DNA from: Chloroflexota bacterium
Lineage (GTDB): Bacteria; Chloroflexota; Anaerolineae; Epilineales; SHYO01
Assembly (NCBI GenBank): GCA_009692745.1
Contig: SHYO01000017.1
Coordinates: 1 to 39,193, forward strand
DNA: 39,193 nucleotides
Direction of reading: 5' to 3'
The position numbers and the translations under genes are program-made. The notes under the pieces were generated by a model. It searched no databases, was not told the DNA's origin, and worked only from the letters and a program-made list of their open reading frames with translations. Below are positions 1 to 39,193 of the stretch, in pieces; the stretch's first letter is position 1; each line of letters starts with the position of its first letter.

Positions 1-1
1 C

Positions 2-931
2 TTGTTGGACGATACATACACCAAACGGTACAAGGACATCCCGGCGCAGGCCTCCTGGGGCGTGCCCGGCGCATCTCCCGGCCAACTGCAGAATCCCAAA
101 GATATCAAGATCGGCCCCGATGGGAATCTCTACATCGCCGACTCTTCCAATGGCCGCGTCGACATCTTCGATCCCCAAGGTAAATTCATCTCCAGCTTCG
201 GCTCCCTCGGCCAGGCACCCGAACAGCTCAGCGAATTCTGGGGACTGGCGGTGGCCGCCGACAAGACCGTCTACATCGCCGATACCTGGAACCACCGCAT
301 CTCTGTCTGGAGTCCCGATGGCAAGTACCTGCGCGCCTTCGGCGGCTTCGCCGATGTGCAGGGCAAAGTCAACCAGGACCCTGGCAAGATGTGGGGACCG
401 CGCGATATCGCCCTCGATGCGCAGGGTAATCTCTATGTCACCGATACCGGCAACAAACGCATCCAGAAGTTTGCCCAGAATGGCACCCCCCTGGCGCAGT
501 TCGGCGGCGCCGGCGCCGGTCCCGGCCAGTTCAACGAGCCGGTCGGTATTGCCATCGGGGCGCAGAGCGGCGACATCTTCGTGGTTGATACCTGGAATCG
601 CCGCATCCAGCGCTTCAACAAGGATTTCCAATTCCTCTCCCAATGGCCGGTGCAGGGTTGGGAAGATGAAGGGGTCAACAACAAGCCCTACCTCGCCCTC
701 GATAGCCAGGAGAATGTCTTCGTCACCGATCCGGTCAATAGCCGCATCTTGAAATTCAACAACAAAGGAGAGTTGCTGGCGGTCTTTGGTAAAGCGGGCA
801 AGGATGCCAGCAGTATGAACCTGCCTACCGGTGTGGCAGTAGCTACCGGCGCCGCAGCGGATAAGGGTGACGTGCTGTATGTCACCGATTCTTTCAACCA
901 GCGCATCCTGCGCTTCGCTCCCATCCCGTAA
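2..931 (+). CDS. NHL-repeat (beta-propeller) protein, 5' end truncated by window
   Basis: Repeated NHL-like units (P.DIKIGPDGNLYIADSSNGRV, PRDIALDAQGNLYVTDTGNKRIQKF, PVGIAIG..GDIFVVDTWNRRIQRF, VLYVTDSFNQRILRF). ORF is open to the left edge, so it is probably the C-terminal part of a larger protein. Confidence 0.85.
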   Translation: MLDDTYTKRYKDIPAQASWGVPGASPGQLQNPKDIKIGPDGNLYIADSSNGRVDIFDPQGKFISSFGSLGQAPEQLSEFWGLAVAADKTVYIADTWNHRISVWSPDGKYLRAFGGFADVQGKVNQDPGKMWGPRDIALDAQGNLYVTDTGNKRIQKFAQNGTPLAQFGGAGAGPGQFNEPVGIAIGAQSGDIFVVDTWNRRIQRFNKDFQFLSQWPVQGWEDEGVNNKPYLALDSQENVFVTDPVNSRILKFNNKGELLAVFGKAGKDASSMNLPTGVAVATGAAADKGDVLYVTDSFNQRILRFAPIP

Positions 932-1049
932 ATTGTCCATAGGTGACACGGTGACCAAGGTTCCACTGCACTCATGGGGAGGGGTTTCCGAGGGGTCCCC
1001 TGGGGAGATTGCGCACCGTGCTACCCGATTATCTTACCATTAAGCTCGT

Positions 1050-2072
1050 GTGCCAGCCATAACTATGCGCCGAAATTATCTGCTGGCCCTTCTGGGGCTG
1101 CTCGCTACCATTTTCTTTCTCACCCTGGCCTTGCGTAACCTGGATTGGTCCCACCTGGCAGAAGTGCTGGCAACCACGAATTATGCCTGGGTCTTACCAG
1201 CCCTGGGATGCCAGCTTTTGGGTTACTGGCTGCGCGCGCAGCGTTGGCAGGAGATATTGCGACCCACCCGTACTATTCCCGCATCGCGCCTGTTCGGCCC
1301 AATGATGATCGGTTTTGCAGTGAACAATTTACTGCCCGCCCGGGTAGGTGAGATAGCCCGCGCTGTAGCCCTGGGACGGCAGGAGCATTTTAGTAAGAGT
1401 ACGGCTCTGGCAACCATTGTCGTAGAACGGGTATTAGATGGTCTGAGCCTGGTCTTCTTCCTTTTCCTTTTCTCCCTCTTCTGGCCTATGCCGGGATGGG
1501 GGATACAGGTGGAAGAAATTGCCGTGGCTGTTTTTGGAGTGGCTTTAGTGGGTATGGTGCTGGTGATTTTACCCGGCAACCTATTAGTAGTCTGGCTAGA
1601 AAAAGTGGTAAGATTCCTGCCTGGCGGTCTAGGCGTCCGGTTCATAACCTTGTTAAATACCTTCATCAGCGGGTTGGGTAGCCTGGGCCAGACCAGGACT
1701 TTGCTATGGTTAACGCCGCTATCTCTAGGGATTTGGGCATTGGAGAGCGGGGCCTATTACTGCCTATCCTTGGGTTTTAATTTACCATTCACCCTTTTCG
1801 AGCGGCTGGGAGTGGCCATCCTGGTGATGGTAATGGCCAACCTGGGCGGGCTCATTCCTTCCTCTCCCGGTTATGTAGGCACCTTCCATTTCTTCGTGAT
1901 TACGGCATTGAGCGCCTTTCAGGTGCAACGTGAAGTGGCTGTGAGCTTCGCGCTTATCGCCCACGGCGGGCAATACGTGATGGTCACTTTCATCGGCGTC
2001 TTTTTCATGGTCCAGAATGGCTGGAGCATCTGGCGGCTTTCCCGCGAGGATCTCACCCCAAGCGCGCCATAG
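1050..2072 (+). CDS. Flippase-like / lysylphosphatidylglycerol synthase TM region (UPF0104) membrane protein
   Basis: 340 aa multi-TM protein; NNLLPARVGEIARA and GLIPSSPGYVGTFHFF motifs typical of the family. Confidence 0.8.
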   Translation: MPAITMRRNYLLALLGLLATIFFLTLALRNLDWSHLAEVLATTNYAWVLPALGCQLLGYWLRAQRWQEILRPTRTIPASRLFGPMMIGFAVNNLLPARVGEIARAVALGRQEHFSKSTALATIVVERVLDGLSLVFFLFLFSLFWPMPGWGIQVEEIAVAVFGVALVGMVLVILPGNLLVVWLEKVVRFLPGGLGVRFITLLNTFISGLGSLGQTRTLLWLTPLSLGIWALESGAYYCLSLGFNLPFTLFERLGVAILVMVMANLGGLIPSSPGYVGTFHFFVITALSAFQVQREVAVSFALIAHGGQYVMVTFIGVFFMVQNGWSIWRLSREDLTPSAP

Positions 2073-2101
2073 CATGGAGCTTCGGGCTGATTAGAGCTCC
2101 G

Positions 2102-2117
2102 GCTGAGTATACTCAGC
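2102..2117. repeat. Palindrome GCTGAGTATACTCAGC (dispersed family, copy 1)
   Basis: Perfect 16-bp palindrome; identical copy at 3545..3560. Confidence 0.9.
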
Positions 2118-2128
2118 AAAAAGATTAG

Positions 2129-2145
2129 TACTGGACAGTCCAGTA
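2129..2145. promoter_or_regulatory. Inverted repeat TACTGGAC-A-GTCCAGTA, possible operator
   Basis: Perfect 8-bp arms around one central base, 22 nt upstream of the TlpA-like gene start. Confidence 0.5.
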
Positions 2146-2167
2146 TGAAGTTTAGTTGGTGTGACTA

Positions 2168-2845
2168 TTGAGGAGGATAAGATTGAAATTTAAGCTGCTT
2201 ATAGCTCCGCTGACTTACCTTAGACCAAATCACCTGATGGATTTTCTGGCCATTCTTTTTGTGTTTGGGGTCATTATGGCCGGGTGTGCCGGCGCAGGTA
2301 CCACTGCCGCGCCAGGGCAGAGTGCGGGGAGTGTCAGCATTCCCACGCCTACCGTGCAGACGGGCACGGGCTCTACGGCGTCTAGCGATGGTACCAGTAA
2401 AGATTTACCGAAATGGATGTCTACCGAGCTGCGCGATGTCAATTCGGGACAGAAATTTCACCTGGCCGATTTTAAAGGGCAGACGGTATTGGTAGAAACG
2501 ATGGCGGTTTGGTGTACTAATTGCCTGGCGCAGCAGAAGGAGATCCAGCAATTCAAATCCCAGGCAGGGGATAAAGTGGTAAGTGTTTCGCTGGATATCG
2601 ATCCCAACGAGGATGAAAGCATCTTACAAAAACACGCCAGCAATCACAATTTTGGCTGGCTCTATGCCCTGGCGCCGGGGGCCGTATCTACGGAGTTGTC
2701 TCAGAAATTCAGCAATAATGTGCTCAATCCACCGACGACCCCTATTATCCTGATTGATCCTAAAGGAGAAGCCCATCTGTTACCTTTTGGAATCAAATCT
2801 GCCAATCAACTGGCAGGTTTTGTAAAGCAGTACGGTGGTGGATGA
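2168..2845 (+). CDS. TlpA/thioredoxin-like lipoprotein
   Basis: Lipobox-like VIMAGC; redox motif WCTNC in a thioredoxin-like context (VETMAVWCTNCLAQQKEIQQF); overlaps the start of a CcdA-like gene. Confidence 0.8.
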   Translation: MRRIRLKFKLLIAPLTYLRPNHLMDFLAILFVFGVIMAGCAGAGTTAAPGQSAGSVSIPTPTVQTGTGSTASSDGTSKDLPKWMSTELRDVNSGQKFHLADFKGQTVLVETMAVWCTNCLAQQKEIQQFKSQAGDKVVSVSLDIDPNEDESILQKHASNHNFGWLYALAPGAVSTELSQKFSNNVLNPPTTPIILIDPKGEAHLLPFGIKSANQLAGFVKQYGGG

Positions 2846-3533
2846 AGTAAAGATAAACCTGGCGCAAGATCTGTTGGTGGCATTCCTGGCAGGGATAGGC
2901 ACAATGTCCAGCCCCTGCGCTCTGCCCTTATATCCTGGTTTCCTGGCATTCCTTGGAGGCCAGAAAAGTCACAATTCGTATCTCCTGGGTTTCTGGGTGC
3001 TCTTGGGTGTGCTGGTGATGATGTTGTGCCTGGGCGCCATTATGGCAGCTTTAAGTTTGGCAGTCACCCGGGTTGTCAGTATTATTCTCCCTCTGGCCGA
3101 TGTACTCATTATGCTGCTGGGTATGCTCTTGCTGCTGGATATTAACCTTTTCCAGCGCTTGCCCTCAGGGTTCTTACCCCCGGTGACTGCCTCGATGGCG
3201 GGGAATCGCAATCTCAGCGCCTTTATCTACGGGCTGCTCTATGGACCCATTGCTTTGCCCTGTTCCGGCGCGTTTATAGTCAGCATCTTTGCCCTGTCTA
3301 CCGGCATGCAGGAATTCGGCGCCCGCCTCCTGCTCTTTCTGGTTTTCGGCCTGGGCTTCGGGTTACCCCTGCTTTTTCTTTCTCTACTGGCAGGTGGTAC
3401 GCAACGCCAGCTCACCAGGTGGCTGGCGCAGCACGCTACCTGGATTAATCGAGTGGCGGGAGTTATTTTATTAATCGCCGGCATCCTGGATCTACGCAGC
3501 AATTGGGAGTTGCTCAGCCTGTATTTAGCCTGA
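2835..3533 (+). CDS. Cytochrome c biogenesis protein CcdA/DsbD-like transmembrane protein
   Basis: Multi-TM with SSPCALPLYPGFLAFL and YGPIALPCSGAF motifs of the CcdA family; translationally overlaps the thioredoxin-like lipoprotein. Confidence 0.85.
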   Translation: MVDEVKINLAQDLLVAFLAGIGTMSSPCALPLYPGFLAFLGGQKSHNSYLLGFWVLLGVLVMMLCLGAIMAALSLAVTRVVSIILPLADVLIMLLGMLLLLDINLFQRLPSGFLPPVTASMAGNRNLSAFIYGLLYGPIALPCSGAFIVSIFALSTGMQEFGARLLLFLVFGLGFGLPLLFLSLLAGGTQRQLTRWLAQHATWINRVAGVILLIAGILDLRSNWELLSLYLA

Positions 3534-3560
3534 GAGTACTCAGGGCTGAGTATACTCAGC
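3530..3560. repeat. Double palindrome: CTGAGAGTACTCAG and GCTGAGTATACTCAGC (dispersed family, copy 2)
   Basis: 3530..3543 is the reverse complement of CTGAGTACTCTCAG; 3545..3560 is identical to copy 1. Confidence 0.9.
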
Positions 3561-3693
3561 CTGGTACTCCAGAAAGATCGCGATACAAAATATAAAGCGT
3601 AGGGTTATCGTAGGGTTACCGTCTACTTTTAGGCAGGCAAATTCTACCAACATGGTGTATTATTGATCTTGTCAGACTCTTCTCCTCCTTTTG

Positions 3694-3739
3694 GTGAAAG
3701 GGCTGAGGGATAGCCGCCGAACCCCCTCAGCCCTTTCGC
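3694..3739 (+). terminator. Long stem-loop, possible terminator
   Basis: GAAAGGGCTGAGGG (3696..3709) pairs perfectly with CCCTCAGCCCTTTC (3724..3737), 14-nt loop; only a short T4 run downstream. Confidence 0.5.
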
Positions 3740-3800
3740 ATTTTCCACGATCTCAGATATGAATATTCATATCAATCCCAACATCGATGCCGTTTTGTTT

Positions 3801-3829
3801 TTGCGCGGTGCTTGACAACAGAGTACAAT
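3801..3829 (+). promoter_or_regulatory. Putative sigma70-type promoter TTGCGC-N17-TACAAT
   Basis: -35-like TTGCGC 3801..3806, 17-nt spacer, -10-like TACAAT 3824..3829, 66 nt upstream of the S51 peptidase start codon. Confidence 0.35.
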
Positions 3830-3894
3830 AGACCCGATCTGCTCCCCTGCTGAAATTAACGTCCGAAGTGTCGTGAGGCTATGAGGTAATAGAT

Positions 3895-4605
3895 ATGGCA
3901 CCTGTAAAAGGCCACGGTTATATTCTGCTGGAGGGTGGGGCTGAGTTCAGCGGACAGATGGCTGTGCCAGATCGGCGCGCCATTGAGCTGGCCGGAGGCT
4001 GGGAAACTCCTGTCAGCATCATTCCTGCCGCTGCTGCTCCCGACCATAACCATGAGCGCGCCGGTCAGAATGGCAAGGCGTGGTTTACCACCCTGGGGGC
4101 AAAGAAGGTGGAGGTACTCCTCCTTATCGACAGGTCCTCGGCAAATGATGTGGCCATTTCAGCAACTTTGCGCGCCTCCTCCTTGATCTATCTACTAGGA
4201 GGCTTTACCCACTACCTGGGACAGACATTGGCCGGTAGTAAGAGCTGGCAGGCCATAGAGGAAGCATACCAGGCCGGGGCCGTCATCGCCGGCAGTAGCG
4301 CCGGGGCCATGGTGCTGTGCCAATACTATTACGACCCAGGCACGAAAAAGATTGTCGACGGCCTGGGCCTGGTTCCCCATACGCTGGTCATACCCCATCA
4401 TAATACCTTTGGCAAGGGATGGGCGCCCCAACTTGCAGCCCTGATGCCATCGACTGCATTACTCGGTATTGATGAACACACGGGAATGGTAGATGACGGC
4501 CAGGATAGCGCGTGGCATATCTATGGCCAGGGCAATGTCACTATATACCGCCAAGGCCAGGCCCATGTCTTCCGCCCAGGAGACGAGTTCCGCCTGGAAC
4601 AATAA
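3895..4605 (+). CDS. Peptidase S51 / cyanophycinase-like protein
   Basis: GGFTHYLGQTL, AGSSAGAMVL (nucleophile Ser) and GLGLVPHTLVIPHHNTFG motifs of the S51/class I GAT-like family. Confidence 0.85.
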   Translation: MAPVKGHGYILLEGGAEFSGQMAVPDRRAIELAGGWETPVSIIPAAAAPDHNHERAGQNGKAWFTTLGAKKVEVLLLIDRSSANDVAISATLRASSLIYLLGGFTHYLGQTLAGSKSWQAIEEAYQAGAVIAGSSAGAMVLCQYYYDPGTKKIVDGLGLVPHTLVIPHHNTFGKGWAPQLAALMPSTALLGIDEHTGMVDDGQDSAWHIYGQGNVTIYRQGQAHVFRPGDEFRLEQ

Positions 4606-4653
4606 ACCCAGAGATGTAGAGCCCTTTGTTCTCTCTGTTGAAGGTACTCAGCC

Positions 4654-4669
4654 GCTGAGTACTCTCAGC
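4654..4669. repeat. GCTGAGTACTCTCAGC (dispersed family, copy 3)
   Basis: Exact 16-mer also at 19601 and 36028; 6-bp inverted arms. Confidence 0.9.
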
Positions 4670-4735
4670 ATGAGGTCGTAGCAGTCCAGTGTGGTAAGAT
4701 CATCGAGATGGGTAGCACTGTGGGAGATGGGGCGC

Positions 4736-5515
4736 ATGTTATTGGCTATTGAAATAGGCAATTCAAATCTAAAGCTGGCCCTATTCGCAGATACCCATCT
4801 GCACGCCAAATGGCGGCTGGCGACCAAAGTTCACTATACAGCGGTAGAACAAAGCATACGCCTGGCGGAGTCGCTCCTTTACAGAGGATTGCAACCGGAT
4901 CAGGTGACCGGCTGTGTCATCTCATCGGTAGTCCCTTTGGTAACACCGGCCTGTATCGAGTTTTCTCGCCAATATCTGAATGTCGAGCCCGTGGTGGTAA
5001 AACCGGATTTAGAAACGGGGATGGGAATCTTATATGATGATCCCGCACAACTTGGGGTGGACCGCTTCGCCGATGCCGTGGCAGCATTCCACCTTTATGG
5101 CGCCCCGCTCATCGCCATCGACTTTGGCACCGCCACCACATTCAATGTGGTAAATAGCGCCGGGGACTTCGCCGGAGGCGCGATTGCCCCGGGCCTGGCA
5201 CTGGTAGCCAGATCCCTGGAGCGCGGCGTTGCCCAACTGCCGCGCATCGAATTAACCTTTCCAGGGCGAGCGATTGGCACGAATACGGTTGCAGCCATGC
5301 AGTCTGGTCTCCTCTACGGCTACATTGGCTGGGTTGAAAGGCTTATCTGGCAATTGAAGGATGAATTGGCGGCTGAACCAAAGGTCATTGCCACCGGGGG
5401 ACTGGTAAGTATAATTGCCTCCCATATTAAAGCCATTGATATCGTCAATGAAGATCTGACGGTGGAAGGCTTAAGACTCATCTGGCAAATTCAACAGAAT
5501 CACAAAAAACATTAG
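4736..5515 (+). CDS. coaX: Type III pantothenate kinase
   Basis: MLLAIEIGNSNLKLALF, DRFADAVAA, IAIDFGTATTFNVV, GGAIAPGL and ATGGL motifs. Start at 4736 preferred over 4691. Confidence 0.92.
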   Translation: MLLAIEIGNSNLKLALFADTHLHAKWRLATKVHYTAVEQSIRLAESLLYRGLQPDQVTGCVISSVVPLVTPACIEFSRQYLNVEPVVVKPDLETGMGILYDDPAQLGVDRFADAVAAFHLYGAPLIAIDFGTATTFNVVNSAGDFAGGAIAPGLALVARSLERGVAQLPRIELTFPGRAIGTNTVAAMQSGLLYGYIGWVERLIWQLKDELAAEPKVIATGGLVSIIASHIKAIDIVNEDLTVEGLRLIWQIQQNHKKH

Positions 5516-5551
5516 GCACCTGATTGGTAATCCCCTATTTCAAGGAGGGAG

Positions 5552-6439
5552 ATGCACTCCATGTCCATTACGACCCCTCAGATTACCTGGGGTAATCTTA
5601 CGTCAGAACAAATTTCATATTACGACCGGGAAGGATACCTGATTTTGCCACATCTTTTGAATAAGGAAGATATGGCCAGGGTCATTGCCTCGATGAGTGC
5701 GAAAGTAAATCAGATAGCCCATGATCTCTTCGCGCATGGACTGGTTGCCTCTAAATATGAGGATAGTCCTTTCGAATGGCGCCTGGCGCAGCTCTTCGCC
5801 GGCCTGACCGACGCCCATTTCCTCAAATATGGGCGCAGTTGGCGCGACCGATTACCGGGTTACTTCGATTTGATGTCCAATCCCAAAATCTTGGATGCGG
5901 TGGAATCTTTGATTGGGGGCGAGATTTTTGCCAACCCGGTATATAACACCCGGCCCAAAGTGCCCCACGTGGCAGCCGGCGCCGTACCCTGGCACCAGGA
6001 TAAATCCTACTGGCCGGATGCAAACTCCAACCCTGTGATTACCGTTTGGATTCCTCTGGTAGATGCCAATCTGGAAAATGGATGCCTGCATATCTGGCCC
6101 CGTACTCATCGCAAACGGGTGCTCTCTTACCACCGTGAGACGCATACGGGAACCGGCTATACCGAGACCGATGCACAGCACCTGAAAAATGTGCGGGTGG
6201 TCCCTCTGCCCTTAGAGGCTGGCGGCGCGATCCTCTTTAATGACCGCTGCCTGCATATGTCTACTCCCAATAATACCCGCACAGTGCGCTGGAGCGTAGA
6301 CTTGCGATATCAGCCAACAGATCAAGATCCCATGCCGCAACATGGCATCGGTTTTCTGGCCCGTAGCCGCAGGTATCCCGAGCGGATGGCAACGCTTGAG
6401 GACTGGCTGGCTTACCTGCCCGAGCACGAAGCACGATAA
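5552..6439 (+). CDS. Phytanoyl-CoA dioxygenase (PhyH) family Fe(II)/2OG oxygenase
   Basis: PWHQDKSYWPDANSNPVITVWIPLVDANLENGCLHIWPRTHR (HxD motif) and downstream R/H residues typical of PhyH. Confidence 0.88.
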   Translation: MHSMSITTPQITWGNLTSEQISYYDREGYLILPHLLNKEDMARVIASMSAKVNQIAHDLFAHGLVASKYEDSPFEWRLAQLFAGLTDAHFLKYGRSWRDRLPGYFDLMSNPKILDAVESLIGGEIFANPVYNTRPKVPHVAAGAVPWHQDKSYWPDANSNPVITVWIPLVDANLENGCLHIWPRTHRKRVLSYHRETHTGTGYTETDAQHLKNVRVVPLPLEAGGAILFNDRCLHMSTPNNTRTVRWSVDLRYQPTDQDPMPQHGIGFLARSRRYPERMATLEDWLAYLPEHEAR

Positions 6440-6450
6440 CAAGGATAGAG

Positions 6451-7695
6451 ATGTCAAAACGCAGCCAGGTTTTTATCCTATTCACTGCCGCTTTTTTTGT
6501 CTCGCAATTCTTTCTCTCGGCAAATGCGGTCATTGCTGCCGATCTATCGCGGGAGCTAGATCTGACCCCTGCCGAATTGGGGTTGATGTCCAGCGTATTT
6601 TACATGGCATTTGCCCTGGTCCAACTACCCCTGGGGGTGGGCCTGGACCGGTGGGGACCGCGCTGGGTTACGCCGGGATTGATGTTACTGGCGGCTGCCG
6701 GTAGCATGGTTTTTGCGCTGGCGCCTTCATTCCCGATCCTGGCGCTAGGGAGGGCACTGATCGGGATGGGAATGTCGGGGGTCTTGATGGGCGGGTATAA
6801 AGCCATCAGCCAATGGTATCCGCCCCGGCGCTTTGCTACAGTTTCCGGGTTGCTGGCAGCTATAGGGGTTTGCGGAAGCCTGTTAGCAGCTACGCCTCTC
6901 GCCTGGTTGGATCGTGTGATTGGGTGGAGAGCCGTTTTTGGCGGGGGATCCGTCGTCATCCTGTGTGTCTCCCTGGCAATTATGCTCTGGGCGGAGAACA
7001 AACCAGGGGAAGCATCTGCCGCTGGAGGGTCACGCGCCGGAAGTGACCTACGGGCCATTTTTACCAATAGCCAATTCTGGCGCATTGTACCTTTAATGTT
7101 TCTGATCAATGGGATCATTGGAGGGTTTCGCGGCTTGTGGGCCGGACCATACCTGTTCGACGTGTTGCGCCTGGAGCAGATTGCGGCAGGCAATCTTTTG
7201 CTGCTGCTGGCCATTGGTGCTGTGGCCGGCCCATTGACGGCAGGTTGGATTGCCAACCGGCTAGGAAGCTACCAGATCGTGATCGGCAGTACGATGGTTT
7301 TTATCCTGTGCCAGCTCCTTTTAGCCGGTTTACCCCCTATGGTGATTACCGGCCTGACATATATCTGTTTTGGCTATTCCGGCGGGTTTTTGATCTTGTT
7401 GCTGGCCCAGGTACGCCAGATCTTCCCGTCTGCCATGACCGGACAGGCGCTATCCACCATTAACCTATTTGCCTTTTGTGGTACTTTTCTGATACAGTGG
7501 TGGATAGGGTTGGTAGTGGGGACTTACCCGGTAGATGGTACCGGCCATTACCCGGCCCAGGCTTATACTATTGTGCTGCAAATCGCAGCCGCCGGAACAT
7601 TCCTCTCGCTGCTCTGGTATCTTCCTCTGCTACGGAATCCTAGCGGAACCCTGACCCCGGTTCAGGAGATATCGTTTAAGGGCAAAGAGCAATAA
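6451..7695 (+). CDS. Major facilitator superfamily transporter
   Basis: 12-TM-like protein; GLMSSVFYMAFALVQLPLGVGLDRWGPR motif A-like signature; starts 12 nt after the PhyH gene. Confidence 0.88.
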   Translation: MSKRSQVFILFTAAFFVSQFFLSANAVIAADLSRELDLTPAELGLMSSVFYMAFALVQLPLGVGLDRWGPRWVTPGLMLLAAAGSMVFALAPSFPILALGRALIGMGMSGVLMGGYKAISQWYPPRRFATVSGLLAAIGVCGSLLAATPLAWLDRVIGWRAVFGGGSVVILCVSLAIMLWAENKPGEASAAGGSRAGSDLRAIFTNSQFWRIVPLMFLINGIIGGFRGLWAGPYLFDVLRLEQIAAGNLLLLLAIGAVAGPLTAGWIANRLGSYQIVIGSTMVFILCQLLLAGLPPMVITGLTYICFGYSGGFLILLLAQVRQIFPSAMTGQALSTINLFAFCGTFLIQWWIGLVVGTYPVDGTGHYPAQAYTIVLQIAAAGTFLSLLWYLPLLRNPSGTLTPVQEISFKGKEQ

Positions 7696-7741
7696 TTCAA
7701 GAGAATCTTATGTCATAGCCATATGATCCATAAGGAAAATT

Positions 7742-8701
7742 ATGTCAGCAACAGCACAACTTATCGAACTTGACGATATCTACGCCGCGCGAGAGGTAAT
7801 GGCAGGCCGGGTGCATCGCACTCCCCTCATCAGCTCAGCTTACCTTGGTCAGCAGAGTGGTGTCCGCCTTTATTTCAAATTGGAGCTCTTCCAGAAAACG
7901 GGCTCTTTTAAGGCACGGGGTGTACTGAATAAACTCTACCATTTGAGCTCCGCGGAGAAGCAAAAAGGGGTGGTCACCCTATCGGCTGGAAACCACGCCC
8001 AGGCGCTGGCTTGGGCTGCCACTCAAGCCCATATCCGGTCGACGGTCGTCATGCCTGCTACAGCCGTACGCAGCAAGGTGGCAGCCACCGAAGGGTATGG
8101 CGGAGAAGTAGTGTTGACAGCGGGGGATTTATTGCAGACGTGCCTGCAAATTCAGCAGGAGCGTGATTTGACTTTAGTCCACCCCTTTGATGATCCAATG
8201 ATTATTGCCGGCGCCGGTACTGTGGGGTTGGAAATCCTGGAAAACCTGCCGGATGTCGATGCCGTTATTACCCCAGTCGGCGGAGGTGGCCTGATATCCG
8301 GCGTAGCCACAGCCATCAAGACTCAAAAAACGCACACCCGAATCATCGGGGTAGAGCCAGAAGGCGCAGCAGCTATGTCTCGCAGCCTGCAAAAAGGGCA
8401 GCCAGTAAGCCTGGAGCAGATGCATACCGTGGCCGATGGCTTGGCAGCGCCCTTTGCCGGTCAACATACGCTGGCGCATGTCCAGGCCTATGTGGACGAT
8501 ATGCTCCTGGTTTCGGATCGGGAAATTATCGATGCCATGGTCCTTATTCTAGAGCGCTGTAAGGTCGTCGCTGAACCGGCTGCCGCCGCCAGCCTGGCAG
8601 CTCTCTTATCGGGGAAGATCGATCTACCGCGGGGGGCCAAGGTGGTGTGCATCCTGAGCGGAGGCAATATAGACCGACAACGTCTGAAGGAGCTCTTGTA
8701 A
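7742..8701 (+). CDS. Threonine dehydratase / serine-threonine ammonia-lyase-like PLP enzyme
   Basis: LFQKTGSFKARG (PLP Lys), SAGNHAQALAWAA, PVGGGGLISG, VCILSGGN motifs. Confidence 0.9.
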   Translation: MSATAQLIELDDIYAAREVMAGRVHRTPLISSAYLGQQSGVRLYFKLELFQKTGSFKARGVLNKLYHLSSAEKQKGVVTLSAGNHAQALAWAATQAHIRSTVVMPATAVRSKVAATEGYGGEVVLTAGDLLQTCLQIQQERDLTLVHPFDDPMIIAGAGTVGLEILENLPDVDAVITPVGGGGLISGVATAIKTQKTHTRIIGVEPEGAAAMSRSLQKGQPVSLEQMHTVADGLAAPFAGQHTLAHVQAYVDDMLLVSDREIIDAMVLILERCKVVAEPAAAASLAALLSGKIDLPRGAKVVCILSGGNIDRQRLKELL

Positions 8702-8777
8702 TGGCATATTCCAAGTCCAAACGGCCTCAAGTTTATTTGTGTCTAGCTAAGCTAGAACCCCACATCGGAGAAAATGC

Positions 8778-9509
8778 ATGCATGGCAAAGAATTGGCTCA
8801 AAAAAACTTTGACTGTCACCTGCAGCAAAATTCCTACCCGGGACGTGGCCTGACCATCGGCCGGGCCTCAAGCGGCAATGCCTGGATGATTATATACTGG
8901 ATTATGGGCCGTAGCGCCAACAGCCGAAATCGCCGCTTTGTGGCCGACGGAACGACCTTGCGGACTGCACCGGTAGATGTGTCTACCGTAAAGGAACCGG
9001 GGTTGATTATCTATGAAAGCATGTTAGAATTTCCGGGCATTTACCTGGTCAGCAACGGGGATCAGACCCGCACGCTCTATGAAACGCTGAAGTTCGGCGG
9101 CAGTTTTGACGGCGCTTTGGCAGGGCGAGAACGGGAGCCCGACGCGCCCAACTTCACACCGCGCATCAGCGGTATGTTGAACTTGCAACAGACCCAAACC
9201 TCTATTATGTTGAGCATCCTTAAAGCAAATCCTTTCGACAGTAACCTGACAGACCGTTTTACATACCGGCCAGCACTGCCGCCACCAGGGTTCGGCGTTG
9301 GCCTGACTACTTACCAGGAAAATGGGGATCCATTACCCAGTTTTAAGGGCGATCCCCTGATTTTGCCGTGTCCAGGCAATACTAAAGAGGTGTTGGATTA
9401 CTATTGGCATGCCTTGGACAATGAAAATCTTATCTCTATGGCGGTAAAATGGATACCCATGCCCGACCTCACTAGTAAATTAGTAATTCGCAATCGTTAT
9501 GGAGACTGA
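8778..9509 (+). CDS. IMP cyclohydrolase-like (PurO-type) protein
   Basis: SYPGRGLTIGRA..., IYWIMGRSANSRNRRF, YLVSNGDQTRT, PNFTPRISG: PurO-like family pattern. Confidence 0.7.
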   Translation: MHGKELAQKNFDCHLQQNSYPGRGLTIGRASSGNAWMIIYWIMGRSANSRNRRFVADGTTLRTAPVDVSTVKEPGLIIYESMLEFPGIYLVSNGDQTRTLYETLKFGGSFDGALAGREREPDAPNFTPRISGMLNLQQTQTSIMLSILKANPFDSNLTDRFTYRPALPPPGFGVGLTTYQENGDPLPSFKGDPLILPCPGNTKEVLDYYWHALDNENLISMAVKWIPMPDLTSKLVIRNRYGD

Positions 9510-9621
9510 GAGCGGGGGGGAGAGGTACCCTTTGAACAAATACACCGCACTGTGACGGCATTGGAGGCCTTTTGGGGCAATCTGGTACAAAGGTAGGACA
9601 TAAAAGGTCAGGGGAGAAAAA

Positions 9622-10860
9622 TTGAAGATCACCGATGTACGTACCATGCTGCTGCGCGGGCCGCGAATGCATAATGTGGGCGGCGGGGAAGGCATTGCCA
9701 CCAAGCTCATCATCCAGGTAGATACAGACGCAGGGTTGTACGGCCTGGGAGAAGCAGACGATTTTATGGGGGTGCGCGAAGCTATCGCCTATATAAGAGA
9801 AGCCGTGGTTGGCAGAGATCCGCTGGAAATTGGTCCTATGGTATCTGAGATGCTCTACGGCACGTTGCCGCCCCATCCCCCTGGCTCGCGTAGGGATACG
9901 CCGCGAAGCAGTCATGCTTTCAGGCCGGTTTTAATGTGTTCACCGACAGCCACACCGACCGGCCCCATCGTCTGGGGCATGAGTGGCGTTGAAATAGCAC
10001 TGTGCGACCTGGCAGGGAAGATTTGCCAAACACCCGTATATAATTTGCTCGGGGGCAAGTACCGGGACCGGGTGCGGGTGTACCTGGACCGCAGCTCTCC
10101 AGATGATGTCAGTAATTTAGATGCGTGGAAGCGGATGGGTTTACAGGTGGTTGAAGATGGATTCAGCCATATGAAATTCGACATTGACTTTGCGGCACCG
10201 GATTATACCGAAGATGTGTGGAATCGTTCAATATCTTTGTCCCATATGAACCAGATTATCGAGCGCCTCTCAGCCGTGCGCCAGGCGGTAGGTTGGAATA
10301 TCGAAATCTGTGTTGATGGTCATATGCATTTCAATGGTACGACTGCAATTCAGTTGGCTCAGGAACTGGCCCCTTTGAAATTGACCTGGTTCGAAGATCC
10401 TACCCCCATCACGAATCCTGATTCCTGTGCAGATGTGCGGGCTAAAAGCCCCATTCCGATCTGCGTAGGTGAAATGTTCATCGCCGAGCACTTCCGGCTG
10501 TTTATTGACAGCCATGCCTGCGATATCATCCATCCGGATGTGATGTTTTGCGGCGGGTTGCATGAAGCACGCAAGATCGCTGATTATGCCGAGCTAAACC
10601 ATATGCCGATGGCGATGCACGGGAATGGGGGTAGCCTGGCTACTATCGCAGCGGCGCATGTGGCGGCCGCCAGCCGTAACTTTTTGGGGCTGGAATATCA
10701 TTGGATCGAGTCCACGTGGATTGGCGAATATGTACGCCGGGAAGGCATGCCGCTCTTCACAGATGGATATATTACCTTGCCGGACACCCCCGGCCTGGGG
10801 GTGGAACTTAACCGCGACGTCTGTGAGAGATACCTGGCGCCCGGTGAGAAGATGCTATAA
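9622..10860 (+). CDS. Mandelate racemase/muconate lactonizing enzyme family (enolase superfamily) protein
   Basis: MKITDVRTMLLRGP..., ALCDLAGK, EICVDGHMHFN, WFEDPTPI, CVGEMF, DVMFCGGLHEARKIADYAE, MHGNGG. TTG start. Confidence 0.88.
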   Translation: MKITDVRTMLLRGPRMHNVGGGEGIATKLIIQVDTDAGLYGLGEADDFMGVREAIAYIREAVVGRDPLEIGPMVSEMLYGTLPPHPPGSRRDTPRSSHAFRPVLMCSPTATPTGPIVWGMSGVEIALCDLAGKICQTPVYNLLGGKYRDRVRVYLDRSSPDDVSNLDAWKRMGLQVVEDGFSHMKFDIDFAAPDYTEDVWNRSISLSHMNQIIERLSAVRQAVGWNIEICVDGHMHFNGTTAIQLAQELAPLKLTWFEDPTPITNPDSCADVRAKSPIPICVGEMFIAEHFRLFIDSHACDIIHPDVMFCGGLHEARKIADYAELNHMPMAMHGNGGSLATIAAAHVAAASRNFLGLEYHWIESTWIGEYVRREGMPLFTDGYITLPDTPGLGVELNRDVCERYLAPGEKML

Positions 10861-10875
10861 AGCACCAGGGGCAAG

Positions 10876-12468
10876 ATGAGGAAGAATGTGACGCAGAAAA
10901 GTGTTGCCGGAATAGTCGCAGAAACCTTTAATAAGGCCGGCATAAAATATGCTTTTGGGATACCCGGCGGTGGCATGATTCCGCTCATCGAGGAACTACG
11001 CCTGGCGGGTATTCGCTTCATACTGGCGCGCCATGAAGCGGCAGCGGCTTTCATGGCCGATGGATATGCCCGCATCGGGCGCGGTCCGGCGGTATGCATG
11101 GGGATTATGGGACCGGAGGCCACCAACCTGGTACCCGGTATTGCCAACGCTTTCCTGGATCGCAGCCCGATTTTGGCCTTGACAGGCCAGCACCCGGATA
11201 GCATCTATCCCATCCAGCCTCACCAACGTATCGACTTACAAGCTCTCTTCCGGCCCATTACCAAGCTGACGACGGTGTTACCGCCTGCCAATGCCAGCCA
11301 GGTGTTGGTGAATGCCCTGCGTGTGGCACAGACCCCACGGCAGGGGCCGGTCCACATTCAGATTAATCACGATGTCACCCAAAGTCCAGCCGGGGATGAT
11401 TACTACCCGCGGCCCACCTTACTATATACCTCCAATCGGGGGGGCGAGATTGAAGCGGCCCGCAGCCTCTTACAAGATTCACGATTTCCGGTGATTGTAG
11501 CGGGAGTAGGGTTAGAACCGGAAGGTCCGTATCAGGAATTAAGGGCCTTCGCCGAAGGGTTAAACGCGCCTGTCATCCTCACGCCAAAGGCTAAAGGGGC
11601 TCTACCAGCCAGTCACCCGCTGTATGCAGGTGTCATCGGTCTCACGAGCCGTGAGGCGCCATTTGACCTGCTGCTGCAATCTGATCTGGTTATCACCATC
11701 GGATTGGATGTCGTGGAACTGGTGGCCCCCTGGACGTTACAAAAGCCGATGCTCACTATTGACCAGGCGCCGAATATCGATCCCTCCCTCCCTGCCAGCC
11801 TGGAAATCCAAGGGTACATCGGGCCAACGCTGCAAGAGCTGGCAAAGGCATTCTACGGAAATAGTCAGTGGGAAGCTCAAGAAATTAGTCGAGTGCGGCC
11901 TATGCTACCAGACAATAAGCGCGGCGATCTGATCCCCTCGCAAATTTTGCGTATCCTACAGGAGGTTTTACCACAGGATGCGATCATCACATGTGATGTG
12001 GGTTCCCATAAACTGCATATCGGAAAATATTGGCCGGCCGAGACTCCCAACAGCTTTCTCATTTCCAATGGACTCTCGATTATGGGATATGCACTGCCGG
12101 CTGCCATCGGAGCGAAACTGGCCCAACCGGAGCGGACAGTAGTCTGTTTGATAGGGGATGGGGGGTTTGGCATGGTGATGGCAGAGCTAGAGACCGCCCG
12201 GCGGGTAGGACTGTCGCTGGTGGTGGTCGTCTTTGTCGATCACGCATTAAGCTTAATCAAGCTGAAACAAGAGGCTACAGGGTATTTACCCCTCGGGACA
12301 ACTTTCGGCGAAATGGACTATGTAAGCCTGGCCAGAGGATGCGGGGCACAAGGAATTGCGGTGGATACGGCATGGGATTTCGCTGCTGCAGTAGCGCAAG
12401 GAATGGAAAACGAGGGGCCTTTTGTAATTGCTGCCCGCATCGATACACGGGAGTATACTGAGTTCTAA
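10876..12468 (+). CDS. Thiamine pyrophosphate-dependent enzyme, acetolactate synthase large-subunit-like
   Basis: YAFGIPGGGMIPLIEEL, RHEAAAAFMADGYAR, PGPVHI-like (RQGPVHIQI), GDGGFGMVMAELETA TPP-binding region. Confidence 0.88.
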   Translation: MRKNVTQKSVAGIVAETFNKAGIKYAFGIPGGGMIPLIEELRLAGIRFILARHEAAAAFMADGYARIGRGPAVCMGIMGPEATNLVPGIANAFLDRSPILALTGQHPDSIYPIQPHQRIDLQALFRPITKLTTVLPPANASQVLVNALRVAQTPRQGPVHIQINHDVTQSPAGDDYYPRPTLLYTSNRGGEIEAARSLLQDSRFPVIVAGVGLEPEGPYQELRAFAEGLNAPVILTPKAKGALPASHPLYAGVIGLTSREAPFDLLLQSDLVITIGLDVVELVAPWTLQKPMLTIDQAPNIDPSLPASLEIQGYIGPTLQELAKAFYGNSQWEAQEISRVRPMLPDNKRGDLIPSQILRILQEVLPQDAIITCDVGSHKLHIGKYWPAETPNSFLISNGLSIMGYALPAAIGAKLAQPERTVVCLIGDGGFGMVMAELETARRVGLSLVVVVFVDHALSLIKLKQEATGYLPLGTTFGEMDYVSLARGCGAQGIAVDTAWDFAAAVAQGMENEGPFVIAARIDTREYTEF

Positions 12469-12477
12469 AGGGAGGGC

Positions 12478-13023
12478 TTACCCGGTGTGAAAATCGTTTC
12501 TTTCCGTCGCAATTTGGAAGGCAAATTCACTCTGTTGGGTGATTTGTTGCCATAGATACATCTGTCTCTCCCACATGAGGATATTGCCTTCTTCGGTTTC
12601 ATCATCGTACCCTGCCAGATGCAAAAGACCATGCAGTACGAGGAAATGTATTTCGGCATCAGGGGTGTGACCTAATTGGGCTGCCTGACTCTCTACCCTG
12701 GTATAAGAAATGACCAAATCTCCCAGATAGAACGGCTGATCAGTGGAAAGAAATTTGCTTTCCTCTGTTTGCATGGAGAAAGATAGAATATCTGTGGGCG
12801 AATCCTGACCGCGATAATCCCGGTTAAGTTGCTGAATCTCCGCATCTCCCACAATGGCGATCCCCATTTCCAACGGGGCATAAACTCCGTCTATCTCTTC
12901 ATCAAGCACCAATTCCTGCAAAAGCCGGACCGTCCAGGCAACAAGTTTTTCCGAATCAACCTTTTCTTGAAAACGGGGATCTACCTGGACCCCAACCTCG
13001 AGCGGGAAATTATCAAAGTCCAT
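12478..13023 (-). CDS. ybeY: Endoribonuclease YbeY / rRNA maturation factor
   Basis: RDYRGQDSPTDILSFSM and HFLVLHGLLHLAGYDDETE (HxxxHxxGYDH-like) motifs. Start taken at 13023. Confidence 0.92.
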   Translation of the reverse strand: MDFDNFPLEVGVQVDPRFQEKVDSEKLVAWTVRLLQELVLDEEIDGVYAPLEMGIAIVGDAEIQQLNRDYRGQDSPTDILSFSMQTEESKFLSTDQPFYLGDLVISYTRVESQAAQLGHTPDAEIHFLVLHGLLHLAGYDDETEEGNILMWERQMYLWQQITQQSEFAFQIATERNDFHTG

Positions 13024-13027
13024 AGCT

Positions 13028-15280
13028 TTATCCAATAGAGAGCGGATTCGCACCACCAGCAGAAGATTCCGCCGGTACTTCCTGGGGAAACTCCCGCCTA
13101 TCCGGCAAAAGTGGCCGCCCGCGGGCCGGTTCCAAGCTGCCGCCCAACTCCCGGCCATCTAGCTCTCGGTGGTCTTCTATCTGCTGCCGTTCCTCAGGGT
13201 ATTGAATGCGAGGATGGTATACGCCCTGTAACACCTGGACGAAGGTATCCCGGATCTGGCTCAGGTCGTGCAGGGTCAAATCACATTCATCAAGCTGCCC
13301 TTGGGTAACCCGCTTATTGACAATCTTTTCCACGATCTCGCGGATAGTTTCCACGGTGGTAGGTTTAGCAGATCGAACAGCAGCCTCTACGCCATCCGCC
13401 AACATCATGATGGCCGCTTCACGGGTCTGGGGCTTGGGCCCGGGATAGCGGAAATCCTCTTCTTTTACCGGCTGTCCATTGGTAGAATTCAGAGCCTGCT
13501 GGTAGAAATAATGGGTCAGCGTGGTGCCATGGTGTTGGACGATGAAGTCGGTGATTTTTTGCGGCAGATGGTACTTGCGGCCCAACAAGAAGCCATCGGT
13601 TACATGGCTGATAACAATTTGGGCGCTGGTTTTGGGATCCAACCGTTCATGGACATTTACGCCGTCCACCTGATTTTCCGCGAAGAAATAGGGACGCAGC
13701 GTCTTGCCAATATCGTGATAGTATGCAGCCACACGCACCAGCAATGCGTCAGCCCCGATACGTTGCGCCGCAGCCTCGCTAAGGTTGCTGATCATCAAAC
13801 TGTGGTGGTAGGTACCGGGAGCCGTCATCTGGAGTTGGCGTAACAAGGGATGATTAGGACGTGCCAGATCTAGCAATTGCAAAGGGGTGGTAATACCGAA
13901 TAAAGGACCCATCGTGAAGAAGCCGGCCAGAGATAGGGCGGTAGCGGCGGCCCCGTTCAGAAGGCCAGAAACCACTAATTGAATCAGGCCAAAAGAATCG
14001 TAGTCCTGGGCCTGGAGTCTGAAAGCAAATATCACTGCTAATGTGACGAGGGTGATGTGTACCCCCGCCCACATAAAGTCATTCAGCCTATCGGCATGCC
14101 ACAAACTGAGCGTTGCCACAATCCCCCCGGCAACTACCAGGGTAACAAGCTCCATAGATCCGCCGCTTAGTATGCCGATGATAAGCGCTAACAACCCCGT
14201 GGCCGCCAAGCCAATGCCCGGCCCGAGCACAACGGTAAGCAACATGGGCACAGCCGCAATTGGTAAAAGATAAGGTCGCAGGGTATAGCCGGGAACCATC
14301 AAACGCGCACCTACGGTGAACATAGCAATGAGTAGGGCAACCAGGAGAGTGTAACGCTGATTTTCCCATAATACCGGCTGCACACGTAACATATAGAAAC
14401 CAAAAATTACAACCAGGATAATGACCATCAACACCGTCCCCAGGACAGTGCTACGAGGGTTGCTACTGGTGACCAACCCCAATTGTTCCATAGCTTCTCG
14501 ATCGATGGGGCGAACGACGCTGCCAGCTCGAACGATGGCTTCGCCTTGCTCAATAGTGCGGGAACGAGGTTCGATAGCAGCCCGGGCTTCCTGGCGCAAC
14601 TGTTCGGTACGAGCTGGATTCTCAAAAGTATTGGGCACCACAAAACGGGTGCCGAGGGTGACAACGAATTCCGCTTGTTCATCTGTCAGTGAAGGGTTGA
14701 CCATGCTCAAGAGGGCACGCCGGGCTTTGCTCTCCTCACCATTGCGAATTTCCTGGCGCATAGCCTGACTAACGATAAACTGCATCTCATTGCGGGCAAC
14801 CTGCCAGGCGGCATCACTCAAGGCTAGAATATGCTGAAAGATCTTGTCCGGCACCGTTGATATTGGGGGTACTGCCTTGATCAACTCGATTTTGCGGGTG
14901 GTGGAGGCGTAGGGGTCAGCGCGAATTGCTTCGATATAATCCAGCGTCTGGCGTGACTCCACTTGTTGTTGGCGCGCAACACGCAAATCCGGCGGATCAT
15001 AAGCAGTCTCTACAGCTTGAGAGGCACGTTGGCGCACTTCATCTGTGAGTATTTTGCTGGAATAGGTAATACGACGGGGCGCCAGCACATTCCGTGGGCT
15101 TACATCACCTATTTGGAGATCGTACTCCAGGTTCCCTGCGGGAAAGAGTAGAGCGATAGAGATGGTGGATACCAGAAAAAGCCCAATCAGCAGCGTAAAA
15201 ACTAGGTTCCATAGATGCAACCGCTTTTCGGCGGTTCTGGAACGTCGCAGAAGACTTGTGCCCTCAGCGTAGGTGGTCAT
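13028..15280 (-). CDS. 7TM-HD family phosphohydrolase (PgpH/YqfF-like)
   Basis: Extracellular 7TM-HD domain, 7 TM segments, then HHSLMISNLSEAAAQRIGADALLVRVAAYYHDIGK HD domain; adjacent to ybeY. Confidence 0.92.
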   Translation of the reverse strand: MTTYAEGTSLLRRSRTAEKRLHLWNLVFTLLIGLFLVSTISIALLFPAGNLEYDLQIGDVSPRNVLAPRRITYSSKILTDEVRQRASQAVETAYDPPDLRVARQQQVESRQTLDYIEAIRADPYASTTRKIELIKAVPPISTVPDKIFQHILALSDAAWQVARNEMQFIVSQAMRQEIRNGEESKARRALLSMVNPSLTDEQAEFVVTLGTRFVVPNTFENPARTEQLRQEARAAIEPRSRTIEQGEAIVRAGSVVRPIDREAMEQLGLVTSSNPRSTVLGTVLMVIILVVIFGFYMLRVQPVLWENQRYTLLVALLIAMFTVGARLMVPGYTLRPYLLPIAAVPMLLTVVLGPGIGLAATGLLALIIGILSGGSMELVTLVVAGGIVATLSLWHADRLNDFMWAGVHITLVTLAVIFAFRLQAQDYDSFGLIQLVVSGLLNGAAATALSLAGFFTMGPLFGITTPLQLLDLARPNHPLLRQLQMTAPGTYHHSLMISNLSEAAAQRIGADALLVRVAAYYHDIGKTLRPYFFAENQVDGVNVHERLDPKTSAQIVISHVTDGFLLGRKYHLPQKITDFIVQHHGTTLTHYFYQQALNSTNGQPVKEEDFRYPGPKPQTREAAIMMLADGVEAAVRSAKPTTVETIREIVEKIVNKRVTQGQLDECDLTLHDLSQIRDTFVQVLQGVYHPRIQYPEERQQIEDHRELDGRELGGSLEPARGRPLLPDRREFPQEVPAESSAGGANPLSIG

Positions 15281-15289
15281 AACCTTTAC

Positions 15290-15895
15290 TTAAACTTCGC
15301 TCAGAAGGCGGCGAACTATTTGGCTAACGACCTTGCCGTCGGCTTGAGCGCCAATCTTAGGCATCAATTCTTTCATTATAATTCCCATTTGAGCAGGAGA
15401 ATGCGCTCCAGTAGCGGCCATGACCTGACGCGCAATATTTTCTATCTCCATCTCCGTCATCTGGCGTGGAAGATAGCTTTCCAGGATCGCCAATTCAGCC
15501 GACTCTTCCGCTGCCAGTTCGGCTCGTCCCCCCTTGTGATAGGCCTCTATTGAATCCCGGCGCTGCTTGGCCTCTTTCTGAATAACGCTGATAATTTCCG
15601 CATTCCCCAGGGCATACTCAGCAGCATCCGGCACATTCAGGTTGGATAGACGTTGATTCACCTGACTGGCCAAGGGCTCTTCTAAACGCGTCCAATCCAT
15701 GCCACGAAGTTCAGGATATTCTTTGACCAAATCCTGCCTGACTTTTTCGAGGTTGGACTGGTAGAGCGTGTCACGCTTTCCCTGTTCAGCACGCATCAGC
15801 GCAGCTTTTAAGAGGCGGATAGTGTTTTTGCGGGTCTCATCCCGATCGCGCATAGCAGCTTTGAGATCTTCGTTTAAATCTTCTTTTAAACTCAT
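15290..15895 (-). CDS. GatB/YqeY domain protein
   Basis: MSLKEDLNEDLKAAMRDRDETRKNTIRLLKAAL..., ESYLPRQMTEMEIENIA, MGIIMKELMPKIGAQADGKVVSQIVRRLL typical of YqeY. Confidence 0.9.
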   Translation of the reverse strand: MSLKEDLNEDLKAAMRDRDETRKNTIRLLKAALMRAEQGKRDTLYQSNLEKVRQDLVKEYPELRGMDWTRLEEPLASQVNQRLSNLNVPDAAEYALGNAEIISVIQKEAKQRRDSIEAYHKGGRAELAAEESAELAILESYLPRQMTEMEIENIARQVMAATGAHSPAQMGIIMKELMPKIGAQADGKVVSQIVRRLLSEV

Positions 15896-16104
15896 GGTAA
15901 TCTGTCTCATCGTGCGATTGTGGCTGGCGCCGTCACTCGCATGCCATTCTTTTATTCGACTTGGTAATTCCACTAAACATAGAAAGGGGATTATACAAAT
16001 CCCTAGATTGAAAAATTATAACCCACACTCCGGGTTACGTCAAGATTTCATTTTAAGGTATCTACTCAGAGTCGCGGGAAGCAAAGCATTATTGAGCGAT
16101 AAAC

Positions 16105-16692
16105 TCAATGTCCCTGAGAAATAGTAGCATCCACAGCATAAAGCGCCAGTTTTTGGGGGGAATGTGGGAAAGGTAGCGCTGCCAGATGGACAATAATAGT
16201 CAAATGCTGTCCAGCGTTTAGATCTACTAAGGCACCGATTGGCTCTACAATCGTCTGTACATCCCTCTCAAAGCGCGTCTGGCCTTCCAGGTGGGCATCC
16301 CCTAAGACGATAAAAGCCATGTTATACGTACCTGGGGGTAACAATCCTTGGGCTACTGTAGCCGAATCTGTACGAATAGAGAGCAAATCAATTTCATGCT
16401 TCGTCACAGGTAGTTGTTGCCACCCTTGCTCCTGTTTTTCACCGACCGGATGGAGACTGGCTGCCAGAACCTTGACTGGAAAGGCCTGGGCCAGCAGTAT
16501 ACCGGCAGAGTCCAGTTGGATTTGTAGTGTCACAGTAGGGGGTCTCTCCTCTGTGGAGAGAGGGGCACAACCGGTTAATAAGTAAACTGCCAGCACAAGA
16601 GCCAGCACAAAAAGCGCTAGAAGTTGAGGGTGAGCGCCAATTTTTAGAAATTTATTGAGAGGTCCGACTAGACTTGTCAACCGGATAGCCAC
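16105..16692 (-). CDS. Hypothetical lipoprotein
   Basis: Hydrophobic segment followed by lipobox-like LLTGC; Ig/transthyretin-like domain feel (LLPPGTYNMAFIVLGDA). Confidence 0.6.
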   Translation of the reverse strand: MAIRLTSLVGPLNKFLKIGAHPQLLALFVLALVLAVYLLTGCAPLSTEERPPTVTLQIQLDSAGILLAQAFPVKVLAASLHPVGEKQEQGWQQLPVTKHEIDLLSIRTDSATVAQGLLPPGTYNMAFIVLGDAHLEGQTRFERDVQTIVEPIGALVDLNAGQHLTIIVHLAALPFPHSPQKLALYAVDATISQGH

Positions 16693-17137
16693 GGGTCTGC
16701 CACTCTACATATCCTTCGTATAGCACCTTGACCTTGGTATATCCCTTCTGGCCCAGGATATCTGCAGCATAATCTGCTTCTGATCGTGGGCAAGCACAGT
16801 ACGCCACGACCCACTTATCTTTAGGAAGTTCCTTGTAACGATCTGCCATCTCGTTGAAGGGTAAGTTAACCGCGTTCTTAATATGATCAAGGTTATAATT
16901 TGGTTTGGGACGAGCATCTAGCAGAACGAAATCCGCTCCTCTATCGTATTCTTTCTTAACAAGATCTATATTCACATAGCGCTTCCCATCATCGGGGAAA
17001 TTCGGAGCAGGTTTAGCGCTGGCATTTTGGCCGCTGGCAGTAAAGGGCATCGCAGTTGTGCCACACGCCGCCAACAACCCGGCAAGCATCAAAACGGCTA
17101 TTAAAAGTAGATAGTGAATCACTTGTTGGATGCGCAT
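16652..17137 (-). CDS. Rhodanese-like domain lipoprotein
   Basis: Signal peptide with lipobox LLAAC; YDRGADFVLLDARPKPNYNLDHIKNAVNLP and WVVAYCACPRSEADYAADIL rhodanese motifs. Confidence 0.85.
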   Translation of the reverse strand: MRIQQVIHYLLLIAVLMLAGLLAACGTTAMPFTASGQNASAKPAPNFPDDGKRYVNIDLVKKEYDRGADFVLLDARPKPNYNLDHIKNAVNLPFNEMADRYKELPKDKWVVAYCACPRSEADYAADILGQKGYTKVKVLYEGYVEWQTRGYPVDKSSRTSQ

Positions 17138-17330
17138 TATCATTTCTCCGAGAATAAGATGTATTCGAGTCACCCTAATATTTTAGTCCCACAAGGATAT
17201 ACAAACACCTATCTCACGTCAAATCTGTACCAGAAGGAGTTACCACCAAGCCGCATGAGCCACTTAATTGCTGGCCGGGCATCAATGCCAGGCTTTCGCT
17301 CCGCCAAAGTCCTGTGGTATAATGCACCCC

Positions 17331-18917
17331 ATGTCTGAAAGTATTGATACCATTATCACCCCCCCTGACCGAAATACACGTCTCGCCCGCGCAGTCAGCA
17401 TTGTGATGGTGGCTTTCGTCGCCAGCCGTGCTTTGGGTGTGCTGCGGGATGTCATCGTCGCTCGCCAGTTTGGGACCACACCGGAGTACGGTGCTTATCT
17501 GGCAGCTTTTCGAGTGCCCGATCTGCTTTTTCAATTAATTGCCGGGGGGGCTCTGGCATCAGCTTTTGTGCCGGCATTCTCTAGCTATCTGGCGCGGGAG
17601 AATAAACAAGAGGCCTGGCGCATGGCCAGCGCTCTAATCAATCTGACTTTGATCGTCATTACAGCCATGGCCGCCATCTCATTTGTGGCGGCCCCCTTGC
17701 TGGCCCGGCTGATTGTGCCGCGATATTCCCCAGAGTATCAGGATCTCACAGCGCATTTGATGCGCTGGATGCTACCCTCCCCCATCATTTTCGGCGTTAG
17801 TGGCCTGGTGATGGGGATTTTAAATGCCCGCCAACATTTCCTCTTACCCGCAATAGCCCCGATCATGTATAATCTGGCTATTATTCTCGCGGCATTGGTA
17901 CTGGCCCCTACGTTCGGCATAAACGGCCTGGTCTTTGGTGTAGTCCTGGGGGCGGTACTCCATCTCTTGATTCAAATACCAGAGTTGAGAAATCAAGGGA
18001 TGCGGTATAGTCTGCTACTCGGCCTACACGAGCCGGGGGTGCGCGAAGTAGGGCGCCTTATGGGCCCGCGCATGATTGGATTGGGCATGGTGCAGCTTAA
18101 CTTTCTGATCAATACCATCCTTGCATCTGGGTTGGGACCTGAGAGCATTCCGGCATTGGATTATGCCTGGCGCACCATGTTACTGCCGCAGGGCATTTTT
18201 GCCCTGGCCTTGGCTACTGCCATATTTCCCACCTTTTCCGAACAGGCAGCCAAAGGACATATTGAGGATCTGCGCCAGACGCTGGCATCCGCACTGCGTA
18301 TCGTTTTGTTCTTGACCTTTCCCGCCGCCGTCGGGCTTATCATGTTGCGGGTGCCCTTAATCCAAGTGCTTTTCCAGCGAGGCCGGTTTGACCTGGAATC
18401 GACCGAGGCCGTGGCAGCCGCCCTCAAATTCTACGCTCTGGGGTTGGTGGGCCTGGCCGGTACGGAAATATTGACGCGAGCTTTTTATGCCATGCATGAT
18501 ACTCGCACGCCGGTGATCATAGGAGCCTTATCGGTGGCGCTAAATATTGCATTGAGCCTGATCCTCCTCCAACCTTTTGGTTTTCCGGGCCTGGCGTTAT
18601 CTGCAGCCGTAGCCTATACCGGTGAAGGTATATTTTTATTTTTGATCATGCGCCGGCGTTTAGGTGGATTGGGTGAAAACCGGTTGATGGTTTCCTTTGG
18701 CCGGATTTTGGGGGCATCCCTGGCTATGGCAACCGGGATTATGGTCATAGATCGCTTGACAAGCGGATTATCCCCTTACCTGGTAACAGGACTGGCTATC
18801 TCGGTAGGCGCCACTATATACCTGGGAACTGCGCTGTTGCTGCGCGCTGAAGAAGTTACTATCGTGCGGCGCCTGATGGCTCGCACTCAGCCCCCTGTCA
18901 CGGATGTAGCCGGATGA
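17331..18917 (+). CDS. murJ: Lipid II flippase MurJ/MviN family
   Basis: 14-TM-like; RDVIVARQFGTTPEYGAYLAAFRVPDLLFQLIAGGALASAFVPAF signature. Confidence 0.92.
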   Translation: MSESIDTIITPPDRNTRLARAVSIVMVAFVASRALGVLRDVIVARQFGTTPEYGAYLAAFRVPDLLFQLIAGGALASAFVPAFSSYLARENKQEAWRMASALINLTLIVITAMAAISFVAAPLLARLIVPRYSPEYQDLTAHLMRWMLPSPIIFGVSGLVMGILNARQHFLLPAIAPIMYNLAIILAALVLAPTFGINGLVFGVVLGAVLHLLIQIPELRNQGMRYSLLLGLHEPGVREVGRLMGPRMIGLGMVQLNFLINTILASGLGPESIPALDYAWRTMLLPQGIFALALATAIFPTFSEQAAKGHIEDLRQTLASALRIVLFLTFPAAVGLIMLRVPLIQVLFQRGRFDLESTEAVAAALKFYALGLVGLAGTEILTRAFYAMHDTRTPVIIGALSVALNIALSLILLQPFGFPGLALSAAVAYTGEGIFLFLIMRRRLGGLGENRLMVSFGRILGASLAMATGIMVIDRLTSGLSPYLVTGLAISVGATIYLGTALLLRAEEVTIVRRLMARTQPPVTDVAG

Positions 18918-19822
18918 GCCTCCCCGTCCATTCCCACATACCAACATCTATTGCTGGATCCAACTTACAACGCCTGAGCGATCTCCTCGGCGATATGCTA
19001 TTCGTACTCACCTCCGTAGTGGGATTGTTAGCGTTCCTCTATCCATTCATTTTACCCCAGGCCGTAGCGGGGAATGAAGGCTTGGCCCACCAGCAGGATG
19101 CGCCACTGATATTTGTGATGATAGCCACACTATGCCTGGGGATGATCTTCCTGGAATTGGAACATGGCGGATTAACGGCACGCCTGACAGCCTTACTGGG
19201 CATTCTGGTAGCCATCAACGCCAGCTTACGAGCCCTGGACCTGGCGCTGCCGATTTTTAACATAGGAGGCTTTTCACCAATATTCTTTTTGTTTATCATC
19301 TGCGGTTATGCTTTCGGCGCGCGCTTCGGCTTTCTGCTGGGTGCCTTAACCATGGCGCTATCTGCTTTGATCACTGGCGGTATCGGTCCGTGGTTACCCT
19401 ATCAGATGCTCGCCGCTGGTTGGGTAGGTATGAGCTCCGGCTGGTTTAGACCTAAATCCCAGGTTGGCAGGCGGGGAGATAACCATTCCCGCGCCAAATT
19501 AGAAATTTGGTTGTTGGTTGGTTTGGGCCTCTTTTGGGGCATCGCCTTTGGTGCGATTATGAATCTCTTCTTTTGGCCGTTTACCGGCGGTGGGTTACCT
19601 GCTGAGTACTCTCAGCAGGCGCCCGGGGAAGGAATCCTGGAAGGGATGCGCCGCTATACCGCCTTCTATGTGGTAACTTCTCTCTGGTGGGACTTGGGGC
19701 GCTCCGTGGGAAATGCAATTCTGCTGCTGGCCCTGGGGCAGCCGGTATTACGCTTACTGCGGCGCTTCCAACATCGCTTCACCCTGGAAGTAGTAACTCC
19801 AGGCAATAAAGATATCTTATGA
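18914..19822 (+). CDS. ECF transporter S-component-like membrane protein
   Basis: Multi-TM; PIFFLFIICGYAFGARFGFLLGALTMALSALITGGIGPWLPYQML pattern of ECF S components. ATGA overlap with murJ. Confidence 0.7.
   Translation: MSLPVHSHIPTSIAGSNLQRLSDLLGDMLFVLTSVVGLLAFLYPFILPQAVAGNEGLAHQQDAPLIFVMIATLCLGMIFLELEHGGLTARLTALLGILVAINASLRALDLALPIFNIGGFSPIFFLFIICGYAFGARFGFLLGALTMALSALITGGIGPWLPYQMLAAGWVGMSSGWFRPKSQVGRRGDNHSRAKLEIWLLVGLGLFWGIAFGAIMNLFFWPFTGGGLPAEYSQQAPGEGILEGMRRYTAFYVVTSLWWDLGRSVGNAILLLALGQPVLRLLRRFQHRFTLEVVTPGNKDIL
19598..19619. repeat. CCTGCTGAGTACTCTCAGCAGG (dispersed family, copy 4, inside a CDS)
   Basis: Exact 16-mer core 19601..19616 with arms extended to 9 bp; encodes PAEYSQQ within the ECF S-component-like ORF. 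Confidence 0.9.
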
Positions 19823-19922
19823 CAAGTTTATTTAAATACGTGGGGTATCAGCCATTAGAAACCAGGTACCTCGCTATACCCGGTTCTCGATCTATGTTTC
19901 TGGAACTGCGAGAATAGAAGAT

Positions 19923-20771
19923 ATGCCAGAACTACCCGAAGTTGAAAGCATTCGCCGCTCGCTGATCCTGGGCGGTCTGCCTGGCAAATGCATTCTCGAC
20001 GCAGCCGTGTTCTGGCGTCGCACTATTCAGACACCTGAGGTGGATCTCTTTCTGGCCTTAATCCGGGGCGAGACGATTATTGACATCGACAGACGTGGAA
20101 AATATATCCAATTTTCGCTCTCCGGGGGTTTACACCTTTTGACGCACATGCGGATGACGGGGGGATTATTCCTAATGTCGGGCAGTACCCCCCTCCATCC
20201 CCATACTCGGGTTATCTTCCATCTCGACGATGGACGGGATTTACGATTTGTGGATCAGCGCAAATTTGGCCGCCTGGCTCTGGTAGAAAATCCTGACCAG
20301 ATCCTGGCATCTTTAGGACCTGAGCCCTTATCGCCAGAATTTACGGTAGATCAGCTCGCCAATAGTCTACACAAACGGTCGAGGGCTATTAAGCCATTAT
20401 TGCTGGACCAGGCCATCGTGGCGGGACTGGGTAATATTTACGTCGACGAGGTACTCTACGAGGCTCGTATCCATCCCCTGCGCCCTGCCAACAATCTGGA
20501 GGCGAAGGAGATGCTGGCTTTATATACAGCCATACGTCGTGTGCTAAAATCTGCTGTGGACCAGGGTGGGACTACTTTTGATTCGTTCGCCAATGCTACC
20601 GGCCAACCGGGAAAATTCCAGGAAGAGCTGGTGGTTTTCCACCAGGTTGGTCTCCCATGCCCCAGGTGTAATACCCCCATTCTGCGTCTCGTTGTAGCGC
20701 AACGGGGCACCCACATCTGCCCCAATTGCCAGGTACTAGCTGCCCCTCAGACCAAGGGGAATGGGGACTAA
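19923..20771 (+). CDS. mutM: Formamidopyrimidine-DNA glycosylase
   Basis: MPELPEVESIRRSL N terminus, LTHMRMTGGL, GLGNIYVDEVLYEARIHP, C-terminal zinc finger CPRCNTPI...CPNCQ. Confidence 0.95.
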   Translation: MPELPEVESIRRSLILGGLPGKCILDAAVFWRRTIQTPEVDLFLALIRGETIIDIDRRGKYIQFSLSGGLHLLTHMRMTGGLFLMSGSTPLHPHTRVIFHLDDGRDLRFVDQRKFGRLALVENPDQILASLGPEPLSPEFTVDQLANSLHKRSRAIKPLLLDQAIVAGLGNIYVDEVLYEARIHPLRPANNLEAKEMLALYTAIRRVLKSAVDQGGTTFDSFANATGQPGKFQEELVVFHQVGLPCPRCNTPILRLVVAQRGTHICPNCQVLAAPQTKGNGD

Positions 20772-20814
20772 ACGGCAATTCCGCGGCGAAGCCAGCATAT
20801 CTTATCAGAGTCTA

Positions 20815-20843
20815 TTGACGCGCCGATTTAGCTGAATTATAAT
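20815..20843 (+). promoter_or_regulatory. Sigma70-type promoter TTGACG-N17-TATAAT
   Basis: TTGACG 20815..20820, 17-nt spacer, TATAAT 20838..20843, 40 nt before the ATG at 20883. Confidence 0.7.
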
Positions 20844-20882
20844 ACTCTCACTTCCCGCATACCTCAAGAAAGGTTCATCAAA

Positions 20883-21221
20883 ATGGGCAATAATTATAAA
20901 ACCTCTTCAGGGGAAAACACAGAGAAGATCATTCACACAATCGAAGGGTTAAAATCTGCACGTAATGCCAAAATACGTTCTATGTTCAACTTTGGCGAAC
21001 AGGTCTGGATCGTGCATGAGCAGGCAAACATAGGGACGGCGGAAATCCATTTCTCCATCATACGGCGCCTATCCCGACTTCAGGGTACTGGATGGGCCCG
21101 CATTCGCTATAGATATGACGGTCTTGGCAATATATTGCATTATCTGGGAGAAGCACCGTTGATGTTGGCCGAGGTGGAAGCCCTCAGTGCAGATGATCGC
21201 TTTTATACAGGGATATGGTAA
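20883..21221 (+). CDS. Hypothetical protein
   Basis: 112 aa ORF preceded by a near-consensus promoter; no family recognised. Confidence 0.65.
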   Translation: MGNNYKTSSGENTEKIIHTIEGLKSARNAKIRSMFNFGEQVWIVHEQANIGTAEIHFSIIRRLSRLQGTGWARIRYRYDGLGNILHYLGEAPLMLAEVEALSADDRFYTGIW

Positions 21222-21273
21222 ATGCGAGCCAATTGGTAAAGATACTGGCTTCTCCGCCAGTTTTAGCCGAAGA

Positions 21274-22971
21274 CTACCTCTGAGATCGGACCCAACGCCG
21301 CGTCAACCTCACCGCGATTAACATCAAAGCCAACATCCCTCCCAGGAGAAAATAGCTGCCCAATCCCAACCCGGTCTTCGGCAACTCCCCTTTTGGTACA
21401 AAGGCAATTGGCGTAGGACTGGCAGGCGCAGTAGATGCGGCCGTAACCAGTGGGGTTTGATCTTCCAGCTTTGCCGCCGCCGGTGAATTCTGCTGGGTTG
21501 AGGTTGGCTGACCAACTGTTACCGTTAGGGATTCAGTAATCAGCGGAGGCTGGGTTGCAGAAGGAGAAACAGCGGTTGCGACAGCCGCAAGAGTTTGGGT
21601 GGGCCGGGTACTCCCGGCAGGTGACGCAGCCGGACTAGATACCGGCTGGTTACCACCGGACGATACAGTTGTACCTTGAGGGACCGGCGAGTGAGTCGGG
21701 CTGGCAGACGGCTGTGTAGTAGCCGTGCCACTGACCAGAGCAATTGCCGGGCTTTTAGACGCCGGTGGAGGTGTCTTAGTAGCAGGCTGGCTTGATCCAG
21801 GCGTAGCCTGGACTGGGTTTTGAGATGGCACCTGCGCCACCGGTGGCTGGGCCGGGGCGGATACTGTCGCAGGCACAATTGGAGAACTAGCGGCAGGGAG
21901 TTGGGGCGTGGTCGCAGGCGACTTGGTCGCAAGCGACTTAGTAGCCACCGGTGTTGCTTGCCGAGATGTGACGGTGGGACTCTGTTTTGAAGTTGGCTGT
22001 ACCGATAGGGTCGGTGATAGGACGGGACCTCCGCTAGAATTTCCAGGAGCTGCTACCGGGCTATTGGCAACTATAGTCGGTTGCCCAACCGGAGTTGGGA
22101 GCATATTTGCCGAAGGTTGTACCCCGCCCGGCGTAGGACTTAGCGGAACCGCTGTGGGCTTGGCCGCTGGCACAGATGGGCTGGGAAGTGATGGTTGCCG
22201 GGCAGCCGCTGAAGATACCTGGGTAGCAATAGGTTCGGTAGTCGTCGGGAACACGGGCGGAGTGCCAGTGAAGAGGGGCGGTATGAAGGTGGAAACCGGC
22301 GGAGCCGACGCGGCCGGTGCGGATGGTGTCGGGAAAACCGGAGGGGTACCGGTAAAAAGAGGTGGTATGAAAGTAGAAACCGGCGGAGCCGATGCGGCCT
22401 GCAAGGTGGGCGTCGCCGAAGCCGGACTTTCGGTCCCCAATACAATCGTCACAACCGGAACAAGGGGTTGGCCGGATGATGAACCGGCCTGGGCCAACCC
22501 CGCAGGATTAGTGGGAGAGGGCAGGGTGAGGGGTGTGCCGGAGGGCTGAAGCGGGACAACTGTCATTGTCTCAGGCGCAGGCGATTGGGTGGGCCGGATC
22601 GTGGGGGACGCCGTAGATGACTTCCCAACCAGGTTGGGCGGTATGAAGCCATCCCCACTGGTAGGGGATGGCGGGGGCATTACGGTAATGCCCGCAATCA
22701 CCGTGGCAGGCAGAAGGGGTACTTGAGTGGCTAAAAGCGCGACTACCGTTGTCGCATTCGCGCCCGTGCGGACAACTCCGGGGGTAGTGGAAATCGACAT
22801 GGTGGCTACCCGCGCAGCGACCTGCGTAGCAAGTTGAGCGGCTCTGGGTTGCTCGAAAGATACATATGCCAGAATACCGAGAAGACTCAGGATCAGCATG
22901 CCAACCAGGCCTACTACCAATGAGATCAGTAAACCACTATTTCCATTATTGGACGGTAATCGGTCACTCAT
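21274..22971 (-). CDS. Pro/Ser/Thr-rich surface protein with N-terminal TM and C-terminal LPKTG sorting signal
   Basis: N-terminal LLISLVVGLVGMLILSLLGILAYV; long P/S/T/A-rich region; C terminus ELPKTG-LGLGSYFLLGGMLALMLIAVRLTRRWVRSQR. Confidence 0.8.
   Translation of the reverse strand: MSDRLPSNNGNSGLLISLVVGLVGMLILSLLGILAYVSFEQPRAAQLATQVAARVATMSISTTPGVVRTGANATTVVALLATQVPLLPATVIAGITVMPPPSPTSGDGFIPPNLVGKSSTASPTIRPTQSPAPETMTVVPLQPSGTPLTLPSPTNPAGLAQAGSSSGQPLVPVVTIVLGTESPASATPTLQAASAPPVSTFIPPLFTGTPPVFPTPSAPAASAPPVSTFIPPLFTGTPPVFPTTTEPIATQVSSAAARQPSLPSPSVPAAKPTAVPLSPTPGGVQPSANMLPTPVGQPTIVANSPVAAPGNSSGGPVLSPTLSVQPTSKQSPTVTSRQATPVATKSLATKSPATTPQLPAASSPIVPATVSAPAQPPVAQVPSQNPVQATPGSSQPATKTPPPASKSPAIALVSGTATTQPSASPTHSPVPQGTTVSSGGNQPVSSPAASPAGSTRPTQTLAAVATAVSPSATQPPLITESLTVTVGQPTSTQQNSPAAAKLEDQTPLVTAASTAPASPTPIAFVPKGELPKTGLGLGSYFLLGGMLALMLIAVRLTRRWVRSQR
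22250..22400 (-). repeat. Two tandem copies of an 84-bp (28-aa) coding repeat
   Basis: Protein units AASAPPVSTFIPPLFTGTPPVFPT occur twice; GGTATGA landmark at 22280 and 22364 gives an 84-bp offset. Confidence 0.75.
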
Positions 22972-23090
22972 GCACGATCATTCTCGAACGGACCAGCCTC
23001 GAACACATCCCAAGGGATCAACATTAGCAACCCAAAATTCATATTTGACTCAATCATCACCGCTGCCCTGCTTAGCATACATCTAGGACT

Positions 23091-24806
23091 CTATGCGACC
23101 GTTTCTAATGTCAAAACACCTAGAGCAGCACGCCATTGGCGCAGCAGGCCGGTTAAATCATGGGATGTATCTATTGGTCTGCCCCGAGCATCTATTATCA
23201 CTCCCAGCACACCTCCGGTTACCTGTGTGATAGCCGCTTTTCCTTTTGTCCCCAAACCCACATCAAACCCATGTGCCGGGTAAAGCTCCAGGGTAGCCAT
23301 CTCATCAGGTGCCAGAGGAATCAAAGTCAACGTACCATATGTGATCTCGTAGGTCTCTTCGGCGCCCTGCTCCGGACGTACCTTTAAACGCAAAACCTGT
23401 TCACCCAGTTTAGCCTGGCCGATTGGCGCCACCACCGGTCCCAAGTTCAATAATGTATCACGCGCCAGGACTTGTTCTGCTGCCAAAGGATTATGGGCTG
23501 CCAGGGCGCCTAACAATGGCATGAGGCCATCAGGATCCAAGGCTAAGTTTACCACACCCCGGGGCTGAAGGGAATCCAGAAGTACCAAGGCTGACTCGCC
23601 GAAATGCCCCGCCTGACTCAAAGCCCCACCGGTGCCTACAATCAGATCAAGCTGAGGTAAGGTAATATGGGGGCCAGTACCGCTGCCCCAAATGCCTTTG
23701 GCAGTCAGCCTGATGGCTTCCCGCGCTAGAGCAGCATCCATCGGACGGCCAATAAATTCCTGCTGGCTAAGCAACTCCGCCACCACCGCCCCATCTCCCG
23801 TCGGGTTACCAGGCAACCAGCGCGCCACAGCATCAGCTCCGGCTTCGGTCAAAACCTGGGGACTATGGCGGCCGGTACCCAAATCGGCCCTTTGGTAGCG
23901 GGTGGTACCTTCAGGTGTCGATAACACCAAGGTAGTGCCTGTGCTACCAGCATCTACTCCCAATACCCGCATATTATTCTGTTGGGATAGGAAACGTATG
24001 ATAGTACTAAATCCTCTGCCAGTAGGCCAGATATCTTGCTGCGACCAGGCGCGCAAAGCACGCAATCCGGTAGCCGGCATAACTTTCTGATCAATATACT
24101 GCTGGTCCAGACAAGCCTGCAAGTCGCTGGCATCTTCCAGCACATTGCCACAAATCACCGGCTTTCCACAAGTTGCCAGAGTCTGTTCAATGCTTTTCAG
24201 TGCTCCGGCGTGGCCCGCGAATATCAGACGAGGGGCCATCCCATCAAGACCTGCGTACAGGCGCGCCAGAGATTTAGCCCATTGTCCCAATCCATTAGCC
24301 GCCCGTGATTCCTCTCCTCCAACGAGTAGAATGACATCCGGCGCATACTGGCGGTAGGCTTCAGCCAGCCGCTCATCCAGAGCACGCCAGTTGCGATTAT
24401 CGTCTAAAGCCAGGGTTTTGATGACCTGGATGTAGCTTCCCTGCAGGGCGCGGCGTGTCTGGTAGATGCTATATTCATTGCTAAGACCAGTGGCCAGCAC
24501 ATTCAGCGGTTCGCCAAAGCTGGCAGTGATAATCCAGGCATCTACCCCCTGGTAACCGCGCTCCGGGAGGAGGGGTGTGCCTGATGTATCCAGCAAGGCC
24601 CGGCCGGTCATACTACTGATCCTGCCCACAGTCTGCCCTATGGCCTGTAGCAATGATAATTTGGCAGTCCGGGATGCCTGGGTCATAGCCAGTAAACGAT
24701 ATTCTCCTTCTACCAACTCTACCAGAGCCGTGCGAATCGTCGTATTCCCCAAATCCAACAATAGGAATGATGTTCCCGTAATTTGACCGCCAGTTGCGTC
24801 TGTCAT
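23091..24806 (-). CDS. Glutamate mutase L (GlmL/MutL)-like ASKHA-fold protein
   Basis: LLLDLGNTTIRTALVEL, ILLVGGEESRAANGL, MRVLGVDAGSTGTTLVLST, DLIVGTGGALSQAG; length and layout fit the MutL/GlmL family. Confidence 0.75.
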   Translation of the reverse strand: MTDATGGQITGTSFLLLDLGNTTIRTALVELVEGEYRLLAMTQASRTAKLSLLQAIGQTVGRISSMTGRALLDTSGTPLLPERGYQGVDAWIITASFGEPLNVLATGLSNEYSIYQTRRALQGSYIQVIKTLALDDNRNWRALDERLAEAYRQYAPDVILLVGGEESRAANGLGQWAKSLARLYAGLDGMAPRLIFAGHAGALKSIEQTLATCGKPVICGNVLEDASDLQACLDQQYIDQKVMPATGLRALRAWSQQDIWPTGRGFSTIIRFLSQQNNMRVLGVDAGSTGTTLVLSTPEGTTRYQRADLGTGRHSPQVLTEAGADAVARWLPGNPTGDGAVVAELLSQQEFIGRPMDAALAREAIRLTAKGIWGSGTGPHITLPQLDLIVGTGGALSQAGHFGESALVLLDSLQPRGVVNLALDPDGLMPLLGALAAHNPLAAEQVLARDTLLNLGPVVAPIGQAKLGEQVLRLKVRPEQGAEETYEITYGTLTLIPLAPDEMATLELYPAHGFDVGLGTKGKAAITQVTGGVLGVIIDARGRPIDTSHDLTGLLRQWRAALGVLTLETVA

Positions 24807-24915
24807 ATTTCTCCTGTTTCGATTTCCAGTACATCAGCCGTTACCCACGTAAGGTAACGAGACAACAGGAGCTTCTGAAACGAGACTTTACCGGAGTGCC
24901 ATCCTTGCAAAAGAT

Positions 24916-25329
24916 TCATGGCAAAATTTTAACCCACATCACGCGCACAAAGGGTGGGCATTGCTCCAGGTAATAGGTTCGGAATCCGGTAACCTGCACA
25001 TGTAATTGTAGATATACATCTAGATCTTCACTAATCCCATCTAAATACGCTATCGGTAATACCTGACCAGGGGCCATCAGTGCGAATCTTCCCTGCTGGC
25101 AAACTGAAGTTTCTACGGATTGAATCCAACCGGCTAACTCGACCGCTGGTATAGACTTGTGCTCAAGAAAACCTGTTTCTATCCCGCTGACACCTGCTAC
25201 ACCAAAGATACCTGGATCAGGCTCGGGGGAACTGGCCGCAACTATAGATGGGGCGAGCAGGCCGAATAGGGATGACAGCAAGTATATAGTAGCACTCATC
25301 AGAAAAATCCAAACACGATTTTCAACCAC
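24916..25329 (-). CDS. Hypothetical secreted protein
   Basis: 137 aa with N-terminal hydrophobic signal-like segment (VWIFLMSATIYLLSSLFGLLAPSIVAA). Confidence 0.5.
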   Translation of the reverse strand: MVENRVWIFLMSATIYLLSSLFGLLAPSIVAASSPEPDPGIFGVAGVSGIETGFLEHKSIPAVELAGWIQSVETSVCQQGRFALMAPGQVLPIAYLDGISEDLDVYLQLHVQVTGFRTYYLEQCPPFVRVMWVKILP

Positions 25330-25566
25330 ACCTATATCCTATTCCGAGTTTGCTAGTCCAGATATGAAAAAGTTAAGATTCCAGGTGTTCTATCAACTTC
25401 TCATGACCTACCACTTAACGGGAAAGCACTTACTGTACATAGATATTATACAAGATCGATCTATGTTACGTCAATGAGGAATATGTAAAAATTTGGTGAT
25501 TTTAATCAAATATCCATAGATACTTTCTTGGGATGAAACGTTTGCAACTTTTACAGCATAAATGGC

Positions 25567-25596
25567 TGGACTAAACGTCTCGGGATATGCTATAAT
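25567..25596 (+). promoter_or_regulatory. Putative promoter TGGACT-N18-TATAAT
   Basis: TGGACT 25567..25572, TATAAT 25591..25596, about 90 nt upstream of the solute-binding protein start. Confidence 0.45.
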
Positions 25597-25686
25597 TCAT
25601 TAACCTTTGGTGTTGCAATTCAAATGATGGGATCATTATTAAGATTTGTTGTTAAGCAGGTTTTCAGATTTAAAGAAAAGAAGTCC

Positions 25687-27063
25687 ATGAAGCGTTTGAT
25701 GCTGTTTTTTGCGATAATCTCCGCGTTATTTGTGCTTACGGCCTGTGGCGCAGCCACTGCCACTCCGGCCACTCCCCCGCCGCAGGCGGCCGCGCCGACT
25801 ACAGCTCCTACTGTAGCTCCAGCAAAACCCACTGAGGTACCGAAACCCACGACAGCGCCAACCGCAGCGCCGACTACCGCTCCCACTACCGCTCCCACCA
25901 CTGCAGCAGCAAAGCCTACCACTGCCGCTACAGCCATGCCGGCCGGAACGATGGGGAATGCCAACCTGAAAGCCAAGATCGCTCTGTGGCATGGTTGGAC
26001 CGGGGCGGAGCAGGAAACTTTGCAAGCCACTTTGGCTGATTTCCAGAAAGCCTATCCCAATGTCACGGTCGAAGTTTTAGCAGTGCCTTTCGACCAACTG
26101 CAGAACAAGTTCACGACCGAGGCCTCGACCGGCGGTGGACCTGATTTACTGGTTGATCCGAAAGACTGGATTGGTGGACTGGTCCAGGCGAAATTGATTG
26201 CGCCACTGGATGACGTGGGTAAAGATATCCTGGCCCAATTGAACCCAGCAGCGGCAAATGCCAACAAGTTCCAAAACAAAATCTGGGGGTTACCCGAATC
26301 GACCGAGTCGATAGCTCTCTGGTACAACACAGCTATGCTCAAAACCCCTCCGGCGACCGACACAGAAATGTTGCAGATGGCCGGTACTTGCGGTCTTGGT
26401 CTGAACACCGGTTTCTACCAGGCGGTAGGATTCCTCTATGCCTTCGGCGGTTCCGTCTTCACCAGCGATCTGAAATCCGGTTTCACAGCTCCCGGTGTCG
26501 CCGACTTTCTAAGCTGGATGAAGATAGCTAAGGAAACCAAGGGCGTAATTGCTGATGCAGACGGTGGTAAGCTGGATGCAGCCTTCAAGGACGGTAAGAT
26601 ATGCATGATCTTTAACGGTCCCTGGGCCACCGGCGACTATGCTAAGGCCTTAGGCAAGGACAAGTTGGGCATTGCTGCTCCTATTAAGATTGCGAAGACC
26701 GGCAAAACCTTTGCCCCGTTCCTGGGCACTAAGAATGTTTTCTTGAGCACTAATAGCAAGGGCGACAATCAGAAAGCAGCCTTGGCGTTCATGAACTTCA
26801 TCGTCAGCCCGGCTGAACAGGCTAATTTCGCGGCCAAGGCCGGTCACATCCCTACGAATAACAGCGTGAAGATCGATGATCCTATCATCAACGGTTTCAT
26901 TACTCAGAGTAAGTCGTCCTCCTACTTCCCGAACGAACCTGAAATGGGCGCGGTCTGGGGACCGGCTGGCGACATGATTATCAAGGCAATTGAAGGCAAA
27001 TCTGCTCCGGACGCGGCGGCTACTGAGGCAGCTACGCTTATCGACAAGGCGAATAAACGGTAG
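25687..27063 (+). CDS. Extracellular solute-binding lipoprotein (family 1, maltose/sugar type)
   Basis: Lipobox LTAC; Ala/Pro/Thr-rich linker; ALWHGWTGAEQETLQATLADFQKAYPNVTVEVLAVPFDQLQNKFTTEASTGGGPDLLV; C-terminal SBP features. Start 25687 (MKRLMLFF) preferred. Confidence 0.9.
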   Translation: MKRLMLFFAIISALFVLTACGAATATPATPPPQAAAPTTAPTVAPAKPTEVPKPTTAPTAAPTTAPTTAPTTAAAKPTTAATAMPAGTMGNANLKAKIALWHGWTGAEQETLQATLADFQKAYPNVTVEVLAVPFDQLQNKFTTEASTGGGPDLLVDPKDWIGGLVQAKLIAPLDDVGKDILAQLNPAAANANKFQNKIWGLPESTESIALWYNTAMLKTPPATDTEMLQMAGTCGLGLNTGFYQAVGFLYAFGGSVFTSDLKSGFTAPGVADFLSWMKIAKETKGVIADADGGKLDAAFKDGKICMIFNGPWATGDYAKALGKDKLGIAAPIKIAKTGKTFAPFLGTKNVFLSTNSKGDNQKAALAFMNFIVSPAEQANFAAKAGHIPTNNSVKIDDPIINGFITQSKSSSYFPNEPEMGAVWGPAGDMIIKAIEGKSAPDAAATEAATLIDKANKR

Positions 27064-27106
27064 GTGGGGTTAAGGGATAAGCCACGGCAATATCTGGAAA
27101 TTCAAA

Positions 27107-27151
27107 AGCCCGGCTTCATTTATCTGGTAGTCAGATAAATGAAGCCGGGCT
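27107..27151. terminator. Perfect 20-bp stem, 5-nt loop bidirectional terminator
   Basis: AGCCCGGCTTCATTTATCTG - GTAGT - CAGATAAATGAAGCCGGGCT, located between the convergent SBP and LysM genes. Confidence 0.85.
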
Positions 27152-27218
27152 AATTTAATCCTGGCGAACTACATTTGCAGATTAAATCTTTGCTTACCCT
27201 TCAACCAGCCCTCTAGCC

Positions 27219-28229
27219 TCAGGGATGGTACACTCTCAACTCAGGCGAGCGGGCTTCCTGACCGCGGGCCCCTATAGCTACCGCATAAATCCGCCCCTGG
27301 AACGATTGGTTGGGCGTTTCCCACATGAAGGCCCAGCCATCCTCTTTGGTGGTATCGGTGCCTAACTTATTTGGCTGGCTGTTGGGCGCTCCGTCCACAT
27401 AATAGAAATCAACATGGTCGACATTCGTAGCCTGGACGATCACCGAGACCCGGCCTCTGATGTTGTAGATGCCCAATGCACTGGTAGCAGGGACAACCCG
27501 GATGTCCTCCACTGTAGGAGCACCGGTGGCACCGGTTGTCGAAGTAGTGGAAGAGGTACTAGTAACCGGTGCCGTTGGCGCTACCGGCGTGGTAGGAGTC
27601 ACCGGCTTGGTCGGGGTTACGGGAGTAGTAGGAGCCAGCGGCGTCGTGGGGGTTACCGGCTTCGTCGGTGTAACTCCGGTGGGCGTAATTGGGGTCGTAG
27701 ACGTTATGGGTTTCGCAGCAGACATAGGCGCTGTGGCGGTCATCGCCTTAGTTGGGGTCATCTCACTACTGGCAGCTACAGGTGCTGCCGGGCCTCCAGC
27801 ACCCCCTGGGATATACAGCACCTGCCCATATCGGATATAGTTGACATTCCATATACCATTATAGGCAGCCAAACTTCGCACCGAAACACCAAAACGGTAC
27901 GCAATGCCAGACAAGGTATCTCCTGGCCGGACGATATACTTGTTGCCGCCGGGGGCTGGCATGGGTCCAGGTCCCCCACCTTGGGGGATGATCAAAACCT
28001 GTCCGGCCCGAATATAGTTGGCATTCCAGATATGGTTCAATTCCACAATCGCACGGACTGTAGTGCCAAATTTCCAGGCGACACTAGAGAGATTATCTCC
28101 CCACCGGACGACATAGAGAATGTCAGCGGCATTTCCAATAGCATTTGTGCCGGCCTGCATCACTGAAACCGTACCTAGTAATAAACTTAGAGCTAAGAAG
28201 AATGCGGTGATTATTCTCCCGAGACGCAT
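27219..28229 (-). CDS. Secreted protein with two LysM domains and a Thr/Pro-rich linker
   Basis: LysM units YVVRWGDNLSSVAWKFGTTVRAIVELNHIWNANYIRAGQVLIIP and YIVRPGDTLSGIAYRFGVSVRSLAAYNGIWNVNYIRYGQVLYIP; N-terminal signal peptide. Confidence 0.9.
   Translation of the reverse strand: MRLGRIITAFFLALSLLLGTVSVMQAGTNAIGNAADILYVVRWGDNLSSVAWKFGTTVRAIVELNHIWNANYIRAGQVLIIPQGGGPGPMPAPGGNKYIVRPGDTLSGIAYRFGVSVRSLAAYNGIWNVNYIRYGQVLYIPGGAGGPAAPVAASSEMTPTKAMTATAPMSAAKPITSTTPITPTGVTPTKPVTPTTPLAPTTPVTPTKPVTPTTPVAPTAPVTSTSSTTSTTGATGAPTVEDIRVVPATSALGIYNIRGRVSVIVQATNVDHVDFYYVDGAPNSQPNKLGTDTTKEDGWAFMWETPNQSFQGRIYAVAIGARGQEARSPELRVYHP
27586..27693 (-). repeat. Degenerate ~54-bp coding tandem repeat in the Thr/Pro-rich linker
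   Basis: GGCGTGGTAGGAGT (27586) recurs as GGCGTCGTGGGGGT (27640), offset 54 bp = 18 aa (PVTPTKPVTPTTPLAPTT-like units). Confidence 0.6.
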
Positions 28230-28516
28230 ATACCCTCCTTAATTGGCGGAATAAATAACAAATCTGCAATACATTTTACAGATAACTACTACAAATATGC
28301 AAATCTGGCTTAGAGATAGGGTAAACAGATAAACCAGCGCCAGAAAGCCAGTTTTTTCATGGCCCAGAAAGCATTTCATCTTGCATCATACAGTTTATAT
28401 CCGGTTAAAGTTCTAAGATAAAAAAGGGGGGCTATTATTTAACGTCATCAAAGCGGATATATGAGCAAAACCCGATGAATAGTAGAGATTAATAATCGGG
28501 AATTTTAATAAGAAAT

Positions 28517-28543
28517 GGGGCCAAACCTAGAAAGCATGGCCCC
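28517..28543 (-). terminator. Stem-loop terminator of the SIMPL-domain gene
   Basis: GGGGCCA (28517..28523) / TGGCCCC (28537..28543); minus-strand read continues ATTTCTTATT; lies just after the stop of the minus-strand gene. Confidence 0.5.
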
Positions 28544-28592
28544 GCCGCAAAAGGAAGAGGATAACTTTGGAAACAACTTCCCGAAATACCAG

Positions 28593-29381
28593 TTATTGCA
28601 TCAGGTACGTAACTTGGACCTCTACCTGGTACTGCACCTCACCTCCGGGAATCTGCACCGGGCTATCCATCACTGCCAATTTAGCGGAGGCAGCATAAGG
28701 TACCGGTGAAGTCGTCGGGACCTCACTCACACTCTGTACTGCCCCAAGCCTGACACCTGCCAGGCGAGCCAGTTCCTCTGCCTTGGCCTGGGCAGCTTGC
28801 ATGGCAGCCTGGCGGGCCTGGGACTCGACCGTCTTTGTATCCGAAAGGCTAAAGTTGATACCGTAGATGTTATTAGCACCGGCGCCTACGACGGCCTCCA
28901 TGATCTTGCCTAAGTTCTTCAGATTCCGCACCCTGACGCTCACGGTATTATTCACGTGATAAATCACCTCAGTTTGAGGCGTAGTCGTGGTCTGGGGCGC
29001 TCCGCTCTGTGGTGCTATGGTGGGTCGAGGCTCAGACGGGCGCTCAATATAGATATTATAGTTTGAGGTCTGAATATCCTTATCAGTAATTCCCACATTC
29101 TTAACCACATTGATGACGGCCTGCATCTTTTTGGCATTATCTAAACTTACTGTAACCGCATTATCGCCCTGGGTTTCGACCCCAATATTAATGGTGGCCA
29201 AATCCGGCGCAGCCGAACTGGAACCTTGGGATGAAACTGTAATTAAGCGAGCCTGGCTGTCGGGCGTCGGCGCCGCCATAGCAGCGGAATTCAAGCGCCC
29301 CTGGGGTAGGATAGCTGCTCCCACCACTATACCAATAACCAGAATCAATGCGGCTATTGCGATCCAATACCGCTTCTGCAT
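28593..29381 (-). CDS. SIMPL domain-containing (DUF541) exported protein
   Basis: ITVSSQGSSSAAPDLATINIGVETQGDNAVTVSLDNAKKMQAVINVVKNVGITDKDIQTSNYNIYIE; signal anchor at the N terminus. Confidence 0.88.
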   Translation of the reverse strand: MQKRYWIAIAALILVIGIVVGAAILPQGRLNSAAMAAPTPDSQARLITVSSQGSSSAAPDLATINIGVETQGDNAVTVSLDNAKKMQAVINVVKNVGITDKDIQTSNYNIYIERPSEPRPTIAPQSGAPQTTTTPQTEVIYHVNNTVSVRVRNLKNLGKIMEAVVGAGANNIYGINFSLSDTKTVESQARQAAMQAAQAKAEELARLAGVRLGAVQSVSEVPTTSPVPYAASAKLAVMDSPVQIPGGEVQYQVEVQVTYLMQ

Positions 29382-29490
29382 TTAAATCCTCCTCAAATCG
29401 GTTACAAATTCTTGATAACTATCTTGTCTCAATATTCCCTTACTTCTTATCACAGTACCAAGACGCCGCAAGGCGGAAGAAAGTTCCAAG

Positions 29491-29522
29491 AAAAAAAAGG
29501 GAATCTAGCTTCCCTTTTTTTT
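29491..29522 (-). terminator. Intrinsic terminator overlapping the pcrA stop codon
   Basis: AAAAAAAAGGGAA (29491..29503) / TTCCCTTTTTTTT (29510..29522), 6-nt loop; usable on both strands. Confidence 0.8.
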
Positions 29523-31763
29523 CAGCCGGGCATAGCTGGCTAAAAGACGTTTGACACCTCCTTGGGGGAAAGCTACGGTCACTTCAGTATCTCCATCAGA
29601 GGATGGCTTACTCTCTACCACCACCCCCTCGCCAAAAGTAGGATGTATCACCTTATCGCCCGCACGGAAAAAGGGATCTGCTGGTTTCCCATGAAGCTTC
29701 TCCTGATTTCCCCCACCAGCTCTGGCAGACCCAGGTTGAACATCACGTACCCGGACGCGGGCCTTAGGCAGTTCTTCCCGCGCCCCCGCCCGCCCGCCAG
29801 TTTCTTCCTGCTGAGTCCAATTCTTAACAAGAGAGCGCGGAATATCCAACAAAAAACGGCTGGGGCCGCGCACTTCGGAACGTCCCCATTGCGTGCGACG
29901 GAAGGCATACAGCAGGTAGACCAGTTGTCGCGCCCTGGTAATACCCACATATGCCAGGCGACGCTCTTCTTCCAACTCTTCTGGAGATTCTGCTGAGCGA
30001 CTGTGGGGCAGGATGCCCTCTTCGACGCCGGTGATAAATACAATCGGGAATTCCAATCCTTTGGCCGTATGCAGCGTCATCAGGGTGACAGCATGGCTGC
30101 CCTCGCGCACTTCATCCTGATCTGAGACCAGGGCGACATCAGACAGAAATTCCGCCAGAGATTCACCAGGCTCCAGACCAGTAAATTGAGAGGCCACATT
30201 ACGCAACTCCATCACATTCTCCCAACGATCCTCAGCGTCCTCTTCCCGGTCCAGGTATTCCCGGTAATTAATGGTACTCAAGATCCAATCGATGAGATTG
30301 GCCGGATCCATACTTGCAGCATGCTCAATCCCTGCCTCAATCAGTTCCAGGAAGGATAGTAAGGGACGGGCAGACCGGCTATCGAGAGACTCTACCTCAG
30401 GGGCTTCAGGGTGATCTCGCAATAAACGCAATACCCCTATAATCGACATCCTATACCTGGTAGCGACCGTTGAAATCAGTTGCATGCTCTTGCTGCCAAT
30501 ACCCCGTGTAGGAACATTGATGATACGGTCCAAGCTCACACTATCCGCGGGATTTTGTAGCAATCGCAGGTACGCCAGGACATCTTTTACTTCGCGCCGC
30601 TCGTAGAAACGCACAGCACCGACCAACCGGTAAGGAATACTCTTGCGGACGAAGGCACTTTCCAGAGTGGCGGATTGGGCATTTGTGCGGTACATGACGG
30701 CACAATCCCCCGGTGTGGCGATCTTACGTGCTTGCAATCGGGCAATTTCACTGACCACGAATTGGGCTTCATCTTCTTCGTTGTAGGCTTCATAAATGTA
30801 GATAGGTGTGCCCTTACTATTCTCGGTCCACAGTTTTTTGGGTTTGCGTTGCTGATTAGCGGCAATCAATGCCGAGGCCGCATCCAGGATCATCTGTGTC
30901 GAGCGATAATTTTGTTCCAGCGTGATTACCTGGGCATCGGGAAAATCCTTTTCGAAATTCAGGATGTTACGGATATCGGCGTTGCGCCAGGAATAGATCG
31001 ATTGGTCGGGATCGCCCACCACAAAAAGATTCCGGTGCTCTTTGGCCAGTAATTGGACCAGATAGTACTGCAAGGGATTCGTATCCTGAAACTCATCTAC
31101 CATGATATATTGGAAGCGCCGTTGATAGCGCGCCAATACTTCCGGATTCCGGCGCAACAATAGGAGCACCTCCAGCAGCAAATCATCGAAATCCAGGGCA
31201 TTATTCGTGCGCAAAATCTCCTGGTACCGTTGGTAGACGCGCTTCACCACTTCTAAACGATATTCCGGGGTTGGGAATTCTTCGGGAGACTGGGCTTCGC
31301 TCTTGGCGCGGGAAATGGCGGCCAACATCGAAGCTGGGCGGTAAAGTTTGTCATTGAGATTTAGGGCATCCAAGGCTTGCTTAACTACCTTGACCTGGTC
31401 CTCCCGGTCATAAATCGCAAAGCTGCGATCAAACGTAAGATATTCCGCCTCGCGACGAAGTATGCGCGTGCAAATCGCATGAAACGTGCCAATGTTCAGT
31501 TGATCGAGTCTCTGCTGCCCAATGAGCTGCTCAAGACGGTGGCGCATCTCCCGGGCAGCCTTATTGGTGAATGTGACAGCCAGGATATTGTAGGATGGGA
31601 TTCCGTAATCCAGTACCAGGTGGGCTACTCGCTGCGTCAATACTCTGGTTTTGCCAGAACCGGGGCCTGCCACGACCAGCACAGGTCCTTGCACTTTCTC
31701 CACTGCCTGCTTTTGTTGCGGATTCAAACCTTCAAAAGTTGAAGTCATCTTTTCCTCGTCCAT
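29505..31763 (-). CDS. pcrA: UvrD/PcrA-type ATP-dependent DNA helicase
   Basis: LNPQQKQAVEKVQGPVLVVAGPGSGKTRVLTQRVA (Walker A), DEFQDTNPLQY, VGDPDQSIYSWRNAD, TLHTAKGLEFPIVFITGVEEGILPH. Confidence 0.95.
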   Translation of the reverse strand: MDEEKMTSTFEGLNPQQKQAVEKVQGPVLVVAGPGSGKTRVLTQRVAHLVLDYGIPSYNILAVTFTNKAAREMRHRLEQLIGQQRLDQLNIGTFHAICTRILRREAEYLTFDRSFAIYDREDQVKVVKQALDALNLNDKLYRPASMLAAISRAKSEAQSPEEFPTPEYRLEVVKRVYQRYQEILRTNNALDFDDLLLEVLLLLRRNPEVLARYQRRFQYIMVDEFQDTNPLQYYLVQLLAKEHRNLFVVGDPDQSIYSWRNADIRNILNFEKDFPDAQVITLEQNYRSTQMILDAASALIAANQQRKPKKLWTENSKGTPIYIYEAYNEEDEAQFVVSEIARLQARKIATPGDCAVMYRTNAQSATLESAFVRKSIPYRLVGAVRFYERREVKDVLAYLRLLQNPADSVSLDRIINVPTRGIGSKSMQLISTVATRYRMSIIGVLRLLRDHPEAPEVESLDSRSARPLLSFLELIEAGIEHAASMDPANLIDWILSTINYREYLDREEDAEDRWENVMELRNVASQFTGLEPGESLAEFLSDVALVSDQDEVREGSHAVTLMTLHTAKGLEFPIVFITGVEEGILPHSRSAESPEELEEERRLAYVGITRARQLVYLLYAFRRTQWGRSEVRGPSRFLLDIPRSLVKNWTQQEETGGRAGAREELPKARVRVRDVQPGSARAGGGNQEKLHGKPADPFFRAGDKVIHPTFGEGVVVESKPSSDGDTEVTVAFPQGGVKRLLASYARLKKKGS

Positions 31764-31805
31764 TTAGCCTCACGCAGATACCCCGGCTGTTGGAAACCGG
31801 GTGCA

Positions 31806-31840
31806 GAGAAGGGAAATAGCTGGCTTGCTATTCCCTTCTC
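31806..31840 (+). terminator. Stem-loop with downstream T-run on the + strand
   Basis: GAGAAGGGAAATAGC / GCTATTCCCTTCTC (one bulged A), followed by GATTTTT. Confidence 0.4.
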
Positions 31841-31849
31841 GATTTTTCA

Positions 31850-32344
31850 GATTGTCGGAAAAGACCAGACGCGTATTAAATATATCACCGGAATCTACGT
31901 GACCAAAAAACTGCAACCGGATCCCAATCTCTAACACTGATCCCTGGGCAGCGGCTACCGGCTGAATAGCCACAGGCGTCCAGCGAACCTCAGCACCTGC
32001 CGCCCCGGTTTCCACCTGGTTGATTTCCACCAGCGGGACACCATTATGCATCTGAATGGCTACTTCCCAGTGGCGTTGAATCCTAGCAGGGTCTTGGGAT
32101 CGCTGGTGTGGCCATAGCGGGAGAAATTGCTGCCGATCTTTTGGCCTGCGCCCCCTATATAAATGGCCGCGAAAACAGTGTCAGGCATATCTGACCAGGG
32201 CTGACGGGCCTCTAGCTTAAAATATAAGTCCCGGTGCCAAATGCCAGACTGGACATGGCCTGGTTGGCAGGCTGGACATGGCCTGGTTGGCAGGCTGGCT
32301 AACGCCACCCGTGAAGGAGTATAGCCCGGCCTTAGCCTACTCAT
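31850..32344 (-). pseudogene. Frameshifted remnant of a DOMON/glucodextranase-like C-terminal domain (possibly glycoside hydrolase-associated)
   Basis: Two minus-strand ORFs join across a frame change near 32066..32072: ...LYFKLEARQPWSDMPDTVFAAIYIGG...KTLLGFNAT | EVAIQMHNGVPLVEINQ...VLEIGIRLQFFGHVDSGDIFNTRLVFSD. No upstream body of the gene is present. Confidence 0.5.
32251..32296. repeat. Two perfect tandem copies of a 23-bp unit
   Basis: GGACATGGCCTGGTTGGCAGGCT at 32251..32273 and 32274..32296. Confidence 0.95.
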
Positions 32345-32367
32345 CGGCAGGATTCACCCGCCCAGCG

Positions 32368-33063
32368 ATGATTCTGCTGAGAAACAGTTAGGCCGGAAGT
32401 AAAGCAGGTGCTAAGCAGGCTAAGCTGGCAGGGCGGGTGCCTTTGGGACGTTCGCCCATCAGCCAGACTACAGCACGTTTCATATTGACCGCTATCGCTG
32501 TAAGCAGGGCTTGCCGGTGGGTCCCGTCGGTGCGTTGCTGACCCCCTGGGCGCAGCAACTTTAAGTCCAGTAGCCGCTGCAATACCTGCTGCCCGGCGGC
32601 ATGCGCCACCAGGCGCTGGCGAAAGTCGCATAGTAGTGAGGAATCGAAGCCGGCATCTTCCAGCGGCAAATGCAGCGCATATTTCCATTCGATCCGCCCG
32701 CGCACCGCATCGACCGCTGCCCGGCCGGACAGGTCTTCCATGAACTGCAAGAGGGTCACCAGGGCCAGCAGCGCCGCAGAGCAAGCCGGTGCGCCATCCG
32801 CCGCGTAGAGCTGGGTGAAATCGGTATCTGTAAAGAGCGTGCTGATCTGGTCCCCCAGCGTGAGGTAGAGATGACCTTTTTTGAAGACCTTCCTGGCCAG
32901 TTGAGCGGTATCTTCCGGCAGAGGCGGAAAGCATCCGGGCTGAAGCGACATGGCTACTTCCTTACAGGGATCTGTCTTTGTCGGGTTACGGAGCTATTTT
33001 GCCCCAATTAGGTCTCTAATGCATACTGGTACTTTGGCCCTTACTGCTTGCCAGCAGAATCAT
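32368..33063 (-). mobile_element. Internally deleted IS1182-like element with terminal inverted repeats
   Basis: Left end ATGATTCTGCTGAGAAACAGTTAGGCC (32368..32394) versus reverse complement of right end 33037..33063 ATGATTCTGCTGGCAAGCAGTAAGGGC: 22/27 identities, first 12 identical. Transposase remnant lies between. Confidence 0.75.
32388..32951 (-). pseudogene. IS1182-family-like transposase, in-frame internal deletion of most of the catalytic domain
   Basis: N-terminal DUF772-like region (FTQLYAADGAPACSAALLALVTLLQFMEDLSGRAAVDAVRGRIEWKYALHLPLEDAGFDSSLLCDFRQRL) runs to QQRTDGTH and then directly into a C-terminal-like HRQALLTAIAVNMKRAVVWL. Confidence 0.75.
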
Positions 33064-33107
33064 TCATCACCGGCCTGGTTCTTTCCAACTTGTGAACCTG
33101 CCAACCT

Positions 33108-34775
33108 TTAAATTCTCAACACCGCCCCTTCACTGGCGCTGGTGGCCATGGCGGCATAGCGCTTTAGCCAGCCGGTCAACCCCTCGGGCTGCTTGGGGAT
33201 CCAGCCCTGGCGCCGCTCTTCTATTTCTGCGGCGCTCAGCTCGACATTGAGCTTGCCCTGGGGAATATCGATGGCAACCATGTCGCCGTTGCGGATCACG
33301 CCAATCGGGCCGCCGGCCGCCGCTTCCGGCGACACGTGGCCGATGCAGGCGCCGCGCGTACCGCCGGAGAAGCGCCCGTCGGTAATCAAGGCGACGCTGC
33401 CGCCCAAACCCAGGCCCATGATGTTGGAGGTGGGCGCCAGCATCTCCTGCATGCCCGGCCCGCCTTTAGGACCTTCGTAGCGGATCACCACCACCATACC
33501 GGATTTCACTTCGCCGTTGAGGATGCCACGGTTAGCAGCATCGTGGGACTCGTAGACGATAGCCGGGCCGCGATGGACCAACATCTCCTTTACCACGCCG
33601 GCGGCCTTCACCACCGCGCCTTCCGGGGCCAGGTTGCCGAAAAGCACGGCCAGGCCGCCGGTCTGGCTATAGGGATTTTCCAGCGGGCGGATGCAATCCT
33701 TATCCTGGCTCTCGCAGCCGTAGATGTTCTCGCCCAGGGTGTGGCCGGTGACGGTCATCTGATCCAGGTGGAGAATACCGGGTCGCTTGGCCAGCTCCCA
33801 TAGGATCGCCGAGACGCCGCCAGCTCGGTCCACATCTTCCACGTGGTAAGGGGAGGAGGGGGAGACTTTACAGATATTTGGCACGCGGGCGGCCACCTCG
33901 TTGATGCGGCTCAGTGGGTAATCAATCTCGGCTTCGATGGCGATGGCGATGCCGTGCAGCACCGTATTCGTCGAGCCGCCCATAGCCATATCCAACGCAT
34001 AGGCGTTGTCGATCGCCTCGGGTGTCACAATATCGCGCGGCTTGATATCCAGGCGGATCAGCTCCATCAATTGCGCGGCCGCCTGCCGCGCCAGCTCCTC
34101 GCGGCGCGGGTCGATAGCCAGGATGGTGCCGTTGCCCGGCAGAGCCATCCCCAACGCCTCGCAGAGACAGTTCATTGAGTTGGCGGTGAACATGCCGGAG
34201 CACGAGCCGCAGGTGGGGCAACTGAAATCTTCCAATTCTTTGAGCTGCCGCTCGTCGATCTTGCCGGCTTTGAAAGCCCCCACCCCCTCGAAGACGCTGA
34301 TCAAATCGACAGCCTTGCCGCCCGGCGTCCGGCCGGCGGCCATCGCCCCACCCGAGATGAAAATGGTGGGCACGTTGAGGCGCATGGCCCCCATCAGCAT
34401 GCCGGGGACGATCTTGTCGCAGTTCGGGATACAGATCATGCCATCGAACCAGTGGGCCTTGACCATGGTCTCGACCGAGTCGGCGATGATCTCCCGGCTG
34501 GGGAGACTATATTTCATGCCGACGTGCCCCATAGCAATCCCATCATCGACCCCAATCGTATTAAACATGAAGGGCACGCCGCCGGCCGCCTTTATAGCCG
34601 CCCGCACCACTTCGCCGAAGGCATTCAGATGGACATGGCCCGGGATGATATCCACATAGGAGTTGGAAATGGCGATGAAGGGTTTGCCCATATCCTCATC
34701 CTTCACGCCGGTGGCCTTGAGCAAGCTGCGATGGGGGGCGCGTTCGAAGCCGCGCTTGATCATATCACTACGCAT
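33108..34775 (-). CDS. ilvD: Dihydroxy-acid dehydratase
   Basis: [114 protein letters not shown]. Confidence 0.97.
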
Positions 34776-34787
34776 ACGTCTCTCCTT

Positions 34788-35876
34788 TTATAAATGCGTA
34801 CACACAAGGTCGCCCATGTCGCTGGTGCTGGTAATGGCGCCACCGGGACCGACGATATCTTTGGTGCGATACCCTGCCTGCAACACCTTTTCTACCGCCG
34901 CCTCGACACGGGCAGCTTCCGGCTCCAACCCCAGGGAGTAGCGCAGCAGCAAGGCGGAGCTCAGAATCGTAGCCAGGGGATTGGCGATCCCCAACCCCGC
35001 AATATCGGGCGCCGTGCCGTGGATTGGCTCGTAGAGTCCCAGCGGCCGGCCGAAGCGGTTGAGATTGGCGCCTATAGAGGCCGAAGGCAACATGCCCATC
35101 GAGCCGGCCAACATAGAGGCTTCATCAGAGAGGATATCGCCGAACATATTCTCGGTGGCGATGACATCGAAATCTCCCGGGCGCCGGATCAGGTGCATCG
35201 AACAGGCATCGACCAGGATATCTTCCATAGTCACGTCGGGGAAATCCCGCGCTACTTCGTGGGTAATCTCGCGCCACAGCCGGCTGGTCTCCAGCACATT
35301 GGCTTTGTCGACGGAAGTCAGCTTCTTACGCCGGTTTTGGGCCAATTCAAAGCCCAGCCGCACCAGGCGCGTAATTTCCGCCTCGGAATAATAGAGAGTA
35401 TCGACCGCTTCACGGTTGGGCGGTTCGCCGCGCCGCTCTTTGGGCTCGCCGAAGTACAGGCCGCCGGTCAGCTCCCGCAGAATAATCAGGTCGACATCTT
35501 TAACCACCTCAGGTTTGAGCGTCGAGGCATTGATCAGCGCCGCATAGACCTTGACCGGGCGGATATTGGCATATAAGGCCAGCTCGCGCCGCACACCCAA
35601 CAGGGCCATTTCCGGGCGCTGCTTCGCGCGCGGGTCGCTCCATTTTGGTCCGCCCACGGCGCCCAACAGCACAGCATCGCACCGCCGCGTCAATGCCAAT
35701 GTCTCGGGCGGTAAAGCCACCCCGGTTTGATCGATGGCTATACCGCCCAGCAGGCCCTCGCGGAATTCAAATTGGTGGCCGAATAGTCGCCCCACGGCTT
35801 TCAAAACCTTGACACCTTCGGCGACCACATCCGGCCCAATGCCGTCACCGCCAACCCTGGCTATTGTAGCTTGCAT
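34788..35876 (-). CDS. leuB: 3-isopropylmalate dehydrogenase
   Basis: [114 protein letters not shown]. Confidence 0.97.
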
Positions 35877-36027
35877 AGATACCCCCCAATTAGTATGGGC
35901 TCCGATGATAACATATGTGATGGGGTTGGGTCAATTTATGAGCCGTAAAACCCCACTGGATTTTTTAGGTATTTAGGCGTATCCTTGGGCTGATAACCGC
36001 CCCGTCCCTCCACATGGCGGTCGTTAA

Positions 36028-36043
36028 GCTGAGTACTCTCAGC
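36028..36043. repeat. GCTGAGTACTCTCAGC (dispersed family, copy 5)
   Basis: Exact 16-mer in the divergent leuB / MgtE_N-CBS intergenic region. Confidence 0.9.
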
Positions 36044-36169
36044 ATACTGCCTCAGAAGTATTTTTGGACGATCAAAGCATTGTCCAACCGGGTTTAAGAC
36101 TGCGCGTTGACGAAGATTCATGGTAATTTGCCAAGGACAAGGTCCCTATCCCTGCCGCCGAGGTGCGCC

Positions 36170-37426
36170 ATGCCTTACGTAAGTGATTTGATGGGAAAAC
36201 CGGTTGCTGATATCGATGGAGAGCGTGTGGGCCAGGTGGAAGATTTGATTGCTGCCGCACGCGATGATATGCCCTTGCCACAGCTTAAAGCCCTGGTCGT
36301 CAAGCGACAACGCGGCCTGCTCATCGTCCCGCTCAGTGCCGTAGCGGTCTTGATCGCCCCGGCAATTCCTTTGACGCTGCGCCTGGACCAGATTATCCCG
36401 CTGAGTCCTGATGAGCGGGATTTCTACCTGGTGCGGGATATCCTGGATAAACAGATTATCGACATCAACGGGGTCCGCTTGGTGCGGGTGAACGATGTAG
36501 AGATTGTGCGGGTCGGCAACCATTTCTACATTTCGAACGTCGATATTGGCGGCCTGGGCCTCTTGCGCCGCCTGGGATTGGCCCGCCTCACCCAAAAGAT
36601 CGTCGCGCGCCTGGGCCGGGAGTTGCCCCCCGGCATGATCTCCTGGCATGATATGGAGCGCTTGCCCGGCAGCCAGACAATGCGCCTGCGGGTGCCCAGC
36701 GACAAAATAACCAATCTGCATCCGGCCGACCTGGCCGAGATTCTCAGCGACCTCAGCCGGGCGGAGAGCAGCAAATTTCTGGAATCGCTGGATGTTAAAA
36801 CCGTGGCCGATACGCTGGAAGCCGTCGAGCCGGAATTCCAGGCGAACCTGGTCGAAACCATGGACGACGAAAGGGTCGCCGACGTCTTGGGGGAGATGTC
36901 CCCCGATGAGGCCGCCGATCTGCTGGCAGAATTGCCCGAGGATCGCAGCGAAGAGCTGCTCAGGTTAATGGAGGACGAAGACGCGCAGGATGTACGCAAG
37001 CTGCTGGCCTACCCGGAAGATTCGGCCGGCGGCATCATGACCACCGAATATATTGCTCTGTCACCCAAACTAACCGCCGCCGAGGCCATCCAGGTGCTGC
37101 GCGAGACGGCCCATGAAGCCGAAACCATCTTCTATATTTACATAACCGATGTGGAAAATCACCTGTTGGGGGTCCTTTCGCTGCGCGACCTGGTGCTGGC
37201 CCAGCCAGAAACCCCGATTACCGATTTTATGCACCAGCGTATGGTGAGTGTGAATTTGCTCGACGCCCAAGACAAGGTGGCGGAGATGATCTCTAAGTAT
37301 AACTTGGTAGCCGTGCCGGTAGTGGATGACGACCACCGGCTGCAGGGGATTGTTACCGCCGACGATGCGCTGGACAAAATCATCCCTACTGCCTGGAAAA
37401 AACGCCTGCCGCGCCTATACCATTAA
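36170..37426 (+). CDS. PRC-barrel + MgtE N-terminal domain + CBS-pair soluble protein (no MgtE channel domain)
   Basis: PRC-like MPYVSDLMGKPVADIDGERVGQVEDLI; MgtE_N-like LHPADLAEILSDLSRAESSKFLESLDVKTVADTLEAVEPE...MSPDEAADLLAELPEDRSEELLRLM; MTTEYIALSPKLTAAEAIQVLRE CBS pair; ends at KKRLPRLYH with no TM helices. Confidence 0.88.
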   Translation: MPYVSDLMGKPVADIDGERVGQVEDLIAAARDDMPLPQLKALVVKRQRGLLIVPLSAVAVLIAPAIPLTLRLDQIIPLSPDERDFYLVRDILDKQIIDINGVRLVRVNDVEIVRVGNHFYISNVDIGGLGLLRRLGLARLTQKIVARLGRELPPGMISWHDMERLPGSQTMRLRVPSDKITNLHPADLAEILSDLSRAESSKFLESLDVKTVADTLEAVEPEFQANLVETMDDERVADVLGEMSPDEAADLLAELPEDRSEELLRLMEDEDAQDVRKLLAYPEDSAGGIMTTEYIALSPKLTAAEAIQVLRETAHEAETIFYIYITDVENHLLGVLSLRDLVLAQPETPITDFMHQRMVSVNLLDAQDKVAEMISKYNLVAVPVVDDDHRLQGIVTADDALDKIIPTAWKKRLPRLYH

Positions 37427-37449
37427 CGCACCGTAAGGATTAAAGTGCT

Positions 37450-38706
37450 ATGGGACTACAGCAACGACTTAAGCCCTTACGGGTGCGATTGCTGGTCATT
37501 CTAGCAGTACTAGGTCCGGGAATTATCACGGCGAATGTCGATAATGATGCCGGTGGCATTACCACCTATTCTGTGGCCGGGGCGCATTACGGCTACGGTC
37601 TGCTGTGGATGATTCCCCTGGTGGCGCTGGCGCTGATCGTGGTGCAGGAGATGAGCGCCCGGCTGGGGGTGGTTACCGGCAAAGGTTTGGCGGACCTGAT
37701 CCGCGAGAGCCTGGGGGTGCGCCTGACCGCCCTGATCCTGGGCCTCCTGGTGATCGCCAACCTGGCCAATACCGTCAGTGAATTTGCCGGGGTAGCCGCC
37801 AGTATGGAGATATTCGGCGTCAGCAAGTATATCTCTGTGCCGCTGGCAGCCATCGGTGTCTGGTTACTGATCGTCAAAGGTAATTACAAAGTCGTCGAGC
37901 GCATCTTTTTGCTGGCCAGCACCCTTTACCTGGCCTATATCATCTCCGGCCTGCTGGCGCGCCCGGCCTGGGATGAGGTGTTGCGCGCCACCGTGACCCC
38001 CTCTTTCCACCTGGAGACTGGCTACGTGGTGCTGATGCTGACCATTATCGGCACTACCATCGCTCCCTGGATGCAATTCTACCAACAGTCGTCTATCGTC
38101 GATAAGGGCTTAAAAGTCTCTGATTATGCCTATGAACGGCTGGACGTGGTGGTGGGCTCGATCTTCGCCGTCATCGTAGCCGCTTTTATCGTAATCTCCT
38201 GCGCCGCCACCCTCTATACCCACGGGTTGCGGATTGACACAGCTAAGGATGCCGCCGAGGCGCTGGGTCCGCTCGCCGGGCCGTACGCTGCCTCCCTCTT
38301 CGCCCTGGGACTGTTAAATGCCTCGGTCTTTTCGGCGGCTATTCTGCCCCTTTCCACGGCGTATGTGGTCTGCGAAGCCTTTGGCTGGGAGGCGGGGGTC
38401 AGTCGCAGTCTGCAAGAAGCCCCCATCTTCTTCGGCATCTATGCCACTTTGATTATCCTGGGGGCCGGCATTATCCTGTTGCCTATTCCCTCACTGATTC
38501 AGGCCATGCTCGCCAGCCAGACCCTGAACGGCGTGCTCTTGCCGGTCATCCTGCTGGTGATGCTGCGCCTGATCAACGATAAGCGTCTAATGGGAAATTA
38601 TGTTAACAGCCGCTTCTTTAACATCCTGTCGTGGCTGATCGTGATCGCCTTGATCGTGCTAACCGCCATCCTGGTGCTCGTCAGCATTATCCCAGGACTG
38701 ACCTAA
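37450..38706 (+). CDS. NRAMP (SLC11) superfamily divalent metal transporter, noncanonical metal-site motifs
   Basis: 11-TM-like; LAVLGPGIITANVDNDAGGITTYSVAGAHYGYGLLWMIPLVALALIVVQEMSARLGVVTGKGLADLIRE; GTTIAPWMQFYQQSS; GLLNASVFSAAILPLSTAY. 23 nt downstream of the MgtE_N-CBS gene. Confidence 0.88.
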   Translation: MGLQQRLKPLRVRLLVILAVLGPGIITANVDNDAGGITTYSVAGAHYGYGLLWMIPLVALALIVVQEMSARLGVVTGKGLADLIRESLGVRLTALILGLLVIANLANTVSEFAGVAASMEIFGVSKYISVPLAAIGVWLLIVKGNYKVVERIFLLASTLYLAYIISGLLARPAWDEVLRATVTPSFHLETGYVVLMLTIIGTTIAPWMQFYQQSSIVDKGLKVSDYAYERLDVVVGSIFAVIVAAFIVISCAATLYTHGLRIDTAKDAAEALGPLAGPYAASLFALGLLNASVFSAAILPLSTAYVVCEAFGWEAGVSRSLQEAPIFFGIYATLIILGAGIILLPIPSLIQAMLASQTLNGVLLPVILLVMLRLINDKRLMGNYVNSRFFNILSWLIVIALIVLTAILVLVSIIPGLT

Positions 38707-38942
38707 AAGACCAACTATCCTTTACCGCTTTTTCTCTGCCTTCCAGTGAAAACAGCCGAAAAACCAGCCACAGAGTTTTTCATGAACAAGGTTCGCCACC
38801 GCGCATGAGCCGAACATATTCCACCGCCAAAGACGTGCAGCCGGAGGTAGACCTACTTTCACCTTGGTTGGTATGCCCGATGTAAAGTGGGTTTTATAGC
38901 TCCTACGCTTTCCTCATGGTCTATTTGGCCAATTTTCCTCCC

Positions 38943-38964
38943 CAAAAGTACGAAAGTACTTTTG
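38943..38964. terminator. Short hairpin with GAAA loop
   Basis: CAAAAGTAC - GAAA - GTACTTTTG, 9-bp perfect stem; weak terminator evidence (no T-run beyond the stem). Confidence 0.35.
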
Positions 38965-39104
38965 ACCGACGTAAACAATACTGATAAGATTGTCTCACCA
39001 TTGACTTTTTGGTATTGTCCCTCATTTTCCTTGATGAGGTAGTGGAGTAATGAAATGTGGGCGTATCCTCGAAAGCATTATCCGTGCTGATCGAGGGTAC
39101 AAAA

Positions 39105-39193
39105 ATGGACTGGGAAACACTTTATTGTCCCAACAAACGCTGTCGATACTATGGCATCTCGTTTCGGCAGGGCAAAATGGTCAAAAATGGCTC
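39105..39193 (+). CDS. Transposase N-terminus (zinc-ribbon, IS1-like), truncated by window edge
   Basis: MDWETLYCPNKRCRYYGISFRQGKMVKNG...: N-terminal CPN..C zinc-ribbon motif of IS1-like transposases; open to the right edge. Confidence 0.6.
   Translation, partial: MDWETLYCPNKRCRYYGISFRQGKMVKNG

Follow-up and report, generated by a model that had tools for sequence, protein, structure and literature searches.

A free PRC-MgtE_N-CBS protein encoded beside an NRMT-clade SLC11 transporter in a Chloroflexota genome: a candidate Mg2+ sensor acting in trans

The window (i.e., the whole 39,193-nucleotide stretch of Chloroflexota DNA analysed here) carries a gene for a soluble protein composed of PRC, MgtE_N, and CBS domains, followed by a gene for a transporter of the NRMT (Nramp-related Mg2+ transporter) clade (Table 1). 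We think it probable that the pair forms a two-gene Mg2+ uptake unit, in which an NRMT importer is accompanied by a trans-acting Mg2+ feedback subunit. An earlier note, made from the letters of the window alone, had proposed that a sensor detached from MgtE steers an SLC11-type transporter. The first half of that proposal, that an MgtE-derived sensor stands free beside an SLC11-type Mg2+ transporter, has good support: the linkage is conserved, the Mg2+-site residues are retained, the plug helix is lost, and there are homologues fused to a channel in cis. The other half, that the sensor controls the transporter, is what we infer from these features.

Table 1. Positions in the window of the sensor gene, its domains, and the transporter gene
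Feature	Coordinates	Strand	Basis
Free PRC-(second PRC-like)-MgtE_N-CBS-CBS protein, 418 aa; candidate trans-acting Mg2+ sensor subunit	36170..37426	+	Pfam, AlphaFold model, superposition
N-terminal PRC barrel, aa 1-68	36170..36373	+	Pfam PRC aa 3-27, 2.8e-7; strand pattern in model
Second PRC-like block, aa 84-158	36419..36643	+	Weak PRC matches, model strands, conservation
MgtE_N domain, aa 183-284	36716..37021	+	Pfam 2.7e-28
CBS pair, ~aa 287-405	37028..37384	+	Pfam CBS x2, 3.8e-16
Short basic C-terminal tail PTAWKKRLPRLYH, at the place of the MgtE plug helix	37385..37423	+	
NRMT-clade NRAMP/SLC11 transporter, 418 aa	37450..38706	+	PF01566, nearest solved relative EleNRMT, site residues

The upstream product had been described as an MgtE N domain and CBS pair lacking a membrane channel, and both Pfam and the AlphaFold model bear this out. 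The MgtE_N domain and CBS pair of MgtE transporters are present (Pfam, superposition), the MgtE channel domain (PF01769) has no Pfam match in the open reading frame, and the score against the MgtE family model (TIGR00400) lies under its cut-off. The model, which was built from 61 relatives (mean pLDDT, 87.5), begins with a barrel and a second, barrel-like block into which helices are inserted; the N domain, which is helical, and the CBS pair follow, and a membrane part is absent. The cytosolic domain of MgtE with bound Mg2+ (2yvy) fits the MgtE_N/CBS portion of the model with an rmsd of 1.6 A over 230 columns. A profile search returned no solved structure spanning both the PRC block and MgtE_N/CBS.

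The second gene was likewise as the earlier note had it, an NRAMP-superfamily transporter gene that lies on the same strand and starts 23 nt past the end of the sensor gene. Its ATG is preceded by an SD-like TAAGGA, and its product matches Nramp (PF01566) at 2e-99. On the basis of its sequence, the transporter belongs to the NRMT clade. The nearest solved relative is EleNRMT (7qia; E, 8e-125), far ahead of the next one (8e-30) and of MntH-type proteins, and the EleNRMT residues D55, G58, T224, A227, E133, and Q379 correspond to D33, G36, T202, A205, E111, and Q357 of the window protein. The latter therefore carries the DxxG-TxxA metal-site signature (D33xxG36, T202xxA205) and not DxxN-AxxM. 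The positions of the proton-path histidines in helix 6b are occupied by W207 and Q212 (W and N in EleNRMT), and the score against the MntH model NF001923 is 150.5 bits, under the cut-off of 430. No Rfam match to an M-box or other riboswitch was found in the window or in the upstream region 35870-36200; the M-box is a feature of some NRMT members and is not required for membership.

Mg2+ is probably the main substrate of this NRMT. The substrate is not certain, since Acidobacterium capsulatum has such a pair too and its NrmT imports mainly Mn2+. We dropped the idea that the site residues can tell an Mg2+ from an Mn2+ transporter, because the same eight letters occur in a relative from Acidobacterium sp. 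(L207) and the signature is thus unable to exclude Mn2+. A pair devoted to Mn2+ or another transition metal, with a sensor that answers to Mn2+ as suggested for A. capsulatum, would agree with this identity and with the full rescue of an Mn2+ import defect, and weak rescue of an Mg2+ defect, by the A. capsulatum NrmT, whose gene adjoins an MgtE-like gene (PMC4072509). We nevertheless regard such a role as unlikely: among characterised relatives, the Mg2+ transporter EleNRMT is closest in sequence, a separate canonical MntH-type NRAMP with the DxxN-AxxM site is encoded on contig C33 of the same genome, and the source assembly (83% complete) yielded no MgtE channel, although it does encode one CorA. 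A partial third NRAMP match lies on contig C177.

The earlier note had named a lack of conserved linkage outside the source genome as one result that would refute its idea; the pairing in fact extends far beyond that genome, which favours the idea. Among complete free sensors with enough downstream sequence (n = 99, one cut by a contig end being excluded; phylum judged Chloroflexota from named best matches), 76 of 99 loci have an NRMT gene within 400 nt of the sensor gene. In the reverse direction, 80 NRMT loci from named genomes were fetched, five of which are cut off beside the NRMT gene. A sensor lies within the fetched stretch in 65 of the 75 remaining loci, a few of them more than 1 kb from NRMT; L184, with only a weak CBS match, is not counted among the 65. 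These loci span Acidobacteriota, Thermodesulfobacteriota, Bacillota, Omnitrophota, Chloroflexota, Nitrospirota, and others, and 127 of the 133 linked pairs are on the same strand with the sensor upstream. Since the adjacency recurs across many phyla, nearly always with the same strand and order, it is not due to chance. The window has the arrangement that marks the NrmT-linked ancillary protein, i.e., a free homologue of the MgtE cytosolic domain beside an NrmT gene. In all ten genomes whose NRMT locus has no sensor nearby, a sensor is encoded at another place; in one of them it is divided into two adjacent pieces (G307:C41:136767-138003), a division that recalls the one reported for C. acetobutylicum. 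The genomes of two cut-off loci (L151 and L214) gave CBS matches only.

No fusion of NRMT and sensor genes was found among the fetched loci. Long open frames covering both genes (e.g., L026, L131, L178, and L213) were rejected as fusions because the genes lie in different frames, and sensor frames of 617 to 751 aa were rejected because the fused partner is an MgtE channel. Several other arrangements were seen around the pair. Class-mates of the window (L124, L125, L127, and L128) have an extra small CBS-pair protein downstream of NRMT, and in L126 (6600-7979) a full MgtE occupies that place. At the end of the window itself (39100-39193), the contig breaks off inside an open frame whose first part contains a CPxxxC motif and looks, by eye, like the start of an IS transposase.

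The soluble protein could also be an Mg2+ sensor for other targets (e.g., CTP synthase or Mg2+-dependent enzymes) that is merely co-expressed with the importer. Nine Chloroflexota sensors adjoin a CTP synthase gene (pyrG) with no NRMT next to them (L094, L096, L106, L108, L109, L110, L113, L114, and L132), sensor and NRMT genes lie apart in the ten NRMT genomes mentioned above, and the near-complete genome G283 (99%) has a sensor and no detectable NRMT match. This explanation seems to us rather improbable, as the gene that most often adjoins the sensor gene in many phyla is, by a wide margin, NRMT, and the cis-fused homologues put the same module on an Mg2+ channel. The genomes with pyrG-adjacent sensors belong mostly to one family (f29), and those that were searched carry an NRMT-like gene elsewhere.

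The residues of the sensor were mapped on TtMgtE, with site assignments taken from PMC5882242. In MgtE_N, D214, D246, and D250 of the window protein align with E59, D91, and D95; in the CBS pair, D399 and D402 align with D247 and D250, and N378 replaces D226. Across the NRMT-linked sensors (n = 133), D95 is kept in 131, D247 in 118, and D91 in 112, and the E59 position is acidic in 122. The residues of the Mg4, Mg6, and Mg7 sites, which are required for MgtE closure (PMC5882242), are therefore retained in most linked sensors, and the free sensor is predicted to bind Mg2+. Mg5 is weaker: the D226 position holds N in the window protein and in 84 of the 133 linked sensors, although D250 is retained (as D402). 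Where MgtE has the ATP-stacking F227, the window protein has L, as do most of the proteins compared, channel-attached relatives among them, which makes ATP sensing uncertain. Given these two replacements in the window protein (D226 to N and F227 to L), MgtE-like sensing is not fully retained.

The output end of the module differs from that of MgtE. At the position of the plug acid E255, all 29 channel-attached homologues have an acidic residue, versus E or D in 36 of 133 free sensors. The positions of plug-helix residues E255, E258, and D259 are taken in the window by T407, K410, and K411 (by ungapped extension of the alignment), and the protein ends PTAWKKRLPRLYH. In place of the EExxED plug motif of channel-attached homologues, free sensors have a short, mostly basic tail, which reads PTAWKKRLPR in the window and in many Chloroflexota sensors. 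Over the compared stretch, the net charge averages +1.1 in NRMT-linked and -8.6 in channel-attached proteins, the stretches being not strictly equivalent.

An N-terminal PRC block is present in all complete free sensors of the set; proteins lacking it are contig-end cuts or small CBS proteins. Pfam recognises PRC at an E value of 0.01 or better in 55 of 61 alignment members. Matches of the second block are weak (E, 0.08 in the window, 0.0013 in L135, and 0.0017 in L187; none in three others), and its PRC identity is accordingly only weakly suggested by sequence. The family's most conserved positions (D93, Q95, D109, and R134) fall in this second block, and W159 comes just after it: D109 and R134 occur in 133 of 133 linked sensors and W159 in 131 of 133. 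The constant residues of the second block are equally present in the channel-fused forms and so are not specific to NRMT docking.

These channel-fused forms are nine fetched open frames of 617 to 751 aa, in which the PRC-MgtE_N-CBS order is followed by four to six hydrophobic segments. The MgtE channel (PF01769) was confirmed by Pfam in L035 and L042, and a genome search also gave a match in L043 and at the L047 site. In L042 and L043, the full channel gene immediately precedes an NRMT gene, and the open frames of the two overlap. On the sensor tree, the cis and trans states require only two changes. Because this tree is unrooted and weak at its deepest split, we do not claim a direction of evolution (i.e., loss or gain of the channel). 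Nor do we claim an exchange of partners in class-mates L008 to L013, whose sensors and NRMTs are 53 to 56% and 35 to 38% identical to those of the window, because an AU test did not reject grouping of their NRMTs with that of the window (p = 0.118). L136, with an NRMT about 75% and a sensor 45% identical to those of the window, is a single but better hint of such exchange. PRC-MgtE_N-CBS might even be a general, exchangeable Mg2+-sensing subunit that gates MgtE in cis, NRMT in trans, and, where it is encoded next to them, other Mg2+-dependent proteins (possibly CTP synthase), with PRC as the shared docking part, an idea that we offer as speculative and rather unlikely.

We consider a trans-acting feedback subunit the best and most economical reading of the soluble protein, because the compaction of MgtE at the N/CBS interface appears retained while the part that acts on the MgtE pore is gone. 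The NRMT-type SLC11 importer would bring in (partly hydrated) Mg2+ without proton coupling. On binding Mg2+, the sensor would become compact at its N/CBS interface. Rather than pulling the plug helix of a channel of its own, it would then use the PRC block, the short basic tail, or both to dock on NRMT from the cytosol and slow import; when Mg2+ drops, the sensor would relax and import would resume. Dimerisation of the sensor, the docking surface (PRC block and basic tail), and the negative direction of control are presumed parts of this scheme. Several observations speak against the feedback subunit: the lack of an NRMT-sensor fusion, the sensor of G283 without an NRMT, the sensors beside CTP synthase with NRMT elsewhere, the incomplete retention of MgtE-like sensing, the apparent Mn2+ import by the A. 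capsulatum NrmT despite its partner, and two findings that also fit no role for the partner (PMC4072509), namely transport by C. acetobutylicum NrmT without it and the lack of better rescue on co-expression of the A. capsulatum one. It is very unlikely that the sensor is instead an Mg2+ chaperone or positive factor accepting incoming ions, an alternative offered by Shin et al. in 2014 (PMC4072509), as that same co-expression brought no gain and the retained sensor residues are MgtE gating sites.

Neither the sensor/NRMT pairing nor the idea of feedback in trans is new. Shin et al. (2014; PMC4072509) named NrmT, reported that most NrmT genes adjoin a gene whose product resembles the cytosolic domain of MgtE by homology, proposed a cytoplasmic feedback or chaperone role for this neighbour, and found that NrmT proteins of C. 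acetobutylicum transport without the partner. The structures of EleNRMT were solved by Ramanadane et al. (2022; PMC8806188) for the transporter alone, and the words CBS, operon, and cytoplasmic domain did not turn up when its text was searched. The papers found demonstrate no role for the ancillary gene of 2014. The PRC block and the plug-helix loss of the sensor appear to be undescribed in the papers searched, since the main text of Shin et al. does not use the term CBS (PMC4072509) and none of those papers joins PRC-barrel, CBS domain, and magnesium. What the present analysis adds is the broad linkage, the universal PRC block, the retention of the N/CBS sites together with loss of the plug helix, and the channel-fused module in relatives. 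The question addressed is how NRMT importers avoid Mg2+ overload. The residue pattern of the sensor (sites kept, plug lost, basic tail and PRC conserved) leads to specific mutants for examining NRMT control, for which the channel-fused PRC-MgtE proteins are a natural control.

Compared with known systems, the window transporter shares the NRAMP/LeuT fold family with MntH-type NRAMPs (DraNramp and EcoDMT) but differs in its metal site and in lacking the proton-path histidines. The sensor resembles the MgtE channel (TtMgtE; 2yvx/2zy9) in its N domain and CBS pair, the acidic residues of the N/CBS interface, and the fold, whereas it has no channel domain or plug helix, carries an extra PRC block, and has its partner in trans. 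With the PRC-MgtE_N-CBS-MgtE channels of Chloroflexota (L035 to L039, L042, L043, L046, and L047), it has the order PRC-MgtE_N-CBS in common, including the LDKQIVD...RRLG block; those proteins, however, have their channel in cis and the EExxED plug helix. The closest likeness is to the NrmT/NRMT systems with an MgtE-like neighbour (PMC4072509; EleNRMT, PMC8806188), from which the window pair differs in that no M-box riboswitch was found upstream, and with which it shares the clade, the site signature, the neighbouring gene, and the proposed feedback role.
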